From a virus, in IMG/VR virus record IMGVR_UViG_3300021420_000019, positions 37,524 through 101,523 of that record: DNA of 64,000 nucleotides. One strand, written 5' to 3'. Within the stretch, counting starts at the first letter, position 1. Each line of letters starts with the position of its first letter. The notes under the pieces were generated by a model. It did not search any database and was not told the origin of the DNA. It saw nothing but the letters and a program-made list of their open reading frames with translations. Of the stretch, positions 1-64,000 are shown piece by piece. The position numbers and the translations under genes were made by a program.

Positions 1-606
1 CTTCGCGTACTCTCTAATCTCAAATTGAGCTTTCTCTGCGTTTCTCAGCGCCAGAAAGTTCATAAGAGACCGAGCGTTGCAGGACCAGTACATTTCGCTA
101 TAGATATTAACAGGTAGAAAGAAACGGGCCTGCTCTTTTGCTACCCCCAAGTCCAAAGCCCATTGATAGTTTTCATAAGCATCATCACAAAAGTCCTGTA
201 ATACTTCATCAAATACCAAAGCTTTATCCGGATCAAAGGATTGATAAGTATAGTGTCCTGGCCTCCCTACTTGTGTCCTGACATTCTCAATTTCTGGAAT
301 ATAAAATTCACCTTTCAATTCAGAATACCTAGCGCTCCACTCGTTAATAGAAACGCCTATCCTATGCCGGTGCCACTCCCGAAACACGAAGATCGGGGCC
401 TTGACTCTAAACCGAAAGAAGTTCTGTTCAAACGGAGTGCCGTGACGGTTCTTCATCAGGAATGCGATCAGCTTATCGTCCCCGACTTCCATTATATCAT
501 GGTGAGCGTTGAACGATACCCGGGCACTGTTCACTACGCTTAAGTCGTCGGCGCAATAGTTTTCGAGGTCTACGAATCCCTTGTCAAGGACTTTAATTTC
601 GCTCAC
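1..606 (-). CDS. thyX: FAD-dependent thymidylate synthase ThyX (3' end beyond window)
   Basis: Translating the minus strand from a GTG at 604-606 gives an open frame of 202 codons to the window edge. It contains the ThyX signature RHRIGVSINEWSARYSEL, the conserved RHRxxSxNExSxRYS-type flavin/dUMP motif. ThyX makes dTMP from dUMP with methylenetetrahydrofolate and FAD. The GTG overlaps the stop of the upstream primase gene by three bases (GTGA), so translation is probably coupled. It is the last gene visible in the leftward nucleotide/replication operon. The C-terminus is missing only because the window ends. Confidence 0.93.
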   Translation of the reverse strand, partial: MSEIKVLDKGFVDLENYCADDLSVVNSARVSFNAHHDIMEVGDDKLIAFLMKNRHGTPFEQNFFRFRVKAPIFVFREWHRHRIGVSINEWSARYSELKGEFYIPEIENVRTQVGRPGHYTYQSFDPDKALVFDEVLQDFCDDAYENYQWALDLGVAKEQARFFLPVNIYSEMYWSCNARSLMNFLALRNAEKAQFEIREYAK

Positions 607-2639
607 TCATCCTCCTCTGGTAAACGAAGTAACACCACCTGCTTCGGGCTGCTCTTTGTCCCCTGCCCATCCTCCGCTATCCACCCGCCTTGGATCAGTC
701 CCACGTACACCTGCCTCCACAAACTTGTTCCGTGTCTCTCGGGATGCAAGACCCGGTTAAGGTCTCGCTGTAGCATAGCGCCGCCGTTCCTTTGAAGCAA
801 TTGAATAATTTCTGCTTGAATGGAGCCCTCTCGCGTGGTCGTCTCGGGCACATATAGATAGCGCTTCACCGCTAGCTCATATTTTGCAATCGCGTACGCC
901 CTTTCAAGAATATCGTCGTCTATACTGTCTCGTCCGATATCTATAGCAAGGGCCAGGGCCCACTTTTCCGCTCTCTGTTCGACCCTATTGTTAATTTCTG
1001 ACAGGTGATCCAATCTAGTCGTATCCCCATCGATAGAGTAAACTGACTTTTGCACAGCTTTGTCAATCCGTTGCCTTGTGATTACCGCAGCGTCCTTTGT
1101 ATTCACCAAAACTTGAGGCACGGACTTCGGGAGAATCTCTGGCTGAAAAATGTATACGAACCGCTCATCGTTGCCTTGGGCCGAAGTGATAATCGGGCTC
1201 ATGGTCTGCACGAAGTTCTTATCCGTTGTCGCGGCTATCAAGCTCGCGCAGTATGTCTTCGGCTGGTGAGAGTACTGCTCCTTCTTCGATTTAACTGTGT
1301 TAGCGAATAGCCCGCTCTCGTACATGGTAGACAGTGCCTGCCCTAAACTGCTCCCCTCGATTGACGCCTTCTTAGACAGCGTCGCTAGCTCATCGAAAAA
1401 CAAGATAGAGTTTTTGCAATTTGTTCTGGACATTTCTATTCCGATCCCCTCGGGCGATCCCGCCGTCCAGATCAAACTTTTGCCTTCCGCGTTCCTGGTT
1501 CCCTGGTGCGCGTAGTCCACGATACCCGCGTGATTCAAGTACTCCACAGCGTCTTGGATAGACGAACTCTTGAACAGCCTTCCCTTTCTAGCAACCAGGA
1601 CGAGATACATAGACGGAATCAAACCCTTGTACTCAATGCGTACTTTGGTTCCGACGTAATTAAGAAGGATAGTTAGCGCGGGGAGCATCATAAATTCTGC
1701 CCTGCGGCTCGGATTCTTCTCACAGATCGGACGAGCGAAGCCCTCGTACATAGAACATCCCGAAAATAACCACTTTGAATCAGGGAACGTAGGGTATGGG
1801 ACTGCCTTGACGATTGGCCTCTCTATCGGCTCTGGCTGTGGTGCGGGCTGGCCGAGAGGAACGCCGCCCATGATTACCGGAGCTGGTTCTTTAACCTCGT
1901 ATCGGCAGACTGAGTGCGCAATCTTTCTGGCCATCTCTCGATAGTCAGAACCGTAATTCTCGCAGCGCTTCTCACATACTTCCACAAGCGCACTATAGAT
2001 AGCTTCCTCTTCTAATCCGTCTTGACGAAGTTTTCCACCGATGCGGGTAAGAGTGATATCATGTGACCCACGGGGGATTTTAGGGCCGTCTGTACTCGCG
2101 GTAATCTTTTCTTCCGCGTTCTTTCGCGACAGGCACCACTGAACCAACCACGGCGGAGTATCCGCTACCTCTGCCGCTGATACTATCTCGTATTTTCTAC
2201 CGGATGTTGGGTGCTCGGAGCCAGCGCTGACGGCGTACCTTGCATCGGCCCGTGCGCTCCACAACTCTCCTTGATCGTCCTTAGCTTGACAGTTCCCCAT
2301 AGCTATAGATAATTCGCTATGCTTGAACCAAAAGTGCCCTTTTCCCGGGGAACTTCGAACCACTAAAGTGTTCGGAAAAGTTTGCCCTGTTTGCTGTTCG
2401 ATCTCTTTGTGCAGATTAGGGCGGTCCACCTCGAAGACCCAAAACCCACCGAGTTTAGCTAATGCGACGGACGCAGCGTTCGCATCTGGCATCTCTTCAG
2501 ACCACTTTTGAAGGGTTTGTAAATCCGTGGTAGCTCGGGTGGGCCAATCAGTTTCGAAGGCGATCTTAGTCTTAGGGCGTAGGCGTATCTGTGGTATTCC
2601 ACGCTCTGCTAAAGGTTTCGCGATGTCGAAGAATGTCAT
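603..2639 (-). CDS. Primase-polymerase / helicase-like replication protein
   Basis: 678 aa. The N-terminal ~200 residues resemble the archaeo-eukaryotic primase fold of bifunctional primase/polymerases: an acidic pair in WVFEVDRPN and a downstream SSPGKGHFWF motif with the catalytic-type histidine. The middle (~res 290-560) resembles DUF3987-type P-loop domains, with a Walker B-like ILFFDE. The expected Walker A is replaced by ARKGRLFKSSS, so it may be diverged or inactive. The C-terminus looks like a small winged-helix region. The likely role is priming or unwinding at the phage fork. It sits between an OB-like protein and ThyX. Family assignment of the middle domain is inferred. Confidence 0.75.
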   Translation of the reverse strand: MTFFDIAKPLAERGIPQIRLRPKTKIAFETDWPTRATTDLQTLQKWSEEMPDANAASVALAKLGGFWVFEVDRPNLHKEIEQQTGQTFPNTLVVRSSPGKGHFWFKHSELSIAMGNCQAKDDQGELWSARADARYAVSAGSEHPTSGRKYEIVSAAEVADTPPWLVQWCLSRKNAEEKITASTDGPKIPRGSHDITLTRIGGKLRQDGLEEEAIYSALVEVCEKRCENYGSDYREMARKIAHSVCRYEVKEPAPVIMGGVPLGQPAPQPEPIERPIVKAVPYPTFPDSKWLFSGCSMYEGFARPICEKNPSRRAEFMMLPALTILLNYVGTKVRIEYKGLIPSMYLVLVARKGRLFKSSSIQDAVEYLNHAGIVDYAHQGTRNAEGKSLIWTAGSPEGIGIEMSRTNCKNSILFFDELATLSKKASIEGSSLGQALSTMYESGLFANTVKSKKEQYSHQPKTYCASLIAATTDKNFVQTMSPIITSAQGNDERFVYIFQPEILPKSVPQVLVNTKDAAVITRQRIDKAVQKSVYSIDGDTTRLDHLSEINNRVEQRAEKWALALAIDIGRDSIDDDILERAYAIAKYELAVKRYLYVPETTTREGSIQAEIIQLLQRNGGAMLQRDLNRVLHPERHGTSLWRQVYVGLIQGGWIAEDGQGTKSSPKQVVLLRLPEEDE

Positions 2640-2661
2640 TAGTCCTCTAGAAAGGTAGAAT

Positions 2662-2700
2662 AGCAGGTCTCTCCCTGCTAGTCACGCCTAATCGTGGCGT
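2662..2700 (-). promoter_or_regulatory. Two hairpins between SSB-like gene and primase
   Basis: The short spacer holds two inverted repeats: AGCAGG/CCTGCT (2662-2679) and ACGCC/GGCGT (2684-2700). Neither has a U-run, so RNA processing or translational tuning is likelier than termination. No protein is encoded here. Confidence 0.4.
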
Positions 2701-2710
2701 TCCGGTTAAA

Positions 2711-3280
2711 TTAGAACTTAATCGTTCCGCCTTGCGCGTTCGCGGGCTGAAACTGCGTGGTCTGTGCCTGTTGCGCTGTCTGGGGCGGCTGTGCGTAGGT
2801 CTGTACGGGCTGGCCCTGTGGGCCCGCTGTGGTCTGTGTGCGAAACTTCACGCGAACGTAGTCCGCCGGAACAGGCAGAACAAAGCCTGCGGGAGCGGGG
2901 ACGATCCCCATGATATTCGCGTAGTCCTTCAGCCCGTCCGGGCTCTTCTCGCGACTAATGAAGAGTTGACGAACTTGACCGATCAAAGTCTCGGGATCAA
3001 GTGTCGGCAGCGGAGGATTTCCAAGGATCATCTTTACAGTCTTGTACAGATTTCCCTTCTCGTGCCATGAGGACGCGTTGAGCTTCTGACTCCAGACTTG
3101 AAGCGGCTTCCCGTCTTTGCCCACTGTTGCTAGGCTCCAGATGAATCGAATAGCCGGGTACGACTTTGCTTGACCGTTGAACGTGCTGGTAATAATACCA
3201 AGATCGACCACATCGACAATTACACCGATATGGGGTCCGGCCTCCGGTTTTTCAAATTGCTTTGCTTGAGGTATTAACAT
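2711..3280 (-). CDS. Putative single-stranded DNA-binding (OB-like) protein
   Basis: 189 aa. The N-terminal ~130 residues form a beta-rich core containing GVIVDVVDLG and a conserved FIWSLATVGKDGKP stretch. The C-terminal ~45 residues are Q/P/T-rich and probably disordered, an arrangement typical of SSB-like phage proteins. The position directly upstream of the primase supports a DNA-replication role. The family was not firmly identified, so ssDNA binding is an inference from layout and context. A GGAGAAAAAC leader precedes the ATG. Confidence 0.5.
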   Translation of the reverse strand: MLIPQAKQFEKPEAGPHIGVIVDVVDLGIITSTFNGQAKSYPAIRFIWSLATVGKDGKPLQVWSQKLNASSWHEKGNLYKTVKMILGNPPLPTLDPETLIGQVRQLFISREKSPDGLKDYANIMGIVPAPAGFVLPVPADYVRVKFRTQTTAGPQGQPVQTYAQPPQTAQQAQTTQFQPANAQGGTIKF

Positions 3281-3301
3281 TGTTTTTCTCCTTTTTAGTT
3301 T

Positions 3302-3811
3302 TTAGTTTTGAACTTCTACTTCTGTTTCCACGCCAAAAATGTCGTCCTCACGAAGGACAAGGTAGTGAGTTAGTCCCACCAAAACCTCGGCTCCTGAGAA
3401 CTTTCCGAACACTACTTTGTCTCCTACATTGATCCCTGGTTTCTGTAAAGTCCCATTGACCCACTTGCCTGGCCCAACTGCCTTGACTATTCCCTTCGCT
3501 GGCTTCTCTTTTCCTTCATCGGGAATGAATAAGCCGTTGACTTGGTCTAACTCTTCATATCTAGTTACCCAGATACGATCTTGAACCGCTCGAACTCCTA
3601 CAGATTCAGGCTCGAGCTTCACATCTAGCTTTGCAACTTCAGCTAGAGCCTGCTCCTGCAACGCGAGACGATCTGCTTCGGACATCGCATTAAGTTTACG
3701 GAGACTCTCTTCACCAAACATCTCGATCCATTTGGCATCACTTACTGTTGCCGGATTAAATTGGGCACTTGACGCGCCCCTTGCGAGCTTATCGCCACCA
3801 CCTAGGCTCAT
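3302..3811 (-). CDS. GroES-like co-chaperonin
   Basis: 169 aa. Residues ~70-165 align by eye with GroES/Cpn10: an opening VQDRIWVTRYEE strand, a mobile-loop-like GLFIPDEGKEKPAKG, then VGDKVVFGKFSGAEV and LREDDIFGV, the classic GroES ending. The ~65-residue N-terminal extension is unlike host GroES (~97 aa). T4 gp31 shows that phages may supply a GroES to fold a capsid protein with host GroEL. No GroEL gene is in the window. It overlaps the next small gene by four bases. Confidence 0.88.
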   Translation of the reverse strand: MSLGGGDKLARGASSAQFNPATVSDAKWIEMFGEESLRKLNAMSEADRLALQEQALAEVAKLDVKLEPESVGVRAVQDRIWVTRYEELDQVNGLFIPDEGKEKPAKGIVKAVGPGKWVNGTLQKPGINVGDKVVFGKFSGAEVLVGLTHYLVLREDDIFGVETEVEVQN

Positions 3812-3996
3812 GATTTGTAAACTCCCGTAATTTCAAAATTGCCGTCGAGATATTCGCCATCTATGGTTATAAAATCTTGTTCTTTAAGAGAAGACGATTT
3901 TTGAATGGCCTCTTCTAGGCTCGTGGCTTGAACTTCTATAGATACATCTACTTCGACCTTCGCCATCACTTGATAAGTTTTTATCTTTGTTGACAT
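3808..3996 (-). CDS. Small hypothetical protein
   Basis: 62 aa, acidic. The pattern (MAKVEVDVSIEVQATSLEEA) recalls DpnD/PcfM-like small beta proteins with an 'EEA' helix, but the match is weak. Both ends overlap neighbouring genes by one to four bases, as expected for a real gene in a tightly coupled operon. Function unknown. Confidence 0.55.
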   Translation of the reverse strand: MSTKIKTYQVMAKVEVDVSIEVQATSLEEAIQKSSSLKEQDFITIDGEYLDGNFEITGVYKS

Positions 3997-4712
3997 TAGT
4001 TTAACTCCTCCTCGTTTAGGTCTTTGTCAATTGCTACCGGAAACTGAAACTGCTGCATAACTTCGTCCACATCTATCGACTTCACAGGTCTCCACCAAAC
4101 TTTAAAATTGGGATTCCACCTGAAACGTGCCCGTTTTACTATATCGTTCTGGCTACGATCCGCCAGGCTACGCAAGACTACCACAGGTGACTGCGATCTG
4201 TCAAGCAGTAATTGTGGATCATACTTCTCCGCGATAGCGAGCACGGTCTGGGCATCCGCAAGGGCGCTATGCGGGAACAGGTTCAAGATGCCGTGATCTG
4301 CCGCCGTATGACTCAATTTGCCTACAGGCACGGCCCAGGGCAGGTCTGCGTAGAGATCGATCCACGGTCTCACGGGTAGTTCACGTCCCGCACGCTTAGC
4401 CCAGTTGTCTAAAATCTTCTTGTCGAAGCGTCTTGTGTTGTAACCCAACGTGGCATCACAATTTTCTAGCATGTCGATAACGATATCCAGAATAGCATCG
4501 GACTCGTATCCAAATCTGTCTACTGCCGCTTGATGGATACCTGTTATCTTCGTTATCTCTGGCGTGATCGGGACATCCGCCTTAACGAGCACGCCGATAT
4601 TGTCTAGACATTTCTTTTGCGATGTACTATAGAGCACCCCGCCAAATTCGATGACGCGATCATTGATCGTATCGAGGCCCGTTGTTTCGCAGTCCAGTGA
4701 GCAAAAAATCAT
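3996..4712 (-). CDS. DEDDh 3'-5' exonuclease (DnaQ-like)
   Basis: 238 aa. ExoI motif SLDCETTGLD at residues ~5-14, a central NTRRFDKKIL (ExoII) and PHSALADAQTVLAI (ExoIII, His + Asp) give a full DEDDh set, so the nuclease is probably active. The C-terminal ~60 residues carry RARFRWNPNFKVWWRP, a tail seen in other phage exonucleases. The likely role is proofreading or DNA/RNA trimming during replication. It overlaps the preceding gene by one base. Confidence 0.85.
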   Translation of the reverse strand: MIFCSLDCETTGLDTINDRVIEFGGVLYSTSQKKCLDNIGVLVKADVPITPEITKITGIHQAAVDRFGYESDAILDIVIDMLENCDATLGYNTRRFDKKILDNWAKRAGRELPVRPWIDLYADLPWAVPVGKLSHTAADHGILNLFPHSALADAQTVLAIAEKYDPQLLLDRSQSPVVVLRSLADRSQNDIVKRARFRWNPNFKVWWRPVKSIDVDEVMQQFQFPVAIDKDLNEEELN

Positions 4713-5078
4713 CTAGTTCACCACATCCGTTGACTTCACGGGCTTACGGTCGATTGGAATCAAATTATCTTGAGTAGTTACCAGTGGGTCCGCGATCAAT
4801 TTAACGGAAACAGACATGTGCGTTAGCAGAGACCAATTGACAAAAATTCTCCGATCAAACGTAACAACCCCGCTTGGTAGCGGCTCATCCGGGTCCTTAA
4901 GTACAATGAGTCCGGCGCTGCTAACTAACTTGATAAATTTATCGTTCACAAGATACTGTAGCTGGGCTATGCTCTCCACGTTCTCGAAGGTCTCCTGCAC
5001 ATGAACTTCATGCGGGAAGTTCTCGGGACGCCTGCGCTCGTCTACGTAAGCCGTGAAATCCACAAAATAACTAGACAT
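4713..5078 (-). CDS. Hypothetical protein
   Basis: 121 aa, no recognised domain, mixed alpha/beta composition. It abuts the exonuclease gene and overlaps its upstream neighbour by eight bases, so it belongs to the same leftward operon. No functional claim can be made. Confidence 0.6.
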   Translation of the reverse strand: MSSYFVDFTAYVDERRRPENFPHEVHVQETFENVESIAQLQYLVNDKFIKLVSSAGLIVLKDPDEPLPSGVVTFDRRIFVNWSLLTHMSVSVKLIADPLVTTQDNLIPIDRKPVKSTDVVN

Positions 5079-5358
5079 CGGTCACCTTTTCTATCCTTGG
5101 AAGTGCTTCATCTTGAGTCATCAACATTAATTGAATAGAACCAAAAGCGGGTATCTCATGAATCTGTTGCTTCTTATCGAACTGATACACCCGCACTGTG
5201 CTATCACTGAAGCTACGTATGGTCAACATACGTTGTGCTATGTATGGGTTCCCTGGATTCGGACGGGCCTGAATCTGCACCTCGACTTGGTTCTCGACGC
5301 ACATCTGGTTGAACTCTTCCGATACCAGGGTCTTCCCGTTGGGGCCGTCGAATAGCAT
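5071..5358 (-). CDS. Hypothetical protein
   Basis: 95 aa, soluble, no motif recognised. Its stop overlaps the next gene and its start touches the previous stop (5358), consistent with translational coupling in the leftward operon. Confidence 0.6.
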   Translation of the reverse strand: MLFDGPNGKTLVSEEFNQMCVENQVEVQIQARPNPGNPYIAQRMLTIRSFSDSTVRVYQFDKKQQIHEIPAFGSIQLMLMTQDEALPRIEKVTDV

Positions 5359-5555
5359 TAAATATTCTCGGATAAATCAGTTATCTTAGTAACCTTTTCT
5401 TGCACCGGCACCAACTTCAAGGTCGGTCCGAATGAATTAGCTATTACTCGAAACTGCTGCGCCACCGCTGGACATTCAAGCATAGGATCATCAAGACTGA
5501 AGTCCAGCCTTACAATAACGAGCAAATCGTCTCCGTCTTTTACGTAGACTTTCAT
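5358..5555 (-). CDS. Small hypothetical protein
   Basis: 65 aa, acidic, opening MKVYVKDGDDLLVIVRLDF. Overlaps on both sides with neighbours (one and four bases) support it being translated. No domain recognised. Confidence 0.55.
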   Translation of the reverse strand: MKVYVKDGDDLLVIVRLDFSLDDPMLECPAVAQQFRVIANSFGPTLKLVPVQEKVTKITDLSENI

Positions 5556-5890
5556 GATAGTGTCACTGGTCCGCCGGACTTCAGTGCTGCGGTAGCCTGC
5601 TGAGCCTTTAACGCTGCCTCTGCCGCTAGCTGTGCGGCATTAGGACCTGTCGCCTGGACGATGACCTGCTTGTTAAATACACCGCTCCCTACCGCCTTCG
5701 CGTTGCACTCATCTCCGCAGTATACAAACTTGCGGTCGTCCATAGTCTGGACAGTTCGAAGCGAGTTAAGCCAAGGGTTGGCTTGAAAGGCCTCTACCTG
5801 GCCCTCTTGGGTCTGCGGGAACGTGGCGGTCTTTCCACATCCCGGGTTATCACAGCTTAAAGTTACGAACGAAGAAATTATGGCGCTCAA
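5552..5890 (-). CDS. Zinc-finger-like hypothetical protein
   Basis: 112 aa. Cysteines in CDNPGC near the N-terminus and YCGDEC near residue 60 could bind one zinc ion. The C-terminal ~35 residues are Ala/Gln-rich and probably helical or disordered. Four-base overlaps link it to both neighbours. Function unknown; a DNA- or protein-binding role is only a guess from the zinc motif. Confidence 0.55.
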   Translation of the reverse strand: MSAIISSFVTLSCDNPGCGKTATFPQTQEGQVEAFQANPWLNSLRTVQTMDDRKFVYCGDECNAKAVGSGVFNKQVIVQATGPNAAQLAAEAALKAQQATAALKSGGPVTLS

Positions 5891-6456
5891 TTGATTCTCC
5901 TTTTATACAACTTTTCAAAACGGTTTAGGAACATTTCCTTTGCTTGGGCCGGGGTCCACTGCTCGATCTTAATACCGTTGCTCTTAAAGCCTTCCCACTC
6001 CTCTGCTTCTTCAAATGTACAGTTCATTATCTGGCGCTTCTCCTCGAAAAGCATGCTGTTGTCCGCTAACTTTACTGATTCGGGTTCCACAACTGAAAAA
6101 CCAAATCGATCCGCAATCGCTCCCTGTACTACAGATTCTAGCTTCCGATAGATACTTCCAGCTTCTGTGAAGTGCTTCAACGGCCTAGAAAGATCAGAGA
6201 GGTAGGACTCCGAGGCGTCGTGCATTAAGCGATCAAAGGCCTCGGAATCGGGACCTAAGAAACTACAATAATAACTATGCTGCGAAATTGAATAAAAATG
6301 TTTTGCGTGGCCTGTCCACCTGCATTGATTTGACAAAGAATGCGCTATGTCAATAATGTCAATGTCCTCAAGTCGAGGCTCTAGTAAGAAAAACTTCTTA
6401 CCTGTATATGTACAGATGTAGGCCTTCTCAATATCGTTGCCTTTTTTATCTATCAT
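5887..6456 (-). CDS. HD-domain phosphohydrolase (YfbR-like)
   Basis: 189 aa. It has the HD-superfamily pattern: an early His in SISQHSYYCS, the paired LMHDASESYLSDL (His-Asp) and a downstream PLKHF. This spacing is typical of phage homologues of 5'-deoxynucleotidase YfbR, which dephosphorylate dNMPs. With the dNMP kinase and ThyX nearby, a role in rebalancing nucleotide pools is likely. Substrate specificity cannot be read from the sequence. Confidence 0.78.
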   Translation of the reverse strand: MIDKKGNDIEKAYICTYTGKKFFLLEPRLEDIDIIDIAHSLSNQCRWTGHAKHFYSISQHSYYCSFLGPDSEAFDRLMHDASESYLSDLSRPLKHFTEAGSIYRKLESVVQGAIADRFGFSVVEPESVKLADNSMLFEEKRQIMNCTFEEAEEWEGFKSNGIKIEQWTPAQAKEMFLNRFEKLYKRRIN

Positions 6457-6629
6457 TTCTTTTCCAATCCGCCGCTAATTCCGCTCATTCCTGCACATAT
6501 CGGACAAGGCACCGACTTGCGCTCTGGGTTCAAATCGACTACGTCCCAGTAGTGTTCGCGGTCACAGTGCATAACCCCGTTGACTGATGCCTGCGGCTTG
6601 TAGTCCTTGCGTTTCTTGGGCTCAGTCAT
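6453..6629 (-). CDS. Small zinc-binding-like protein
   Basis: 58 aa when started at the ATG at 6627-6629 (MTEPKKRKDYKPQ). A longer frame exists but would sit almost wholly inside the preceding gene. A CPIC motif near the end plus upstream HCDREHYWD could bind zinc. It overlaps the upstream stop by eight bases. Function unknown. Confidence 0.5.
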   Translation of the reverse strand: MTEPKKRKDYKPQASVNGVMHCDREHYWDVVDLNPERKSVPCPICAGMSGISGGLEKK

Positions 6630-6828
6630 CTTCTGTAGCCTCTCGAATAAATTCGATCTCCTCGAATGGGACAAACACTTCCTTAGTTCTATATACGGTT
6701 GGATATCCACCGAGTCCGCGAATATGACTTAAAATTAATAATAAAGCGTTTGGGCCAACTGCGCCTGGGTTCATCTTATAAATAGTGTTAAAGTCCCCGG
6801 ATTTTGATTGAATATAGATATTCATCAT
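6622..6828 (-). CDS. Small hypothetical protein
   Basis: 68 aa, acidic C-terminus (EATEDD), no recognised domain. Overlap with both neighbours (four and eight bases) and operon continuity support it. Confidence 0.5.
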   Translation of the reverse strand: MMNIYIQSKSGDFNTIYKMNPGAVGPNALLLILSHIRGLGGYPTVYRTKEVFVPFEEIEFIREATEDD

Positions 6829-7508
6829 TTGCTGAGTCCTCTTAAGTACTCCGCCAGCGTGATAGCTTGTTCGCCGAGTAGTGCCTCGTGTCCCTCTGAA
6901 TTAATCAATCGGAAATCAAAATTATAAAAATCTAGCGCGGTCTCTGATGGGTGATTGCTAGGGCGATCTGTTGCGTGATACTGTGTTCCGTCTTCTTGTA
7001 TTCTGGTCACCTTGACGTTATAACCGCCGCGTTGCTTGATACCGGCTGCCTCATTAGGAAAACGAACGTCGGTCACCAGCGCTATATCTAAGTTAGACGA
7101 GATGCTCGCGAATAACTTCTTGACCCAATAGTCTGGGTCCTGGGCTCTCCTGAATTCAGTTCCCCACCATTGAAGCAACTTCGGATGCTTGCCGTATGGC
7201 GCTAGCTCTGAGACCTCTGGGTTCGGATCGGGCTGAACCCATTCTGGCAAATTAAGAATGTGCGCGAATGTCTCTCTGCGATTCTCTCGGGCTAACCAAC
7301 GCTTACCTGTATCGGATACGAGAAACTCGTTCACTTCCTGGTATAGCGCGGTTGCGAACTTAAAGACTCCTACATTAACCCCGCGCCATACTCGCTGATA
7401 ACTGTGAGGCCTGCAACGTTCATTGAGTCGATCATAATGGTCAAGGATCGCTTCCGCAGCGGTATCCTTGCCCTGGCGTGCGCGATTTCCTAGCCCGATT
7501 AATAGCAT
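6825..7508 (-). CDS. Deoxynucleoside monophosphate kinase
   Basis: 227 aa. The N-terminal P-loop variant IGLGNRARQGKDTAAEAI is the form used by T4 gp1-type dNMP kinases. LLQWWGTEFRRAQDPDYWV and VTDVRFPNEA are further family blocks. It phosphorylates dNMPs to dNDPs, including possibly modified ones, feeding phage DNA synthesis together with ThyX. The start overlaps the upstream exonuclease stop by one base. Confidence 0.85.
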   Translation of the reverse strand: MLLIGLGNRARQGKDTAAEAILDHYDRLNERCRPHSYQRVWRGVNVGVFKFATALYQEVNEFLVSDTGKRWLARENRRETFAHILNLPEWVQPDPNPEVSELAPYGKHPKLLQWWGTEFRRAQDPDYWVKKLFASISSNLDIALVTDVRFPNEAAGIKQRGGYNVKVTRIQEDGTQYHATDRPSNHPSETALDFYNFDFRLINSEGHEALLGEQAITLAEYLRGLSK

Positions 7509-8251
7509 TAGTCTATCACCTTTGCCGGGCCGCTATACCACCCAAAACAACTGAGACACTGCCAGCGCTGTTTCTGTCGAAGGGCTGTATACTCGAATCC
7601 ACGGCGCTGTACTTTGTCTGAGCCGCACTTTGGGCACGCTTGGCGCTCTCCGCGATTAACGTTAGCGTGATTTGTTGCCCAGGGACGCAAGGCATAGTAC
7701 ACTTTTTCAAGAAGCGCCGTATCTTGCGCGTTATAGCGGCACATTAATTTCCAAGCCTTCGGGTCTCCCGCCATGCAACTCAACCAGAGGTGTATGCCTG
7801 TGTTAGGGAGTTTTCTGCCTACGCCCAAATAATTTCCGAGATCATCCAATTTATTTGAATCGAAGCGAAATGCCTTACGGGCTATCCTCAATGTATCAAC
7901 GGTTTTAAACGGACTGGGCGGAGGGAGCCCGTGAGTTACAAATCGTGTAAAGGCCTTGCGAACGTCAAAGGAATTTCCATTATGAGCTACCAAAATATCA
8001 GCTTCATCAAATATTTTCCAAAGATCATTAACAAGTAGCTCATCATTTTCTAAATCTTTCTTATATCCTGGGTAGTCCGCGAGACACTTAGTGTGAATTT
8101 TGGATTCGCCCATAACTTTATAAGCATAGCTAAGAAGGAACCAATCCTTTTTATATGCCACGATTGACGTTTCCCACTTGGGTCCCCAAGAAAATCCTAG
8201 CGAGGGGGCCGTCTCCAAATCGACAAAAATTATTTTTGCTTTCTCAGTCAT
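7508..8251 (-). CDS. RNase H-fold 3'-5' exonuclease with C-terminal zinc ribbon
   Basis: 247 aa. FVDLETAPS (ExoI), AHNGNSFDVRK (ExoII) and YNAQDTALLEKVY (ExoIII, Tyr type) mark a DEDDy-like YprB/RNase H-fold nuclease. Residues ~205-240 add a zinc ribbon, CPKCGS...CLSCF. It differs from the DnaQ-like protein downstream, so the phage carries two separate exonucleases. It overlaps an HNH gene upstream by four bases. Confidence 0.8.
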   Translation of the reverse strand: MTEKAKIIFVDLETAPSLGFSWGPKWETSIVAYKKDWFLLSYAYKVMGESKIHTKCLADYPGYKKDLENDELLVNDLWKIFDEADILVAHNGNSFDVRKAFTRFVTHGLPPPSPFKTVDTLRIARKAFRFDSNKLDDLGNYLGVGRKLPNTGIHLWLSCMAGDPKAWKLMCRYNAQDTALLEKVYYALRPWATNHANVNRGERQACPKCGSDKVQRRGFEYTALRQKQRWQCLSCFGWYSGPAKVID

Positions 8252-8694
8252 GGTATCCTCAAATCTTTCGCTGGATTATGCGGACAAAATCCGCCATTAA
8301 TTCTCTTACCCCACTGGCAATTAAAGCACAAAGTTTGTAATCCGATAGGAAAACCATCCTTAACTATTGTTCTATATTGCAAATTCTTAATTCCGCCCCT
8401 TCTCTTTTTATCTTCTGTTGCATCATCTTTGATGTGGTCTAGAGACAAAAAACTTAACTCTTTAGTTCCGCAACAAACACAACCACTGTCCACACCGTAG
8501 TGCTCGATGCAAATTCTTTTCAATTCGAGCCGCCTACTCTTGATGTGGTCCGCATGAGTCGCGGCATACCTCGCGGAGATTTCCTTCTTCTTATCCGCAT
8601 TATTTCTATACCACTCTTTAGAACGCCTATCGTGTTCTTCTTTATTGTCTTGATAATACTTAGCCCTATAAGCCTTCTTCTCTTCCTTTGTCAT
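8248..8694 (-). CDS. HNH endonuclease-like protein
   Basis: 148 aa. A very basic, Lys/Arg-rich helical N-terminus (KAYRAKYYQDNKEEH) precedes CVCCG, LSLDHIKDD and LCFNCQWGKR, the zinc/HNH layout of small free-standing endonucleases. It is probably a mobile endonuclease inserted between two operon genes. Unlike the rightward copies it has no leader hairpins and starts one base after its upstream gene. Confidence 0.78.
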   Translation of the reverse strand: MTKEEKKAYRAKYYQDNKEEHDRRSKEWYRNNADKKKEISARYAATHADHIKSRRLELKRICIEHYGVDSGCVCCGTKELSFLSLDHIKDDATEDKKRRGGIKNLQYRTIVKDGFPIGLQTLCFNCQWGKRINGGFCPHNPAKDLRIP

Positions 8695-9378
8695 CTATGG
8701 TTTACCCGCCCACACTCTTATTGCCTCTGTGCCGACTGAGCCGACAATAATACCGACTTTAAATCCGCGGAACCAGGAACGCTTTGCTTTCGCTTTTTCA
8801 AGTTTAACATCGGCCTCGCGGCTCGCTTTCTCGTCAACAATCTGTTTATTCAATCCTACAATCAGACTATCTTGTGCGCCGATTATACCGTCGTCTGTTA
8901 TCAGTTTCGCGCTTAAATCTGACACTTGAAGCTTCAATGCGGGAATCTCTTCCAGTGCCTGCACGGTCTGAGTCGCGGCCTCTGGAGTGATCGTGTCCGT
9001 GTTTCCGTTCGACTGTACCGCTCCCGGCTTCAAAGGCAGCAGCAACTTCCAGCGATCTAATATCTGCTGCTGTGTAGCTTGAGAGTCTATCTGTTGTTGC
9101 TTCGCTAAACCAGAGATAGCTGTCTTGATCTCTTGATCTATCACCAAATTATGTTGCTCGCTGTCCGCTTTTAACTGCGCGATCTGGTCCGTTAAGGTCT
9201 TATTCGCGTTGGTATCTGTTACAACCTGACTGGCGGCCTGCTGCGCTTTATGGTCATCGTAGCGAACGAACATATTCTCGATGCCCTGCCCGGCGCGGAA
9301 CAGAACGAACGCGACAATGCAGATGACAATTAAGCGCTCATGAGCCTTGATAAACGTGATCCATTTTTCTAGTGTCAT
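8695..9378 (-). CDS. Membrane-anchored coiled-coil protein
   Basis: 227 aa from the ATG at 9376-9378, chosen over an in-frame ATG 48 bases upstream because TTGAGGAAT sits before it and it avoids a long overlap. A transmembrane segment (LIVICIVAFVLF) lies near residue 20. A long polar coiled coil fills the middle, and a second hydrophobic stretch (VGIIVGSVGTEAI) lies near the C-terminus. It could be spanin-like or a membrane scaffold for replication; neither is proven. Confidence 0.55.
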   Translation of the reverse strand: MTLEKWITFIKAHERLIVICIVAFVLFRAGQGIENMFVRYDDHKAQQAASQVVTDTNANKTLTDQIAQLKADSEQHNLVIDQEIKTAISGLAKQQQIDSQATQQQILDRWKLLLPLKPGAVQSNGNTDTITPEAATQTVQALEEIPALKLQVSDLSAKLITDDGIIGAQDSLIVGLNKQIVDEKASREADVKLEKAKAKRSWFRGFKVGIIVGSVGTEAIRVWAGKP

Positions 9379-9383
9379 ATTCC

Positions 9384-10061
9384 TCAATTGTAGTCCGGAT
9401 ACTGCCGAAGTTTCTTCTTGGCCCACTTTCGATATTCTATAGTTCCGATTCTGCCAGCGTATCCGAATGCCTCACGTCCTAGGGCTTTAACCGCTGGCGG
9501 GCTATCCAAGTACAACGCAAGTTGAGTCAGCACGCGAATTATACTCAGCCCTTCAACCTTATGGAGACCATACCGGGTAAATGCGTTCTCTATCTTTCCT
9601 AAAAGAGAATTACAAGAGGCGCATAAAAGACCTCGAAATAGGCCGCTAGCATGGTCATGTTCAGTTGCCAGCCTCTTTCCAGTAGACTTTCTGCCGCAGC
9701 AAAAACATACGCCGCCCTGATAATTAAACACCTTACCCCACTCTGCGGGGGTTATATCAAATGCTACCCAAAGGTGCTTCTCTCTTCGTTTCTCAGTCGC
9801 GCTAACCATCAAATTCGTCATTTCTCTTAAATACCCCTCAAGAGTAGGCCGTATCCCCACGGCAATAAACGCTATTTGATAGTTGAGACCTTGACCAGGT
9901 GGCCATATCCATCGAACATTCTGTATCCGCGCATGCCCTTTGTCTGCCACAGTAGCGGCATACCTGGCTCGATAGTGTACCAGGTCCTGCCAATCAAAAC
10001 CTGATATACAGAATACTGATTGCCTTCGGCTAACGGTGATAGGGTCATTTGACCTCCGCAT
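9384..10061 (-). CDS. Endonuclease VII-like resolvase (HNH)
   Basis: 225 aa. Residues ~125-160 hold CFCCG, TEHDHASGLFRGLLC and ASCNSLLGKI, the zinc/His-Me signature of T4 endonuclease VII. Such enzymes resolve Holliday junctions or act as mobile nicking enzymes. The ~100-residue N-terminal region is not recognised. It lies inside the replication operon and overlaps the next gene by 17 bases, so recombination or packaging is plausible as well as homing. Confidence 0.82.
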   Translation of the reverse strand: MRRSNDPITVSRRQSVFCISGFDWQDLVHYRARYAATVADKGHARIQNVRWIWPPGQGLNYQIAFIAVGIRPTLEGYLREMTNLMVSATEKRREKHLWVAFDITPAEWGKVFNYQGGVCFCCGRKSTGKRLATEHDHASGLFRGLLCASCNSLLGKIENAFTRYGLHKVEGLSIIRVLTQLALYLDSPPAVKALGREAFGYAGRIGTIEYRKWAKKKLRQYPDYN

Positions 10062-10458
10062 ACGATAGGATAGGCGACGATTTCAAATCATACTTAGACT
10101 CGTAATGTTCTAGGCACTCTCGGCGGTCGATATCAAAGTTAAGCGCTAGCGCACCGAGGTCCCAGGCCTCTCTTTCGGACTTCATGACGAGTTCACCGAA
10201 TGTCTCTTTTCCTGTGTGCTCCCGTCGGGGGTGCCTAGGATCATATTTCATGCCGGGTAGTCCGAATATCTCCGAGATCATGTGCCCACACTCGTGCGCG
10301 AGTGTATTCACACTGGAATACTTAACCGGGATAGAGGTGATCTCTTTACGTACGACTATGCGGAATTTGTTTCTATCGCCGTCTACATCGCCTTCAAAAT
10401 ACGAATACCCGGGCTCGTCCTCATCGATATCTATCTCTACCACTACCGATCTTTTCAT
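10045..10458 (-). CDS. Putative HExxH zinc metallopeptidase-like protein
   Basis: 137 aa. TLAHECGHMISEIFGLPG contains the zinc-protease motif HECGH, with a conserved acidic region (KSEREAWDLG) downstream that could provide a third ligand. No signal peptide, so it would act in the cytoplasm. It overlaps its neighbours by four and 17 bases. Active peptidase function is inferred from the motif only. Confidence 0.65.
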   Translation of the reverse strand: MKRSVVVEIDIDEDEPGYSYFEGDVDGDRNKFRIVVRKEITSIPVKYSSVNTLAHECGHMISEIFGLPGMKYDPRHPRREHTGKETFGELVMKSEREAWDLGALALNFDIDRRECLEHYESKYDLKSSPILSYAEVK

Positions 10459-10616
10459 TGCCTGTCCCTCAGAAACTCAGTGCCTGACGTGCGCAGAGCT
10501 TCCCTAGTGTCCTGATCGGACTCTTGTCTGCGTTCGCGGTCGATCTTGACTCGCATAGTGTGTAACTCGGTCGCTGCGAAGCGTTCTGTGTTGTCCTTAT
10601 ATTCTGAACGGGCCAT
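10455..10616 (-). CDS. Small basic/acidic hypothetical protein
   Basis: 53 aa (MARSEYKDNTER...). The start at 10614-10616 is chosen because a strong AGGAGGAGTC ribosome site lies directly before it; an upstream in-frame ATG lacks one. Highly charged and probably helical. Coupled to the metallopeptidase-like gene by a four-base overlap. Confidence 0.5.
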   Translation of the reverse strand: MARSEYKDNTERFAATELHTMRVKIDRERRQESDQDTREALRTSGTEFLRDRQ

Positions 10617-10686
10617 GACTCCTCCTATGTTAGTATATCGATCTTCGTCCATTCTGAAATTGTTCGACTATTCATCATCAGCGCAT

Positions 10687-11154
10687 CTAACACAGCCATA
10701 TACGCCAACAGTGACGGCTGACGCCTCCAATACTTGCGGTCGGTGCGTACGCGGTCTGGACAGGGATAATAGGCGCTTGTACATTAGTGGTCGTATTGTT
10801 AGAATTGTTACCGCCTGTCGCTGAATTGCTGTTAGTGTTAGCACTGGTAGCACTTGATGTGCTGTTCGCAGTGCTGGTTGTGCTCTGATTCTGTACCTGA
10901 GTCTGGGTTTGATTTTGTGTTTGATTCTGCAATTGACTCTGATTCTGCGGGGCCACTGTGGGGATAGCTTCACAGATGAATGTCAGACCGTTATCGACTA
11001 CAACTTGACCGTTGCCGTCGCCTGTGCCATTGCCTAGTGTGCCAGCGGGAACCTGTACCCTGACTTGACCTGGGGTTGCGCAGGTCCAACAAAATGCGCT
11101 AGTCGGAATAAGACTGAGAACAGATAGTGCTAGTGCCGCGATGAATGTTTTCAT
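10687..11154 (-). CDS. Secreted Q/N/T/S-rich low-complexity protein
   Basis: 155 aa. A clear signal peptide (MKTFIAALALSVLSLIPTSAFC) is followed by a short cysteine-containing domain, then ~60 residues of Q-N-T-S repeats (NQTQNQTQTQVQNQ). It should be exported to the periplasm or surface. It has its own near-consensus promoter at 11185-11212 and an AAGGAG ribosome site. Possible roles include altering the infected cell surface. No family recognised. Confidence 0.6.
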   Translation of the reverse strand: MKTFIAALALSVLSLIPTSAFCWTCATPGQVRVQVPAGTLGNGTGDGNGQVVVDNGLTFICEAIPTVAPQNQSQLQNQTQNQTQTQVQNQSTTSTANSTSSATSANTNSNSATGGNNSNNTTTNVQAPIIPVQTAYAPTASIGGVSRHCWRIWLC

Positions 11155-11184
11155 TTGGTCTCCTTATGTTCTAATTACGCTATC

Positions 11185-11212
11185 AGTATAACAGAGCCTG
11201 TAAGGATGTCAA
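11185..11212 (-). promoter_or_regulatory. Sigma70-type promoter for the secreted-protein gene
   Basis: On the minus strand TTGACA (11207-11212) and TATACT (11185-11190) are separated by 16 bases. It overlaps the stop codon of the small gene upstream and points to the 10687-11154 gene. Confidence 0.75.
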
Positions 11213-11379
11213 GCTTTATTTTCAGAAATCTTTAAGCGCTCTTGGGCCATAACCCAATCGATAGCATCTCGCTTGGAGTCGAAGGTCTTGGCCAAGGTCC
11301 CGTCAATATAGACCTCCCACTCAATCTTGTCTTGGCGTGGGCGCTCGTAGTTTCGGTTGCGTTTGATGATCTTGTGCAT
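11209..11379 (-). CDS. Small protein (56 aa)
   Basis: A 56-aa frame beginning MHKIIKRNRNYERPRQ and ending RLKISENKA. Its ATG overlaps the upstream stop as TAATG, so it is probably translated by re-initiation. Basic N-terminus; the central IEWEVYIDGTLAKTF could be a small beta-hairpin. Function unknown. Confidence 0.6.
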   Translation of the reverse strand: MHKIIKRNRNYERPRQDKIEWEVYIDGTLAKTFDSKRDAIDWVMAQERLKISENKA

Positions 11380-11834
11380 TACTCGTCCTTGTTTTGGTTT
11401 AAGTGACTTGCAATCTCTGTATTTTCAAATACATGGCGAGCAACTGATTCAATATACGCTCTCGGATATGGTTTAGGCATGGGCCATTGCGAGCAAGACA
11501 GCGTTAACTCTAAGATGATCTCAGATAAGGACTTATTGTCCAAAAACATGCTATTTGCACACGCAATCATAGATTCGGTGTTCATGCGAATCGTGTCTTC
11601 CTCTTCAGGCTCGTCAACCACTTGGACTATTGGCTTTGTATTTGGATAAACCCAAAGCCAACCGTTTGGTGTTTTCGCACTGACGAGACCGAGTGCTTTT
11701 TTAGCCTTTCGCATGGTCCGCCAACCTACTGGCGCGATCGTTCGGGCTTCCTTAGATGAAACTGAGCCCTTGGTCAATTTGATCTTGAGCCAAGTTAGCG
11801 CTGCCTCCATTTCTTTTGGTTGTCTTCCTCGCAT
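11379..11834 (-). CDS. Winged-helix-like DNA-binding protein, first gene of leftward operon
   Basis: 151 aa. The start at 11832-11834 follows AGGAGGAATT. Residues ~8-60 resemble the winged-helix found at the C-terminus of phage/plasmid primases and RepA-like ATPases (SSKEARTIAPVGWRTMRKAKKALG, then WLWVYP). The rest is unassigned. As the first gene after the leftward promoter it may be an early regulator or initiator bound to the adjacent repeat region; this is inferred from position. Confidence 0.55.
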   Translation of the reverse strand: MRGRQPKEMEAALTWLKIKLTKGSVSSKEARTIAPVGWRTMRKAKKALGLVSAKTPNGWLWVYPNTKPIVQVVDEPEEEDTIRMNTESMIACANSMFLDNKSLSEIILELTLSCSQWPMPKPYPRAYIESVARHVFENTEIASHLNQNKDE

Positions 11835-11850
11835 AATTCCTCCTGTTTCC

Positions 11851-11879
11851 AAGATAGCAAACTACGAATAACTTGTCAA
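11851..11879 (-). promoter_or_regulatory. Main leftward early promoter
   Basis: Minus strand: TTGACA (11874-11879), 17-base spacer, TATCTT (11851-11856). It lies just upstream of an AGGAGG ribosome site, giving a 5' UTR of about ten bases. It is the only strong promoter seen that could drive the whole leftward operon. Confidence 0.8.
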
Positions 11880-12600
11880 GAGAATTCTTGCCACCTTGTG
11901 CTTAATTGTTGCCTCCTTGACCTCGAATTCTTGCCTTCTTGCCAACATGGCAACAAGAAGTCTGCCTCAGAGGGAGAGAGAGAGCAAGTAAACCAATATA
12001 TAAGTATAAATAACTATAAGACCCCTTGGTATTGATAATAAAAGACTTATTATAATCACGTCCGAATTTGTAAAAAGTTATATGACTATTTTAATTAAAT
12101 ATAGTGGTCTCTGTGTCTCTGAGGCGAACGACTTGTTGCCAACATGGCAAGAAGGCAACAATTCGTTTTTGACCTAAACTACTATGTAAAAATTACTGTC
12201 ACCAACTGTTGGTGTCAGCATTTTAGTCCCAATGGCTCGCCTCGCATTGTGTCACCAGATAATGCCGTGGGGATACAGACATCATATAGGAGACCATGCG
12301 AAGCACATCAGACCAGGGATTTCAGCATTAAGCTGGAAGTGACCCAAGCTGATTAAGCGCTAACTCTTCGACAACATAAACGCTTAAGCCATAAAGCCAA
12401 AGGTCAGCGATGCATTAGAGCAGCCTGGAAATATTCTGGTTCAGAAATTTTCAGGAAATTTGACGCACAAAATGACAAAAACGGCGAAAATCGGCGCAAT
12501 AAGTATATTAAAGCAATATGTTTGCAACGATAAGTGCAACAAAACAAAGGTATTTGCTGCAAAACGCAACAAAATGAGCCGATTAACGACCGTCAGGACG
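11878..12600. other. Divergent non-coding region; candidate replication origin/control region
   Basis: No convincing gene. Repeated TTGCC words cluster at 11888-11957. A 27-bp unit at 11931-11957 (TTGCCTTCTTGCCAACATGG...) recurs inverted and almost identical at 12132-12158. Between them is a strongly AT-rich stretch (~11990-12115). Further right, GCAACAAAA occurs twice (~12535-12575). Repeats around an AT-rich core at the point where transcription diverges fit an origin or a repressor-controlled switch. Confidence 0.45.
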
Positions 12601-12825
12601 CTAATCGAGGAATAATAAGAGCGGATGGAAGAGACTCCTTTCTATATAGCTGAAAACAAAAGAGATACCCGGGTGGAGTCCAGGAGTCCGCATCGCCCCC
12701 GGCACCCGTCGATGCCCGATGACGAATACGAAGGCGTCAAAAGTCCCACTAGTACGCAGTAATAACGTAAGGCACTCTAAGTACTTCATTTTAAAGATGT
12801 TACGTCAAAACTGAGTTTGTTTATT

Positions 12826-12854
12826 GGTCTGAGAAAGCTTTTAAGACCGTTTTT
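12826..12854 (+). terminator. Hairpin-U terminator before rightward genes
   Basis: GGTCT (12826-12830) pairs with AGACC (12844-12848), followed by GTTTTT. It would insulate the first rightward gene from upstream transcription. The stretch 12601-12825 holds no supported gene. Confidence 0.5.
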
Positions 12855-12890
12855 AAGAATGGGAACACCCCGACATCGAATCGGGAGTGC

Positions 12891-12941
12891 GCTGGGAAGA
12901 GTCTCATAGCTCTTCCCGGCACCCTACTATGAGAGGGGTAT
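12891..12941 (+). promoter_or_regulatory. Kissing-loop leader 1
   Basis: Hairpin 1 has an 11-bp stem (12891-12901 with 12910-12920) and loop TCTCATAG. Hairpin 2 (CCCT/AGGG) holds the ribosome site, and its loop contains CTATGAG (12927-12933), the exact complement of CTCATAG in loop 1. A further dyad CCCGA/TCGGG lies at 12868-12885. Same layout as leaders at 13970, 15336, 22721, 33990, 41229 and 44908. Confidence 0.75.
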
Positions 12942-13511
12942 ATGAAAAGAGTTAGAGATAGTTTGTTGTCTCCGGAGGACTTTGCTCGTCTTAGGGCAAT
13001 GTCCCCTAAAGTACCTAAAGAAGCCATAGCGTTAAAACAGCGGAAAGAGTCCTCTCCCTTTAGGAAGAGGTTGAAGGTTTCTCCTGTTGTAGTCCTAGAA
13101 AGGGTAGAAAAGCCCGAACTCAGTAAAGACTATCTATCTTTGAGGGCTGCCATATCCGATCCTAGGTTACCTGTTGCAAAAGCCTCTTCGAACATCAAAG
13201 ATGTGTTGTTTATTGGAGACGGTCAGCATATTTGGAAAAGCCAGTGGGTGGCGCTAGCGTGGGCGGAGAAGCATAAGAGTTCCAAAACCCGAGTCCGTTG
13301 GGCTAGTAGTTTTTATTCTATTAAAGGCTACATATTTGCAAGGAACGGTCATAACGAAGCGGAACAGATGTTGAAGTGGTGGGACGGGTTGTTGAATATC
13401 GTACCATATGAGATTCCACTCCCCCCTCCTCCATCAGATGAAGAATTGTTAGCCTGGTGGAAAGAGTTAGAAGCAAAAATGGCAGAAGTAGGTATGAAGG
13501 ACAAACAATGA
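12942..13511 (+). CDS. Hypothetical protein under a kissing-loop leader
   Basis: 189 aa, basic N-terminal half, Trp-rich C-terminal third (LKWWDGLL, LLAWWKELEAKMAEVG) and a Pro-rich linker. No domain recognised. It shares the two-hairpin leader otherwise found on endonuclease genes, so it may be a mobile-element protein, but no nuclease motif is visible. Its stop overlaps the next ATG (ATGA). Confidence 0.6.
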   Translation: MKRVRDSLLSPEDFARLRAMSPKVPKEAIALKQRKESSPFRKRLKVSPVVVLERVEKPELSKDYLSLRAAISDPRLPVAKASSNIKDVLFIGDGQHIWKSQWVALAWAEKHKSSKTRVRWASSFYSIKGYIFARNGHNEAEQMLKWWDGLLNIVPYEIPLPPPPSDEELLAWWKELEAKMAEVGMKDKQ

Positions 13512-13933
13512 CCGAAACCAACTACGTTAACCGAGTAGACCAGACGCGTCTCCAGAAGATAGACGGCAGCAAGCTGGCCGAATCCGTGGACGAGGAACTC
13601 TACCCCCGACGGGACAGAAAGATCGGAACTGATCCAGTACCCGTGGCCCCTCTTGTTCCTACGAGCATATATCCGTCCCTTTGGGCTAGCGCTAACCAAG
13701 ACCCGCCGAAAGCGGGCGACACCATAACCACGGACCTGGATTGGGTAAATTCTACCGAACCGGACGAGCTTCCTGACGATGGTATTGGGAACGTGGCACC
13801 GACTCCAGCACCCGAACCACCCTTTGCACTTTACTTTGGTCCCAGTCGAGAAGAGTTTGAAACGTTTAAGAAACAAGTTGTCGCGGCTTTGCGCCATATA
13901 GGCGTAGATGTAAGAAAGTACTTCGAAGTATAA
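13508..13933 (+). CDS. Hypothetical protein
   Basis: 141 aa starting MTETNYVNRVDQTRLQ; the ATG overlaps the preceding TGA. Pro/Asp-rich and probably disordered through the centre, with a predicted C-terminal helix (EEFETFKKQVVAALRHIG). No family recognised. Confidence 0.6.
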   Translation: MTETNYVNRVDQTRLQKIDGSKLAESVDEELYPRRDRKIGTDPVPVAPLVPTSIYPSLWASANQDPPKAGDTITTDLDWVNSTEPDELPDDGIGNVAPTPAPEPPFALYFGPSREEFETFKKQVVAALRHIGVDVRKYFEV

Positions 13934-13969
13934 ATTGGGAAACGTCCCTCCTGATCCGAGGGTACGAGT

Positions 13970-14010
13970 CGGGGTGGCTCACTCCACCCCGGCATCCCTA
14001 GTGAGAGGGA
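13970..14010 (+). promoter_or_regulatory. Kissing-loop leader 2
   Basis: Hairpin 1: CGGGGTGG/CCACCCCG with loop CTCACT (13978-13983). Hairpin 2: TCCCT/AGGGA with loop AGTGAG (14000-14005), the exact complement of loop 1. The ribosome site GAGAGGGA is within hairpin 2, five bases before the ATG at 14015. Confidence 0.8.
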
Positions 14011-14014
14011 ATAA

Positions 14015-14830
14015 ATGCACATCAGCGAGAAACAAGTTCCTGGGAAGGAACACACATTTGTAGCTGTGAATGGAAAGACCGAGACTGGGACTTTACCCGC
14101 TCTTCGTGGGCAAAGCAACTCTTTTGCGTTTTGGGTTAAAGACGAAGCTTGCATAAACGGTGGGTACTGGCGATCCCAGCTATATTTAACTCAGCGTAGA
14201 AAGGATTGGTCTACCGGAAAGAATGGCTTATTAGGGAGAATGAGGAACCTAATGAATAGCCAGAAGCAACAAGCTCAAAGAAACGGGCACAAGCCACCAC
14301 TTGTTACTGCCGAACAGATGTCATCAATGTGGGTGTCCCAGAACGGTTTATGCGCTGCTTGCGGTGGTCAGTTGAGTTTATTAGGTGCTGCTTTTGACCA
14401 CAATCATGAAACTGGCGAACCACGCGGCTTCCTTCATCAATATTGCAATATCGCTGAAGGATGTACAACGCGGATGACGGAAGAAGAATTCAGAAAATTT
14501 GTAGAGTTTATCGGGAGTATTAAGATGAAGCATGATAAAGCGTACGATCAGCCAACCAACATGGCTAACGCTGGCACGACCACACCGGCGGCTAAGGTAT
14601 CTGGCGATATCAAGAATGATGCCCTAGGCAACCCGAGCCGGTTCGCACGTAACGCGAGCACCTCGGTGACCGAAGACACTAACTCTGAGATCGATACCCT
14701 CCGCGAGCTTCAACTCGGTTCAAACGGATATCAGGCAAATGGGTACCACCCCAGGGTGGCGAACTCCCCAGTTCCTACGAGAGGTTTCGGAGAAAGTAAG
14801 GCAGATGTAGGCGGGTACCAAGGCGAGTAA
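14015..14830 (+). CDS. Endonuclease VII-like HNH protein with unrelated C-terminal extension
   Basis: 271 aa. Residues ~115-150 show CAACGG, FDHNHETGEPRGF and QYCN, the endonuclease VII zinc/HNH core, preceded by a basic region. From ~residue 183 (MANAGTTTPAAKVSG) the sequence changes to a low-complexity S/T/N/G-rich tail that looks like a separate phage protein. The nuclease may have fused onto an older small gene. It has a kissing-loop leader. Confidence 0.72.
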   Translation: MHISEKQVPGKEHTFVAVNGKTETGTLPALRGQSNSFAFWVKDEACINGGYWRSQLYLTQRRKDWSTGKNGLLGRMRNLMNSQKQQAQRNGHKPPLVTAEQMSSMWVSQNGLCAACGGQLSLLGAAFDHNHETGEPRGFLHQYCNIAEGCTTRMTEEEFRKFVEFIGSIKMKHDKAYDQPTNMANAGTTTPAAKVSGDIKNDALGNPSRFARNASTSVTEDTNSEIDTLRELQLGSNGYQANGYHPRVANSPVPTRGFGESKADVGGYQGE

Positions 14831-14831
14831 C

Positions 14832-15017
14832 GTGACGGTGAAAGAGTTAATCTCGGAACTCCAAAAGAGAGACCCAGAGAGTCGGGTCTTTATGGGCTAC
14901 GACGGAAACGTAGTAGTATCTGAATCAGATTCGGTTGTATCGCCTTCAGAAGAGGAGATCGAAGTCTGCTGGTGGTCTGTAAGGCCGGGCGATACAGTTA
15001 TTTTGTGTAACGAGTAA
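14832..15017 (+). CDS. Small acidic hypothetical protein
   Basis: 61 aa with a GTG start directly after the preceding stop. The pattern TVKELISELQKRDPESRVFMGYDGN resembles a widespread family of small phage proteins of unknown function. Confidence 0.6.
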   Translation: MTVKELISELQKRDPESRVFMGYDGNVVVSESDSVVSPSEEEIEVCWWSVRPGDTVILCNE

Positions 15018-15040
15018 ATAAAGCTTGACAGGAGACTAAA

Positions 15041-15211
15041 ATGATTGTAGGATTAGCACTAATCGCAGTAGCAAGTTTCGCGTACGCGGTCTACAAGCAC
15101 ATGACCTTGTCTTCGGTCAAGGCCGCCGTTCTAGCGGAAGTTACAAAGGTCGAAGCGTCGGTTGTGCCCGAGGTTAAGGCACTCGCGGCAGCCATAAAGG
15201 CAAAACTGTAG
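15041..15211 (+). CDS. Small membrane protein (56 aa)
   Basis: Starts MIVGLALIAVASFAYAVYKH, a single transmembrane segment, followed by an Ala/Val/Glu-rich helix. AGGAGACTAAA precedes the ATG. It ends eight bases before tRNA-His. A TTGACA at 15025-15030 with TAGGAT at 15048-15053 could also make this a weak promoter for that tRNA. Confidence 0.6.
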   Translation: MIVGLALIAVASFAYAVYKHMTLSSVKAAVLAEVTKVEASVVPEVKALAAAIKAKL

Positions 15212-15218
15212 ATTCAAT

Positions 15219-15295
15219 GGCGGACGGGGCGATACAGGTGACGCCCCAGACTGTGAATCTGGGTATAGTGGGTTCAAGGCCCATCGTCCGCCCCA
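15219..15295 (+). tRNA. tRNA-His (GTG)
   Basis: Full cloverleaf with encoded CCA. Loop CTGTGAA gives anticodon GTG. G-1 (15219) faces C73, the identity pair for histidyl-tRNA synthetase. Confidence 0.92.
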
Positions 15296-15335
15296 AAAAT
15301 TGTTACGCAGGTCCAAATCCTAGCGTGATGACCTG

Positions 15336-15385
15336 ATCGGGGAGTGCCAGTAACACTCCCTGATTTGACTCTTTACTGGAGGGTC
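15336..15385 (+). promoter_or_regulatory. Kissing-loop leader 3
   Basis: Hairpin 1 stem 15336-15346/15354-15364, loop CCAGTAA (15347-15353). Hairpin 2 GACTCT/AGGGTC with loop TTACTGG (15373-15379), an exact 7-nt complement of loop 1. The ribosome site lies in hairpin 2; ATG at 15387. Confidence 0.82.
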
Positions 15386-15386
15386 T

Positions 15387-15887
15387 ATGAGCAGTGCAAA
15401 AGATATGCGAGCGCAGTTGGGGATGTATCCTACAACCGCCAGGCATAAGTTAAATAGATTGATAATGTTTTCTTTAGTTCAGAAGTCCGGATTGGATTTG
15501 TGCTTTCGATGCGGAGAGAAGATACTGACGCCGAAAGAATTATCGGTAGACCATAAGTTGCCTTGGTTTCGTATTTCCACGGAGCTGTTTTGGGATTTAG
15601 AGAACATAGCCTTCTCACATTTCTCCTGTAACTCGGAAGAGGGCCGGTCGAGAAATCCGAGCAATACTAGGAATCCGAATTTAATAGCTCCTGACGGGAT
15701 GCTATGGTGCAGTAGATGTAAGGATTATAGACATATTGAAGATTTTAGTCCATCTAGACGAAAGTCTAATGTTGGGCACGTCTGTAGAAAATGCGTATCA
15801 GATAAAGAGAAAACACGCTATTCTAAAGCTGTAAATCGTCCGGTTAGAGGCTACCGACAAACTATGAAAGCCTCAAAAGATTTTTGA
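15387..15887 (+). CDS. HNH homing-type endonuclease
   Basis: 166 aa. CFRCGEKI, LSVDHKLPW, NIAFSHFSCN then two further zinc pairs (CSRCKD, CRKC). The basic N-terminal helix (MRAQLGMYPTTARHKLNRLI) resembles the paralogue at 18900-19337, with a similar domain order. Probably a free-standing homing endonuclease inserted in the tRNA array. Expression is likely controlled by its two-hairpin leader. Confidence 0.8.
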   Translation: MSSAKDMRAQLGMYPTTARHKLNRLIMFSLVQKSGLDLCFRCGEKILTPKELSVDHKLPWFRISTELFWDLENIAFSHFSCNSEEGRSRNPSNTRNPNLIAPDGMLWCSRCKDYRHIEDFSPSRRKSNVGHVCRKCVSDKEKTRYSKAVNRPVRGYRQTMKASKDF

Positions 15888-15896
15888 AAATAAGTG

Positions 15897-15925
15897 TTGA
15901 CAAACAAAACGGTTTGTGAGACACT
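15897..15925 (+). promoter_or_regulatory. Candidate promoter of the tRNA array
   Basis: TTGACA (15897-15902) with a 17-base spacer to GACACT (15920-15925); the -10 is poor but the -35 is perfect. It lies just downstream of the HNH gene and ahead of the main tRNA run. Confidence 0.45.
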
Positions 15926-16148
15926 ATGAAAGTCGAGAACGGAGATACCCACCGACTAATGTCACGGGCTTCGCTCGACAAAGTTTGATACTGTTTCATG
16001 CCGGAGAGATGCTAAAGCCGTGCACGGCTAATCTGGTGTGATGACATCGACCGGAGTCACTCCCTTTAGGGCGTGAACTCCTTAGCCTGGTCAGCCGTTG
16101 ACGCGAAGGCATCCGGTCTAGAACGTTTTCGTCGGCGAATATTTTTAT
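15926..16148 (+). other. Unassigned structured region before first clustered tRNAs
   Basis: No ORF or tRNA. Several good inverted repeats are present, for example GGAGTCAC...GTGAACTCC around 16053-16082 and AGCCGTGCACGGCT near 16015. It may encode an uncharacterised small RNA or be a processed 5' leader of the tRNA transcript. Confidence 0.35.
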
Positions 16149-16223
16149 CCTTGTCTGATGTTAATGGTAGCATTCCTGTTTGAAGCACAGGCTGTAACCG
16201 TTCGAGCCGGTTGGCAAGGACCA
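16149..16223 (+). tRNA. tRNA-Phe (GAA)
   Basis: Acceptor CCTTGTC/GGCAAGG, anticodon stem CCTGT/ACAGG with loop TTGAAGC, T-arm AACCG/CGGTT, A73 and CCA encoded. Confidence 0.9.
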
Positions 16224-16305
16224 GTTAGAGACATGCGGAGTCCGCGACGGATAGAAACGGCGCGGAATCCTACAGCGAGACGCAAGTCACCATGTCCACG
16301 TTTAT
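16224..16305 (+). other. Unassigned spacer between tRNA-Phe and tRNA-Leu
   Basis: 82 bases without tRNA features. It ends in GTCACCATGTCCACG; no complete cloverleaf or gene can be drawn. Confidence 0.3.
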
Positions 16306-16393
16306 GCGTCTGTGGATGGAATAGGCAGACACGTCGGTCTCAAAAACCGATGACAGAGATGGCGTGGGAGTTCGAGTCTCCCCGGACGCACCA
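16306..16393 (+). tRNA. tRNA-Leu (CAA)
   Basis: Class II tRNA: acceptor GCGTCTG/CGGACGC, loop CTCAAAA, long variable arm, A73, CCA encoded. Confidence 0.92.
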
Positions 16394-16400
16394 ATTTTAT

Positions 16401-16490
16401 TGTGGGCAGCATTGGATGCAGCGGACACTTATAAAGTCCGAATCAGCAGATCGCTGAGCCGATAGGGTCCGATTCCCTAGTCCACAACCA
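16401..16490 (+). tRNA. Atypical class II tRNA, anticodon uncertain
   Basis: Acceptor TGTGGGC/GTCCACA, T-arm TAGGG/CCCTA, a long variable arm (CAGC/GCTG), A73 and CCA are all good. The D-arm is shrunk to GCAT-TGG-ATGC. The anticodon stem CGGAC/GTCCG closes a 9-nt loop ACTTATAAA. Read as a 7-nt loop with an A-A closing pair it would give TAT. Could be a frameshift-type or decaying tRNA. Confidence 0.6.
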
Positions 16491-16495
16491 AGTTT

Positions 16496-16581
16496 GCCGT
16501 TGTGACGGAATGGTATACGAGGGAGTCTTAAAAACTCCTGTGCTCACGCACATGCTGGTTCGAGTCCAGTCAACGGCACCA
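16496..16581 (+). tRNA. tRNA-Leu (TAA)
   Basis: Class II: acceptor GCCGTTG/CAACGGC, loop CTTAAAA, variable arm GTGC/GCAC, A73, CCA encoded. Confidence 0.92.
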
Positions 16582-16585
16582 ATCT

Positions 16586-16653
16586 GGCGGAGACAGAGGT
16601 TCGATTCCTCTCTTAGGTCACTGACCCGAGTCGTCTAGCGGCAGGATACCGCC
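16586..16653 (+). other. Circularly permuted tRNA-like element (Glu-like halves in reverse order)
   Basis: A tRNA 3' half comes first: GGCGG, AGAC, T-arm AGAGG-TTCGATT-CCTCT, then CTTAGGT. After a 5-nt loop CACTG follows a 5' half: ACCCGAG, a Glu-type D-arm (TCGTCTAGCGGCAGGATAC) and CCGCC. CCGCC pairs with GGCGG as an anticodon stem, and six of seven acceptor positions pair. There is no CCA. It could be a true permuted tRNA or two remnants. Confidence 0.45.
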
Positions 16654-16908
16654 TAACAAGATCGCAAGTCCTACGGGGCGAACGATAGAACACGGCAGGG
16701 CGAACTCGGGTGGAAACACTTTAGAGCATCTGTGCTCCGTGGGCTCGGGGAACGCGACATCCCCAGAATTTGATATTCCAGAGACCTGTAAGTCCCTGAT
16801 ACGGCAAGGTCCCGGATTGCCAGGACGGTGCTACGCGCCACGATGGGGCCGCTTTGATGCTACTGGGCCAAGTTAACCAGTCAGTCCTGGCATAGGTATT
16901 CAAGTTTT
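16654..16908 (+). other. Unassigned structured spacer
   Basis: 255 bases without tRNA or ORF. ACTCGGGT (~16705) can pair back with ACCCGAGT at 16624, and GC-rich hairpins occur around 16730-16880. No family recognised; no group I intron core was found. Confidence 0.3.
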
Positions 16909-16984
16909 GAATTCGTAGCTCAATTGCTAGAGCAATCGACTCTTACTCGATGGGTTGTGGGTTGGACTCCCACCGGATTCACCA
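16909..16984 (+). tRNA. tRNA-Lys (CTT)
   Basis: Acceptor GAATTCG/CGGATTC, loop CTCTTAC, T-loop TTGGACT (variant of TTCGA), A73, CCA encoded. Confidence 0.88.
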
Positions 16985-16986
16985 AG

Positions 16987-17048
16987 TTTGACGTTCACTT
17001 AACAGTGAGATAACGACCGTAGCGGTTTCGCGTGACTCCGCCGTCAAA
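16987..17048 (+). ncRNA. Unassigned structured RNA in a tRNA slot
   Basis: Closing stem TTTGACG/CGTCAAA with internal hairpins TCAC/GTGA and ACCG/CGGT. No anticodon or T-arm and no CCA. It starts right after the CCAAG spacer where a tRNA would begin. Confidence 0.4.
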
Positions 17049-17054
17049 AGATTC

Positions 17055-17129
17055 GGATCGCTAATTCAAAGGCTAGAAGCGCTCTCTTTTAAAGAGTTAA
17101 TCTCCGTTCGAGTCGGAGGCGATCCACCA
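17055..17129 (+). tRNA. tRNA-Lys (TTT)
   Basis: Acceptor GGATCGC/GCGATCC, loop CTTTTAA, T-arm CTCCG/CGGAG, A73, CCA encoded. Confidence 0.92.
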
Positions 17130-17137
17130 AGTTCTAT

Positions 17138-17225
17138 TGAGCCCATGACACAATGGTGTGTCCCTTCTCTGTAAAAGAAGCGGTCCTTGCGACCACGGTC
17201 AGTTCGATCCTGACGGGCTCAACCA
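17138..17225 (+). tRNA. tRNA-Tyr (GTA)
   Basis: Class II: acceptor TGAGCCC/GGGCTCA, loop CTGTAAA, long variable arm CGGTC/GACCACG, A73, CCA encoded. Confidence 0.93.
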
Positions 17226-17226
17226 T

Positions 17227-17301
17227 AGTCGAGTAGCACAATGGCGGTGCAGACTCTTGATAGGAGTAAGGCTGTCCGTTCAAGTCGGACCTCGACTACC
17301 A
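17227..17301 (+). tRNA. tRNA-Ile (GAT)
   Basis: Acceptor AGTCGAG/CTCGACT, loop TTGATAG, T-arm GTCCG/CGGAC, A73, CCA encoded. The outermost anticodon-stem pair is a G-A mismatch. Confidence 0.88.
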
Positions 17302-17311
17302 ATATTGATAT

Positions 17312-17374
17312 CCGGGGGACTAACTAGGAGCCGTATAGCAGCCTAGTTCAATGCTGTACGGGAAACCTCCCCGG
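17312..17374 (+). ncRNA. Pseudoknotted small RNA in tRNA array
   Basis: Closing stem CCGGGGG/TCCCCGG. Inside, AACTAGG (17322-17328) pairs with CCTAGTT (17342-17348), which itself lies in the loop of a 10-bp hairpin (17331-17340 with 17352-17361). This is a classic H-type pseudoknot. Family unknown. Confidence 0.5.
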
Positions 17375-17377
17375 CGT

Positions 17378-17452
17378 GGGCGATGAGTAGGACGGGAATA
17401 TTCCTGCTTTGCAAGCAGCGAGAAATCGGTTCGACTCCGATATTGTCCACCA
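17378..17452 (+). tRNA. tRNA-Ala (TGC)
   Basis: Acceptor GGGCGAT/ATTGTCC (two G-T wobbles), loop TTTGCAA, T-arm ATCGG/CCGAT, A73, CCA encoded. Confidence 0.9.
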
Positions 17453-17459
17453 AATTTAC

Positions 17460-17532
17460 ACCCTGTTCGCCAAGCGGCTAAGGCATCTGGTTTACACCCA
17501 GACATTCGGGAGTTCAAATCTCTCACGGGGTA
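17460..17532 (+). tRNA. tRNA-Val (TAC)
   Basis: Acceptor ACCCTGT/ACGGGGT, anticodon stem TCTGG/CCAGA, loop TTTACAC, A73. No CCA is encoded: the next tRNA begins two bases after A73. Confidence 0.9.
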
Positions 17533-17533
17533 C

Positions 17534-17609
17534 GGGCTGTTCGTTCACCGGAATAGGACACGACGCTACGAACGTCGAAAAAAGAGTTCGATTCTCTTAC
17601 GGCCCTCCA
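17534..17609 (+). tRNA. tRNA-Arg (ACG)
   Basis: Acceptor GGGCTGT/ACGGCCC, stem CGACG/CGTCG, loop CTACGAA, CCA encoded. Confidence 0.92.
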
Positions 17610-17613
17610 TCTT

Positions 17614-17689
17614 GACCCTGTAACTCAGCGCACAGAGTGTCCGCCTTCGAAGCGGTTCGCCGGGGGTTGGAATCCCTCCAGGGTCTCCA
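17614..17689 (+). tRNA. tRNA-Arg (TCG)
   Basis: Acceptor GACCCTG/CAGGGTC, loop CTTCGAA, T-loop TTGGAAT, CCA encoded. Confidence 0.9.
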
Positions 17690-17691
17690 GT

Positions 17692-17791
17692 ATGTTGTAA
17701 TACGAAGCGTAACACAACAGAAGGCGGCTACCAGTTGTGGGTAGGTCGCAAGTGAAATCCAAAGCACGTTCGGTGATAGCCCGGACAACAT
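17692..17791 (+). ncRNA. Unassigned structured RNA in a tRNA slot
   Basis: Closing stem ATGTTGT/ACAACAT around ~86 bases that include a long hairpin (GCGGCTACC with GGGTAGGTCGC). No tRNA arms. Family unknown. Confidence 0.4.
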
Positions 17792-17798
17792 TTTCTGT

Positions 17799-17886
17799 TA
17801 AGGCGTAGGGGAATTGGTAGACCCGCTCGGCTGTTACCCGAGAGTCGTAAAGACACCTGTAGGTTCGAAACCTACCGCCTTAGCCA
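17799..17886 (+). tRNA. tRNA-Asn (GTT) on a class II body
   Basis: Acceptor TAAGGCG/CGCCTTA, loop CTGTTAC gives GTT, G73 (an Asn identity base) and CCA. The D-arm (GGGGAATTGGTAGACCC) and long variable arm (GTC-GTAAA-GAC) are Leu/Ser-like, which normal tRNA-Asn lacks. See findings. Confidence 0.85.
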
Positions 17887-17894
17887 CTTTCAAA

Positions 17895-17969
17895 GGACGA
17901 TTAGTTTAATCGGTAGAACTGCTGTCTTGTAAACAGCGGGAAATGGTTCGAGACCATTATCGTCCTCCA
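17895..17969 (+). tRNA. tRNA-Thr (TGT)
   Basis: Acceptor GGACGAT/ATCGTCC, stem GCTGT/ACAGC, loop CTTGTAA, CCA encoded. Confidence 0.93.
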
Positions 17970-17971
17970 AG

Positions 17972-18034
17972 TTTTGTCTCTCGGTCATTATGGCCAAGCC
18001 GAGAAAATCTCTGTGGCGCAGAGTAAAGACAAAA
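17972..18034 (+). ncRNA. Three-way-junction-like RNA in a tRNA slot
   Basis: Perfect 8-bp closing stem TTTTGTCT/AGACAAAA, then hairpins CTCGG/CCGAG and CTCTG/CAGAG. It has no tRNA features and lies between two tRNA-Thr genes. Confidence 0.45.
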
Positions 18035-18041
18035 AGTTTAA

Positions 18042-18116
18042 GCAGGGCTAGTATAATCGGTAGTACGCGCCCCTCGTAAGGTCGTAATGCGTGTTCGAGT
18101 CACGCGCCCTGCTCCA
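18042..18116 (+). tRNA. tRNA-Thr (CGT)
   Basis: Acceptor GCAGGGC/GCCCTGC, loop CTCGTAA, T-arm GCGTG/CACGC, CCA encoded. One anticodon-stem mismatch. Confidence 0.88.
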
Positions 18117-18121
18117 AGTTA

Positions 18122-18168
18122 AGCGGTGCCTCACTCTGATGTCCAGGTTAAATGTTCAGACAGCCGCT
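18122..18168 (+). other. Short inverted-repeat spacer
   Basis: AGCGG/CCGCT enclose 37 bases between tRNA-Thr genes. Possibly another small structured RNA; evidence is weak. Confidence 0.25.
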
Positions 18169-18177
18169 CTTGATTTT

Positions 18178-18251
18178 GCTGGCATAGCTCAATGGAAGAG
18201 CTTCCGCTTGGTAAGCGGAGGACTTGAGTCCGATTCTCAATGCTAGCTCCA
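18178..18251 (+). tRNA. tRNA-Thr (GGT)
   Basis: Acceptor GCTGGCA/TGCTAGC, stem TCCGC/GCGGA, loop TTGGTAA, CCA encoded. Confidence 0.93.
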
Positions 18252-18258
18252 ATTTTAC

Positions 18259-18336
18259 GGCCTGTTGGTCCAGCCTGGAGTGGACGCGTCCTTGTCACGG
18301 ACGAGATCGTGGGTCCGAATCCCACACGGGTCGCCA
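18259..18336 (+). tRNA. tRNA-Asp (GTC)
   Basis: Acceptor GGCCTGT/ACGGGTC, stem CGTCC/GGACG, loop TTGTCAC, G73, CCA encoded. Confidence 0.93.
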
Positions 18337-18341
18337 TTTAC

Positions 18342-18415
18342 GGCCCTGTCGATTAGTGTCAGGTCATTCGCTTCTCAAGCGAACAGCAGCGGTTAGATTC
18401 CGCTCAGGGCCACCA
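18342..18415 (+). tRNA. tRNA-Glu (CTC)
   Basis: Acceptor GGCCCTG/CAGGGCC, stem TTCGC/GCGAA, loop TTCTCAA, T-loop TTAGATT, CCA encoded. Confidence 0.9.
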
Positions 18416-18420
18416 AGTTT

Positions 18421-18497
18421 GAGGACATGGTCCAATCGGTAGCGATGCTGGCCTTTCAAGCCATGCGGTGCGGGTTCGAGTCCCGCTGTCCTTACCA
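18421..18497 (+). tRNA. tRNA-Glu (TTC)
   Basis: Acceptor GAGGACA/TGTCCTT, loop CTTTCAA, T-arm GCGGG/CCCGC, CCA encoded. Confidence 0.9.
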
Positions 18498-18509
18498 AAT
18501 CGAGGAACT

Positions 18510-18770
18510 ATGAGCTGGGTGATGGTTAACGACTTCACCGTCGTGGAAAGAAAAGAAGACGGCACGGTAACACAGCAGGTGTTCACCTCGCACGCCCAGG
18601 CCCGTCAGTTCATGGAGAAGTACGCGGGACAAAAACCTATGAGGCCGCACAAGCCCACGATGCCTAGTCACGCTCGCGCTAGGTCCGGTAGTTCAAAGCC
18701 TATCATCCCGCAGACAGCGGAACAGATAGCGCTGAGAGAAGCGGCGCTGAAACAGTTTAACGGTTTGTAA
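18510..18770 (+). CDS. Small hypothetical protein within tRNA array
   Basis: 86 aa starting MSWVMVNDFTVVERKEDG, with GAGGAAC before the ATG, 12 bases after tRNA-Glu. A beta-rich first third is followed by a basic Pro/Ser/Arg-rich linker and a short C-terminal helix. The C-terminal pattern resembles the 20656-20868 protein only in composition. Function unknown. Confidence 0.6.
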   Translation: MSWVMVNDFTVVERKEDGTVTQQVFTSHAQARQFMEKYAGQKPMRPHKPTMPSHARARSGSSKPIIPQTAEQIALREAALKQFNGL

Positions 18771-18777
18771 GTTTAAT

Positions 18778-18864
18778 CCGCTGGTGATGGAATTACCAGA
18801 CATGCGAATCTTAGAAATTCGTGCCCTATGTGGCGTGGGAGTGGAAGCCTCCCCCGGCGGACCA
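18778..18864 (+). tRNA. tRNA-Leu (TAG)
   Basis: Class II: acceptor CCGCTGG/CCGGCGG, stem CGAAT/ATTCG, loop CTTAGAA, unusual T-loop TGGAAGC, CCA encoded. Confidence 0.88.
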
Positions 18865-18899
18865 ATTTAAATCTTATCAACGACCGGGAGGTCAACGAT

Positions 18900-19337
18900 A
18901 TGAAACTGAAAGACGAATCTAAGTCAGAGCGTCGCGCTAATCAATTAGGAATGTCTTACGGTACAGCATCCGGTAGACTTCGTAAGATGATACTATTTGA
19001 TGTATTGAGAAAGCACAGCGAGAATAAATGTTTTAAGTGCGGCGAATTGATAGAGTCCGAAAAAGACTTAAGCATCGAGCATAAACAGCCCTGGGAAAAT
19101 AAAAATCCCGATCTGTTTTGGGATTTAAATAACATCGCTTTTTCTCACATGTGCTGCAACATACCGCATGTTTATAAGGGCAGCGGAGCGTCACTTAGAA
19201 AGATCGGTCCGGAAGGAACTTCGTGGTGCTGGCAGCATAAAGAATTTTTACCAATTGGAGAATTTTATACGGATTCTTCAAATTGGAACGGTCTACACAG
19301 CAGATGTAAATCTTGTCATAAGTCTAGACCTAGATAG
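18900..19337 (+). CDS. HNH homing-type endonuclease (paralogue of 15387 gene)
   Basis: 145 aa from the ATG at 18900 after GGGAGG. CFKCGELI, LSIEHKQPW, NIAFSHMCCN, CWQHKEF and CKSC follow the same order as in the 15387-15887 protein, including the LFWDLxNIAFSH block. The ribosome site lies in a small GACC-GGGA-GGTC hairpin, but no complementary upstream loop was found, unlike the other leaders. Probably a free-standing endonuclease inserted among tRNAs. Confidence 0.8.
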   Translation: MKLKDESKSERRANQLGMSYGTASGRLRKMILFDVLRKHSENKCFKCGELIESEKDLSIEHKQPWENKNPDLFWDLNNIAFSHMCCNIPHVYKGSGASLRKIGPEGTSWCWQHKEFLPIGEFYTDSSNWNGLHSRCKSCHKSRPR

Positions 19338-19344
19338 TTTCTAC

Positions 19345-19419
19345 TGCCCGTTATAGTTCTGTTGAACTTCGAGGTCTCATAAGCCTTGCAGGTTGGTTAG
19401 ATTCCAACACGGGCTACCA
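19345..19419 (+). tRNA. tRNA-Met (CAT)
   Basis: Loop CTCATAA, T-arm GTTGG/CCAAC, acceptor TGCCCGT/ACGGGCT with a terminal T-T mismatch, CCA encoded. The anticodon stem lacks the three G-C pairs of initiators, so it is an elongator or a lysidine-type Ile tRNA. Confidence 0.85.
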
Positions 19420-19425
19420 CTTTAA

Positions 19426-19499
19426 GCGTCTGTGATGTAACGGTAGCATATTTGACTGCCAGTCAAATCGTCTCGATTCGAATTCGAGTAGACGCCCCA
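19426..19499 (+). tRNA. tRNA-Gly (GCC)
   Basis: Acceptor GCGTCTG/TAGACGC, stem TTTGA/TCAAA, loop CTGCCAG, CCA encoded. Confidence 0.93.
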
Positions 19500-19596
19500 C
19501 ATTGATGTTCGCCTGTCCGTGGCGCGAGTAATTACCGCAGCCGCCCAGGCCGGAGCCCGATCCCGAGAGTGTAAAACGTCATAGTCGGAAAAATTT

Positions 19597-19713
19597 ATGA
19601 GTGAACAAAAACAGTGTTTAGAGTGCAAAGTTCCGATACACGAGGGTCCATTCGGCCCGTACATAGTGTATCTAAACGAAGACGGAACTCCACATATTTG
19701 CGATAAGAAATAG
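19597..19713 (+). CDS. Micro-protein with CxxC motif (38 aa)
   Basis: MSEQKQCLECKVPIHEGPFG... with CLEC and a later ICDKK, possibly one zinc site. GGAA precedes the start. It lies between two tRNA-Gly genes, five bases before the second. The 97-base stretch ahead of it (19500-19596) has no tRNA. Coding status is likely but not certain. Confidence 0.5.
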   Translation: MSEQKQCLECKVPIHEGPFGPYIVYLNEDGTPHICDKK

Positions 19714-19717
19714 TTTT

Positions 19718-19791
19718 GCAAGCATGGTATATAGATTGTGCCCCGGCCTTCCAAGTCGGAGAATCGAGTTTGAGTCTCGATGCTTGCTCCA
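19718..19791 (+). tRNA. tRNA-Gly (TCC)
   Basis: Acceptor GCAAGCA/TGCTTGC, stem CCGGC/GTCGG, loop CTTCCAA, CCA encoded. Confidence 0.93.
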
Positions 19792-19798
19792 AGTTTAT

Positions 19799-19873
19799 AT
19801 GAGAGTCGTCCAGCGGCCAGGACTGCGGTCTCCAAAACCGCGTACGGTGGTTCGAGTCCATCCTCTCATGCCA
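19799..19873 (+). tRNA. tRNA-Trp (CCA)
   Basis: Acceptor ATGAGAG/CTCTCAT, stem GCGGT/ACCGC, loop CTCCAAA, G73, CCA encoded. Confidence 0.93.
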
Positions 19874-19878
19874 ATTTT

Positions 19879-19955
19879 GTCTCTATAGCTTAACGGATAA
19901 AGCGCCGAGCTTCTACCTCGGGACCACGCGGGTTCAATTCCTGCTAGAGACTCCA
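19879..19955 (+). tRNA. tRNA-Arg (TCT)
   Basis: Acceptor GTCTCTA/TAGAGAC, stem CCGAG/CTCGG, loop CTTCTAC, CCA encoded. Confidence 0.93.
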
Positions 19956-19956
19956 A

Positions 19957-20012
19957 TTTTCGTGGCCGCCCTAACGGGTATAAAACTATCGGGACGATAT
20001 AGACGGCGAAAA
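19957..20012 (+). ncRNA. Three-way-junction-like RNA in a tRNA slot
   Basis: TTTTCG plus GCCG pair with CGGCGAAAA, enclosing hairpins CCC/GGG and ATCG/CGAT. No tRNA arms. Similar size and position to the 17972-18034 element. Confidence 0.4.
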
Positions 20013-20031
20013 TTCCCGAGCGGAAGATTAC

Positions 20032-20107
20032 GGACGCGTAGCACAGCGGACAATGCGGCTCTCCCCTAAAGAGTCAGGCCCAGGTTCAACTCCTGGCGCG
20101 TCCCCCA
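20032..20107 (+). tRNA. tRNA-Arg (CCT)
   Basis: Acceptor GGACGCG/CGCGTCC, loop CCCCTAA (C rather than the usual U at position 33), CCA encoded. Confidence 0.87.
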
Positions 20108-20123
20108 GTTCTACCGAGGTCTC

Positions 20124-20276
20124 ATGTGGACCGCAGTCGTTGATGGCTACATCATAACACAAAGAATGTCCGATGACGACGTGTGGTTCAGATGTAACTT
20201 GTTCGGAAGGGAGCCGTTGATAGACGCACTTGAGAGGTTCCTGAAAGATACCGAAGACAATGGACACAAAGACTAA
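20124..20276 (+). CDS. Small hypothetical protein (50 aa)
   Basis: MWTAVVDGYIITQRMSDDDV..., GAGGT before the ATG. A beta-hairpin-like start and an acidic helix at the end (LIDALERFLKDTEDN). Overlaps the next tiny ORF by 17 bases. No family recognised. Confidence 0.55.
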   Translation: MWTAVVDGYIITQRMSDDDVWFRCNLFGREPLIDALERFLKDTEDNGHKD

Positions 20277-20349
20277 GAACGGGCTCCTGCGGCTCTCGAT
20301 ACTGTGGGGCCCGATAGCGATCTTGGTTATCTCGATTTTGACGAATTAG
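20260..20349 (+). CDS. Possible tiny membrane peptide (29 aa)
   Basis: MDTKTKNGLLRLSILWGPIA... one hydrophobic segment (LSILWGPIAILVISIL) after a basic start, typical of small phage membrane peptides. It ends two bases before the RNase P RNA. Coding evidence is modest. Confidence 0.35.
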   Translation: MDTKTKNGLLRLSILWGPIAILVISILTN

Positions 20350-20351
20350 TT

Positions 20352-20641
20352 TGGCAGTCTAGACAATCGCGGGGAACCGAGGAAAGTCAGGACACAACTA
20401 AGTACAGTGCCGTGGGAGATGCGGGCCGGGCAACCGGACGGGTAAGCCTCCGTATCGCATTGCGAGTTAACACTCTCGTTGCGTTCATTGGAGCGGAGAC
20501 AGTCCACACTGGTGCAATCGAAAATAGGACCTGAGCGTTTACTTAGCGTGTTGAGGGTCGGGTTTCGAGCAAAGAGGAATGATTGTCGCCGCGACTTGTG
20601 TAGTATCGTTCGCGGAACAAAATCCTGCTTATTGACTGCCA
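20352..20641 (+). ncRNA. rnpB: Phage-encoded RNase P RNA (bacterial type A-like)
   Basis: Ends pair as P1 (TGGCAGTC/GACTGCCA) and P2 (GACAATC/GATTGTC). The CR-I block GAGGAAAGTC is intact. P4 is CAGGA near the 5' end with TCCTG before CTTAT at the 3' end, a compensated change from the usual CCGGG/CCCGG. GACAGTCCACAC matches CR-II/III and GGAATGATTGTC matches CR-IV. About 290 nt versus ~350-400 in hosts: P3 is reduced. It should trim tRNA 5' leaders with host RnpA. Confidence 0.9.
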
Positions 20642-20655
20642 CACTTTAGGATCAT

Positions 20656-20868
20656 ATGCCGCAATCAGTTGACGAAATTCTAGCAGGCGCAAAGGAAACA
20701 TTGGCGAACGCCAACAAGGCCTTCCCGAGTTCTTCTCCAGCGCCCCCGCAACCGCAGAAGCCCTCTTACACTGCGGCGCACGCAGCGAGAAAGGCCGTCC
20801 CGAGTATGGGCGATGAGCTAGCGGCTAAGGGCACGATGGTCGATAAAGCGAAACAGGCGTTGAAGTAA
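20656..20868 (+). CDS. Small hypothetical protein
   Basis: 70 aa, Ala/Pro/Lys-rich, MPQSVDEILAGAKETLANAN at the start, then a Pro/Gln linker. Located directly after the RNase P RNA and before tRNA-Ser. It is too short to be the ~110-aa RNase P protein and lacks its RNR motif. Function unknown. Confidence 0.55.
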   Translation: MPQSVDEILAGAKETLANANKAFPSSSPAPPQPQKPSYTAAHAARKAVPSMGDELAAKGTMVDKAKQALK

Positions 20869-20872
20869 TTAC

Positions 20873-20958
20873 GGAGCGGTGCCGAAACGGTAGCCGGATA
20901 TGTTTGCTAAACATACGTCCGAAAGGACGTGGGAGTTCGAGTCTCTCCCGCTCCGCCA
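20873..20958 (+). tRNA. tRNA-Ser (GCT)
   Basis: Class II: acceptor GGAGCGG/CCGCTCC, stem TATGT/ACATA, loop TTGCTAA, variable arm CGTCC/GGACG, G73, CCA encoded. Confidence 0.94.
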
Positions 20959-20985
20959 GATTGAATACTTGTCCGAAAGGGCATA

Positions 20986-21084
20986 GGGAACCTTAAACGG
21001 TAAAGACGCGAGAATATCTAAAAGCTATTCGAAGCGGACCTTGCAGTCGAAAGACGAAACTGAGAATCTTAGCAAGGGGTTCCC
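20986..21084 (+). ncRNA. tRNA-like structured RNA without anticodon arm match
   Basis: GGGAACC/GGTTCCC closing stem, a D-arm-like CTTAAACGGTAAAG and a hairpin GAATA/TATTC. Further hairpins (GTC-GAAA-GAC) follow instead of a T-arm, and there is no CCA. Possibly a decayed tRNA or an unknown RNA. Confidence 0.4.
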
Positions 21085-21094
21085 GAGCATTTAT

Positions 21095-21178
21095 GGAAAG
21101 CAGTCGGCAATGGTGCCTCACAGTCTTGAAAACTGTACCACCCGCAAGGGTGACGGAGTTCGATTCTCCGGCTTTCCT
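21095..21178 (+). tRNA. tRNA-Ser (TGA)
   Basis: Class II: acceptor GGAAAGC/GCTTTCC, stem ACAGT/ACTGT, loop CTTGAAA, variable arm CACCC/GGGTG. The 3' end reads TCCG, so CCA is not fully encoded. Confidence 0.9.
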
Positions 21179-21180
21179 CC

Positions 21181-21254
21181 GTCCGAGTCGGCAAATGATA
21201 AGCTAGTCGTCCGCAAAACGACAATCGCTGGTTTGATTCCAGCCTCGGACTCCA
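21181..21254 (+). tRNA. tRNA-Cys (GCA)
   Basis: Acceptor GTCCGAG/CTCGGAC, stem GTCGT/ACGAC, loop CCGCAAA (C33 instead of U33), CCA encoded. It starts three bases after tRNA-Ser. Confidence 0.88.
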
Positions 21255-21263
21255 AATTTCTAT

Positions 21264-21337
21264 TCCCTTGTCGGCTAAAGGCAGGCCACGAGTCTTTGAA
21301 ACTCGTTACGGACGTTCGACCCGTCCCGAGGGAACCA
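21264..21337 (+). tRNA. tRNA-Gln (TTG)
   Basis: Acceptor TCCCTTG/CGAGGGA, stem CGAGT/ACTCG, loop CTTTGAA, CCA encoded. Confidence 0.93.
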
Positions 21338-21344
21338 TTTCTAC

Positions 21345-21419
21345 TCCCGTGTCGGCTAACTGGAAGGCCAGCGCCCTCTGAAGGCGTTAATTTTCGTTCG
21401 AATCGAAACGTGGGAACCA
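21345..21419 (+). tRNA. tRNA-Gln (CTG)
   Basis: Acceptor TCCCGTG/CGTGGGA, stem GCGCC/GGCGT, loop CTCTGAA, CCA encoded. Ends four bases before the next CDS. Confidence 0.92.
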
Positions 21420-21423
21420 TTTC

Positions 21424-21849
21424 ATGAAGAAACTGTTACTCGCTCTCGTGTTAATTTTGGCTCTCGCGACACCAGCGCAGCCGAGGCACCACGCGAGCCA
21501 AGGTATCATCATCGAGATTCACGCGAGCACCACGTACGAGACCGGCAGGTTGAAGCGGTTATCAGATAAGCTCAACTTCGACGGACAGCATATGGTCCCT
21601 TGGTGGAGAATCGTAGTTCTGAACAAAGCCGATTGGACAGATGCTCTCATTAAGTATAACCTCGAAGGGCAAACTGATAGCGCGTTCACCGTCCTAGGTC
21701 AGAACGTGACATTCGTGAACGAAGACTATATCGGCTTTGCCGATGACGCTAGGTTAGAACACACGCTAGCCCACGAAAGTGCTCATTTGATTTGTTCATG
21801 CACTAGTGAAGATACCGCGAATAAGATCGCGAAGATTCTAGAGAAGTAA
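21424..21849 (+). CDS. Secreted HExxH putative metallopeptidase
   Basis: 141 aa. Signal peptide MKKLLLALVLILALATPAQ, mature part ~120 residues with TLAHESAHLICSC, a zinc-protease HESAH motif. Ile/Asn-rich beta segments precede it. Exported from the infected cell if the signal works. It starts just after tRNA-Gln and lies ahead of a secreted serine protease, so the two may form a small extracytoplasmic module. Confidence 0.65.
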   Translation: MKKLLLALVLILALATPAQPRHHASQGIIIEIHASTTYETGRLKRLSDKLNFDGQHMVPWWRIVVLNKADWTDALIKYNLEGQTDSAFTVLGQNVTFVNEDYIGFADDARLEHTLAHESAHLICSCTSEDTANKIAKILEK

Positions 21850-21926
21850 GCCGAGCAGAGGCTCCGAATTCGGAACGGTACGTTCTCGTTAGATGCTCTG
21901 TAAAGGATACGAGATCAGGTACTACA

Positions 21927-22682
21927 GTGAGAAAGTTTCTCGCATTGGCTCTATCGTTGGTCCTACTTATCTCCGGATCAGCCGTACTCATTACGGGCGC
22001 ACCAAGATCGTTTGAACCCCAGGCTCGCGCAGCCACGGGCGCTATCTTCGTTGATGCTGACCGTAGATTCGAATGTTCCGGAACTGAAATAGCTCACACG
22101 AAAGACGGTGACGGAATATTTTTGACGGCTCGTCATTGCGTTGCTTCTGTCGAAACAAACAAGATCACTCGGCGCATGCAACTGTCCTTTTCAGACAACA
22201 TGGGCGGACCTTACTACGATGCCGTACCGATTGCGATTTCAACCAGTGATGATCTAGCTCTTCTGCTTGTTAGAAATGGTGCGAGCATTCCAGAGGTGAA
22301 GATCAAGGACGAGCGTAGGCTACGCGGCGGTGATCCGATCTTTAACGTTAGCTACCCTCTCGGAGCAGGTAAGTTAATTTTTCATGGGGAATATTTAGCT
22401 CCCAGGTTCCCGATGTTTCCTGGCATACTTGCGGATTACCCCATGTGGCAGTTCGCGATGCCAGCAAATATTACGTGGGCTCACGGGTCCAGTGGTAGTG
22501 GGGTCTTCAGTAGCGGGCAGCGTGCTTTGATCGCGGTCTGTGTCGGAACGTTTTCTGAGGGCAGTTTCAACGTGGCAATCCCCGCAGATAGAGTACTTGA
22601 CTTTCTTGCGGATTTATCGGATAATACAGTTGAACGGTTTGCTTTGCAAAACCCTGAGAAGGAAGAAGTAGAAGTCTTTTAA
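21927..22682 (+). CDS. Secreted trypsin-like serine protease
   Basis: 251 aa with a GTG start. N-terminal signal (FLALALSLVLLISGSAVL). Catalytic triad motifs in order: TARHCV (His), DDLALLLV (Asp) and HGSSGSGVFS (Ser), all present. The length suits a single protease domain without PDZ. Exported proteases are unusual in phages; possible roles are attack on envelope proteins, superinfection exclusion or virion maturation. No regulation visible beyond its proximity to the tRNA array. Confidence 0.85.
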   Translation: MRKFLALALSLVLLISGSAVLITGAPRSFEPQARAATGAIFVDADRRFECSGTEIAHTKDGDGIFLTARHCVASVETNKITRRMQLSFSDNMGGPYYDAVPIAISTSDDLALLLVRNGASIPEVKIKDERRLRGGDPIFNVSYPLGAGKLIFHGEYLAPRFPMFPGILADYPMWQFAMPANITWAHGSSGSGVFSSGQRALIAVCVGTFSEGSFNVAIPADRVLDFLADLSDNTVERFALQNPEKEEVEVF

Positions 22683-22720
22683 TTTAATCAGATACGTTCC
22701 GCATAATTAACGGAACCAGG

Positions 22721-22764
22721 CTTGGGAGAGCCCCTACTCTCCCAGGCCGACTCTTAAGGGAGAG
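22721..22764 (+). promoter_or_regulatory. Kissing-loop leader 4
   Basis: Hairpin 1 (10 bp, 22721-22730/22737-22746) with loop CCCCTA. Hairpin 2 CTCT/AGAG with loop TAAGGG (22755-22760) carrying the ribosome site. Loop-loop pairing is five of six. A third dyad GTTCCG/CGGAAC lies upstream (22696-22716). Confidence 0.65.
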
Positions 22765-22768
22765 ACAA

Positions 22769-23419
22769 ATGAAAGGACATCTTTACAGATATCCGCATCC
22801 GTATAGTTCAGATAAGTTTATTTACGCCGGGCAGGGCGAGAAACGCGATAATGAGCATCGCGGTGGCCGAACTAGTTTCGGTCGTAGATTCGAGAAACTA
22901 TTTCCCGGCATTGAATTGCCGAATCCGGTAAGAGAGACGATTGAAGTCCGAGATTATTTAGAGCTAAATGAACTAGAAATAATCTGGATGTTTCAATATC
23001 ATACTTGGCGTGGATATCCTGGCGGAATGAATTTAACTTTACCCGGGTCAATCGATTATAGGAGTATGGGTTTAATCGGCGGACGTGTTCAGGGCCCTAA
23101 GAACGTAGAATCGGGGGCGCTAGCAAAAATCCAAAGTGCAGGCGGGCGTGTTAGCGGTCGAATGAATTCTGAGTCCGGACGTATTCAAGAACTCGGTCAC
23201 ACGCAGGGTCGTAAGAATGTTGAAAGCGGGCAACTTGCCAGTATACAAAGTATGGCCGGTCGTGCCGGTGGGCGCATAGCTTTAGAAAGCGGACAATTTT
23301 CTGGAATCAGAAGCAGAGGTAATCATAGTCGTTGGCACATAGCCCGTGGTATTTCTAGACCGAGTGTTTGTTCGTTGTGTGCAGAAACAGAAAATTTAAC
23401 GAGAACTAGCTTAACGTAG
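22769..23419 (+). CDS. GIY-YIG-like homing endonuclease with repeat DNA-binding tail
   Basis: 216 aa. The N-terminus LYRYPHPYSSDKFIYAGQG resembles the GIY-YIG strands, followed by an EERR-type basic region and EIIWMFQYHTWRG. Residues ~105-185 carry NUMOD-like repeats (GGRVSGRMNSESG, AGRAGGRIALESG). The end has HSRWHI...CSLC, a zinc-like tail. Paralogue at 54573. Its 3' end overlaps tRNA-Pro by 20 bases. Confidence 0.75.
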   Translation: MKGHLYRYPHPYSSDKFIYAGQGEKRDNEHRGGRTSFGRRFEKLFPGIELPNPVRETIEVRDYLELNELEIIWMFQYHTWRGYPGGMNLTLPGSIDYRSMGLIGGRVQGPKNVESGALAKIQSAGGRVSGRMNSESGRIQELGHTQGRKNVESGQLASIQSMAGRAGGRIALESGQFSGIRSRGNHSRWHIARGISRPSVCSLCAETENLTRTSLT

Positions 23420-23473
23420 AGCACGTGCTTTGGAAGCACGGGGGTGAAGTTTCGAGCACTTCGTTCTCGACCA
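23400..23473 (+). tRNA. tRNA-Pro (TGG)
   Basis: Acceptor CGAGAAC/GTTCTCG, stem CGTGC/GCACG, loop TTTGGAA, CCA encoded. The first 20 bases are also the last codons and stop of the GIY-YIG-like gene. Confidence 0.92.
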
Positions 23474-23481
23474 GTTTAAAA

Positions 23482-23555
23482 CGGAAATTCTGATAATGGT
23501 AGTCTCTACGTTTCGGATACGTAGGGCGGACGTTCGATTCGTCCATTTCCGACCA
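23482..23555 (+). tRNA. tRNA-Pro (CGG)
   Basis: Acceptor CGGAAAT/ATTTCCG, loop TTCGGAT, T-arm GGACG/CGTCC, CCA encoded. Last tRNA of the array. Confidence 0.92.
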
Positions 23556-23564
23556 CATTAAAGT

Positions 23565-23601
23565 GAGCTTCCAGAAATGGGGGCTCTTGTATTTCTAGGA
23601 G
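23565..23601 (+). promoter_or_regulatory. Possible kissing-loop leader on a virion gene
   Basis: Hairpin GAGCTTCC/GGGGGCTC has loop AGAAAT (23573-23578). ATTTCT (23591-23596), its exact complement, lies immediately before AGGAG and the ATG at 23606. The second hairpin is weak and competes with the first. Confidence 0.45.
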
Positions 23602-23605
23602 TGTC

Positions 23606-25138
23606 ATGGCTACAGTAACTCAGCAGTTAGGCAGAGCAGCGGCGTATGATCTATTGGCGGCAGCGGGCATTACGAACACAGGTTCAAGTATTATTGCCGG
23701 GGGAAACGTAGGAAGCTTTCCCACAGCAACCTACACTCTTGATGGAATGATCTTTATTCCTCCCGCAGCATTAGATTCAGCAGACGCTCAGAACGCCCAG
23801 ATCGACAACAATGCCGCCTTCCTCTTCTTCCAAGCTCTGCCTCAGACAATGGCCCTCTCAACAGCCGACATCGGCGCGACCGGCATTCAACACAGCCCCG
23901 GTGCCCCCAATGGCACCTACTATCCTGGCGTATATGTTTCCCCAAGTTCAATTGCAATTTCTACTCCAGTCACTCTAGATGCGCAGGGCAATCCTAACGC
24001 GGTGTTCGTATTTTATTCTACGGGTTCAACTATCACTCAGGCTATAGCTGGCACAATTAACTTGGTCAACGGAGCAAAGGCCGCTAACGTAGTGTGGCTC
24101 GTGGGTAGCTCTTGGACTAGTATCGGCCCCGGCGCTTTGACACAGGGCAACATTATTGCGGCCACCTCTATCACTTTAGGTGGGGGAGTACTCAATGGTA
24201 GGGCACTCGCGGGAGCGGTAAACTCCAGCGGAGCGATCACGATAGCTGCGGCAGAAAGTATCACTGCTCCGGCCAGCGTCGGTACTCCAACTACAGCGGG
24301 CGGTCAAGCTCAAGCTTTGATCGCTACACAACCTGGGGTTTCGGTTCCCACGGCTTATCCTCAAGTTACAGGCCAAGGAATTATTCCTCCTCAAGATTTG
24401 GATATGCTTCAGATCATCGGAGAGGGCGGAGATATTTTAGTATCTGTAGATTATCTTGGAACAGTTCATAACGTTACAACTAGCCAGTCATCTACGTCTC
24501 CATTGACCTCAGTTGCGATCTCTTCGTTCCCAATTACCTCTGTCACATCAGCGGGAGTATACACCGGAACATTTCCTGCGGGCACGAATACAGTAGCCGG
24601 TCAGACTGCGGTCATCTCTGGCTTCACGAACGGCGGCAATAATGGAACGTTCACGATCACCGCATCTACAGCGACAACTATCACCGTGACCCCGAACACG
24701 CAAGTTAACGAGAGCGCTTCGGCTCAAGCGTTAATTACGGGCTTTAGTCAAAGTACCTATAACGGAACTATCACAAACGGCGCGGCCAGCGGGCTCGCCG
24801 GACGCTTTGTTTCGGTCACTGGCTTCACGAACTCGGGTAACAACATCTCTAACACCTTGGTTATCTCAAGCACCGCGACAACTATCGTGACATCTTACAC
24901 CGCGCAGGTCGCTGAGACACACGCGGCTACCGCCACTGTGTCTGCGTCGTTCACGCCGTCTAACGGCTGCCGATTGGGCCAGTATTTCACGAGGCTCCTA
25001 CCCGGTGCAACTATCGCTCAGTTATTTACCGACGCTTTTGCTAACCCCAGTCTCTTGGACATCGTCCATGTGTATGTACCGAATAGTGGGGCCATCGTCT
25101 ACATTTTGGATCACAACGGCGTGGCTAGTGGCAGCTAA
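23606..25138 (+). CDS. Virion/adhesin protein with ice-binding-like (DUF3494) domain and repeats
   Basis: 510 aa. Residues 1-~220 match the DUF3494 pattern: LGRAAAYDLLAAAGITNTG, LDAQGNPNAVFVF, NGAKAANVVWLVGSS, ITLGGGVLNGRALAG. These proteins form a beta-solenoid known from ice-binding and adhesin proteins. Residues ~300-445 hold two copies of a ~57-aa repeat (GFTN..GNN...STATT). The C-terminal ~60 aa are unrelated. Probably displayed on the virion as a fibre or decoration protein; ice or surface binding is a family inference. Confidence 0.8.
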   Translation: MATVTQQLGRAAAYDLLAAAGITNTGSSIIAGGNVGSFPTATYTLDGMIFIPPAALDSADAQNAQIDNNAAFLFFQALPQTMALSTADIGATGIQHSPGAPNGTYYPGVYVSPSSIAISTPVTLDAQGNPNAVFVFYSTGSTITQAIAGTINLVNGAKAANVVWLVGSSWTSIGPGALTQGNIIAATSITLGGGVLNGRALAGAVNSSGAITIAAAESITAPASVGTPTTAGGQAQALIATQPGVSVPTAYPQVTGQGIIPPQDLDMLQIIGEGGDILVSVDYLGTVHNVTTSQSSTSPLTSVAISSFPITSVTSAGVYTGTFPAGTNTVAGQTAVISGFTNGGNNGTFTITASTATTITVTPNTQVNESASAQALITGFSQSTYNGTITNGAASGLAGRFVSVTGFTNSGNNISNTLVISSTATTIVTSYTAQVAETHAATATVSASFTPSNGCRLGQYFTRLLPGATIAQLFTDAFANPSLLDIVHVYVPNSGAIVYILDHNGVASGS

Positions 25139-25173
25139 AGTTTTGTTTTAAAATCTACCAATAAGGAAATACA

Positions 25174-25341
25174 ATGACAATCGAAATTTTGCTAGCAAGG
25201 AAACAGGAACTACAAAATCAATTAAGCCAACTGATTGCGAATTCAAACGCGATCAACGGCGCGATTCAGAACTGCGACTGGGCAATCGAGCAGTTGAAAG
25301 CACCAGCCGCTCCCGCTACAACAGAACCAGCAGCTTCGTAA
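25174..25341 (+). CDS. Small coiled-coil protein (55 aa)
   Basis: MTIEILLARKQELQNQLSQL... a helical leading half followed by an Ala/Pro tail. AAGGAAAT precedes the ATG. Located between two fibre genes; possibly a chaperone or structural peptide. Family unknown. Confidence 0.6.
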   Translation: MTIEILLARKQELQNQLSQLIANSNAINGAIQNCDWAIEQLKAPAAPATTEPAAS

Positions 25342-25360
25342 GTAACGACTGAGGTACACC

Positions 25361-25456
25361 ATGTGGACTAGAACATGCCCGTGGTGTAAACGTCTCTTGG
25401 AGAAAGTAAATCCGTGGGATGTTGTGAGATGTGTTTGCGGATTTATTTGGAGATAG
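25361..25456 (+). CDS. Zinc-ribbon micro-protein (31 aa)
   Basis: MWTRTCPWCKRLLEKVNPWD... with CPWC and a later CVC, four cysteines suited to one zinc. GAGGTACACC before the ATG. Its tail contains the ribosome site for the next gene. Function unknown. Confidence 0.5.
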   Translation: MWTRTCPWCKRLLEKVNPWDVVRCVCGFIWR

Positions 25457-25457
25457 C

Positions 25458-26612
25458 GTGACTCAGAATCAAGATCAGTACAACTCATCCGGAAATATAA
25501 CTGCTGCGGGAACTGGTTGTACTCTGGTCAACACTTCAAGCTCGGTCGTTCTACCTCTAATTAACGCTCCATCTATTAGTTCTGTTGTTGTAACAGTATC
25601 GGGAACCTTCTCCGGAACCTTAAATTTCGCGGCTACGAACGCCGGACTTCCTTTCTCTAATCCCCTATCGATGACTCCAGTCGGCGGAGGAGCTGCGGTT
25701 ACCAGTGCCACCGCTCCCGGCGCATGGACCGCTCAGGTGGCGGGATTAACTGTAATCGGGGTTTACGGGTCTCCGTTTGCTTCCGGTGACGCGCTAGTCA
25801 CGATCACATCATCAACAGCGGTGATATCTGGCGGCGGTGGCGGAACTATATCCGGAACTATTGCCACGAATCAAGTGGCGGTTGGCTCCGGGGCGAACAC
25901 AATTGCCGGGAGTAGCAATTTTACGTTCGTTAACAGCAATCAGACGTTGAATATAGGTAACAGCGCTAACCCCACCATTACGATGGGCCCTACGGCAGCC
26001 GCAGGAAGCCCGGGGACTACGCTAACCGCAGGGTTATTTAATGCTAATATTGTTTTAAGTAGCATTGTAGGTGTCATCCTAGCTGTGGCCTCGGGCGAAA
26101 GTGTGATGGTCAACGGACCTAGTGGCACGGATAGTTGGTCTTATAGCGGCACGACGGGCTACACTTCTTGGAACGGCGGCACTAGCGGCTCTGCTGCAAT
26201 TGGCGTGGCTCTTGTAGCAGGAACCCCGAATCCGATGCTGCTGCCGACCACATCCCCCTCCTCCGTTACGCAGGTTTTGGGACTCAGTTCTATTACCGGC
26301 GGTCTTTCTCAGCTAGCGTGGGTTACGCCTAGCGGCGGCGTTTCGCTTATCGCCTCCGGCACAGCCGCAATGGGAACAACAGGAATTTCAACACTTACTT
26401 CTGGTACGGTAACGACGGTTCCTGCCGCCGGAGTAGCAACAACTGATTCAATTGAGTGGGCATTTAACGCCGCGCCTGGAGCAGGGTATTCAGCCGGAGT
26501 TTTTGTTTTGGCCTATGTAACCAGCGGGAATGTAAATTTCGTTCAAGTAAATCCGACTGCGGCAACTCAAACGCCTGCGGCAGCAACCATAAATTGGCGC
26601 GTGGTTCGTTAG
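25458..26612 (+). CDS. Tail fibre-like protein
   Basis: 384 aa from a GTG at 25458 preceded by GGAGATAGC. Gly/Ser/Thr/Val-rich beta-repeat sequence. The segment IATNQVAVGSGANTIAGSS is typical of fibre shafts, and a C-terminal ~60-aa head ends INWRVVR. The same head ends the 56453-57967 protein (LNWRVVR), so the two share a trimerising or host-contact domain. Receptor unknown. Confidence 0.65.
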   Translation: MTQNQDQYNSSGNITAAGTGCTLVNTSSSVVLPLINAPSISSVVVTVSGTFSGTLNFAATNAGLPFSNPLSMTPVGGGAAVTSATAPGAWTAQVAGLTVIGVYGSPFASGDALVTITSSTAVISGGGGGTISGTIATNQVAVGSGANTIAGSSNFTFVNSNQTLNIGNSANPTITMGPTAAAGSPGTTLTAGLFNANIVLSSIVGVILAVASGESVMVNGPSGTDSWSYSGTTGYTSWNGGTSGSAAIGVALVAGTPNPMLLPTTSPSSVTQVLGLSSITGGLSQLAWVTPSGGVSLIASGTAAMGTTGISTLTSGTVTTVPAAGVATTDSIEWAFNAAPGAGYSAGVFVLAYVTSGNVNFVQVNPTAATQTPAAATINWRVVR

Positions 26613-26621
26613 AGCTAAAAA

Positions 26622-26993
26622 ATGATAGCCACTTTAATCGCTTCAGCGGCATCCGCCATAATCTCAGCGGCGGTGACCCGACACTACTTTCCAAGAGTAG
26701 TCGAGAGAGTCGTAGAGAAGTTCGTTGATCGGGTTGTTGAAGTCCCCGTCGATAGAGTAGTTGAAAAGATAGTCGAGATCGAGAAGCCCCCGGTATTCGT
26801 TCCTGTCGATAGGCCTAGATTTTTAAGCGCGGAAGAGCGCAGAGAACTGATTGCATCGCAGGCGAACGATCCCGATATCATGGCCCAGGTGGCCGATAGT
26901 ATTCGAAGGCGAGACGAGTCATTTGGCGGGTACTTCCCCGACCCGGCGGCGCAAATCGATCCGAACTGGAACCCGAAAAGAAAGAAGATTTAA
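26622..26993 (+). CDS. Membrane-anchored Val/Glu repeat protein
   Basis: 123 aa. An N-terminal hydrophobic segment (LIASAASAIISAAV), then a short charged repeat (VERVVEKFVDRVVEVPVDRVVEK) probably forming an extended rod, then a soluble C-terminus. Located among fibre genes; no family recognised. Confidence 0.55.
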   Translation: MIATLIASAASAIISAAVTRHYFPRVVERVVEKFVDRVVEVPVDRVVEKIVEIEKPPVFVPVDRPRFLSAEERRELIASQANDPDIMAQVADSIRRRDESFGGYFPDPAAQIDPNWNPKRKKI

Positions 26994-27002
26994 GGAGTTT
27001 TG

Positions 27003-29480
27003 ATGGCGTTGGTTCGCGGCCCGTTAAATTCGAGTTCCCCCACGACCAGTGTTTTGACTGGCGGAGTTTACAACGCGGTACCTCCTGCGCCCGCCGATAC
27101 TCAGGAATGCGCCCTTCAACTTGATGCAAACGGGCGATTGTTGGTTTCAAGTACCGGAGGCGGCGGGGCTACTGTAGTCACCGGCACGTTATCCAACAAC
27201 ACAGCTCCCCCGGGCCCAAATAACGTCGGTGTATTACCAGCCGTTGCAAACGCGGCGGCCCCGACTTATATAGAGGGCAATCAGGTTCTGTTGTCTACGG
27301 ACCTGTCAGGAAATCTTAGGACTATCTCCGGAGCAGGTTCAACAACTGCCGTAACCGGAAACGTAACTGTCGTTCAACCAACCGGAACGAATCTTCATGT
27401 TGTAGTTGATTCAACAAGTGGTACTGCCGCTGAGAACTTGATCCAGGTCGCTGGTGTCACGTTAGGGGCTACCGCTGTAACCGCATACGGAACAGCGCCT
27501 GCTGCTGCCAACGTTCCTGGTGTAAACGCTTTTATCACTAACACGCCTGCGGTGACTTTGGCTAGCACGACGATCACAGGAAATGTGACAGTGGTTCAGC
27601 CCACCGGAACGAACCTTCACGTTGTTGTTGATTCAACCACAGGCACCGCTGCCGAGAACTTGATTCAAGTGGCCGGTGTTACCCTTGGCGCTACGGCTGT
27701 AACTGCCTACGGTACAGCACCGGCAGCCGCAAATGTGCCTGGTGTCAACGCGTTTATTACTAACACTGTTGCAACAACACTGGCTTCGACCACGATCACC
27801 GGCACCGTTGCTGTCACTCAGAGCACAACCCCTTGGGCCGATAACCTGACTCAAGTTGCAGGCGTGGCACTCGGAGCAACTGCGGTAACTGCGTTCGGAA
27901 CTGCCCCTGCCGCCGCAAATGTTCCTGGCGTTAACTCATCTATCTTTGCTGGTACGACCGGCATCACGGCGACAGGCACATCACTAAACGTGAACATCAC
28001 CTCTGGTTCATTGATCACCGCCGCGGTTACCGGCACAAAGTCAAATAACTCTGTCGTTCCAGGCGCAACGAACCTCGGCGTCCTACCGGGAATCGCTAAC
28101 GCAGTAACGCAGACATGGACAGAGGGCGATCAAGTCCTAGAGTCTATGGACCTGTCCGGCAGGCAGCGCGTGCGCGGTACGTTGACGCATAACAACGCCG
28201 CCCCATCCTCAGATTTGCTCGGAGTGATGAACGGGCTCGCTAATGCCGTAGCGCCAACATACACTGAAGGCGATCTAGTTCTTCAGTCCGTCGATTTGTC
28301 TGGAAATACCCGCGTTATCGGTACGAAAACGAATAACAATGCCGCGCCGACAACACAGGTCGGCGTCCTACCTGCTCTCGCTAACGCAGCGCCCCCCGCA
28401 TGGACTGAAGGAAATCAGGTACTCGAATCAGTCGATTTAACGGGTCGTCAACGTGTTCGAGGTACTCTTACAAATAATAATGCGGCTCCGGCGGCGGATC
28501 AGTTATCCGTTATACCGGCTCTTGCAAATGCTGTTGCGCCCGCATGGACCGAAGGCGATCAGGTTCTCCTTTCCGAAACACTGACAGGACAGCTACGCAC
28601 AACAGGCGGAGCTGTTACCCAGGGTTCTACAACCGCAGGGGAAATTGGTGGACTAATACAGGGAGCTGTTACAACCGCGAATCCCCTATATACAACTGGG
28701 CAAACCGATCCCCTTTCTTTAGATATTAACGGAAACTTACGGACACTTTTATATGATGTCCTCCAACTCCCCGGAGATAATTTCGGGAATCTAAGGTCAA
28801 TTTCTGATGCCGGAGGTAATTTTCAGGTAATTGGAACTAATCCATATCTTTGGAATGGCGGCGGATTTTGGAGGCAGAGAGATATACTCGGAGCCCCAGA
28901 TTCGGGCAGTGGAAACGGGGTTACCGCGATTGCGCCCGTTGTGTTCAATGGCACAACTTGGGATCGCGCACGTAGCGCAACCATCGGCAATGCTGTCGCC
29001 TCAACTGGACTTCCAGCAAACACTGCTTACGGCGAATATCTTTCCACAGCGCCTGCGCCTACAACGGGACAGTACTCTGCGCTTCAGACAGACTATAAGG
29101 GTAGTTTGTTTACGAAGCCGATTCGTCGAAGTGAGACGGTCGCGCAGGCGACTACAATCTCTCTTACAGCATCGGCGACTACTGTTTTAGCGGCGCAAGC
29201 CGCTGGAATCTTTACTGATATCAGCAATCTGATTATCACGGTAACGACTGCGGCTACCACTTCAATTCCGTTCACAGCGACTCTTTCTGACGGAACGGCC
29301 AGTTATATTTTTGATATGGAAACAGGGTCGCTTACGACGGGAACTCCTCCGCCTTTGATGCTTGCTTTTAATCCACCGATATCAGCAACAACAGCCGCGA
29401 CAGCCTGGACGATTGCACTTTCCGTCGCAACAGTCGTGGTTCACGTTACTGTGAACTCCGTGTTACAGAAGGCGAGCTAA
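27003..29480 (+). CDS. Long repetitive virion protein
   Basis: 825 aa. Residues ~115-310 contain two to three copies of a ~64-aa repeat (NVTVVQPTGTNLHVVVDS ... NLIQVAGVTLGATAVTAYG). Residues ~335-530 contain about five copies of a ~47-aa repeat (NNNAAP...LANAVAPTYTEGDQVLLS.DL.G). The C-terminal ~150 aa are unique. Low-complexity beta repeats suggest a tail fibre or neck appendage. AAGGAGTTTTG precedes the ATG. Exact role unknown. Confidence 0.65.
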   Translation: MALVRGPLNSSSPTTSVLTGGVYNAVPPAPADTQECALQLDANGRLLVSSTGGGGATVVTGTLSNNTAPPGPNNVGVLPAVANAAAPTYIEGNQVLLSTDLSGNLRTISGAGSTTAVTGNVTVVQPTGTNLHVVVDSTSGTAAENLIQVAGVTLGATAVTAYGTAPAAANVPGVNAFITNTPAVTLASTTITGNVTVVQPTGTNLHVVVDSTTGTAAENLIQVAGVTLGATAVTAYGTAPAAANVPGVNAFITNTVATTLASTTITGTVAVTQSTTPWADNLTQVAGVALGATAVTAFGTAPAAANVPGVNSSIFAGTTGITATGTSLNVNITSGSLITAAVTGTKSNNSVVPGATNLGVLPGIANAVTQTWTEGDQVLESMDLSGRQRVRGTLTHNNAAPSSDLLGVMNGLANAVAPTYTEGDLVLQSVDLSGNTRVIGTKTNNNAAPTTQVGVLPALANAAPPAWTEGNQVLESVDLTGRQRVRGTLTNNNAAPAADQLSVIPALANAVAPAWTEGDQVLLSETLTGQLRTTGGAVTQGSTTAGEIGGLIQGAVTTANPLYTTGQTDPLSLDINGNLRTLLYDVLQLPGDNFGNLRSISDAGGNFQVIGTNPYLWNGGGFWRQRDILGAPDSGSGNGVTAIAPVVFNGTTWDRARSATIGNAVASTGLPANTAYGEYLSTAPAPTTGQYSALQTDYKGSLFTKPIRRSETVAQATTISLTASATTVLAAQAAGIFTDISNLIITVTTAATTSIPFTATLSDGTASYIFDMETGSLTTGTPPPLMLAFNPPISATTAATAWTIALSVATVVVHVTVNSVLQKAS

Positions 29481-29481
29481 T

Positions 29482-30552
29482 ATGAATATAGCTTCGTTCC
29501 CGATAAATGTGACAGTCGCAGGCGATGGTGTTTCCACATCTGTCGTAGTTGGATTGGGGTACACGCCAACATCGGCTGCACTTGTAACTGCGTACGACGC
29601 GAACTACAACAATGTATCTGCGAATGTTTTGTCGGTTGTGCCGGGAACATTAAACGTCACGATTAACTTCGTCGCGGCGTTTAGCGGCAACGTTCAAATC
29701 CTGCTAGCACTGGCCAATTCGTCGTTCAGCGCCGCTCAGTTGCAGCCTGTCAGCATCTCAGCGATGCCGACAACTCCGGTAACCGGAACATTTTGGCAGG
29801 CAACGCAGCCTGTTTCAGGTACTATCTCAGTCAACGCGCTTCCGACAGGCACGAATCAGATCGGTCACGTTATCGCGGATACAGGCTCTACAACGGCGGT
29901 CACGCAGGCCACACCTGCAAATCTACAAGCCACTGTTACGTCGGCGGGCGGCATATTTGAAGTATCTCCTACTACGGCGGCCAATACAAACGCGAATCCT
30001 TTCTTTAATTCGATCACAGATGGTACGACCAAAGCCACTGTAATTGCAGCGACAGCCGCTTTGAAAACCGATCTTTCTTCCGTGGCGGGAACGGCAACAG
30101 TTACCGCAGCGGCGGGCGTCCAAAAAGTAGGCATTACAGGTAACGCGAACGCGACTCTAGACGCGGCCATTAATGGCGCAGCATCAACGAACGCACTATG
30201 GACAATGAACGCGCCTTCGACCGCTTCAGCGGCGGCGATGGCGACTCCGACAACGCTCGCGGCTTTGAGCGTGGCAAATGTTAAAGCGTCTGCCGGAAAT
30301 CTATACGGATTGTCGGTAAACAACACATCGAGCACCCCCATCTATATTCAGTTTTACAATACAGCAGGAACCCCGACGTTGGGGACAAGCGTGATTTTCT
30401 CCGTCCCGTGCGTCATCGGTGTAACGACTCTCGTTATGGCCCCACCGGCGTTAGCAAACTTTACGACGGGGATCGGAATCGGGGCCTCGACTTCTCCGCT
30501 TAGTACAGGAACTCCGTCGGTTGCGCCAGTGGCGACTATATTCTTTAAGTAG
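29482..30552 (+). CDS. Virion structural protein
   Basis: 356 aa, S/T/A/V-rich and beta-predicted. The C-terminal ~110 aa (VKASAGNLYGLSVNNTSSTPIYIQF) are homologous by eye to the whole 30898-31278 protein, so the gene carries a duplicated domain. It lies one base after the 27003 gene. Probably tail or capsid decoration. Confidence 0.6.
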   Translation: MNIASFPINVTVAGDGVSTSVVVGLGYTPTSAALVTAYDANYNNVSANVLSVVPGTLNVTINFVAAFSGNVQILLALANSSFSAAQLQPVSISAMPTTPVTGTFWQATQPVSGTISVNALPTGTNQIGHVIADTGSTTAVTQATPANLQATVTSAGGIFEVSPTTAANTNANPFFNSITDGTTKATVIAATAALKTDLSSVAGTATVTAAAGVQKVGITGNANATLDAAINGAASTNALWTMNAPSTASAAAMATPTTLAALSVANVKASAGNLYGLSVNNTSSTPIYIQFYNTAGTPTLGTSVIFSVPCVIGVTTLVMAPPALANFTTGIGIGASTSPLSTGTPSVAPVATIFFK

Positions 30553-30560
30553 GAGGCTCT

Positions 30561-30863
30561 ATGTCATACAGCGCAGATTATACACTGTCTCAGACTCAAT
30601 CGTTTCAAAATACGATTCAAATGGCGTTGATTTCCGTCGCTCTTACCGTTGCGGTAACCGCGCCTAGCGGAGATGCGGTCATTGACGGTTTACGCAACGC
30701 GTTAGCTGCTGCGGTTTTGAATAATCCCGCCGTCTACGTGGCACGCTTTACGGTTGCCGCCATCGAAGAGGGGGCATTGACGGCAGCGAGCACCGATGCG
30801 CAGATTTTTGCTGCTGTCGGAAACGTTTGGAGTGCCATTGCTGGAGTTACGACCAGAGATTAG
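30561..30863 (+). CDS. Hypothetical protein in virion cluster
   Basis: 100 aa, Ala/Val-rich, GGAGGCTCT before the ATG. Two helices are predicted from composition (QMALISVALTVAVTAP and the C-terminal half). No family recognised; the location suggests a minor structural protein. Confidence 0.55.
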   Translation: MSYSADYTLSQTQSFQNTIQMALISVALTVAVTAPSGDAVIDGLRNALAAAVLNNPAVYVARFTVAAIEEGALTAASTDAQIFAAVGNVWSAIAGVTTRD

Positions 30864-30897
30864 CAGGGCACTATGACTTTGTAATACGGAGATTTAA

Positions 30898-31278
30898 GTG
30901 ATAACACAAACCAACGTAACCAGTCCGTCGCAAGAAATTATCTTTTTAGACACTGCGATGGGAGCCACCGTCGATTCAGTGAAGGCGAGTTCCGCTCAAG
31001 TTTATTCTATCTCGGTCAACAATACCTTGAACGCGAGTCCGGTTTACGTGAAGCTCTTCAATTTGGCTTCCGGTTCCGTCACAGTGGGCACGACTGCCCC
31101 AGATGAAGTGATCTACATTCCGGCTTCGTCTATCATCACTCAGAACTATTTCACAGCCGGTTCTACCCCGGGCAAGGTATTTGCAACAGCGCTGTCAGCG
31201 GCGTGCCTGACCACCGGGGGCACGGGCGGGGTAACTAGCCCCACCCTGAATGTCAGTGTTACGGTATCGTACGTATAA
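30898..31278 (+). CDS. Virion decoration-like protein
   Basis: 126 aa from GTG with GGAGATTTAA ahead. Homologous to the C-terminal domain of the 29482-30552 protein (SVKASSAQVYSISVNNTLNA). Single beta-sandwich-sized domain; possibly a decoration or fibre-tip protein. Confidence 0.58.
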   Translation: MITQTNVTSPSQEIIFLDTAMGATVDSVKASSAQVYSISVNNTLNASPVYVKLFNLASGSVTVGTTAPDEVIYIPASSIITQNYFTAGSTPGKVFATALSAACLTTGGTGGVTSPTLNVSVTVSYV

Positions 31279-31303
31279 CAAGTTTGTAATTTAGGAGACT
31301 CTC

Positions 31304-31555
31304 ATGTCTATGTCATCGGAAGAAACAAAGTTCAAGACCGCAAAGAAGATGGTCAAGGGACATTCTCAACCGGGAACGTCCTCAACAAACATTGACGAAG
31401 CGCTCGGTAATGCAACAAAGAAGAAGACCACTCCGGCGCACGTTGGATTCGGTTCAACTTCTGATGAATGTGAGTCGCTCGGCGGTATCGCAAAGAAAAA
31501 GCCCAGCATGGTTGATCCAGGCGGCGCAGGTGATGCTGCCCCGTACATGCGCTAA
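31304..31555 (+). CDS. Small Lys-rich hypothetical protein
   Basis: 83 aa, basic and probably disordered (ATKKKTTPAHVGFGS). GGAGACTCTC before the ATG. Function unknown. Confidence 0.5.
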   Translation: MSMSSEETKFKTAKKMVKGHSQPGTSSTNIDEALGNATKKKTTPAHVGFGSTSDECESLGGIAKKKPSMVDPGGAGDAAPYMR

Positions 31556-31592
31556 AATATTCTCTGTTCGCGAATAGCGAATGGGAAAATCA

Positions 31593-31627
31593 ACACAGTT
31601 TAAAATTGGGGTCCTACTGTGTGACCC
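31593..31627 (+). promoter_or_regulatory. H-type pseudoknot in 5' UTR
   Basis: ACACAGT (31593-31599) is complementary to ACTGTGT (31616-31622), which lies in the loop of hairpin GGGTC/GACCC (31609-31613/31623-31627). It ends 16 bases before the ATG at 31643. May control translation of that gene. Confidence 0.45.
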
Positions 31628-31642
31628 GTTCAAGGAGCAGTC

Positions 31643-32500
31643 ATGACGTTTAAGAAGAACTTTGTCTGTGCGATAAAGGTAGGCGGTAAGGTCTTGCGTG
31701 AGTCTTCGGGCCGCGTAGAATTGCCGTTCGGCTCGGAGTATTCAGTTCTGTTGAAGAACCTGGACTCAGTTCGCATGCAGGCGCGTATCTCAATCGATGG
31801 CAAGGAAGCGACCGGATGGTTAATCATCGGGCCGAACCAGAGCATCGACGTTGAGAGGTTCGTAGAAGATTTAGATAGAGGCAATCGGTTCAAGTTTATC
31901 GAACGCACCGAGCGTATCGAGGAACACCGTGGCATTAAGGCTGAAGACGGGCTGGTCCGTGTCGAGTTCAAGCGCGAGAAGATATATGAAGTGCCCCAGG
32001 TGGCTATCCATCACACTTACCATCATTATTATCCTGGTGGTTGTTATGGTTGGCACTATCCGTACTACGGTCCGTTTTATAGCGGGAACTATTGCAGGGC
32101 GCTGAACCAGAACGTGCAGACCGCGACCAGTGCGGTCACGACAGCAGGGTTGTCCGGCGTGACGTACACAAGCGCTAGCGGTAGCGTAGCGGGCGCACAG
32201 GCGAACAACGTAAGCTACTCGGCTCAGAACTTGCAGGCTAATAATGTTAGCGCGAACGCGAACGACGCGGGGATCACAGTTCCGGGCTCACTGAGCGATC
32301 AGAAGTTCATTTCAGTTTCAGGTTTTGAAACAGAACAGTCCGAAGTGGTTGTTCTGTATCTTGTCGGCAAGAAAGCGGGAGCGCCTGTGCAGGTCGCAAA
32401 GACCGTGCACACGCTGCTACAGTGCGAAACTTGCGGCAGGACAAGTAAATCATCAGCGAAGTTCTGCAAAGAGTGCGGGACATCGCTGGAAAAAGTTTGA
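31643..32500 (+). CDS. Structural-region protein with C-terminal zinc ribbon
   Basis: 285 aa. The N-terminal ~110 aa form a beta-rich domain (FGSEYSVLLKNLDSVRMQARISIDG). A His/Tyr/Gly-rich stretch (HHTYHHYYPGGCYGWHYPYY) follows, then an N/S/A-rich linker and a zinc ribbon CETCG...CKECG. The zinc ribbon could bind nucleic acid or protein at a virion or assembly site. A terminator follows directly. Confidence 0.55.
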   Translation: MTFKKNFVCAIKVGGKVLRESSGRVELPFGSEYSVLLKNLDSVRMQARISIDGKEATGWLIIGPNQSIDVERFVEDLDRGNRFKFIERTERIEEHRGIKAEDGLVRVEFKREKIYEVPQVAIHHTYHHYYPGGCYGWHYPYYGPFYSGNYCRALNQNVQTATSAVTTAGLSGVTYTSASGSVAGAQANNVSYSAQNLQANNVSANANDAGITVPGSLSDQKFISVSGFETEQSEVVVLYLVGKKAGAPVQVAKTVHTLLQCETCGRTSKSSAKFCKECGTSLEKV

Positions 32501-32521
32501 AGGCATCCAAAGGGTGCTTTT
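32500..32521 (+). terminator. Rho-independent terminator
   Basis: AAGGCATCC pairs with GGGTGCTTT across a 3-base loop, followed by a T-run, just after the stop at 32500. Confidence 0.6.
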
Positions 32522-32591
32522 CATTAAAGCGTGGCGTTTGCGTGCTAGATTAAAAATCGAAGCGCAGCGTTCGCGTTCATAGGAGAAACAC

Positions 32592-33530
32592 ATGGGCGTT
32601 ATTTCGCAGTATCAGATTAACACAGCGTTCCCCAGCACGGTTGGCGGAACGTCTGGCGTACTACAGTACTTCTTCAGCAATCCACCGCAATCTTTGTGGA
32701 ACGTTGGAGTCTCAGGAGTAAATCCCCCAGTCCAATCTTCACAGTTGGGTATGGTCCCGTCAGCAACCAGCTCAATCGGCATGTTGCCTTTTGATGGTGA
32801 TGGATTCAAACTACAGGGCAACCGTTTCACCTTGTTCGCTAGCGGTGTCGCATCAAACACCCTAGGAACACCGACAGTTACCCCGTTGATTCAGATCGTG
32901 ACCCCGAACGCTACAACAGGTTCGATCTACAACAGTCCGGTTTACACAACCATCATCGCTGGCGTTCCCTCTTCAGCTATGGTAGCTGGTAACGCGGTCG
33001 CGTTCCAGATGAGTGCTAACTTGTACTTCGAGCCTCAGTCAGGAACACTATCCGGAACCCAAGAGTGGCAGATCGTACCTAAGCAGCCAGGAACCACTTA
33101 CGTGCTGACACAGGTGACTGTCGCTGGAACCTCAACGACATACACTGGAACGATCACTGGTGGAGCCGCAAACGCTTACGCCGGACAGACGTTCTTGATC
33201 TCCGGTTTCGTGAACGCTGGAAACAACGTTTACGTAACGGTGACCGCGTCAACCGCTACAACCTTGGTTGTGACAACCACGACTCAGGTTAACGAAACAC
33301 ACGCGGGAGCTGCAACAGGTGGAGGCACGCCGGTAATTCAGCTTACCTCTCTCTTAACCGCAGTTCAGGGACTATCACCGAACACCCCACCGAGCCCGAC
33401 CGCCCCGGGACAGATCACGAACGAGTATCTGTCAAATCCAGGGTTCGGGTTTGTCTGCGGAGTTACCTTCAGCACTGGAAATACAGGCAATAGCGCTTCC
33501 TTATATGAATTTAAGATGGCGCAATGGTAG
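32592..33530 (+). CDS. Virion protein with a GFTN/GNN repeat
   Basis: 312 aa. Residues ~175-240 hold one copy of the ~57-aa repeat (TYTGTITGGAANAYAG...GFVNAGNN...STATT) also found in the 23606 and 47992 proteins. The N-terminal ~170 aa resemble a jelly-roll by composition. AGGAGAAACAC precedes the ATG. A role as decoration or tail protein is inferred. Confidence 0.62.
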   Translation: MGVISQYQINTAFPSTVGGTSGVLQYFFSNPPQSLWNVGVSGVNPPVQSSQLGMVPSATSSIGMLPFDGDGFKLQGNRFTLFASGVASNTLGTPTVTPLIQIVTPNATTGSIYNSPVYTTIIAGVPSSAMVAGNAVAFQMSANLYFEPQSGTLSGTQEWQIVPKQPGTTYVLTQVTVAGTSTTYTGTITGGAANAYAGQTFLISGFVNAGNNVYVTVTASTATTLVVTTTTQVNETHAGAATGGGTPVIQLTSLLTAVQGLSPNTPPSPTAPGQITNEYLSNPGFGFVCGVTFSTGNTGNSASLYEFKMAQW

Positions 33531-33591
33531 GCCCTAATTCCTTTCTTTTCAGTAGTTTAGAAAGGATTTAGGTAACATTCTAGGATGAGAC

Positions 33592-33621
33592 GGGGCGAAG
33601 CAAAAGAATTCGCCCCTCCTT
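33592..33621 (+). terminator. Hairpin terminator-like element
   Basis: GGGGCGAA/TTCGCCCC with a 9-base loop, followed by TCCTTCC; poor U-run. It lies between the virion cluster and the holin-like gene. Confidence 0.45.
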
Positions 33622-33685
33622 CCAGAAAACCGTGTGAAAGCCACAACAGCCTCGTTACAGTCTTGGCAAATTTTATAGGAATCTT

Positions 33686-33928
33686 GTGAACGAAGATACA
33701 GCCCTTATTTTGTCGAACATGAGTGACATACGTAACGAACTCACCAAAGCTATCGGTGACCTGCACTCGGAGTTCGCTGGCTTTAAAGGTGGTATGGACG
33801 CTAGGGTAGATCAGATAGAAGCGGACCAAGAGAAGACCGAGAAGCGCCAGTGGATTCACTCTGTAGTAGTTACCGTGGGCACGGTCCTGCACCACGATCT
33901 AGGCGCTTGGCTTCACTGGAAGATATAA
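33686..33928 (+). CDS. Holin-associated XhlA-like protein
   Basis: 80 aa from GTG. A coiled coil (MSDIRNELTKAIGDLHSEFAGFKG, then DQIEADQEKTEKRQ) followed by one C-terminal membrane segment (HSVVVTVGTVLHHDLGAWL) is the XhlA/haemolysin-type layout. Such proteins help holins open the membrane. Identification rests on architecture, not on a long match. Confidence 0.5.
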   Translation: MNEDTALILSNMSDIRNELTKAIGDLHSEFAGFKGGMDARVDQIEADQEKTEKRQWIHSVVVTVGTVLHHDLGAWLHWKI

Positions 33929-33942
33929 TTCAAAAATAGCAC

Positions 33943-33971
33943 TTGACAAGCAGACAGAAGTGTGCTAAACT
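33943..33971 (+). promoter_or_regulatory. Sigma70 promoter for HNH gene
   Basis: TTGACA (33943-33948), 17-base spacer, TAAACT (33966-33971), ahead of kissing-loop leader 5. Confidence 0.8.
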
Positions 33972-33989
33972 ATTTGTAGCTACAAGGAT

Positions 33990-34029
33990 GGGGGTGCCTC
34001 AATCACCCCCTACTCTATTGAGGAGAGTA
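33990..34029 (+). promoter_or_regulatory. Kissing-loop leader 5
   Basis: Hairpin 1 GGGGGTG/CACCCCC with loop CCTCAAT (33997-34003). Hairpin 2 TACTCT/AGAGTA with loop ATTGAGG (34017-34023), an exact 7-nt complement carrying the ribosome site. ATG at 34033. Confidence 0.88.
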
Positions 34030-34032
34030 AAC

Positions 34033-34632
34033 ATGTATCATACTATAAAGGATTTGATAGGTAAAAGATTCGGTAAGTTATTAGTAGTTGCAGATTCTGG
34101 TGAGAGAAATAACCACAGAGAAGTAATTTGGTCGTGTTTATGCGATTGCGGGAAAGAGTGTAAGAAAACGTCCAGCACTCTTTCAGCGAATAAAAGTAGA
34201 TCATGCGGCTGTAATCGGTCGGAGCCTAAGCCCAGCCTTCAAAAGAAGAGAATAGATGACGCGCCGCAACGTCAATCATTTACGCAATATCGTGTCGCCG
34301 CCAAAAGCAGAGGCTACACTTTCAATCTCACGCTAGAACAGTTTAAGAATATTTGTTCGTTAGATTGTTTTTATTGTGGTTCTTCTCCGTCAATGGTTAA
34401 GAGAACGAAATATGATTCTATATCTATGAACGGAGTAGATCGCAAAGACAACGTTTTAGGATATGAATCTAGTAATTGTGTTCCTTGTTGTGATATTTGT
34501 AATAGGATGAAACATACTCTGTCTGTAGAAGAGTTTGTTCAACACATCGAGAAGGTGTACCATTCCAGCCGTCAGTCAAAAACAAGCGATCATGATGCGT
34601 ATCGCGGAACATCATCCGGAAGAGTTGTATGA
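34033..34632 (+). CDS. HNH homing-type endonuclease
   Basis: 199 aa. The N-terminal ~60 aa are a zinc domain (LIGKRFGKLLVV, CLCDCG, SCGC) shared with the 41273 protein. Residues ~110-165 hold the HNH region: CFYCG, NGVDRKDN, NCVPCCDICNRMK. This layout is typical of phage free-standing homing endonucleases. It has its own promoter and a two-hairpin leader. Its 3' end overlaps the next gene in another frame by 98 bases. Confidence 0.82.
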   Translation: MYHTIKDLIGKRFGKLLVVADSGERNNHREVIWSCLCDCGKECKKTSSTLSANKSRSCGCNRSEPKPSLQKKRIDDAPQRQSFTQYRVAAKSRGYTFNLTLEQFKNICSLDCFYCGSSPSMVKRTKYDSISMNGVDRKDNVLGYESSNCVPCCDICNRMKHTLSVEEFVQHIEKVYHSSRQSKTSDHDAYRGTSSGRVV

Positions 34633-34753
34633 TCGTAATAAGGGTGCCGCTGAGATGACCCACTCTCAGTTGCACGATTTCGCGAAGACCCCCAATAAAG
34701 GGCTTCCTACATACGCACACGCCAGAGCAGCCCGGAAGAAAGAAAATGGCTAA
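34535..34753 (+). CDS. DUF3008-like small protein, start overlapped by HNH gene
   Basis: 72 aa. PAVSQKQAIMMRIAEHHPEE and QLHDFAKTPNKGLP resemble DUF3008, which normally begins MPAxSKKQQ. Here that N-terminus is preceded by nine residues encoded inside the HNH gene, as if insertion of the endonuclease replaced the original start. Function of the family is unknown. Confidence 0.55.
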   Translation: MFNTSRRCTIPAVSQKQAIMMRIAEHHPEELYDRNKGAAEMTHSQLHDFAKTPNKGLPTYAHARAARKKENG

Positions 34754-34907
34754 CGAATTCGGCGGACTGATGCCTAAGAAGGGCGAGAACACAGACATAA
34801 TCAAGACCGTAGATACAACCCCTGTCCCGGATAAGCCAGCGCCCCCGAAGCCTCCCGCAGGCTGGGACAAGCTCTCATACGGGATAGCACGGGCCGCGAG
34901 GAAGTAA
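34746..34907 (+). CDS. Small Pro/Lys-rich protein (53 aa)
   Basis: MANEFGGLMPKKGENTDIIK..., a disordered Pro-rich centre and C-terminal GWDKLSYGIARAARK. It overlaps the previous stop by eight bases. Function unknown. Confidence 0.55.
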   Translation: MANEFGGLMPKKGENTDIIKTVDTTPVPDKPAPPKPPAGWDKLSYGIARAARK

Positions 34908-34917
34908 AGTTTGGGCC

Positions 34918-35051
34918 TATCTGAAAGAAGAACTGGTCTCCCTCGGGCTCTGACCAGCGCACGTCGGAACGATACGACATATCGGCCATGCTTGAATCGA
35001 TATCTTACCTAAGCCACGCCAGAACCGTGGCCCAGAAGAGCATTTCAGATA
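34918..35051 (+). ncRNA. Candidate structured ncRNA, five-way junction
   Basis: A perfect 9-bp closing stem TATCTGAAA/TTTCAGATA encloses four hairpins: CTGGTC/GACCAG (34933-34957), GTCG/CGAC (34963-34978), TATCG/CGATA (34980-35002) and GCCACG/CGTGGC (35013-35031). No ORF. Lies 46 bases upstream of the next ATG, so it is either an independent RNA or a cis element. Confidence 0.55.
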
Positions 35052-35097
35052 AGTGAGCCTAGTATTTTTGAAAGACGTTTTTAATTAGGAGTTTCAA

Positions 35098-35358
35098 ATG
35101 GCGGAAAAGAAAAAGCACCATAAGTACCACACGACCACAATTTCACACCACTCTGACGGCAGCCATACTACGCACCACGCCCACGAAGACGGCCCGCAAC
35201 ACGATAAGAAATACGCAACCGGGTCTCACGATGAAATGGTTGACGGCCTAATGGACGCGACTTCGCGCCCCAATCCAGGTGAGGCAGAAGCAGAAGCCGG
35301 ACCTGCTCCAGCGGCGGCAGGACCGGCAGGTGCTGTAGCTGCACCAGCGGCGGTGTAA
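35098..35358 (+). CDS. Small His-rich hypothetical protein
   Basis: 86 aa. The first ~45 aa are His/Lys-rich (KKKHHKYHTTTISHHSDGSH) and could bind metal; the tail is Ala/Pro low complexity. AGGAGTTTC precedes the ATG. Function unknown. Confidence 0.55.
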   Translation: MAEKKKHHKYHTTTISHHSDGSHTTHHAHEDGPQHDKKYATGSHDEMVDGLMDATSRPNPGEAEAEAGPAPAAAGPAGAVAAPAAV

Positions 35359-35359
35359 T

Positions 35360-35800
35360 ATGGCTGTTACAGGAAAAGACGCAGAGCTTCTTAAAGGTGG
35401 TAACGAGGAGAAGACTCCTGCGGAGCGGGCAGAGATTGCCAATCAAGCCCCCAATAAAGCGATATCCGAAGGTTCCGGCACGGTAGACGGAAAAAGTATC
35501 TGGAAAATGCGCGGCAGTATGAAAGATGGCGGCCCTGTTCATGAGACCGGAGCATATTTACTGCACGAGGGAGAGCATGTCGTCCCTAAGAAAGAGGCTA
35601 ATATGGCTGGAGAGAAAAAACACAACGTGTCACTTTATAGAAGTATGCACCACCTCCGAAAAGGGGGCTTGCATCGTGCGCTAGGAATTTCAGAAGGCGA
35701 GAATATCCCGGCAGATAAGTTGGAAGTTCACGAAGGCGATTCAACACATATGAAACACATGAAGAACTTCGCGAAGACCATGAAGGGATTTAAGAAGTAA
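35360..35800 (+). CDS. Hypothetical protein
   Basis: 146 aa, basic. Contains GAYLLHEGEHVVPKKEA, a motif common in phage tail-associated hypothetical proteins, and a Lys-rich C-terminus (MKHMKNFAKTMKGFKK). It overlaps the next gene by one base. Function unknown. Confidence 0.55.
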   Translation: MAVTGKDAELLKGGNEEKTPAERAEIANQAPNKAISEGSGTVDGKSIWKMRGSMKDGGPVHETGAYLLHEGEHVVPKKEANMAGEKKHNVSLYRSMHHLRKGGLHRALGISEGENIPADKLEVHEGDSTHMKHMKNFAKTMKGFKK

Positions 35801-36006
35801 TGGATATAAAATCCGTTCTATCCAAGTTGACGAATGACGCACATGTTCCAATTGCATTGGTCGTTTTCGCAGTTACTACAGGGTTCCATTTCTACACCGG
35901 CAAGGACCTCGGATCAGGATACGTGTCAAGTCTATACGCGTTTTATTCGTTCCTAGCAGGACATTTTGGATTCTCCCAGAAGTGGCCAGACAAAGACTCA
36001 CAGTAG
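35800..36006 (+). CDS. Small membrane protein
   Basis: 68 aa with one or two hydrophobic segments (IALVVFAVTTGFHF and VSSLYAFYSFLAGHFGF). Possible holin by size and location near the XhlA-like gene, but no family match. Confidence 0.5.
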   Translation: MDIKSVLSKLTNDAHVPIALVVFAVTTGFHFYTGKDLGSGYVSSLYAFYSFLAGHFGFSQKWPDKDSQ

Positions 36007-36011
36007 GTCCA

Positions 36012-36188
36012 ATGGACGAGAAAGTCCTCAAACAAATAATCGGAAAATTAATGATGCAGGTTGAGGAAGAGAAGCGCCTACGCATTGAAGCGATACAGGC
36101 GCTAGTAAATCTTCCTCTGCTACAGCCATTTTCGGTTAAAACTCCCACGCAAGAGGAGATTGATAGACGTATACAGGAGCTATTGTAA
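36012..36188 (+). CDS. Small helical protein
   Basis: 58 aa from the ATG at 36012 (MDEKVLKQIIGKLMMQ); a longer frame upstream overlaps the previous gene and is not used. Mostly helical. Its stop overlaps the next start as TAATG. Confidence 0.5.
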   Translation: MDEKVLKQIIGKLMMQVEEEKRLRIEAIQALVNLPLLQPFSVKTPTQEEIDRRIQELL

Positions 36189-36826
36189 TGGCCGAAGAAA
36201 CAAATGAAAAACCGAGCGGCCAGGTCGTCTGTTACGCGGTGAGGCACGGGCGAACAGTTGCAAACGAAGAAAATAAGTTCCGTGGTCAGATGAATATTCC
36301 GTTGGACGAAAATGGAAAGCAGGACGCGAAAGATGCGGCGGAATTTTTGAAAGATAAGACAATCGGTCAAGCGTGGACAAGTCCTTTGAGTCGCTCTAAG
36401 GATACAGCAAAAGTGATTTTGAAAGGTCGCGGAATTAAAGCGATCCCAGATGAAGGATTGTTGCCACTGGACTCCGGGAAGCTCTCCGGGAAGAGTAAAG
36501 AAAAGCACAGGTCTCAGATGGATTATTATGAGGCTAACCCTGATAAGACCATCCCTGGCGGAGAGTCCCTGGATGATTTACACGAGAGAGCTAGACGCCC
36601 GCTGCTTAAAGCCCTTCGAGTCGGTCTTCGTACTAAGAAACCTAGTCTTATTAGTGCTCACGCCAGTATTCTTCATGTTTTAGGTGAGCTGCTTCACGGA
36701 GATCACGAGGTGGCGCTTACCGAGCCCGGCGGAATTGTTGAAGTCTCTTTCGACGGAAAGAGATTTCACGCGAAGCCGATCTTCAAAGCAAAAGAAGAGA
36801 CAAAAGAAACACAATACGCTTCATAA
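36188..36826 (+). CDS. Histidine phosphatase superfamily protein
   Basis: 212 aa. VRHGRTVANEE carries the RHG catalytic motif, SPLSRSKDTA the second Arg, and ISAHASIL the second His, so all key residues are present. PGGESLDDLHERA is the usual central block. These enzymes remove phosphate from sugars, nucleotides or proteins. Finding one just before the terminase is unusual; the substrate is unknown. Confidence 0.85.
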   Translation: MAEETNEKPSGQVVCYAVRHGRTVANEENKFRGQMNIPLDENGKQDAKDAAEFLKDKTIGQAWTSPLSRSKDTAKVILKGRGIKAIPDEGLLPLDSGKLSGKSKEKHRSQMDYYEANPDKTIPGGESLDDLHERARRPLLKALRVGLRTKKPSLISAHASILHVLGELLHGDHEVALTEPGGIVEVSFDGKRFHAKPIFKAKEETKETQYAS

Positions 36827-36841
36827 TATTCCGGAGACAAT

Positions 36842-39067
36842 ATGCCTTTAGTCGGTCAGGCCAAGCAAGATTGGGAGTTCGTAAGCTATCGTGCGAAACG
36901 GCAGACCGAGTACTGGGCCCGCATTGTAGACGGTGACGTGACTCTGGCAAGGGAACTCGATCCAGAGATTCTTGCAGCCGCGCTGAGTCAAGATAAGCCG
37001 TTCCGTTCAGAGGGACTGACCCTGAAGGAACTGTGGATGCTCTATATTGGCGTGAATAAGCTAACCGAGGAAGAGGAACAGCGCGGAAAGAAAAAGAAGA
37101 AAGACCAGTCTATCGAGCCGATCAAGTCCCGAAGGATCGCTGGCATGCCGCTGTTGGATAAGAAGGGAGTTCCAACGGGCGAGTACGAATATGGTGTCCA
37201 CTTTCACGATTCTGGATATCTGCACTTCGACCAGTGGCTATACGCACGAGATCAGGCCCGTAAGAACCTGTTGTGGTTGAATCGAGAAGTTCTCGGCAAT
37301 ACCCTTGTAATCGAGAGGGTTCATCAGCAGGTTTGCGATCAGTTTGTCTTCCCGAACTTTGATGGCGTGTACCGTCACGGATACACGATCCAGGAACTGA
37401 CCGGCACTATCAAGAACTTGAATAGAGTTCCTAGAAAGTGGGACCTGGAATCTCGAAACTACGTTCCGAGGACCCAGACCGATATCGAGAACCCGGATAA
37501 CTACGCTAAAATTTCCATGACCGAGGACGCTAGAGACTTTTTCAAGTCAACCATCGGTCGCGCTCACGTAATTCAGTTGATGCTGGCGATACCGGATGTC
37601 AGCATCATCATCTGTTGCGCGGATAACAACCTCGCTGAAATTTTCGTAACTGAAATCAAAAAGAAGTTCTTTCTCGGTGCAGGAGCAGACCCAGGTCCTA
37701 TACATCTGCTATTTCCTGAGTACGTTCTACGCGGGGTTAAGGGAACGTCTAACGAGCCCCTTTGGACTCCGGCTCGTAGGCTAGAGCGAACATATCCTAC
37801 CCTGTGGGCCGACTCAATCGAGTCCACACTGTCTGGTTTGCATTGCGATTTCTTCAACTTGGACGACGTGATCTCTAACACGAACTGTCAGACTCCGATC
37901 ACCCGCGAAAAGATGAAGAACCATATCGATACTAACATGTCGGTGTGCGACACTTGGGGCTGGATCAACATAATTGGCACCAGATACTTTCCGGATGATT
38001 ATTACGGGTATCTGGAGGCCATGTCGATAGAGAAGCCGGAAATTTACGGCATTAAGCTCTTCAAGAGAGCGGCCTGGTATGTAAAGCCAGAGTTCGCTCA
38101 CATCGGGAATAAGAAAGTCAAGATGCTCGAAGAGCACATGGTCAACTTGACCTTCCCAGAGCACGCCGACTGGAAGTTCCTCCAGGGAAAGCTAAGAAAC
38201 GAGTACACGTTCCGTTGTCAGTATCTGAACGAGCCCGTCTGGGGTTCGGATCAGATCGACATGCCCTTAGAGTTGTTGAAGGCCCACCTGATGAACCCGA
38301 TGGAGTCCAATACTCTACAGGGCGAGATTTTTGTCATGGGCGATATGGCGAAGGAAGCCAAGAAGAACTCGGATTACTCTACCTTCGTCGCGATGAAGAT
38401 TTACAGGAAGCGGGACCCGAACACACAGCAGCAAGACGGAACTGTCGCGGTTGTGATCCTTGAGGTCGTTTATGGCCGCTGGACACAGACCGAGACAGCA
38501 TACCAGCTCGCACAAATTAACAGGAGATGGAACCCGCGTCGTATTCAAATAGAGAATACAGGCGGACTGGAGTCGTTCATCTCTTACGCCATACCCGAGG
38601 CGTTTAGAAAGACGGGCCAACCCTGGTACCACATATTTTGGGCACCAGTTGAGCAAGGCTACGACGCAAAAAGAAACAGAATAAAAGGTCTAGAGGTTCT
38701 TTTAAAAGCTGATCGACTTTATTTTGCTATGGGGCCCTGGAACGACGAAGCTTTCACACAGTTAAGTCAATACACTGGCGCGAAGAGCACCCGTTCTAGG
38801 AAGGATGATATACCGGACGCAATGTCATTTATCAGCCGGTATCTTCCCAGTAGTTCTCCAAAGTCCCCCGAGCAACAGCAGCAAGAGGTAGATCAGCAAG
38901 AGAAAGAGATGGGCGCAAAATTACTAAAGGCGCAGCACGACGCGATGTTCGGTCCGACGAGTTTTAATTACACTCCGCCAGCCGAGCCCGCACCAATATC
39001 TTCAAACCCTAGCGGTAACACCGGGCTAGTCGGACGTTTATTCGGCGGGAACGGGATGAGAGCATAA
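36842..39067 (+). CDS. Terminase large subunit
   Basis: 741 aa. The C-terminal RNase H-like nuclease is clear: FVMGDMAKEAKKNSDYSTFVAM (first Asp), RRIQIENTGG (acidic residue) and RSRKDDIPDAMSF (final Asp pair). The N-terminal ATPase is diverged; DVSIIICCADN and DFFNLDDV may be the ATPase strands. It packages DNA into capsids through the portal encoded next. It starts after GGAGACAAT and is followed one base later by the portal gene. Confidence 0.85.
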   Translation: MPLVGQAKQDWEFVSYRAKRQTEYWARIVDGDVTLARELDPEILAAALSQDKPFRSEGLTLKELWMLYIGVNKLTEEEEQRGKKKKKDQSIEPIKSRRIAGMPLLDKKGVPTGEYEYGVHFHDSGYLHFDQWLYARDQARKNLLWLNREVLGNTLVIERVHQQVCDQFVFPNFDGVYRHGYTIQELTGTIKNLNRVPRKWDLESRNYVPRTQTDIENPDNYAKISMTEDARDFFKSTIGRAHVIQLMLAIPDVSIIICCADNNLAEIFVTEIKKKFFLGAGADPGPIHLLFPEYVLRGVKGTSNEPLWTPARRLERTYPTLWADSIESTLSGLHCDFFNLDDVISNTNCQTPITREKMKNHIDTNMSVCDTWGWINIIGTRYFPDDYYGYLEAMSIEKPEIYGIKLFKRAAWYVKPEFAHIGNKKVKMLEEHMVNLTFPEHADWKFLQGKLRNEYTFRCQYLNEPVWGSDQIDMPLELLKAHLMNPMESNTLQGEIFVMGDMAKEAKKNSDYSTFVAMKIYRKRDPNTQQQDGTVAVVILEVVYGRWTQTETAYQLAQINRRWNPRRIQIENTGGLESFISYAIPEAFRKTGQPWYHIFWAPVEQGYDAKRNRIKGLEVLLKADRLYFAMGPWNDEAFTQLSQYTGAKSTRSRKDDIPDAMSFISRYLPSSSPKSPEQQQQEVDQQEKEMGAKLLKAQHDAMFGPTSFNYTPPAEPAPISSNPSGNTGLVGRLFGGNGMRA

Positions 39068-39068
39068 C

Positions 39069-41189
39069 ATGACGGAACCATTGAACCCGCATGCGGCTGA
39101 AACCCTTGAGAGAAGGGCAGTCGATACTGTGGGCGATATTACGTCAAAGGACATGCACAAGGATTCCGGCACCGGGACCTACATGTTCGATGACAGGGCC
39201 GCGCTAAAGTTAGTTTTAGATGACGCTTCACGCGCCGACAATTACATCAACATCAACCAGTGGGCGAGTTCGTGGCAAGACTCCGATATCATTTTGCAGA
39301 GTCCCCGCCAGTCTAGCGCGTTCGATGGTGGGAACGTATCTCAGGCGAACGTTCCGAAGTTTACCCTGTCGAACCACATCAGTTCGATTGTTCCAAAGAT
39401 TATTGAGGGTCTCTTCTATGAGGACCCCCCGTTCTTGCTACGCCCGCGCCCGGGCACGAAGCAAGAGGTAACCCGTGCGAAGACCGCCTTGTTCTCCGCG
39501 CAACTGTGGGATATGCGGTTCAAGACCCAGGTCGAGCGCGGCACAGATCAGATGGCGCTGTTCGGGACCACTATATTCAAGTGGGGCTATCTAGAGAAGC
39601 CGGAGAAGGTTAAGAAGGCCCGTCGCAAGGCGGGACAGGCGATATTAGACACCTCGGTCTCTACCTCGCAGATCGATACTCCGGATTCGGACGACTTCGA
39701 AACATACATCGAAGAAGTTAAGATTTCTCGCCCGTGGTTTAAGTTCTGCGACATACGTACGGTCTTAGTGGACCCAGGCACCCGCGTCGGGGATATCCGA
39801 GAATCGAAGTGGGTAGTCTATCGCGATTACGCCACATATGACGATCTGAACAGCCTACGCGGTCTCTCGGGATACGATGTCCCGAGCGAAGAGGACTTGC
39901 AGGCGTTCTTCTTGTCCGGCCCGACAGTGAAGGCGGACAATATTACGATGACCATCCCGGAAGGTATGCGTGGCTACCTCCAGCACGCGCTCCCGCGTAG
40001 CTTTAAGACCAGCGCCGATCCGCAAGACTCTCCGATGGAGATTCTTGAGCGTTGGGATAAGCAGAAGGTCATTGTCGTACTCGCGTTCAACGGCAAGAAT
40101 ATATTGCTCCGAAACGAGCCGAACCCGTACGGAAAGATTCCGTTCTTTAGCGCAAACTGGAGAAATCTCCCGGACGCGTTCTACGGACAGGGCCTAGGAC
40201 AGCTAATCGGTTCAGAGCAGATCGTTGAACAAGGCATCACGAACCTAGCGCTTGATCTACTTGCGTACGGCTTGCAGCCTACAGCCGTTCGTAAGAAGGG
40301 CTTCAACGTTCCGACACAGATGACCCGCTGGAAGCAGGGCGGTATTATTGATGTCGATGATGATGTCGATAAAGCGTTCAAGTTCCTGACGATGCCTCCG
40401 GTCCCCGGCGAAGCATGGCAATTTTTACAGCAGGCACAGCAGGCCGCAGCGACAACATCTGGCGCGAACGAAATAGTCGGCCAGGGCGGAACCACAGGCG
40501 GCGGGCGTGGAACAGGAATGCGTTCCGGTACCGGAGCGTCAGCCGTTATCCAGGCCAACGCGTCCCGTTTGGACGGTCCGAGCGCACGTTTGGTTGAGCA
40601 GGTATTCGTCCCTTGGTTGTATCAAATGGATGAACTTAATAATGAACTTCTTCCAACATCAGTCCTCCGTCGAGTTCTCGGCGAGGAGTTGGGGGAGGTC
40701 TATATGGGCGATCATATCGACTTCCGAAATGCGAAGTTCGAATATGAGGTCCTCGCTGGAGCGCACCTCGGAGCCAAGAAAGAGATGGCTCAAGCGTTAC
40801 CAGTGATAATTCAGTTACTGAATAATCCTACATTTGTACAAAATGTAAATGACGGTCACTATCAATTTGACGCTGTGGCCATCTTTAAAGCCTTTACAGA
40901 TGCCGCCGGTTGGAAATTTAGTCAATCGTTTCTTCGTCCTATGTCACCGGAAGAGATACAGAAGCATGAAGCAAATTCTCCCGCTGCTATGCAGGCTCAG
41001 CAATTAAAGGGCCAACAGGCGATGCAGGCTCAGAAATTCCAACAGGATCAACAGTTAGAAGATCAAAAGACCCTAGGTAAGGCAGGTGCTGAAGTTCTCA
41101 GATCAGCTACCGAGCATTCTCTGGGAATGGAACAAGCCGGACAACCCAGCGATAACGCTGAGTCGTTTGGTTCGACAACGACGGTATAA
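39069..41189 (+). CDS. Portal protein
   Basis: 706 aa. A large alpha/beta protein with FYGQGLGQLIGSEQIVEQG and ALDLLAYGLQP, blocks typical of podoviral portals, a Gly-rich insertion (GGTTGGGRGTGMRSGTG) and a Gln-rich coiled-coil C-terminus (QQLKGQQAMQAQKFQQDQQ). Forms the dodecameric DNA gate. It lies between terminase and scaffold as expected. Confidence 0.85.
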   Translation: MTEPLNPHAAETLERRAVDTVGDITSKDMHKDSGTGTYMFDDRAALKLVLDDASRADNYININQWASSWQDSDIILQSPRQSSAFDGGNVSQANVPKFTLSNHISSIVPKIIEGLFYEDPPFLLRPRPGTKQEVTRAKTALFSAQLWDMRFKTQVERGTDQMALFGTTIFKWGYLEKPEKVKKARRKAGQAILDTSVSTSQIDTPDSDDFETYIEEVKISRPWFKFCDIRTVLVDPGTRVGDIRESKWVVYRDYATYDDLNSLRGLSGYDVPSEEDLQAFFLSGPTVKADNITMTIPEGMRGYLQHALPRSFKTSADPQDSPMEILERWDKQKVIVVLAFNGKNILLRNEPNPYGKIPFFSANWRNLPDAFYGQGLGQLIGSEQIVEQGITNLALDLLAYGLQPTAVRKKGFNVPTQMTRWKQGGIIDVDDDVDKAFKFLTMPPVPGEAWQFLQQAQQAAATTSGANEIVGQGGTTGGGRGTGMRSGTGASAVIQANASRLDGPSARLVEQVFVPWLYQMDELNNELLPTSVLRRVLGEELGEVYMGDHIDFRNAKFEYEVLAGAHLGAKKEMAQALPVIIQLLNNPTFVQNVNDGHYQFDAVAIFKAFTDAAGWKFSQSFLRPMSPEEIQKHEANSPAAMQAQQLKGQQAMQAQKFQQDQQLEDQKTLGKAGAEVLRSATEHSLGMEQAGQPSDNAESFGSTTTV

Positions 41190-41194
41190 ATTTC

Positions 41195-41221
41195 CCACAG
41201 CCTCATGAACTGTGGTATACT
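41195..41221 (+). promoter_or_regulatory. Dyad and extended -10 promoter of HNH gene
   Basis: CCACAG/CTGTGG (loop CCTCATGAA) abuts TGGTATACT, an extended -10. The same block with a compensated stem lies at 44876-44902. Confidence 0.65.
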
Positions 41222-41228
41222 AATCAGG

Positions 41229-41271
41229 GGCGAGCCTAGTACTCGCCTCAGATTATCTTACTAGGAGATAA
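41229..41271 (+). promoter_or_regulatory. Kissing-loop leader 6
   Basis: Hairpin 1 GGCGAG/CTCGCC with loop CCTAGTA (41235-41241). Hairpin 2 TTATCT/AGATAA with loop TACTAGG (41259-41265), an exact 7-nt complement that includes part of the ribosome site. ATG at 41273. Confidence 0.9.
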
Positions 41272-41272
41272 A

Positions 41273-41839
41273 ATGAAAAATTTAATAGGTAAAGTATTCG
41301 GAAGACTTACAGTTGTAGAAAGACTTGAGAATCACGTCGCTCCATGCGGTCTTCAAATTGTAAAGTGGAGATGTTCCTGTTCTTGCGGTGAAACTACTGA
41401 GGTATCTTCTAATAGCCTTTCAACAGGGAAAGTAAAGTCTTGCGGGTGCCTCGCAAAAGAGATGGCGGCACAAAAAGGATTTTTAAACGCAACTCACGGT
41501 GGGTATTCTAAGAACCGCAGTCTAGAAGATCAGATTAAGTTTCAGGCCCTGATAAATATAAGGGAGAGATCGAAGCGCAGGGGCTATGAGTCTGATTTAG
41601 AGATGTGTGATCTACCGGGCCTAACTGATTCATGTCCTGTATTAGGTATTAAATACTCTAGAGGGTCCTTAAAAGATAAGAATTTTTCTCCGTCCATAGA
41701 TCGAAAGAATACGAACCTACCGTATTTAAAGAAGTATAAAGATAATCTTGTATTTATTTCGCATCGAGCTAATAGGATTAAGTCCGATGCGACAATCGAA
41801 GAATTGCAAAAGATTTTGCAGTATCTTCAAAAGGAATGA
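41273..41839 (+). CDS. HNH-like homing endonuclease
   Basis: 188 aa. The N-terminal zinc domain LIGKVFGRLTVV...CSCSCG...SCGC matches the 34033 protein. The C-terminal half (SCPVLGIKYS, SIDRKNTNLPYLKKYKDN, FISHRANRIKSDAT) resembles HNH enzymes with a degenerate first zinc pair. It is inserted between portal and the next structural gene, whose ATG starts one base after its stop. Confidence 0.75.
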   Translation: MKNLIGKVFGRLTVVERLENHVAPCGLQIVKWRCSCSCGETTEVSSNSLSTGKVKSCGCLAKEMAAQKGFLNATHGGYSKNRSLEDQIKFQALINIRERSKRRGYESDLEMCDLPGLTDSCPVLGIKYSRGSLKDKNFSPSIDRKNTNLPYLKKYKDNLVFISHRANRIKSDATIEELQKILQYLQKE

Positions 41840-41840
41840 G

Positions 41841-42167
41841 ATGGCAAATAAACATCCGCTTTTAGCAAATGAGCTAACGCCAACAGAGCAGGTTTCGTTA
41901 GCCGCATTGAAGCAGTATCCTGGCTTTTCGGTGTTAGAAAAGCTATTAATGGAAGCATGTAAACGAGCCACAGAAGATGTTATTAAACTCGATCCCGTCG
42001 AGGAGGGCTATGAGCGGAAGCTCAAAGCACTTCAGTCCAGGGCTCGGGAACGCAATGAATTTTCTCTTCTAGTTTTGGGGTCGGTAGAGTGGCAGATAGC
42101 GATGGCCGCACCGGCAGAAAGAGAGGAAGAGCCGCAAGAAAATCGAATAGTAAAAGGAATGAAATAA
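41841..42167 (+). CDS. Head-region hypothetical protein
   Basis: 108 aa from the ATG at 41841; an upstream in-frame start would lie inside the HNH gene. Helical throughout (VLEKLLMEACKRATEDVIKL). Its stop overlaps the scaffold ATG (TAATG). Possibly a head-assembly cofactor. Confidence 0.55.
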   Translation: MANKHPLLANELTPTEQVSLAALKQYPGFSVLEKLLMEACKRATEDVIKLDPVEEGYERKLKALQSRARERNEFSLLVLGSVEWQIAMAAPAEREEEPQENRIVKGMK

Positions 42168-43384
42168 TGAGTGTAACCCAAGGAATAACCCCCGAAACTC
42201 TAACGTTTGATGAAATCAAACTGTGGAGCGGTCAGGAGATGAAAGATCAGATGCGCAGGTCTAACGAGATGCGCGAGGCGGTCTATAAGATCATCTCGTC
42301 TAGGTCTCTATCGGAAGTTGAGGCGGCGCAGACACAGATAGATCAGAACGCCCCTCCGGCAGAGATAGTACCGACCACCGATGAGGCAGCCGCAGCCGAA
42401 CAACAGCGTTTGGCGGCAGAGGCCGAAGCACAGCGTGTCACGGCGCAGGAGACCGCACGCCAGGCCGCAGAGACCGCTGAAAACGAACAGTTACGTGTCG
42501 CCGGTATCACGGTTCAACGTGACCAGAACGGTAGTATTGTAAAATTGATTCAGGATTATCACGTACCCAGGGAAGACGGAACCCCTATCGGGCGACCGAC
42601 GCACCTAGAGGCCCGAAGCTGGCCCGAACTGGTTGCAAAGCAGAAAGAGGCGCACAGTCAGGCGACGAGAGCGTTCGACCGCTTGAAGTCACAGAAGATT
42701 TCATTTAAAGATCAACAGCCTATCGTTCCGGCTCAACAATCGGATGCGGACTTACTCGCCGCTATGAAAGACCTGAGATCAGACGATCCTCAGAAGCAGC
42801 TCGACGCTCTCAGAAAGGTTCAGAAGGCCGAGGCGGATAAAGTTAACGCCGAGCAGGCTGAATTTAGACGCCAGGCAGATGTAAGTAAGCGGTTCTTGGC
42901 GAATCACAAACACGACTTTAATAACTGTAAGGCAAACATCGAAATGGTCAAGGAATATTTCGAGCAGAACCCGGAACTCGCGTGGACTGACGATAACCTT
43001 GAAATTTGCTTACACGCCTTGGAATCAAAGCTGGCTCCTGTCGAGCCAGTAGCGCCCGTAGCCCCGGCTAATCCGGCACCGGCGGTAGCGCCAGTAGTTC
43101 CGACAATAGCAACGCCAGCGGCAGTGCAGCCGCAGGTGATTGTTCCGGCACCAACAGCAGCCCCGGCTAATCCGGTGGTGATTGTTCCAAGGCCGGGAGT
43201 CAACGGCGGACTCGTACCAGGTGAGACTTCAGCGTCTCGCCCGGGACCAGCGAAACCGAAAGGACTCACAGCGGAAGAGATTAAATCGTGGGACGGCCCG
43301 ACGATGCGAGCGAATATGCGTAATCCGCAGATGCGCCCGCAAATAGAACAGTTTTTCGCCGACCGTGCTCAAGGTAAAAGGTAA
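42167..43384 (+). CDS. Putative scaffolding protein
   Basis: 405 aa. Long Ala/Gln/Glu helices, a Pro/Ala-rich hinge (~res 285-370), and a repeated motif at both ends (FDEIKLWSGQEMKDQMRRS and AEEIKSWDGPTMRANMRNP). Position directly before the major capsid gene plus composition indicate an internal scaffold. No protease was seen nearby. Confidence 0.65.
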   Translation: MSVTQGITPETLTFDEIKLWSGQEMKDQMRRSNEMREAVYKIISSRSLSEVEAAQTQIDQNAPPAEIVPTTDEAAAAEQQRLAAEAEAQRVTAQETARQAAETAENEQLRVAGITVQRDQNGSIVKLIQDYHVPREDGTPIGRPTHLEARSWPELVAKQKEAHSQATRAFDRLKSQKISFKDQQPIVPAQQSDADLLAAMKDLRSDDPQKQLDALRKVQKAEADKVNAEQAEFRRQADVSKRFLANHKHDFNNCKANIEMVKEYFEQNPELAWTDDNLEICLHALESKLAPVEPVAPVAPANPAPAVAPVVPTIATPAAVQPQVIVPAPTAAPANPVVIVPRPGVNGGLVPGETSASRPGPAKPKGLTAEEIKSWDGPTMRANMRNPQMRPQIEQFFADRAQGKR

Positions 43385-43418
43385 ACCGCGCATCTAAAGC
43401 ACACTGGAGGGCACTGCT

Positions 43419-44836
43419 ATGGCAGGCTCACCAAATCCGTCAGCAGCAAATGTTGGGAATATATTGACGGCACAAAGTATCCTTTTCGATAAGGAACTTA
43501 TTCCTAACCTCAATTAATGGGGTCACTTAGATTTTAAGTGAGAATCTTCTCTAATGGACTTGAACCCTGAGACGGGAACAAGGCGCAAGCGAAAGCAGCG
43601 TGAGAGACTAAACGAGAAGACCCGCTGACGGCGGGATGCGATAGTCCGCTCTAACAGGAAAAAGAACTGTTAGTTAACATAAGGCAAGGGAGAAACGGAC
43701 GCGTTCCTCGTAGCGGCAGAGCGTAAAGTTCAGCCGTTGAACGCAGGTATCAACCGTCAGTTCTTCCAGTACAACACCCTAACCGGCGACACGACACAGG
43801 TCGGTGATGGCGTGGTAGGCGCACCAGAGTTCGTAGGACAGATTTCATCTCCCGCGCAAGTTGGAGAGTGGAACAACTACAGTAACTTCAGCAGCTTTGT
43901 TATCGCTTCAGCCTTGGACGATGTAGTTGGAAACAGCGCAATCGAACTAGGCTACCAAGCGGGACAGAGCATCTCTGAGTTGTACAGCGCGGTAGCCGAT
44001 GCAGCAGGAGCGGCCAGCGTTGACACCCAGGTTAACCAGAGCGCGTTGCTAACTACCCCGTTCGTTCTCGATTTGGGAACGGTACGTGAGTTGAAGCAGC
44101 AGCTTGTTTCCAAGAACGTGTTGCCGAACCGTGGCGGCAAGTTCGCAGGGGTCGTTTCACCTAACGTCCTAGGCGATATCTTCAATGCAACGACAGTGAA
44201 CAACTCAATCGTTGACTTGTGGAAGCTTGGCAACATCGACAAGTTCGACAAGATGGCAGGTTCGGACCAGAAGATGGATATCGAACTGCCAGGCACAAAC
44301 ATCGTGCTTCGTCAGACACCTTTCGTTACCACAACCGCGAACTACAGCGGCAGCGGTAAGATCGCGTATCGCACCTACGTCTTCGGCAACTACGCCTTGA
44401 TCGGCGTGTGGCTAGAAGTCGGAGGCGACACCGACCTTCACGAAGGCGACTGGCGCACGATTGACTGTAAGGTTGTTGACAACGCTCCGGCGTCGTCATT
44501 CGACCCGACCGGAACAATCGGCGGATGGTGTTCCTAAATTATTGGGTCACTCGAAAGAGTGAGAATCTTCTCTGATTGACTTGGAAGCTGAGATGGCTGA
44601 CAGGGCGGAAGCCGAAAGGTACCGTGAGAGACTAAGCGAGAAGACGCCGCAAGGCGATGCGATAGTCCGTTCTCATGAGAAAAAGAATCATGAGAGGTTA
44701 GCAGAAATGACTAACCTATTACTTAAAAGTAATATAACAAAAAGATAAGTTTCATCAAACAGTCTCATTGCCTCCCGCCAGGGGTGCCAATACCCAACGC
44801 ATGCGTTGGATTGATAGTGTCCCGGCTATTCAGTAG
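43419..44836 (+). CDS. Major capsid protein (N4-gp56-like), split by two group I introns
   Basis: Exons 43419-43510, 43685-44535 and 44745-44836 join to 344 codons plus stop. Exon 1 gives MAGSPNPSAANVGNIL...LIPN and reaches a stop soon after if unspliced. The first junction restores LIPNLKGETDAFLVAAERKV; the second restores GGWCSYKFHQTVSLPP and ends SVPAIQ. Exon 2 carries GGKFAGVVSPNVLGDIFN, typical of N4-gp56-family HK97-fold capsids. It forms the capsid shell. Junctions were placed from P1 pairing, a terminal G, and reading frame. Confidence 0.88.
43511..43684 (+). other. Group I intron 1 in capsid gene (174 nt, no ORF)
   Basis: P1: exon ACCT with intron GGGGT and a U-G at the splice site. 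P2 CACTTA/TAAGTG. P7 GACTA (43606-43610)/TAGTC (43642-43646) within the S-type motif GCGATAGTCC. P8 CCCGC/GCGGG. P9 CTAACAG/CTGTTAG. It ends in G. Very short and lacks any endonuclease ORF. Confidence 0.85.
44536..44744 (+). other. Group I intron 2 in capsid gene (209 nt, no ORF)
   Basis: Closely related to intron 1 (shared GGGTCACT, GAGAATCTTCTCT, GTGAGAGACTAA, GCGATAGTCCG). P2 CACTC-GAAA-GAGTG, P7 GACTA (44630-44634)/TAGTC (44663-44667), P8 CGCC-GCAA-GGCG, P9 CTCATGA/TCATGAG. Two extra 3' hairpins explain the greater length. It ends in G before ATAAGTTTC. Confidence 0.87.
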
Positions 44837-44875
44837 GCAATAACTAGATAGTTAACACTATTTAGAAACAATTTC

Positions 44876-44902
44876 CCACGACCTCATGAATCGTGGTATA
44901 CT
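44876..44902 (+). promoter_or_regulatory. Dyad and extended -10 promoter of endonuclease gene
   Basis: CCACGA/TCGTGG with loop CCTCATGAA next to TGGTATACT; near-identical to 41195-41221 but with a compensated stem change. Confidence 0.65.
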
Positions 44903-44907
44903 AATCA

Positions 44908-44952
44908 GGGGTAGAGCCTAGAACTCTACCCCAGATTATCTTTCTAGGAGAT
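44908..44952 (+). promoter_or_regulatory. Kissing-loop leader 7
   Basis: Hairpin 1 GGGGTAGAG/CTCTACCCC with loop CCTAGAA (44917-44923). Hairpin 2 ATCT/AGAT with loop TTCTAGG (44942-44948), an exact 7-nt complement. ATG at 44957. Confidence 0.9.
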
Positions 44953-44956
44953 TAAA

Positions 44957-45427
44957 ATGTTAACAGAGAAGCAAAAAGAAGCAGATAAGAATTTTCGTCA
45001 GCGTCATCCCGAAAAGATGATGGCGAAAGACAAGAAGCGCTACGAAGAAAATAGAGAATCGGAACTCGCTCGTAACAAGGCGTATTATCCGACATATTAC
45101 GAAAAGAATAAAGAAGAGATTAAATTTCGTCGTAGATGCTACATGCACGGTTGTACGTTTGAGTGGCTAGAAAGCAAACTTAAAGAACAAGATAACCGAT
45201 GTGCAATTTGTAAAAAGATTTTTGAAAAGACCCCTCACATAGATCACGACCACAATTGCTGCCCTTCGAACAAACGTTTTACATGCGGCAATTGCAATCG
45301 TGATCTGTTGTGTGATGATTGTAATTTAGGGCTAGGTCGGTTTAAAGACGATCAAATCATATTACTTTCAGCAATGGAGTATTTGAAGAAGCATCAAAAA
45401 GATTCAGGTCAGAGTCAAAAAGGATAG
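44957..45427 (+). CDS. Endonuclease VII-like free-standing endonuclease
   Basis: 156 aa. A basic helical N-terminus, then CAICKK, HIDHDHNCCPS, CGNCNRDLLCDDCNLGLGRF, the endonuclease VII zinc/HNH core. It sits just after the intron-bearing capsid gene, where collaborative homing of an ORF-less intron is plausible. Own promoter and kissing-loop leader. Its stop is four bases before the next ATG. Confidence 0.82.
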   Translation: MLTEKQKEADKNFRQRHPEKMMAKDKKRYEENRESELARNKAYYPTYYEKNKEEIKFRRRCYMHGCTFEWLESKLKEQDNRCAICKKIFEKTPHIDHDHNCCPSNKRFTCGNCNRDLLCDDCNLGLGRFKDDQIILLSAMEYLKKHQKDSGQSQKG

Positions 45428-45430
45428 GTG

Positions 45431-46099
45431 ATGGTAATGGAAGTAAATAACCCATCAAATTTGCCACTGCAAAATCTGCCTAATGCTTGGGAAGCAAGGC
45501 ATGATATCAAGGTCACTCAGGAAACAATTAAGAACATCCTGAAGGACGGTATACCCGCGTGGTATAAGTGGCCGAAGGACTATAAACAATTCGCACGCGA
45601 ATCGTATCTTGCTGACAAAGAAGTCAGTGAAAAGATGACAGTCCGGTATCGCATGGAAGATCAAGAGAGCCTCCTAAATGAGGTGGCGCGAAGGGTCAAT
45701 CCTATGAGCACTAGAGACTTCATTCAAAGATTGCGAGACGCGGGAGTGAAGTGTTATACGATTGAGCTTGGCTACCCACCACAGACAGTCGGACTATGGG
45801 CCTTCAAACCAGGAACGGATCGTGTCATACCTGTCTGTTATTGCCAAATTCCAGCACAAGTAGAATGGTCTGTTCTGAGACTTGACAAACGCGGATTGCC
45901 TGCTGGCGAGTCCTTTCGCGGATGGAGAACAGTCTTATCTCAGTTGATTTTGAAAGGAATAGTCTCGGAGGAAAAAGCTCACGAGATTTTTGGCCGTCCA
46001 GTGGACGGGCCTGTAAGTCGAAGGTATCGTCAAACTATGTTTTGGTTTCGCAATCGGCGAGAACTGACAGATGACTTTACTTTGACGGACCAGGAGTAG
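45431..46099 (+). CDS. Head-region hypothetical protein
   Basis: 222 aa. The start is ambiguous (GTG 45428, ATG 45431 or 45437); 45431 best fits the AGGATAGG site. Contains DIKVTQETIKNILKDGIPAWYKWPKDY and a Trp/Arg-rich C-terminus. The position directly downstream of capsid suggests a structural or head-completion role. No family recognised. Confidence 0.55.
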   Translation: MVMEVNNPSNLPLQNLPNAWEARHDIKVTQETIKNILKDGIPAWYKWPKDYKQFARESYLADKEVSEKMTVRYRMEDQESLLNEVARRVNPMSTRDFIQRLRDAGVKCYTIELGYPPQTVGLWAFKPGTDRVIPVCYCQIPAQVEWSVLRLDKRGLPAGESFRGWRTVLSQLILKGIVSEEKAHEIFGRPVDGPVSRRYRQTMFWFRNRRELTDDFTLTDQE

Positions 46100-46161
46100 T
46101 AAAAGGCAGTTTTCCCGCCTATTCAAACCTATCCGGGGTTAACCGGCAATCCCGACAATAG

Positions 46162-46185
46162 TCCCGACACTTTGTCGGGATTTTT
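46162..46185 (+). terminator. Strong Rho-independent terminator
   Basis: TCCCGACA-CTT-TGTCGGGA followed by five T residues, after the 45431 gene. It likely ends head-gene transcripts. Confidence 0.88.
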
Positions 46186-46203
46186 ATTGGGCAAGAGAAT
46201 CAG

Positions 46204-46722
46204 ATGACAGAACATAACCAGTCTGGACAGGGCACACCTGCTCCAGCGCCTGTAGTACCAAGTGACGCAGCAACACTCCAGATGCTAGTTCAGCTTTTAC
46301 TGGCCGAGCGCCAGGAGGCTCTGCTAGAGAGGCAAGAGAAGAAGCAGACACAGGAACTTCGCGATAAGCAACGCCGCATTAACGCTGATTACAACGTGGC
46401 CGAGAAAAATAAAGCTCAGTCTCTGTGTACTCATCAAAAGGGCGGCAAGCATCCGACTCCCGGTGTCTTGAATTACGCGGTATATCATCACACGTTTACA
46501 GACCAGACAGTTTATATCCGTTGTCAGATTTGCGGCATGAGATGGCGCAAGCTTGACACGACTGAATTTTTGGTCCGTAAGGGTGAGAAGGTTCCTAATC
46601 ACACCGGAATCGGTTGGACAGAAGCGTATAAGATGCTCGCCCATACCACGAATACCCCGACCTCATCAGAGGTTCTGATGGCTACTCAATCTCTCTCCGC
46701 AGATACGGCTCAATTAGCTTAG
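46204..46722 (+). CDS. Hypothetical protein with zinc-like motif
   Basis: 172 aa. Pro/Ala-rich start, a coiled-coil Gln/Glu helix (ERQEALLERQEKKQTQELRDK), then CTHQKGGKH and CQICGMRWR that could bind zinc. Lies between capsid and neck genes. Function unknown. Confidence 0.55.
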   Translation: MTEHNQSGQGTPAPAPVVPSDAATLQMLVQLLLAERQEALLERQEKKQTQELRDKQRRINADYNVAEKNKAQSLCTHQKGGKHPTPGVLNYAVYHHTFTDQTVYIRCQICGMRWRKLDTTEFLVRKGEKVPNHTGIGWTEAYKMLAHTTNTPTSSEVLMATQSLSADTAQLA

Positions 46723-46753
46723 TCTAGAAATTATCTGGTCCGGCGGATTACAT

Positions 46754-46783
46754 ACTCGATTCCGAGACAAATCGAGTTCTTTT
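46754..46783 (+). terminator. Rho-independent terminator
   Basis: ACTCGATT/AATCGAGT followed by TCTTTT. A second hairpin, CGGGTC/GACCCG, follows at 46838-46854. Confidence 0.65.
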
Positions 46784-46889
46784 ATTTAAGGAGACGACCC
46801 TGTTATACCATTCCTAATCACTTCAAGACTATAGATACGGGTCTTGAGGACCCGCCTTTCTGTAGTCGGACTGTATAACGACTACTCCC

Positions 46890-47984
46890 ATGAATTCTCA
46901 AAGCTTGACGACTTTGCAAAACATGCTAGACAGGGTGCGCTCTTTCGGTGATATCCAGCCCACCTTACACGAGGTCAGCGGATACCAGCCCGAACCCTTT
47001 GTTACCATCTGCACCGATGTTTACTCTGATATCGTTGGCGTGCCGTTTCCGCACAAGTGGAACGAGATCAAGCTGCCCGTGTTCTACAGCAACTCCTGGC
47101 AGCAGGACTACGCGCTACTCAATCCCGACCAAAGTTCGGTATATAACGTCGAGTGGCTAGAGCGCGGGATCGTTGTCGATATGACCAGCACCGCTATCCC
47201 GAGAGCCTGGGGATATGTCGAGTGCGGTCGTCAACTGACCCAGGCGACCGGAACATTCATTCAAGTTAGCACATGGCGCAACCCTACGTTCCTAGCGAAC
47301 TGGTTCCCGAACTATATGTTGTACTATGGGACCTGGGGCGCTGGAAATACCGCGAACCCGACGACCGGAAACAACCCGGGACCGGGATCGATCTACACGG
47401 CTCCGCTAAACGCTATCGCGAACTCGCAGCCGAATAACCCGATCAACCAGATCATCGATCCGAACGGAAACCTTCAAGTTGTGACCACCTACGGTACCTG
47501 CGGCAATGTAGCGCCTAACTGGCCCCCGGCTGGCACCGCCCCGGGAACAAATACCCCGGACGGTTCAACTATCTGGACCGTCGTAGACCCGAACGGCGTC
47601 GGTATCCGTATCCTACCTGTGCCATCGCAGACCGGGGCTGTATTCCAGTTTAACTTGATCGCGCAGAAGCCAGCGATACGCTTTACGAGCTTAGACCAGA
47701 CCTTGGACCCGTTCCCGGATAAGTACGAGTCTTACTTCCGCCAAGGTATCATCGCGCAGTGCTACCGCTATAGTTCGCTCGCGACGGTCCAGGCGAAGTT
47801 CGAGAAGAACTATCAGATATGGCTCAAGAGCTTGAACGATCTCCGCGCTATGGAAGATCGTGAACTCGAAGAGAACCGATTCGTGCCCGAGCAGGGAGTT
47901 ATGGACAGGGGCGGCGGTGGCTCAATCGGTGCAGGCTGGAGAGGAGCTGCGTATCCGTTCCCAGGCCCAGGACAGAACTGGTAA
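46890..47984 (+). CDS. Neck/adaptor-like structural protein
   Basis: 364 aa. Beta-rich N-terminal half, a Gly/Asn/Pro-rich middle, and a helical C-terminal block (LDPFPDKYESYFRQGIIAQC ... SLNDLRAMEDRELEE). The C-terminal block is homologous by eye to the ends of the 47992 protein, so the two form a paralogous pair. Probably part of the head-tail connector. Confidence 0.6.
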   Translation: MNSQSLTTLQNMLDRVRSFGDIQPTLHEVSGYQPEPFVTICTDVYSDIVGVPFPHKWNEIKLPVFYSNSWQQDYALLNPDQSSVYNVEWLERGIVVDMTSTAIPRAWGYVECGRQLTQATGTFIQVSTWRNPTFLANWFPNYMLYYGTWGAGNTANPTTGNNPGPGSIYTAPLNAIANSQPNNPINQIIDPNGNLQVVTTYGTCGNVAPNWPPAGTAPGTNTPDGSTIWTVVDPNGVGIRILPVPSQTGAVFQFNLIAQKPAIRFTSLDQTLDPFPDKYESYFRQGIIAQCYRYSSLATVQAKFEKNYQIWLKSLNDLRAMEDRELEENRFVPEQGVMDRGGGGSIGAGWRGAAYPFPGPGQNW

Positions 47985-47991
47985 TTAAATT

Positions 47992-50766
47992 ATGCCAAAT
48001 TCTTTGCAAGATACAAAAAACTACATCGAGCCGTTCTGCCGATATATGCCTTCGAACGTGGGCACGAGCAATATGCCCCTCATCGGACTCGCGAATATCG
48101 TCAGAAACATAATTTTGGCTGCGCCCTTCACTTGGGCCTTTAACCGCAACAACGATGATAGCATCACTACGGTTCAAGGTACTCAGGACTACGCGACAAG
48201 TATCACGGACTTTGGTTTTCTAGAGAAGACCACGGTCAAGGACACCGACGGTAAGCTTTGGGAGCTAGAAGACGTTCTGAACAATATATCCCTAGGGAAG
48301 TCCACCACTCAGGCCCGTCCGGAGGCAATTGCGGTTGAGGGCTTCGGTGCTACCCCGACAATGCCGACAATGCTGAACACTATTAAAACTAGTTTCAGTA
48401 CGCCGGTTTTTATGAATCAGCCCTCGATTAGTTTCACCGTGCCGCAGACAGTTATTGCTGGCGACACCCTAGCATTTGCGGTAGAGTTGAGTAACGGTGT
48501 CGGTGCTCCCGCTAGCGTTACGGATAGTTTGGGAAATATAATTACTTTAATCTCGTCACAGAGCGCCACCGCCCCCGGAACAGATTCAGTTGCAACAGAA
48601 CTAGGCGTGGCATCAGCGTACGCTATCCTCGCGGCTGCGGGCATATCAAACACGGGCTCTACCCTAATCGCAGGCGGCAACATCGGGTCCTTCCCGACCG
48701 CGACTGAGACCGGGTTTACCTCCGCCAACTTCATCCCTCCAGCGGCAATCGACAACACTGACGCTTCGGCAGCGCTGTCAGCCGCGCTTACCGCGTATAA
48801 CTTTTACAGTGCCCTTAGCTTCACATCGTTGAGCGGCTCTTCTGCAAATTTGAGTGTCTTAGGTAACGGCGCGACCGCCAGCACTTATATCCCGGGTAAC
48901 TACTCTGCGGGCTCTAGTATGGATATCCCGACGAGTATCACCTTAGATGCCCAGGGCAACTCGAACGCTTTATTCGTCTTCAAGGCGGGGAGCACGTTGA
49001 CACTCGAAAGCGGGGCGTCTATCCTCTTGGCTAACGGCGCTAAGGCCGCGAACGTAGTTTGGGTCGTAGGCAGCTCTGCTACCACTGTTGGAACTACCGG
49101 AGTATTTAATGGCAACATTCTAGCCAACACAAGCATTACGATTGGGGGCGGGACGTTTAACGGTCGCGCCCTAGCGGGAATCGTAACCAGCTCTGGGGCG
49201 GTCGTTATATCAACCGCTGTGGCTATGGCGGTTGCTACAGTTCCTTCAGCAGTTGATAACCATCAATTTCTCGTATACAACATGCCGGTTACGGTGTCCG
49301 GAATCAGCACTATTACCATTACCGCGCCAGCATCAAGCGGAGCATCTCTACCACTGACTCAGGTATCGGTCTCCGGAACTACGGTCGCGTACACAGGAAC
49401 AATCACCGGAGGGGCTTCGAATGCTTTTGTAGGTCAGACATTTACAATGTCCGGCTTTACGAATCCCGGAAATAATGTCTCAATGATTATTACCGGATCG
49501 ACCGCGACAACCCTGGTCGGTACAACTACGACTCAGGTTAACGAACTGCACTCTGAGATCGCAGCATTTTCTTTGACGTTAACACAGGTCGCGGTTGCCG
49601 GACCAACAGTTACATATACCGGAACGATAAATGGCGGAGCCTCAAACGGTTTCGTAGGACAGACGTTCGCTATCTTTGGCTTTACTAACTCAGGTAATAA
49701 CGTTTCGCTCTTGGTCACATCTTCAACTTCAACTACACTCGTCGGCACAACAACGACCCAGATCAACGAGGTACACTCCGCGCTCGCTCAGATCACACCA
49801 GCGCTATCGCTATCCCAGGTATCTGTATCTGGAACAACGACCACATACACAGGAAATATAACCGGGGGAGCGTCAAATAGTTTCGCTGGCCAGGTGTTTA
49901 CAATCTCTGGTTTTACAAATCCAGGAAACAACCTCGTGCTTACGGCCACCGGATCGACCGCGACAACCCTGACGGCTACGACTACAACCCAGGTTAACGA
50001 GTCACACGTTCAGACAGCATCGTCACCTTTAAACGCTAGAAACTTTCTTGTTGAGGGAGTTTTACTGACCGGAGTCGGGCCTATTCAACTTACATCTTAC
50101 TTCTTTTCGAACCCGGTAAATAACCAGGGCGTTTCGCAAACGTGGACATCGGAGCCTCTGACAACTATACAACCGAACGAGCTGCTGTTAGCGTTCACAA
50201 CAGCGTACGCTCCGCCATCTTCGGTTACCGACACGTTCAGCGTTCTACAGTCTGGCATTATAACAGATTCGACTTCGGCCAACGTTCAATTGAGCACGGC
50301 GGCCTTCATGGCTCCTACGGTCGGGGTGTATAACTCTCACTGGACTCAGGCGTCGTCAGCGCCGTGGCAGGCGGTGTTAGTGGGATACCCAGGTCTCCCA
50401 GGTCTCGGTAACTTATCTCCTGTATTCAGGTTCTCAGCCGTTCCTAATAAGGCGTACCCGGTGGATTTGATCTACCAGAAGAAGCCTCTCCAATTTGTGG
50501 TATTGACGGACCCGTGGGCCCCGATCCCAGATTCGTTCTCAGATGTGTATAACAATCTGTGCCTTGGGTACTATATGGAATCGTGTCAAGACCCTCGGGC
50601 ACCTCAGTATATAGCTCGCGGAATAGCAGGATTGCTGTCTCGTTCACAAGGCTTGACCCAGATGGATAAAGCATTATTTGCTGCGAGCTACTTGAACTTC
50701 AGCGCTCAACAGATGCTAGAGATGATGAAGCCACAGCAGTCGATCCAAGCTCAGGCGTCAAGATAA
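47992..50766 (+). CDS. Neck-like protein with inserted DUF3494 domain and three repeats
   Basis: 924 aa. Residues 1-~150 and ~820-924 match the 46890 paralogue (FVVLTDPWAPIPDSFSDVYNN). Between them are a DUF3494 ice-binding-like domain (~res 205-410: LGVASAYAILAAAGISNTG, LDAQGNSNALFVF, GAKAANVVWVVGSS) and three ~57-aa repeats (GFTNPGNN...STATT). It looks like a connector protein that gained an exposed adhesin insert. The ice/surface-binding role is a family inference. Confidence 0.78.
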   Translation: MPNSLQDTKNYIEPFCRYMPSNVGTSNMPLIGLANIVRNIILAAPFTWAFNRNNDDSITTVQGTQDYATSITDFGFLEKTTVKDTDGKLWELEDVLNNISLGKSTTQARPEAIAVEGFGATPTMPTMLNTIKTSFSTPVFMNQPSISFTVPQTVIAGDTLAFAVELSNGVGAPASVTDSLGNIITLISSQSATAPGTDSVATELGVASAYAILAAAGISNTGSTLIAGGNIGSFPTATETGFTSANFIPPAAIDNTDASAALSAALTAYNFYSALSFTSLSGSSANLSVLGNGATASTYIPGNYSAGSSMDIPTSITLDAQGNSNALFVFKAGSTLTLESGASILLANGAKAANVVWVVGSSATTVGTTGVFNGNILANTSITIGGGTFNGRALAGIVTSSGAVVISTAVAMAVATVPSAVDNHQFLVYNMPVTVSGISTITITAPASSGASLPLTQVSVSGTTVAYTGTITGGASNAFVGQTFTMSGFTNPGNNVSMIITGSTATTLVGTTTTQVNELHSEIAAFSLTLTQVAVAGPTVTYTGTINGGASNGFVGQTFAIFGFTNSGNNVSLLVTSSTSTTLVGTTTTQINEVHSALAQITPALSLSQVSVSGTTTTYTGNITGGASNSFAGQVFTISGFTNPGNNLVLTATGSTATTLTATTTTQVNESHVQTASSPLNARNFLVEGVLLTGVGPIQLTSYFFSNPVNNQGVSQTWTSEPLTTIQPNELLLAFTTAYAPPSSVTDTFSVLQSGIITDSTSANVQLSTAAFMAPTVGVYNSHWTQASSAPWQAVLVGYPGLPGLGNLSPVFRFSAVPNKAYPVDLIYQKKPLQFVVLTDPWAPIPDSFSDVYNNLCLGYYMESCQDPRAPQYIARGIAGLLSRSQGLTQMDKALFAASYLNFSAQQMLEMMKPQQSIQAQASR

Positions 50767-51305
50767 TGTTCATCGTTCCCAACACAGAGTTTAGATATCT
50801 GCTCTTCGGAAATGTCAGTCCGATTAACCCGTGCACTCTGTTCGCGGGCTCTCAGCTACAGATTTTCTCTTATCCATTTATACAGGAGTGGAGAGAAGGT
50901 AGAGCAGACGATTGGGGCAGGCTAGGCCGTGAATTGCTCCCTAGGCAGCTATTGGTTGCCCCAGGACCGGGAACATTCTTCAATCCCGCGTACGCGGTCG
51001 CTTCCGGGACGGTATCTCTACCGCCAGCGGTTGATCCGGCTACCGTTCTGATAACGATATACCAGAACAGCTTCGCTTTAGTAGGCGGGGTCGCTCAGAA
51101 ACAAAGTATCGCTCTAGGTTCAACGAACGTCTTAGTGACAGCGGGGGGCTGCGTGAACTGGGAGTTAGTAGTCGGAGCACAAACTAGTCTTACAGGTGGT
51201 CCCGGTTTCAGCCAGCAGGCACAGTTAAGTATCGGGGTGGTACTGTATTACCCGACAACCAGCACCCCGGAAGTACAGTTGACGCAGTTTGAATTTCAGA
51301 GTTAA
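50766..51305 (+). CDS. Tail/neck structural protein
   Basis: 179 aa, start overlapping the preceding stop (TAATG). Beta-rich, with no clear domain (FSYPFIQEWREGRADDWG, ITIYQNSFALVGG). The position between neck and nozzle genes suggests a stopper or decoration protein. Confidence 0.55.
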   Translation: MFIVPNTEFRYLLFGNVSPINPCTLFAGSQLQIFSYPFIQEWREGRADDWGRLGRELLPRQLLVAPGPGTFFNPAYAVASGTVSLPPAVDPATVLITIYQNSFALVGGVAQKQSIALGSTNVLVTAGGCVNWELVVGAQTSLTGGPGFSQQAQLSIGVVLYYPTTSTPEVQLTQFEFQS

Positions 51306-51316
51306 TAAGGAAGGAT

Positions 51317-54300
51317 ATGTCTCCAGGTTTACTTGAGTCCGCAGGGGCGCAACCTAAAAACCCCAGCAAAGGAAAACCCGTACACGTTGCCCGCATGGAG
51401 GTCGGCCTCTACACCAACCGATCCCCTCTGCATGATTCTGCGACCACTATCCTTTCTAGATTCTACGGTGGAAATCCTGACTCACTAATTGATGGCAGCA
51501 ATATGGAAGTAACCAACCAGTTGACCTTGGCTAGGCGACCCGGTTTGTCTAAGTGGTCTTCGATTGCTGTCCCTGACGCTCCGAACTGGTTTTACGATTG
51601 GCGCACACTAGACTGCGGTATCAAGGTCATCGTGGATACCCCGACCGCATCATATATCCAGACTCCGACCACCCAGACTCAAATCTTCACGAAGTCTCTC
51701 GGGGCGGGTCAGGGCTATTACCAGGGCGTAGCAGATATACTTTACTACGGAGACGGGATAGACCTTCAAAAGATCGTCATGATGTCCCCGGGCTGCGTGC
51801 CGACCGGACCGTTTAACTTTGGAACTGCGGCTCCGACAATCGGTCCGACGATGACAGTAACCCCGAGCGCCTCGGCCACGGTCGCGTGGCAGGCCAACAC
51901 CGTATTCTCAACGATGGGCTTGCTTGTCGATTCCAACGGTAATATCGAGCAACTGATCGGTGTAAACGCGAACCCGGTGAACGCCCCGAACGCTACACAG
52001 TTCGGCACGAGCGGAAACGGACAGCCAGCGTGGAACCAAACCCCGGGCGGATTGACATTAGACAACGGGTGGGATTGGACTAACTGGGGCCCGATAGTCC
52101 TATGGTCCGCGAACACAGTATACAACAACATATCCGTTGGCGGAACTTTAGCCAACCCGTGCATCATTTACGACGCCGCGACAAAGTGCTGCTTCACAAA
52201 CACAAATCCCGGCGGCGCTCAAGGCACGAGCGGAAGTTTTAGACCTAATTTCAATCCCGCCTCTGGCGCTATTACATTTGATCCGAACGGCTCTAACGCG
52301 CCTCCGGGAGTTAAGTGGGTCAGCCTCGGGGGAGTTCCCCAGACTTGGATACCGAGTCACCTTTATCACACACGCGCTGCGGACTTCCTAGGTCAAGTTG
52401 TAGAGCCCGTAGGTTTGACGAGCGGCTTTCCATCGAACCAGACGATATATTATCAGGTGAACCAGACAGGCTCTAACCAGACATCAGGCGCTGGCGGAGC
52501 GGGTCCGTCGTGGTCAACTCTTCCAGGGACACAGACCAACGATAATCAACTTCTGTGGTTGAACTTAGGCTCTAGCGTTCGTTTAATAAATACCGGGTAT
52601 ACCGCGTGGACCGCTCAAGGTTCGGTGTTTTCCGTAATTGTGGACTCGAACAATAACTATCAGGTCTGCGTTACGAGCGGAGTCTCATCTTCGACCGCGA
52701 CCGGCGCGGTACCGTGGGCGACCTTATACGGTCAGCAGACGAACGACGGGACCGTCACTTGGGTCTGCGTCGGCGCTAAGATGGTTTGGGCCGCGAACAC
52801 GATCTGGTATCTCCCGACAGTCGGTTGGTTTCCCCCGAGCGGATCAGTTTCGTTCGGCGGTGCGCTGATTATCGATAGCAACAATAACGAACAAGCTGTC
52901 GTTATCTCCGGTAAATCTGGAGCGGTGCATCCTGTATGGGCGACAACCCCGGTTGGCGCGTTGACCGTAGACAACGCAGCTACCTGGCAGTTGATAGGTC
53001 CTGCGGTAACTATGGGCTTTGCGATAACGAAGGGCGTGAGTTTCGCGTACAGTTACGAGAGCCGAACCGCCTGCGATCCTTATAATTACGCTGTAGGTTC
53101 AGTGATCGCCGCGTGCCCGAATACCACCTGGCTAGGTGCGCCCCCGGACTGGCCGTCTCCATTAGGAGCGCCAACGGGATCAGAGACCGGGCATATCTCT
53201 ACTGCGTCACCTTTGACTACGATTACCGGCCCGACCCCTTCATCTGTCGTGACCCTGGTAATCCCAGGATCGCCCGATCCACAGATAGATACAATAGTGA
53301 TCTGGGCCACTCAAGACGGCGGTAGCACTCTGTTCTTTTTAACTGAAGTTCCTAATACCCCACCTATTGGCGGGGTTCAACAGTACCAGACTGTCGTGAT
53401 TAACGAGTCTCCGTTTACGGGACCAGGTGCGGTCAACCCATTTATCACAGCGCCCATTAACGGCCAGAATAACCCGCCCCCTGCGGGATTCAAGCCGATG
53501 GCGTATCATTTTGAGCGTATCTGGGGCGCGGTTGGAAACTTTGTGTTCGCGTCCGGCGGCCCGGATGTATTGTCAGGAAATCCTAACGAGTCATTTAATC
53601 CGCTTGACTTCTTCGAATTTCCAGAGCCCGTGACACGTATCGTGCCTACAGCGACAGGTATCTTGGTCTTTTTGACTTCGGATATCTACGCTATTTTAGG
53701 CGGACCTGCGTTCAGCACTTTTTTCCCGACGCCGATGGTGCCGGGGGTAGGCCTCCTGCACTACAATGCTTTGGATGTTCACGGCGCGGTAATTTATATG
53801 TTCACCGCCGACGCTCAGTTTATTTCTTTAGACCCGAGTGGCGGTGCGCAGAGAATGGGCGGCCCGATAGCGGATCGACTTCAGAACTTTAGTCCTCTGA
53901 CAACGTACGTATCGGTCCATGAAAACGGAAATGATAACTCGATTTTTATTTCGGACGGCGCTACAGGATGGTACCGTTTGAACCCGTCACAATTTCCAAA
54001 TGGAAATTCTGTATGGAGCCCGTTTGCAACGATTACAAACGGCGCTAAAGCCGTACTGTCTATCGAAGTATCGCCGGGTGTGCACCGCCTGCTCGTCGGT
54101 GGAACAGGACCTAACGAGTTCATCTTGCAGCGTGATTTTTCAACTTATGAAGACAATAGTATCCCATATACTTGTAATTTTACTATGGGGAGCATTTCTC
54201 TTGTAAATCCCGGGCAAATATGCGGACTAACGTTTATGAATCTCCGCGCAACCAAAGTAGGAACAGCGCCAACGGCTGCGTTCTTGTTAAATGAAATTAG

Positions 54301-54529
54301 CGGAAATTTCACAACGTTTCCAGAATCACAAAACTATCCTTGGCAAATTTGGGGTGCTACACTAGCTCCGACTAGTCTTTACAGTTCGGCATATTATTTT
54401 CGTGCCGCCGGAGTTCCCGCGCTTTGCGAGCACATGCAGGTGAAAGTTTCGTTTCCGGCAGAAAATTTCGCTAATGAGGTGCTTTCGCTCACTCTATTTG
54501 GAGTTCTGGAGCAATCTCCGGAAATTTAA
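51317..54529 (+). CDS. Nozzle / tail tubular protein B-like
   Basis: 1070 aa. The opening block MEVGLYTNRSPLHDS...LIDGSNMEVTNQLTLARRPGLSKW is typical of podoviral tail-tube B/nozzle proteins (G-N-mEvt...RPG). The C-terminal third (SGGAQRMGGPIADRLQNF, NDNSIFISDGATGWYRLNP) is beta-propeller-like. A large Gly/Asn/Thr-rich insert (~res 130-600) makes it longer than usual (~800 aa). Forms the tail tube through which DNA exits. Confidence 0.72.
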   Translation: MSPGLLESAGAQPKNPSKGKPVHVARMEVGLYTNRSPLHDSATTILSRFYGGNPDSLIDGSNMEVTNQLTLARRPGLSKWSSIAVPDAPNWFYDWRTLDCGIKVIVDTPTASYIQTPTTQTQIFTKSLGAGQGYYQGVADILYYGDGIDLQKIVMMSPGCVPTGPFNFGTAAPTIGPTMTVTPSASATVAWQANTVFSTMGLLVDSNGNIEQLIGVNANPVNAPNATQFGTSGNGQPAWNQTPGGLTLDNGWDWTNWGPIVLWSANTVYNNISVGGTLANPCIIYDAATKCCFTNTNPGGAQGTSGSFRPNFNPASGAITFDPNGSNAPPGVKWVSLGGVPQTWIPSHLYHTRAADFLGQVVEPVGLTSGFPSNQTIYYQVNQTGSNQTSGAGGAGPSWSTLPGTQTNDNQLLWLNLGSSVRLINTGYTAWTAQGSVFSVIVDSNNNYQVCVTSGVSSSTATGAVPWATLYGQQTNDGTVTWVCVGAKMVWAANTIWYLPTVGWFPPSGSVSFGGALIIDSNNNEQAVVISGKSGAVHPVWATTPVGALTVDNAATWQLIGPAVTMGFAITKGVSFAYSYESRTACDPYNYAVGSVIAACPNTTWLGAPPDWPSPLGAPTGSETGHISTASPLTTITGPTPSSVVTLVIPGSPDPQIDTIVIWATQDGGSTLFFLTEVPNTPPIGGVQQYQTVVINESPFTGPGAVNPFITAPINGQNNPPPAGFKPMAYHFERIWGAVGNFVFASGGPDVLSGNPNESFNPLDFFEFPEPVTRIVPTATGILVFLTSDIYAILGGPAFSTFFPTPMVPGVGLLHYNALDVHGAVIYMFTADAQFISLDPSGGAQRMGGPIADRLQNFSPLTTYVSVHENGNDNSIFISDGATGWYRLNPSQFPNGNSVWSPFATITNGAKAVLSIEVSPGVHRLLVGGTGPNEFILQRDFSTYEDNSIPYTCNFTMGSISLVNPGQICGLTFMNLRATKVGTAPTAAFLLNEISGNFTTFPESQNYPWQIWGATLAPTSLYSSAYYFRAAGVPALCEHMQVKVSFPAENFANEVLSLTLFGVLEQSPEI

Positions 54530-54537
54530 AATAAGTC

Positions 54538-54566
54538 TTGACAGCGTTAATTTTATGTGATACAAT
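54538..54566 (+). promoter_or_regulatory. Sigma70 promoter of GIY-YIG-like gene
   Basis: TTGACA (54538-54543), 17-base spacer, TACAAT (54561-54566). The ATG at 54573 is about seven bases downstream, so the mRNA is probably leaderless. Confidence 0.82.
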
Positions 54567-54572
54567 AAAGAT

Positions 54573-55259
54573 ATGATTGGCACACTTTACAGATATCCTC
54601 ATCCTTGCGATTTGACTAGATTTATCTATGTCGGACAAGGGCCTAAACGCGATGTCGAACATCGGTCGGGTCGGAGTGTCTTCGGACGAAATTTCAAGAA
54701 GTTATTTCCCGGCGTAGAACTTCCGCAACCTGTTAGAGAACAAATTGAAGTCTCCGATCATATTCAGCTCAATGAAGAAGAAACAATTTGGATGTTCCGC
54801 TTTCATACTTGGCGCGGATATCCTGGCGGAATGAATCTATTGATCCCCGGCTCGCAAGACTATAAAAGAATTGGGAAAATCAGGGGACTCTTAACAGCGT
54901 CTATTCCGGGGCACACGGCAAGAGCGGGCCGAATCGGCGGTTCTATTGCCGGGCCGTCTAACGGAAGAAAACTATTAGAGAGAAAGCGAGGGCTTTTCGG
55001 TCGAACAAAAGAAAAGATAATAGAAGATGCTCGCAAGGGCGGTCTTGTTGGCGGTTTAACTGCTGGAAAAATTGCTAGAGATTCTGGTCAGCTAGCCGCA
55101 CTACGTACCCCAGAGCATCAGCGAGAAGCGGGTCGTAAAAGTGCGGCAAGACTCGGCGGCATGCCTAAAAATGGATTACACGTTCGCTGGCATGTTAAAA
55201 GAAATAAACCAAATTTAAAATGTAATTTTTGTAGAGAGGAAATAGGTGCCATTAAGTGA
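54573..55259 (+). CDS. GIY-YIG-like homing endonuclease (paralogue of 22769 gene)
   Basis: 228 aa. LYRYPHPCDLTRFIYVGQG at the N-terminus, VFGRNFKKLFPGVELP, EETIWMFRFHTWRGYPGGMN, then Gly/Arg NUMOD-like repeats (RAGRIGGSIAG, KGGLVGGLTAGKIARDSGQ), a basic HVRWHVKRNK and CNFC tail. Same domain order as 22769-23419. Unlike other endonuclease genes here it has a leaderless promoter rather than a hairpin leader. Overlaps the next gene by 14 bases. Confidence 0.76.
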   Translation: MIGTLYRYPHPCDLTRFIYVGQGPKRDVEHRSGRSVFGRNFKKLFPGVELPQPVREQIEVSDHIQLNEEETIWMFRFHTWRGYPGGMNLLIPGSQDYKRIGKIRGLLTASIPGHTARAGRIGGSIAGPSNGRKLLERKRGLFGRTKEKIIEDARKGGLVGGLTAGKIARDSGQLAALRTPEHQREAGRKSAARLGGMPKNGLHVRWHVKRNKPNLKCNFCREEIGAIK

Positions 55260-56442
55260 CTTTTATCCTGATTTGAAAGGGTGGACGCCAGTTACACCAT
55301 CCGCGCCATCTGCGCCCCCTTCAAATAGCAGTTCATCGGGGCCATCTCAGCTACCACCTAGTTCAGATACTCCATCTTCACCGTACTTGCGCACTAGTCT
55401 TCCCCTTCCGTTACAGTATAGCCCGGATACATTACGACAAAGTAATCGCCCGGGTCTTTCCGGTTTTCGTATCGCACCTCTGCCTCCTGGTGGGGTCGCA
55501 GCGATCAACGCCGCATCAACTTCGGTTGTTAACAATTCGATAACAGAGTTCGCGGCCTCATCAGGCGCAGCAGGACCAAACGGAAGCGTACAATTTAATA
55601 ACGCCGGGCCACTCGGCGGAGTTAGCCAGTTTAATTGGAATAACGCCACCAGTACCTTGGGAATTACTGGCAGTTTAACTTTGTCTACTCCTCTCGGGGT
55701 CACATACGGCGGAACCGGATCGAATCTCTCTGCGACCGGAGGAGCGAACGAAGTTGTCCAGCAGTCCACTGTGGGCGGTCCGTTCACGGTCGGACAGTTA
55801 TCGTTTACTAACATATCAGGAATTTTGTCTGTCGCGTCCGGCGGAACGGGAACGGCGACGCCCGCGCTTGTAGCGGGCATGGATATCACGATCACTGGAC
55901 CCTGGCCCGATCAGACTGTCGCGGTTAAGACTCAGGCTGGGGTCACCCCGGGCTCTTATATAAATTCTAATATAACAGTTGATTCTAGCGGGATCATAAC
56001 TGCTATCTCAAGCGGCTCGGGCGCGACTGGTAGCACGGTCGCGGCTGTGAACGCGGTAGTTCAATCAGCGGCTATCAGCACCACCCCATTGTACACAGTT
56101 CCAGCTTCGCCAGCGGGCGGATCGAACTTCATGCTGTCCTGGAACGCGAAGACTACTACAGCCGCAGGAAGCACATCGACCCTCGGACCCCTTCAGTTAA
56201 CTTTTACGAGTCCTGACGGTGTTACATTTACCGCTCAGAACTTGCAATATACGATTTGGCCCGGCGGCGTAGCAATCGACTTGTCCGGAAATACTTTCAA
56301 TACAACAACTGATTTGTCGATGGGTATCCCGATTCTTATAAACGTTCAAGCGGGATCAACGATCAGCTACGCCTTTGGGTACGCCTCTAGCGGCGTGCCG
56401 TCTATGGTTTACGATCTTCACGTTCGTCTTGTATTAGTATAA
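55246..56442 (+). CDS. Tail fibre-like protein
   Basis: 398 aa from GTG inside the end of the GIY-YIG gene. A disordered Pro/Ser N-terminus, then Gly-rich collagen/fibre-like repeats (GAAGPNGSVQFNNAG, VTYGGTGSNLS, VASGGTGTATPAL) as in many phage fibres, and a C-terminal jelly-roll-like head ending VYDLHVRLVLV. Likely a host-contact fibre. Confidence 0.65.
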   Translation: MPLSDFYPDLKGWTPVTPSAPSAPPSNSSSSGPSQLPPSSDTPSSPYLRTSLPLPLQYSPDTLRQSNRPGLSGFRIAPLPPGGVAAINAASTSVVNNSITEFAASSGAAGPNGSVQFNNAGPLGGVSQFNWNNATSTLGITGSLTLSTPLGVTYGGTGSNLSATGGANEVVQQSTVGGPFTVGQLSFTNISGILSVASGGTGTATPALVAGMDITITGPWPDQTVAVKTQAGVTPGSYINSNITVDSSGIITAISSGSGATGSTVAAVNAVVQSAAISTTPLYTVPASPAGGSNFMLSWNAKTTTAAGSTSTLGPLQLTFTSPDGVTFTAQNLQYTIWPGGVAIDLSGNTFNTTTDLSMGIPILINVQAGSTISYAFGYASSGVPSMVYDLHVRLVLV

Positions 56443-56452
56443 AGGTAAAATT

Positions 56453-57967
56453 ATGAGTTTAATTCCTACTAAGGAAAGCGTAATCGGGACATTTATTAAC
56501 CCGCGTCGTGCGACCAACGACTTTTTGCAACTGCAAGATAGCCAGGGAGGTACGATTTTCGGATGGGTGGATAGTGACGGCCACTTGCAGGGGAGTCTTC
56601 TGTCCGGCATAACTGGAATCGGTGGTAGTATCGCGAGCGGTCAAATCGCTGTCGGGTCCGGTGTAAATGTTATTTCAGGAAGCGCTGCGCTGACTTTTTC
56701 TGGTGGAAGTCTCATAGTTAATGCTACTAATTCTATAAGTCTTAACAATTCAGGCGCAAATGGCACAAGCATCTCGGATTCAGGTGGCGGCGGTTTAAAT
56801 GTTCTAACTAGCGGTGGCGGAAGTTTTAATCAAATAATTAATACAGGCACTGGTGGTACAACTATCGAAGATGCTGGAGGCGGTGGATTAACTGTCGAGA
56901 CTCCTACTGCATTTTTGACTCTGACGCAGGGCTTGGGAACAACTCTACGAGATACAAGTAATACCGGAATTATAATTGATGCATCTCACTTGGGTGGTGT
57001 TCTATCTATTAACCCGAGCGGACAACCTATCACGATTGGCGGAACTATTGTCAGCAACATAGTTCTAACCGGAAACTTTACTGAAACAGGCGTCATGACG
57101 GTTACCGGCCCGGCTACGGCGGGTACGGTACCCGGAAATTTTGTATCTACAGGCCACGGGCCAACGAACGTATTAGACGCGGTTTTGGCTATCTCCAACT
57201 CAGGCGGGGGTGCAACCGCATACATAGGCCGAAGTGCAACTGGTGTTTTCTTTATTACCAATGACGGCGCGGCCATCCCTAACCATGGGTATTTTCAATT
57301 TAATAGTGCAGGTGATGTACAGCTATTAGCTGGCGCTAATGGCGCGGCGCTTGCCATGAATACGAGTGCGGGGGCGTTTCCTGCGGGCTCTGTGGTCTGG
57401 GGCATGCCTGATACAGGGGTTGGATTCGCGGTATTTCATATGTCGGGCGGCCCGAACAACGCAGCGTGGCAGTGGCAAACTGACACAGGCTTGATGACCT
57501 TTGCAGGCGCTACATCAGGTACCGCTTCAATGGGCGTAGCCGCCGTAGCGGGAACTCCGAATCCAATACTATTGCCCACGAGTACAGGAACTTCCGGACA
57601 GGTCCTTACTACCGACGGCGCAAACCCCCAACAAACTAGCTGGACCGGCGGCGGCACGGGTACCTCTGGTACTGTAACCGGCACCATCGCGTCCGGCACG
57701 GCGGTATTAGGAACCGCGCTTATCGCGTCCGGCGCGAAGGCGACGACGGTCACGGTCGCGGGATCGGGTATTCTGGCAACAGATAATGTCATGGCAGACT
57801 TCAGCGTCGATCCGACCTCGACAACAGGGTATGCACCGTCTGCGAACGGTATGTTAACGATCATAAAATTTTGTACAGCAGGCAATGTAAATTTCATAGT
57901 TGTGAATAACACAGGTGCTTCTATAACTCCTGGCGCAGTGACTTTGAACTGGCGTGTGGTGAGATAA
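56453..57967 (+). CDS. Tail fibre-like protein
   Basis: 504 aa. Beta-repeat fibre shaft with Gly-rich turns (SDSGGGGLNVLTSGGGSFNQ). The ~90-aa C-terminal head ends LNWRVVR, shared with the 25458-26612 protein. Its stop overlaps the next ATG. Probably forms part of a fibre with the 55246 protein. Confidence 0.65.
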   Translation: MSLIPTKESVIGTFINPRRATNDFLQLQDSQGGTIFGWVDSDGHLQGSLLSGITGIGGSIASGQIAVGSGVNVISGSAALTFSGGSLIVNATNSISLNNSGANGTSISDSGGGGLNVLTSGGGSFNQIINTGTGGTTIEDAGGGGLTVETPTAFLTLTQGLGTTLRDTSNTGIIIDASHLGGVLSINPSGQPITIGGTIVSNIVLTGNFTETGVMTVTGPATAGTVPGNFVSTGHGPTNVLDAVLAISNSGGGATAYIGRSATGVFFITNDGAAIPNHGYFQFNSAGDVQLLAGANGAALAMNTSAGAFPAGSVVWGMPDTGVGFAVFHMSGGPNNAAWQWQTDTGLMTFAGATSGTASMGVAAVAGTPNPILLPTSTGTSGQVLTTDGANPQQTSWTGGGTGTSGTVTGTIASGTAVLGTALIASGAKATTVTVAGSGILATDNVMADFSVDPTSTTGYAPSANGMLTIIKFCTAGNVNFIVVNNTGASITPGAVTLNWRVVR

Positions 57968-59280
57968 TGACAGGCAGCCGCGTATTCGATGGAACGAACT
58001 CTATCCGTACTCCAGCTAGCAGTGTTTATAATAGTCTATCGCAGGAGACGATTGCGTTCTGGGTCTTTCCAACCGATTTAACAAATCAAAGTGTCGCTCT
58101 CGTTAAAGACCCGAACACGCTATCGCCATTAGGCCCGGTTCTGCAATTGCAGGGCGGCCAAATTTCGGTATTCTTAAATGATGGTGGTGCGGGCTCTGTC
58201 TCCTCAACCACGATACCAACTAGCTCTTGGAGCTACATTTTGGTAACTATTAATTATTCGCTAGCGCCCGCGAATACCGTTCGTATATACAAAAACGGTA
58301 TTGAAGTATCTTATAGTAGCACGAACACTGGCGGCTCTGGAACTCCAAGTGACGACAGTGGTGATGGCTTTTGGATCGCTGGTGCTGCCTTTACGTTTGG
58401 CACGGGACAGGGGCTCGTTGGCAGTATGGCCGAACTTGCTGTTTGGAACACAGTCTTATCTGGTGCGCAGATCACCGCTGCCGCTGCTAGTACAACCGGA
58501 ATCGCCAGCATTCAGTCCGCTAACTTAGTCGGGTACTGGCACCTGTGCGGGTTAACAAACCCGGAACTCGATGCGACAGCAAACGGGAACAACGGAGCTT
58601 TGGTTCCCGGGCCGTCAACAGCATTTGACACATTTACAACTAATACTGGGCACAGCGCTCTCGCGACCGTAACAGGTACACCGTCAGCGACTAACGAGTG
58701 GGTTTTGTCTATAACTGAACCGGCAAATCCGTCGCCATCTTTCAACGCGGGATGGCTGTTAGTGAACGATGCAGGTCCGGTGGCCGCGCAAGAGTTCTTG
58801 ACTACGACATCCCCGACCACCTTTGACAGCACCTTATCGTCTACGGCGGACTGGGCGTCAGACTTAACTTTCTTTAATAAGCCTCCGGTTCTCCTTCAAG
58901 TGATTACCGGGTCTAGCAGCTTCCCGACTACTACGTTATCTAGCAGTACGATAGCGGTCGCGGTCGGCGGGACAGCGAATCCGATCACCGCTCTGTCTGT
59001 CACGGATACAAAGAGCAACACATACGTTCAACAGGGCTTTACTAGGTTGAATAATACGTACGCGGCCCTATTTATAGCTCAATCCCCGACGACACCGCTG
59101 GTCGGGGGAACTGACACCGTGACCGTTCACTACACCGGCGGGAGCGCGGAGACAAAGACCTTATTGGAGTTGAACTGGTCCGATCCTCCGCTAGCGGGAG
59201 TAGCCTCCCCCGGCTACGCGGGCTGCGGGGTGGTCAGTACGTTTGTTCCCCAAGCGGGCGCGTTCTTAGTAGGTTTTTAA
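57967..59280 (+). CDS. LamG-like lectin-domain fibre protein
   Basis: 437 aa. The N-terminal ~200 aa look like a concanavalin A/LamG jelly-roll (VFDGTNSIRTP, ETIAFWVFPTDL, SWSYILVTINY, GSMAELAVWNTVLSGAQI, GYWHLCG). The C-terminal half is fibre-like beta. Such domains bind sugars, consistent with receptor or glycan recognition. Its stop is directly before the GNAT-like gene. Confidence 0.7.
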   Translation: MTGSRVFDGTNSIRTPASSVYNSLSQETIAFWVFPTDLTNQSVALVKDPNTLSPLGPVLQLQGGQISVFLNDGGAGSVSSTTIPTSSWSYILVTINYSLAPANTVRIYKNGIEVSYSSTNTGGSGTPSDDSGDGFWIAGAAFTFGTGQGLVGSMAELAVWNTVLSGAQITAAAASTTGIASIQSANLVGYWHLCGLTNPELDATANGNNGALVPGPSTAFDTFTTNTGHSALATVTGTPSATNEWVLSITEPANPSPSFNAGWLLVNDAGPVAAQEFLTTTSPTTFDSTLSSTADWASDLTFFNKPPVLLQVITGSSSFPTTTLSSSTIAVAVGGTANPITALSVTDTKSNTYVQQGFTRLNNTYAALFIAQSPTTPLVGGTDTVTVHYTGGSAETKTLLELNWSDPPLAGVASPGYAGCGVVSTFVPQAGAFLVGF

Positions 59281-59712
59281 ATGATAAAATTATCGCCGTC
59301 AACCGAACAGGACATCGAGCGTTTGACTGCGTGGATCAAATCTGATCCGTATCACAAAGACTGCTTAAATCCGATTTGGTGGTTAACCGGGGTAGAGGGA
59401 AGTCTTCTTTCATTTCGTTTGGACGACGATCATGGCCCCTTATGTTACGTGCGTTTAGATCAGGATATCTTAACTGGCTTGATCCGCTTGCACACTCAGT
59501 TCGCTCCACGGCAAGATGTGTCTAAGCTTCGGTTAGTGAGAGGGATGTTGAAGTGCGTTCCTATCGTAGAGAAATTTTCCAGAGAACAAAAAGCAAGCGG
59601 GATCGTCTTTCAATCAACTAGTCCTCTATTGATTGATTTTATGAAGAAAAAATTTGAATTTCAGCCAGCAGGCGGTGACGATTATCTGTTTCCGCTCCAG
59701 GCAGGTGTATAG
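59281..59712 (+). CDS. GNAT-like acetyltransferase-fold protein
   Basis: 143 aa. The strand-helix layout (LSPSTEQDIERLTAWIKSD, LSFRLDDDHGPLCYVRLD, IVFQSTSPLLIDFMKKKFEF) resembles phage GNAT-fold proteins found in tail regions. The acetyl-CoA loop is not clear, so activity is uncertain. Could be a chaperone or modify a tail protein. Confidence 0.5.
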   Translation: MIKLSPSTEQDIERLTAWIKSDPYHKDCLNPIWWLTGVEGSLLSFRLDDDHGPLCYVRLDQDILTGLIRLHTQFAPRQDVSKLRLVRGMLKCVPIVEKFSREQKASGIVFQSTSPLLIDFMKKKFEFQPAGGDDYLFPLQAGV

Positions 59713-60381
59713 ATGTGTGGCTCATCAGCACAGCAGAATCAGTTAGCATCGCAGGAAGCAAGCTTCTCTTCATTACTTAGCGCAAACTACGCCCAGAACT
59801 TCGGTGCGCAAAGTCAGACTCTTCAGAACTTGACGAATCAATTTACCCCGATAGCAGAGGCCGGACCGGATCAGCAAGGAATGGGTCCGCAGCAACTTGC
59901 CGCCCTCAACACGCAGGCCACTGAAGGCGTCGGTCAAAACTACGCGAACGCCTCTCGTGCGCTAAACACGCAACTTTCATCGCAGGGGGGAGGGAACGAA
60001 TATTTACCCACCGGAGCGGCAGCTTCATTGAAAGGTAATTTGGCGTCATCGGCAGCAAATCAGTTATCTAGCGAACAGCTAGCGATCACAAATCAAAATT
60101 ATAATCTAGGACGCAGTAACTGGCAGAACGCGACTTCAGGATTAAACGCACTCGCAGGTGAGTATAACCCGAACGCGATTGCGGGGCAGGCGTCCGGCGC
60201 AAATCAGTCAGCCGCCGGTCAAGCGAAAGAAATTAACCAGGAAAACAACCAGTGGCAAGGCGAACTTGCGGGAGTTATCACGGGCGGTATAAGCGCTCTA
60301 TCCGGCGGATTGGGCAATCTCGACACAACAGGAAGTTCGACCGGCGGCGAGCAGGCGCTGAACTTCCTTGGCGGAATATAA
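59713..60381 (+). CDS. Internal virion / ejection-like protein
   Basis: 222 aa. Gln/Asn/Ala/Ser-rich and helical. MCGSSAQQNQL at the start is common in podoviral ejection proteins upstream of large internal proteins. It starts directly after the GNAT-like stop. Likely ejected with DNA. Confidence 0.6.
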   Translation: MCGSSAQQNQLASQEASFSSLLSANYAQNFGAQSQTLQNLTNQFTPIAEAGPDQQGMGPQQLAALNTQATEGVGQNYANASRALNTQLSSQGGGNEYLPTGAAASLKGNLASSAANQLSSEQLAITNQNYNLGRSNWQNATSGLNALAGEYNPNAIAGQASGANQSAAGQAKEINQENNQWQGELAGVITGGISALSGGLGNLDTTGSSTGGEQALNFLGGI

Positions 60382-60390
60382 GAGGATAAC

Positions 60391-62676
60391 ATGGCACTGA
60401 ACGAAGTAGCACCACAGATTCCGGGGATGCTCCCTAGTTCTCCAGGAACCGATGTGTTAGGTAATCCGACTCCTGCGGGTATGGTTGCGCAGCCGCCAAC
60501 CGCAGGTCCGGCTGCATTATCCGCCCCTCCGACGGGACAAGGTGAAGATGAAAGTCTTCCTCTCGCGCCCCCGTCTGGTGGCGCTACCCTAGGACAGCGA
60601 TCACCCACTCTTAGAGCGCTAGCACAGAACGCTAACCTGGCTGCCAAGAGCAACCCTAAAGCTGCGGCTGCACCGGGAGGTTGGGCTAGGACGCTTCTCG
60701 CTGGCGTACTGCCAGCAGTCAGCGGGCTAGAAAATGGTATGGGAGATGCTGCGGCAGTCGGAACTGTCTCGGCTGGCGGAGGCGCGTTGACCGGAGTCAC
60801 CCGTACCTTGGCTGCGAGAGACCAGAGATTGAAGGCCGAGAAGCAACAGCAATTTCAGAATACGCAAGAGGTCGATAAGAACAAGGCGTTGAACGCTGAA
60901 GCAAACGCCCGCATGATCCACGAACAGCAATTGACTCATAATCTGAAAGAAGAGGGAACTCAAGCGAGCTTGAAGAGCGGACAAGAGCAGCTAGCCGCCT
61001 GGAAGAGCCAGCCGAATCCCGGGATCGAGAGAGCGAAGGGATTGACCGCAGACCAGGCTAAGGAGATGCTTAAGAAGGATAATCTCGATCCGACAGAGGA
61101 GACCTTAGTGCCATCGGGGGTTATCACGACCGTAGATAAAGACGGTCAGCCCTACAACCAACTGACCTACAGCGTTGTAAAGGTCACCCCGGTTGACCTG
61201 GACCCGAAAAATCCAGAACAGAAGAAGGTATTAGATAGAATAAATAGTTTCGCTCCCCCGGAGTCCGGAAAGAAGTGGGAGGGCGAAAACGGCGGGGCCG
61301 TTCACTTCAGCGGCGCGCAGTACAATATGCTCTTGCAGATGTCGAACGAGCGACAGGCCGCTGATATAGCCGCGCAGAAGGTCGCCGCTCAGATGGGGAT
61401 CGAGCAAGAAGATGTCAAGAAGAGCGAGGAAGCTCTGAAGTTTCGCCAAGACCCGAATATCATCAGGGCGCTGGGCGCGGCGACAACTATAAACGGTGCG
61501 CCAGATTTTATCTCCGCTAGAAACGCTCTGCTACAGGCTTCACAGAATCCCAAGAGCCCCCTGTACGGGCAGTACACGAATGTCGATAACGATATGCGAC
61601 AGTTCTTAGGGTACACCGAGGGAGCCAAGGGCGAGAAAAACTATATCTACGACAAGATGATCGAGGACTACCAGAAGAAGGTAGACGCCGGAACCGAGCA
61701 ACTATCAGATTTGAAGAAGGAGTTGAACGGCGCAGACGGACAAAAAGCTGCGTCAATCGCCGGAGGTCTTCAGGCAAAGATAGACGATCCGGCCACTCCT
61801 GCGCCTTTGAAGGCTCAGTATATTCGCATGAGAGATCAAGCCGCCAAACAGTCACAGGCAAGCCTGGCTTACGATGCGGATAAGAAGCAGAGAGAGACCG
61901 CCGCCGAGAACCAGGCGAACACCGGAGATATGTCCGGTATCATGGATATGGTCAAGAACTACGACTACGACCCGGATAAGCTGTTCAGCCGGTTCAAGGA
62001 CCTGAAGGCGAAGAGAGACTTTATATCTCAAGTCTACGCGGAGACCGGACAGAAGTGGTCGGACTCCGAGTACAAGGCCCGTTACGCTACGAAGCAAGAC
62101 TACCGCCCAGAAGGAAAAGGCGGACAGGCCGTACAGAGCTTGAACACGTTCGCCGAACACACCGGGGACGCGAACAACTTAATAGCGAACTTGAACAACA
62201 CCAAGAGCCCGTTACTTAACAAGCCGCTCAACAAGTGGGACGAGTCAGTCCTAGGACAGCCACAGGTCATGCAGTACAGGGTCGCTGTCGCGGCTGCGGC
62301 GGACAACTACATCAACTACCTGCTGAACAACAAGGCCAAGCACGCGTCGGATGACGATCTAGCGGCAAAGCTACAGTCAACAAGTACAAGTCCCGCGCAG
62401 GCTCAGGCCATGATGCGTCAGATGGCTAACACTATCGCTTTGAAGGCCCGTGAGCAGAACTTCGCTTACAGGAAGCAGATGGGCAAGGATATCCCGGAGT
62501 TCCTAGACCCAGATACCGTTCAAATTTTCAAGACCTTCGGTATTAATCCAGATCAGATAACGACCACGGGCCAGAGCGGACTGACGGGCTCTACAAATCC
62601 GGGCGCTCCGAAACCACCCCAGGGCGCACAAACAGCCGTTAAAGATGCACAAGGTAATATCATCGGGTACAGATAA
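60391..62676 (+). CDS. Large internal virion (ejection-like) protein
   Basis: 761 aa. Pro/Gly-rich N-terminus, long Lys/Glu/Gln helices in the middle (AEKQQQFQNTQEVDKNKALN and following), and a Gly/Pro tail. No transglycosylase motif was seen. Its length and place at the end of the tail cluster match internal ejection proteins. Its stop overlaps the next ATG (TAATG). Confidence 0.6.
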   Translation: MALNEVAPQIPGMLPSSPGTDVLGNPTPAGMVAQPPTAGPAALSAPPTGQGEDESLPLAPPSGGATLGQRSPTLRALAQNANLAAKSNPKAAAAPGGWARTLLAGVLPAVSGLENGMGDAAAVGTVSAGGGALTGVTRTLAARDQRLKAEKQQQFQNTQEVDKNKALNAEANARMIHEQQLTHNLKEEGTQASLKSGQEQLAAWKSQPNPGIERAKGLTADQAKEMLKKDNLDPTEETLVPSGVITTVDKDGQPYNQLTYSVVKVTPVDLDPKNPEQKKVLDRINSFAPPESGKKWEGENGGAVHFSGAQYNMLLQMSNERQAADIAAQKVAAQMGIEQEDVKKSEEALKFRQDPNIIRALGAATTINGAPDFISARNALLQASQNPKSPLYGQYTNVDNDMRQFLGYTEGAKGEKNYIYDKMIEDYQKKVDAGTEQLSDLKKELNGADGQKAASIAGGLQAKIDDPATPAPLKAQYIRMRDQAAKQSQASLAYDADKKQRETAAENQANTGDMSGIMDMVKNYDYDPDKLFSRFKDLKAKRDFISQVYAETGQKWSDSEYKARYATKQDYRPEGKGGQAVQSLNTFAEHTGDANNLIANLNNTKSPLLNKPLNKWDESVLGQPQVMQYRVAVAAAADNYINYLLNNKAKHASDDDLAAKLQSTSTSPAQAQAMMRQMANTIALKAREQNFAYRKQMGKDIPEFLDPDTVQIFKTFGINPDQITTTGQSGLTGSTNPGAPKPPQGAQTAVKDAQGNIIGYR

Positions 62677-64000
62677 TGACTCAGCTAGCACCAGGAATGA
62701 TGACCGACCTTCAAGGGAACGTTGTACCGATCCCGAAGGACGCCCAACAAGAGCCGATACAGTCTGCGCAGCCATCAGATGATAATATGATGACTGACCT
62801 GCAAGGAAATCGTGTCCCGATTCCGAAGGGATCGACTCAGGAGGCGCTTCCACAGGAGGGCGCTGCGTCACGGTTCGGTTCGGGAGTTGTCGCGGGAACT
62901 AAGGCTATGATCCCTAGTTCCGCTACAGAGACCGCGAAGTCCGTGTTAGCTAACGCTGCTACAGGTGGAGTGTACTCAGGGGTTGAAGCGGCAAAGGGAA
63001 TATACGAGGGCTATAAGCAGGCTCGCGAAGAGGGCCAGCCGATCTACTCATCCGTAGCTAGCGGAATCGGTTCGGTAGCTGGGCTCGATCCGGAAGGTAT
63101 TAGAGAGCGGGCAGCAAAAGGCGATATCGCCGGAATCGTTGGCGAGGCTATCCCGTCAATCGCTTTAACATTGGCTGGCGGAGAGCACGAGAGGATCGGA
63201 CGAGCATTTACATCAGACGCTCGTGCGCTTAAGACCGCATCCGCAACTCGCGAGGCTACGACCGCAACCTACGCCCAGAGGCTCGCAGAGCAAGAGACCG
63301 CCACCGACCAGGCTGTGAGAGCGACACAGCGAGCTAAGCAGCTCACCGACAGCCTCGGCAAGGACCCGAATGTAACTCAGCAGCACGTTGATGACGCGAA
63401 CTCTACCGCGTCCGCTGCGGCAGCGAACGCTAGAAAGGCCACGCAGGCACTGAACGACGCTCACGAGGCTCACGCGCAAGCCGGAGTTGAGGTAGACCGT
63501 CTGACACGCAAGAGCCAGAGGAGCGCTCAGAAGGCATCTGAGAAGACAACCAAGGCCGTCGGCGAGGCGAAGGAAGACTTCCAGAAGGCTATTCCGCCCG
63601 CTCCGAGCGGTAAGGCCGCGTACAGCGACCGCGACTACGATGTCGGTCGCGGGTACCTTGAGAAGCACCACACCGATGTTCAACAGATCGGTTCAGTTCA
63701 AGACGCTTACGACGCGTTCGATCACATCCAGAAGGGAATGGAGACCGAGATCGCCCCATACGTACAAAAGTACGCGAAGGAACCTATCGCTACCAACGTT
63801 AATATGGACGTTCGAGACGCGCTGAAAGATAACCCCCGTCAGGACTTTGTTGAGAAGGGGATGGCCGAGCTAGAAAATTACAACTTAACTGACCCGACCA
63901 TCGAAGAAGCGGACACGATCCGTAAGCAGTTAAACGATGAGAACCGCGCTATCTTGAGAAAGAATATGTGGGACGTTGATACCGCACTCGGTGTCGATCC
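62676..64000 (+). CDS. Internal virion-like protein, cut by window edge
   Basis: Open to the window end (441 codons visible). The N-terminus holds a duplicated block (MMTDLQGN.VPIPK twice, ~38 aa apart). Next comes a hydrophobic/Gly region (GSGVVAGTKAMIPSSA, GEAIPSIALTLAGG), then long Ala/Lys/Glu coiled coil. Likely another ejection protein, perhaps membrane-inserting. The ATG overlaps the previous stop. Confidence 0.65.
   Translation, partial: MTQLAPGMMTDLQGNVVPIPKDAQQEPIQSAQPSDDNMMTDLQGNRVPIPKGSTQEALPQEGAASRFGSGVVAGTKAMIPSSATETAKSVLANAATGGVYSGVEAAKGIYEGYKQAREEGQPIYSSVASGIGSVAGLDPEGIRERAAKGDIAGIVGEAIPSIALTLAGGEHERIGRAFTSDARALKTASATREATTATYAQRLAEQETATDQAVRATQRAKQLTDSLGKDPNVTQQHVDDANSTASAAAANARKATQALNDAHEAHAQAGVEVDRLTRKSQRSAQKASEKTTKAVGEAKEDFQKAIPPAPSGKAAYSDRDYDVGRGYLEKHHTDVQQIGSVQDAYDAFDHIQKGMETEIAPYVQKYAKEPIATNVNMDVRDALKDNPRQDFVEKGMAELENYNLTDPTIEEADTIRKQLNDENRAILRKNMWDVDTALGVD

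Follow-up and report, generated by a model that had tools for sequence, protein, structure and literature searches.

What occupies a 190-base gap between two small genes in a soil virus of bacteria, when the gap holds no sizeable open reading frame on the + strand? The window analyzed here covers 64,000 nucleotides of a virus record that is 101,523 bases long. A sequence-only reading of it had proposed a 134-nt RNA (34918-35051), with a perfect 9-bp closing stem around four hairpins in series, which would be either a riboregulator acting on the gene that follows or an RNA in its own right. Its position and closing stem prove exact, with TATCTGAAA (34918-34926) pairing to TTTCAGATA (35043-35051), and the four hairpins within this stem are those of the minimum-energy fold of the + strand. 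The gap is likewise real: + strand open reading frames (ORFs) of at least 40 residues are absent between 34907, the stop codon of a 53-residue ORF (34746-34907), and 35098, the start of an 86-residue ORF whose product is histidine-rich. On the minus strand, one mechanical 62-residue ORF overlaps the gap.

The window RNA folds with an energy of -39.7 kcal/mol (z = -2.44; 4 of 200 shuffles are equally good), and its consensus pairs have probabilities of 0.65-1.0, the majority at or above 0.94. This z-score is modest and single-sequence folding alone is weak evidence; the case rests on homologues. The same RNA lies in the same interval of L001, whose terminase is 62% identical to that of the window, and a further relative, L013, also carries it. 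Homologues were gathered by pattern scans of viral contigs and by two successive covariance models, made from 6 and from 26 sequences, and the RNA is present in 42 viral records, with exactly one copy per record. Members are about 95-150 nt long, and the alignment comprises 35 rows with 33 distinct sequences. Weak covariance hits (L136, L144 and similar) were rejected as members, and L205 matched a pattern and no covariance model. The least certain member is L193, where GGAAGAAC is absent at the expected place.

Covariation on homologues had been named at the outset as a check on this fold, and the fold passes it strongly. In a MAFFT alignment of the first six sequences, which was not fitted to the structure, RNAalifold finds 18 pairs, 13 of them with two-sided changes. 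In the 35-row alignment, which was fitted to the structure and leans its way, standard pairs make up 94.8% of paired cells and two-sided changes occur at 22 of 25 pairs (217 cells versus 55.8 in shuffles). The covariation score is 0.716, compared with 0.174 +/- 0.014 in shuffles, and it falls to 0.10 or less when partners are slid by 1-3 columns. Except for single P3 bases, the stems from which the covariation derives were outside the search patterns. The paired columns hold 33 G-U cells versus 9 A-C cells, and this excess of G-U fits an RNA of the + strand and not DNA or the other strand; a DNA element was ruled out on this ground. A shared protein-coding reading was also rejected, since the fold and indels argue against it and every member has stops in at least one frame; single members often have one or two open frames across the RNA.

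The predicted architecture is a closing helix, P1, with a five-way junction bearing hairpins P2-P5, all on the + strand, in the conserved order P1 - GAAGAAC - P2 - CG[C/G]AC - P3 (loop nAAn[G/C]AUn) - P4 - (U)(G)CUUACCUAAG - P5 - CCAGAAGNGCA - P1. In P1, each of the 7 inner pairs has changed on both sides among homologues. The first junction strand, GAAGAA (34927-34932), is near-invariant in 34 of 35 members, the exception being L193, and the C that directly follows it and opens P2 is almost invariant (hence GAAGAAC). Hairpin P2 (34933-34957), with two-sided changes at 5 of 6 pairs, leads into CGCAC (34958-34962; CG[C/G]AC in the family), the junction between P2 and P3. Two of the four pairs of P3 (34963-34978) covary, its outermost G-C pair is invariant and its loop is conserved. 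P4 (34979-35003) is variable in length and loop; its 3 basal pairs all covary, with 100% of their cells paired. The strand that joins P4 to P5, CUUACCUAA (35004-35012), is the longest invariant one. Hairpin P5 (35013-35031) has two-sided changes at 5 of 5 pairs, and at its base A35012 and C35032 covary as A.C or G.U. The last junction strand, CCAGAAGAGCA (35032-35042), is kept as CCAGAAGNGCA, in some members with one base fewer.

The junction strands GAAGAAC, CG[C/G]AC, CUUACCUAAG and CCAGAAGNGCA are nearly invariant and far more conserved than the stems, an invariance that is partly a selection effect because patterns made from these strands found some of the members. Mutual information reveals one strong non-nested pair (columns 74-86), which connects C34960 in the junction between P2 and P3 with G34971 in the loop of P3. 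The two positions are C-G or G-C in 32 of 32 distinct sequences, and a rough tree built from the RNA itself implies that they changed together at least 8 times. This pattern indicates a tertiary pair, giving the family at least one such predicted contact. Intramolecular kissing between the P2 and P4 loops was considered separately; it is seen in L151 only and is not a family feature.

The P4 loop is palindromic in about sixteen members. Among 20 lineage-collapsed loops there are five distinct, unrelated palindromes of 6-8 nt (TAGCTA, CATATG, CCTATAGG, TTCGAA and TTCGCGAA), an excess with p of about 0.00015 by loop shuffling with lineages collapsed, in a test conceived post hoc once the loops had been seen. 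Loops with TAGCTA, CATATG or CCTATAGG, nearly all by count, consist of two bases, the palindrome and one base; TTCGAA would share this geometry if the loop-closing T-G pair opens. Palindromic loops with a geometry like that of HIV-1 dimerization are found in L122/L187, L174, L182, and L077 and relatives. P4 loops in the remaining members are short or GNRA-like. Self-complementary P4 loops in several other lineages suggest that those members may dimerize. The window loop, of 11-13 nt, contains none of these palindromes, as is the case in many other members, and we make no dimer claim for the window member.

The window RNA lies between small genes, and 1.8 kb separate it from the large terminase gene downstream (36842-39067), whose product has a PF17289 nuclease domain (RNase H-like). 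RNA and large terminase (phrog_2) are on the same strand in 27 of the 27 records that have both. They are within about 2.2 kb of each other in 21 of these; in five the distance is 5.6-7.0 kb, with the RNA between scaffold-like and capsid genes, and in one, the 125-kb record L204, it is 38 kb. The usual surroundings are terminase, portal, scaffold or capsid genes on the late-gene strand. Seventeen records have a P22-like portal, and the carriers' terminases are of several types. In one lineage, that of L204 (5123-5227) and L213 (5316-5420), the RNA is in a tail-tip-like module, whose genes we take to be tail genes from their likeness to DUF2163 and NlpC/P60-like sequences. Several members have Cpn10/GroES-like genes between RNA and portal (L186, 7736-8065; L177, 3449-3817, with PF00166 in L177). 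Elsewhere in the window, ARAGORN finds a cluster of 31 tRNA genes on one strand (15220-23555) that covers most amino acids.

In most members the 5' end of the RNA is 1-14 nt past the upstream stop codon, a spacing that relies on a crude ORF caller. Neighboring genes differ on both sides. Those downstream encode the 86-residue histidine-rich protein, an HNH endonuclease, a small terminase candidate, DUF3008-like, Cpn10-like or NlpC/P60-like proteins, or the major capsid protein, and in many members a gene with a ribosome-binding site follows the RNA.

Relatives of the window virus differ in whether they carry the RNA. It is absent at the corresponding place from L008 and L009, with terminases 72% identical to that of the window, and from L012 (58%), and present in L013, L151 and L152 (35-37%); in L010, the genes that flank the RNA elsewhere are almost adjacent. 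L008, L010 and L011 are fragments, in which the syntenic interval is nevertheless covered. The RNAs of L122 and L187 are identical over 124 nt and lie in a shared 332-nt block that begins 10 nt ahead of the RNA; their terminases are 67% identical and their upstream genes differ. On this comparison of genomes, the RNA is an accessory, exchangeable unit, presumably dispensable for the basic life cycle because close relatives are without it. The 53-residue gene before the RNA is kept in L012, L013, L151 and L152, with or without the RNA, and no family was found for its protein. By eye, genes for HNH-like or LAGLIDADG-like homing endonucleases are often seen near the RNA and within its module (window 33943-34632; L001 4235-4777; L152 6607-7197; L179 4269-4676; L207 4183-4761; LAGLIDADG-like in L176 and L178). 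Such endonucleases may help to move the RNA, but they are generally common in these phages.

The RNA appears to be a new class of phage RNA without a catalogued relative. Searched with the whole window at the gathering threshold, Rfam 15 returned tRNAs only; with four members at E values up to 10, it returned nothing or chance-level hits far under the cut-offs, and neither the phi29 prohead RNA (pRNA) model nor, at E 10, any known ribozyme class in Rfam was matched. Two patterns restricted to the most conserved 3' part had no match among 84,980 genomes of bacteria and archaea. A blastn search of 50,697 INPHARED phage records with four members, a weak test for such an RNA, gave chance-like short hits only, and covariance searches of the complete Tunturi_3 and epsilon15 records found no copy. 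We found no description of the RNA in the literature covered, which excludes most subscription journals.

How might such an RNA act? Of the two initial readings, an independent RNA is the better supported, its fold being kept with covariation. Tentatively, and short of confidence, we favor a structured phage RNA of a class not described before: independent, released from late mRNA and active in trans. It would be co-transcribed with the late structural genes and cut out of the late mRNA by processing; release from a longer transcript is suggested because the window RNA has no promoter- or terminator-like site on either side. It would then act late in infection as a stable RNA, bare or bound to protein in a particle, a trans action that we infer solely from the changing neighbors. 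A role in the phage's own late program (assembly, packaging or mRNA handling) seems more likely than a single-gene switch. The riboregulator initially suggested finds no support, since the gene after the RNA varies among members while the RNA stays constant. More generally, a riboswitch or leader could draw on the ribosome-binding sites of the genes that follow the RNA in many members, and we nonetheless judge it very improbable, because the flanking genes differ. It is largely refuted by downstream genes that are unrelated among members and form no constant class, and the window has no terminator-like hairpin behind the RNA.

The chief rival to an independent trans-acting RNA is an element acting in cis on the late polycistronic mRNA, either a novel self-cleaving ribozyme or a post-stop structure that guides cleavage or shields the message before it. 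Its closeness to the upstream stop codon in most members, whichever genes are involved, and its accessory, modular nature fit such an element, and the five-way junction, invariant strands, tertiary pair and A.C/G.U pair resemble catalytic cores. However, none of the Rfam ribozyme families was matched at E 10, the sequence reveals no cleavage site, and a plain stability element would not require so many conserved unpaired bases; we consider the cis element possible, if rather unlikely. An RNA for packaging or capsid assembly, from outside the phi29 group, has the attraction of genes for terminase, portal, scaffold or capsid next door and of five unrelated palindromes in P4. It would be a modular five-way-junction RNA working like phi29 prohead RNA, exchanged by phages with unrelated terminases and dimerizing, or multimerized by P4 kissing loops, in some lineages. 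Yet there is no Rfam match to phi29 pRNA or another family, the window terminase retains its RNase H-like nuclease domain, and many members, including that of the window, lack the palindrome, whose test was post hoc. Relatives that package DNA without the RNA argue against an essential role, and a strict head or packaging role is weakened by the tail-module position in L204 and L213 and by the 38-kb gap in L204. Both as a packaging RNA and in this broader morphogenetic form, the proposal is improbable. A host-directed RNA, for example a decoy or a regulator that works by base pairing and travels in the late operon as an accessory gene, would agree with the accessory distribution, single copy and modular position, but the conserved strands are in the junction and fixed relative to the helices, as expected of structural contacts rather than a seed, and we give it a low probability.

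Recognized from a reading of raw sequence, this is a well-supported RNA class found repeatedly among the structural genes of phages whose terminases differ. Phage RNAs with a known late-infection role are few, and the small size, invariant core and accessory presence of this one make it directly testable.

Several P4 loops of other members share the loop geometry of the HIV-1 dimerization initiation site, a 9-nt loop with a 6-nt palindrome preceded by two bases and followed by one; this is a one-loop resemblance without homology and is absent from the window RNA. HDV-type ribozymes are laid out as a nested double pseudoknot, whereas the present RNA is predicted to enclose four hairpins in one closing stem, and it has no hammerhead or HDV-type match in Rfam. 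Structured RNAs in phage genomes include theta (HDV-like) and hammerhead ribozymes (PMC10879173, PMC3088659). The pRNA of phi29 is, like the present one, a phage-encoded structured RNA (120-174 nt) tied to packaging genes. The two differ in layout, the present RNA is placed within the late genes rather than at a genome end, and its carriers have terminases that include a nuclease domain; pRNA is reported to be confined to phi29-like phages (PMC11476376). GOLLD and ROOL are phage-encoded structured RNAs of unknown function that form kissing loops between copies; both are found near tRNA islands, and GOLLD often exceeds 800 nt (PMC12286853). In contrast, the present RNA is about 95-150 nt long, sits in structural operons and has no Rfam match. 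It shares with GOLLD and ROOL that it is a phage-encoded structured RNA, and its novelty lies in the RNA class.
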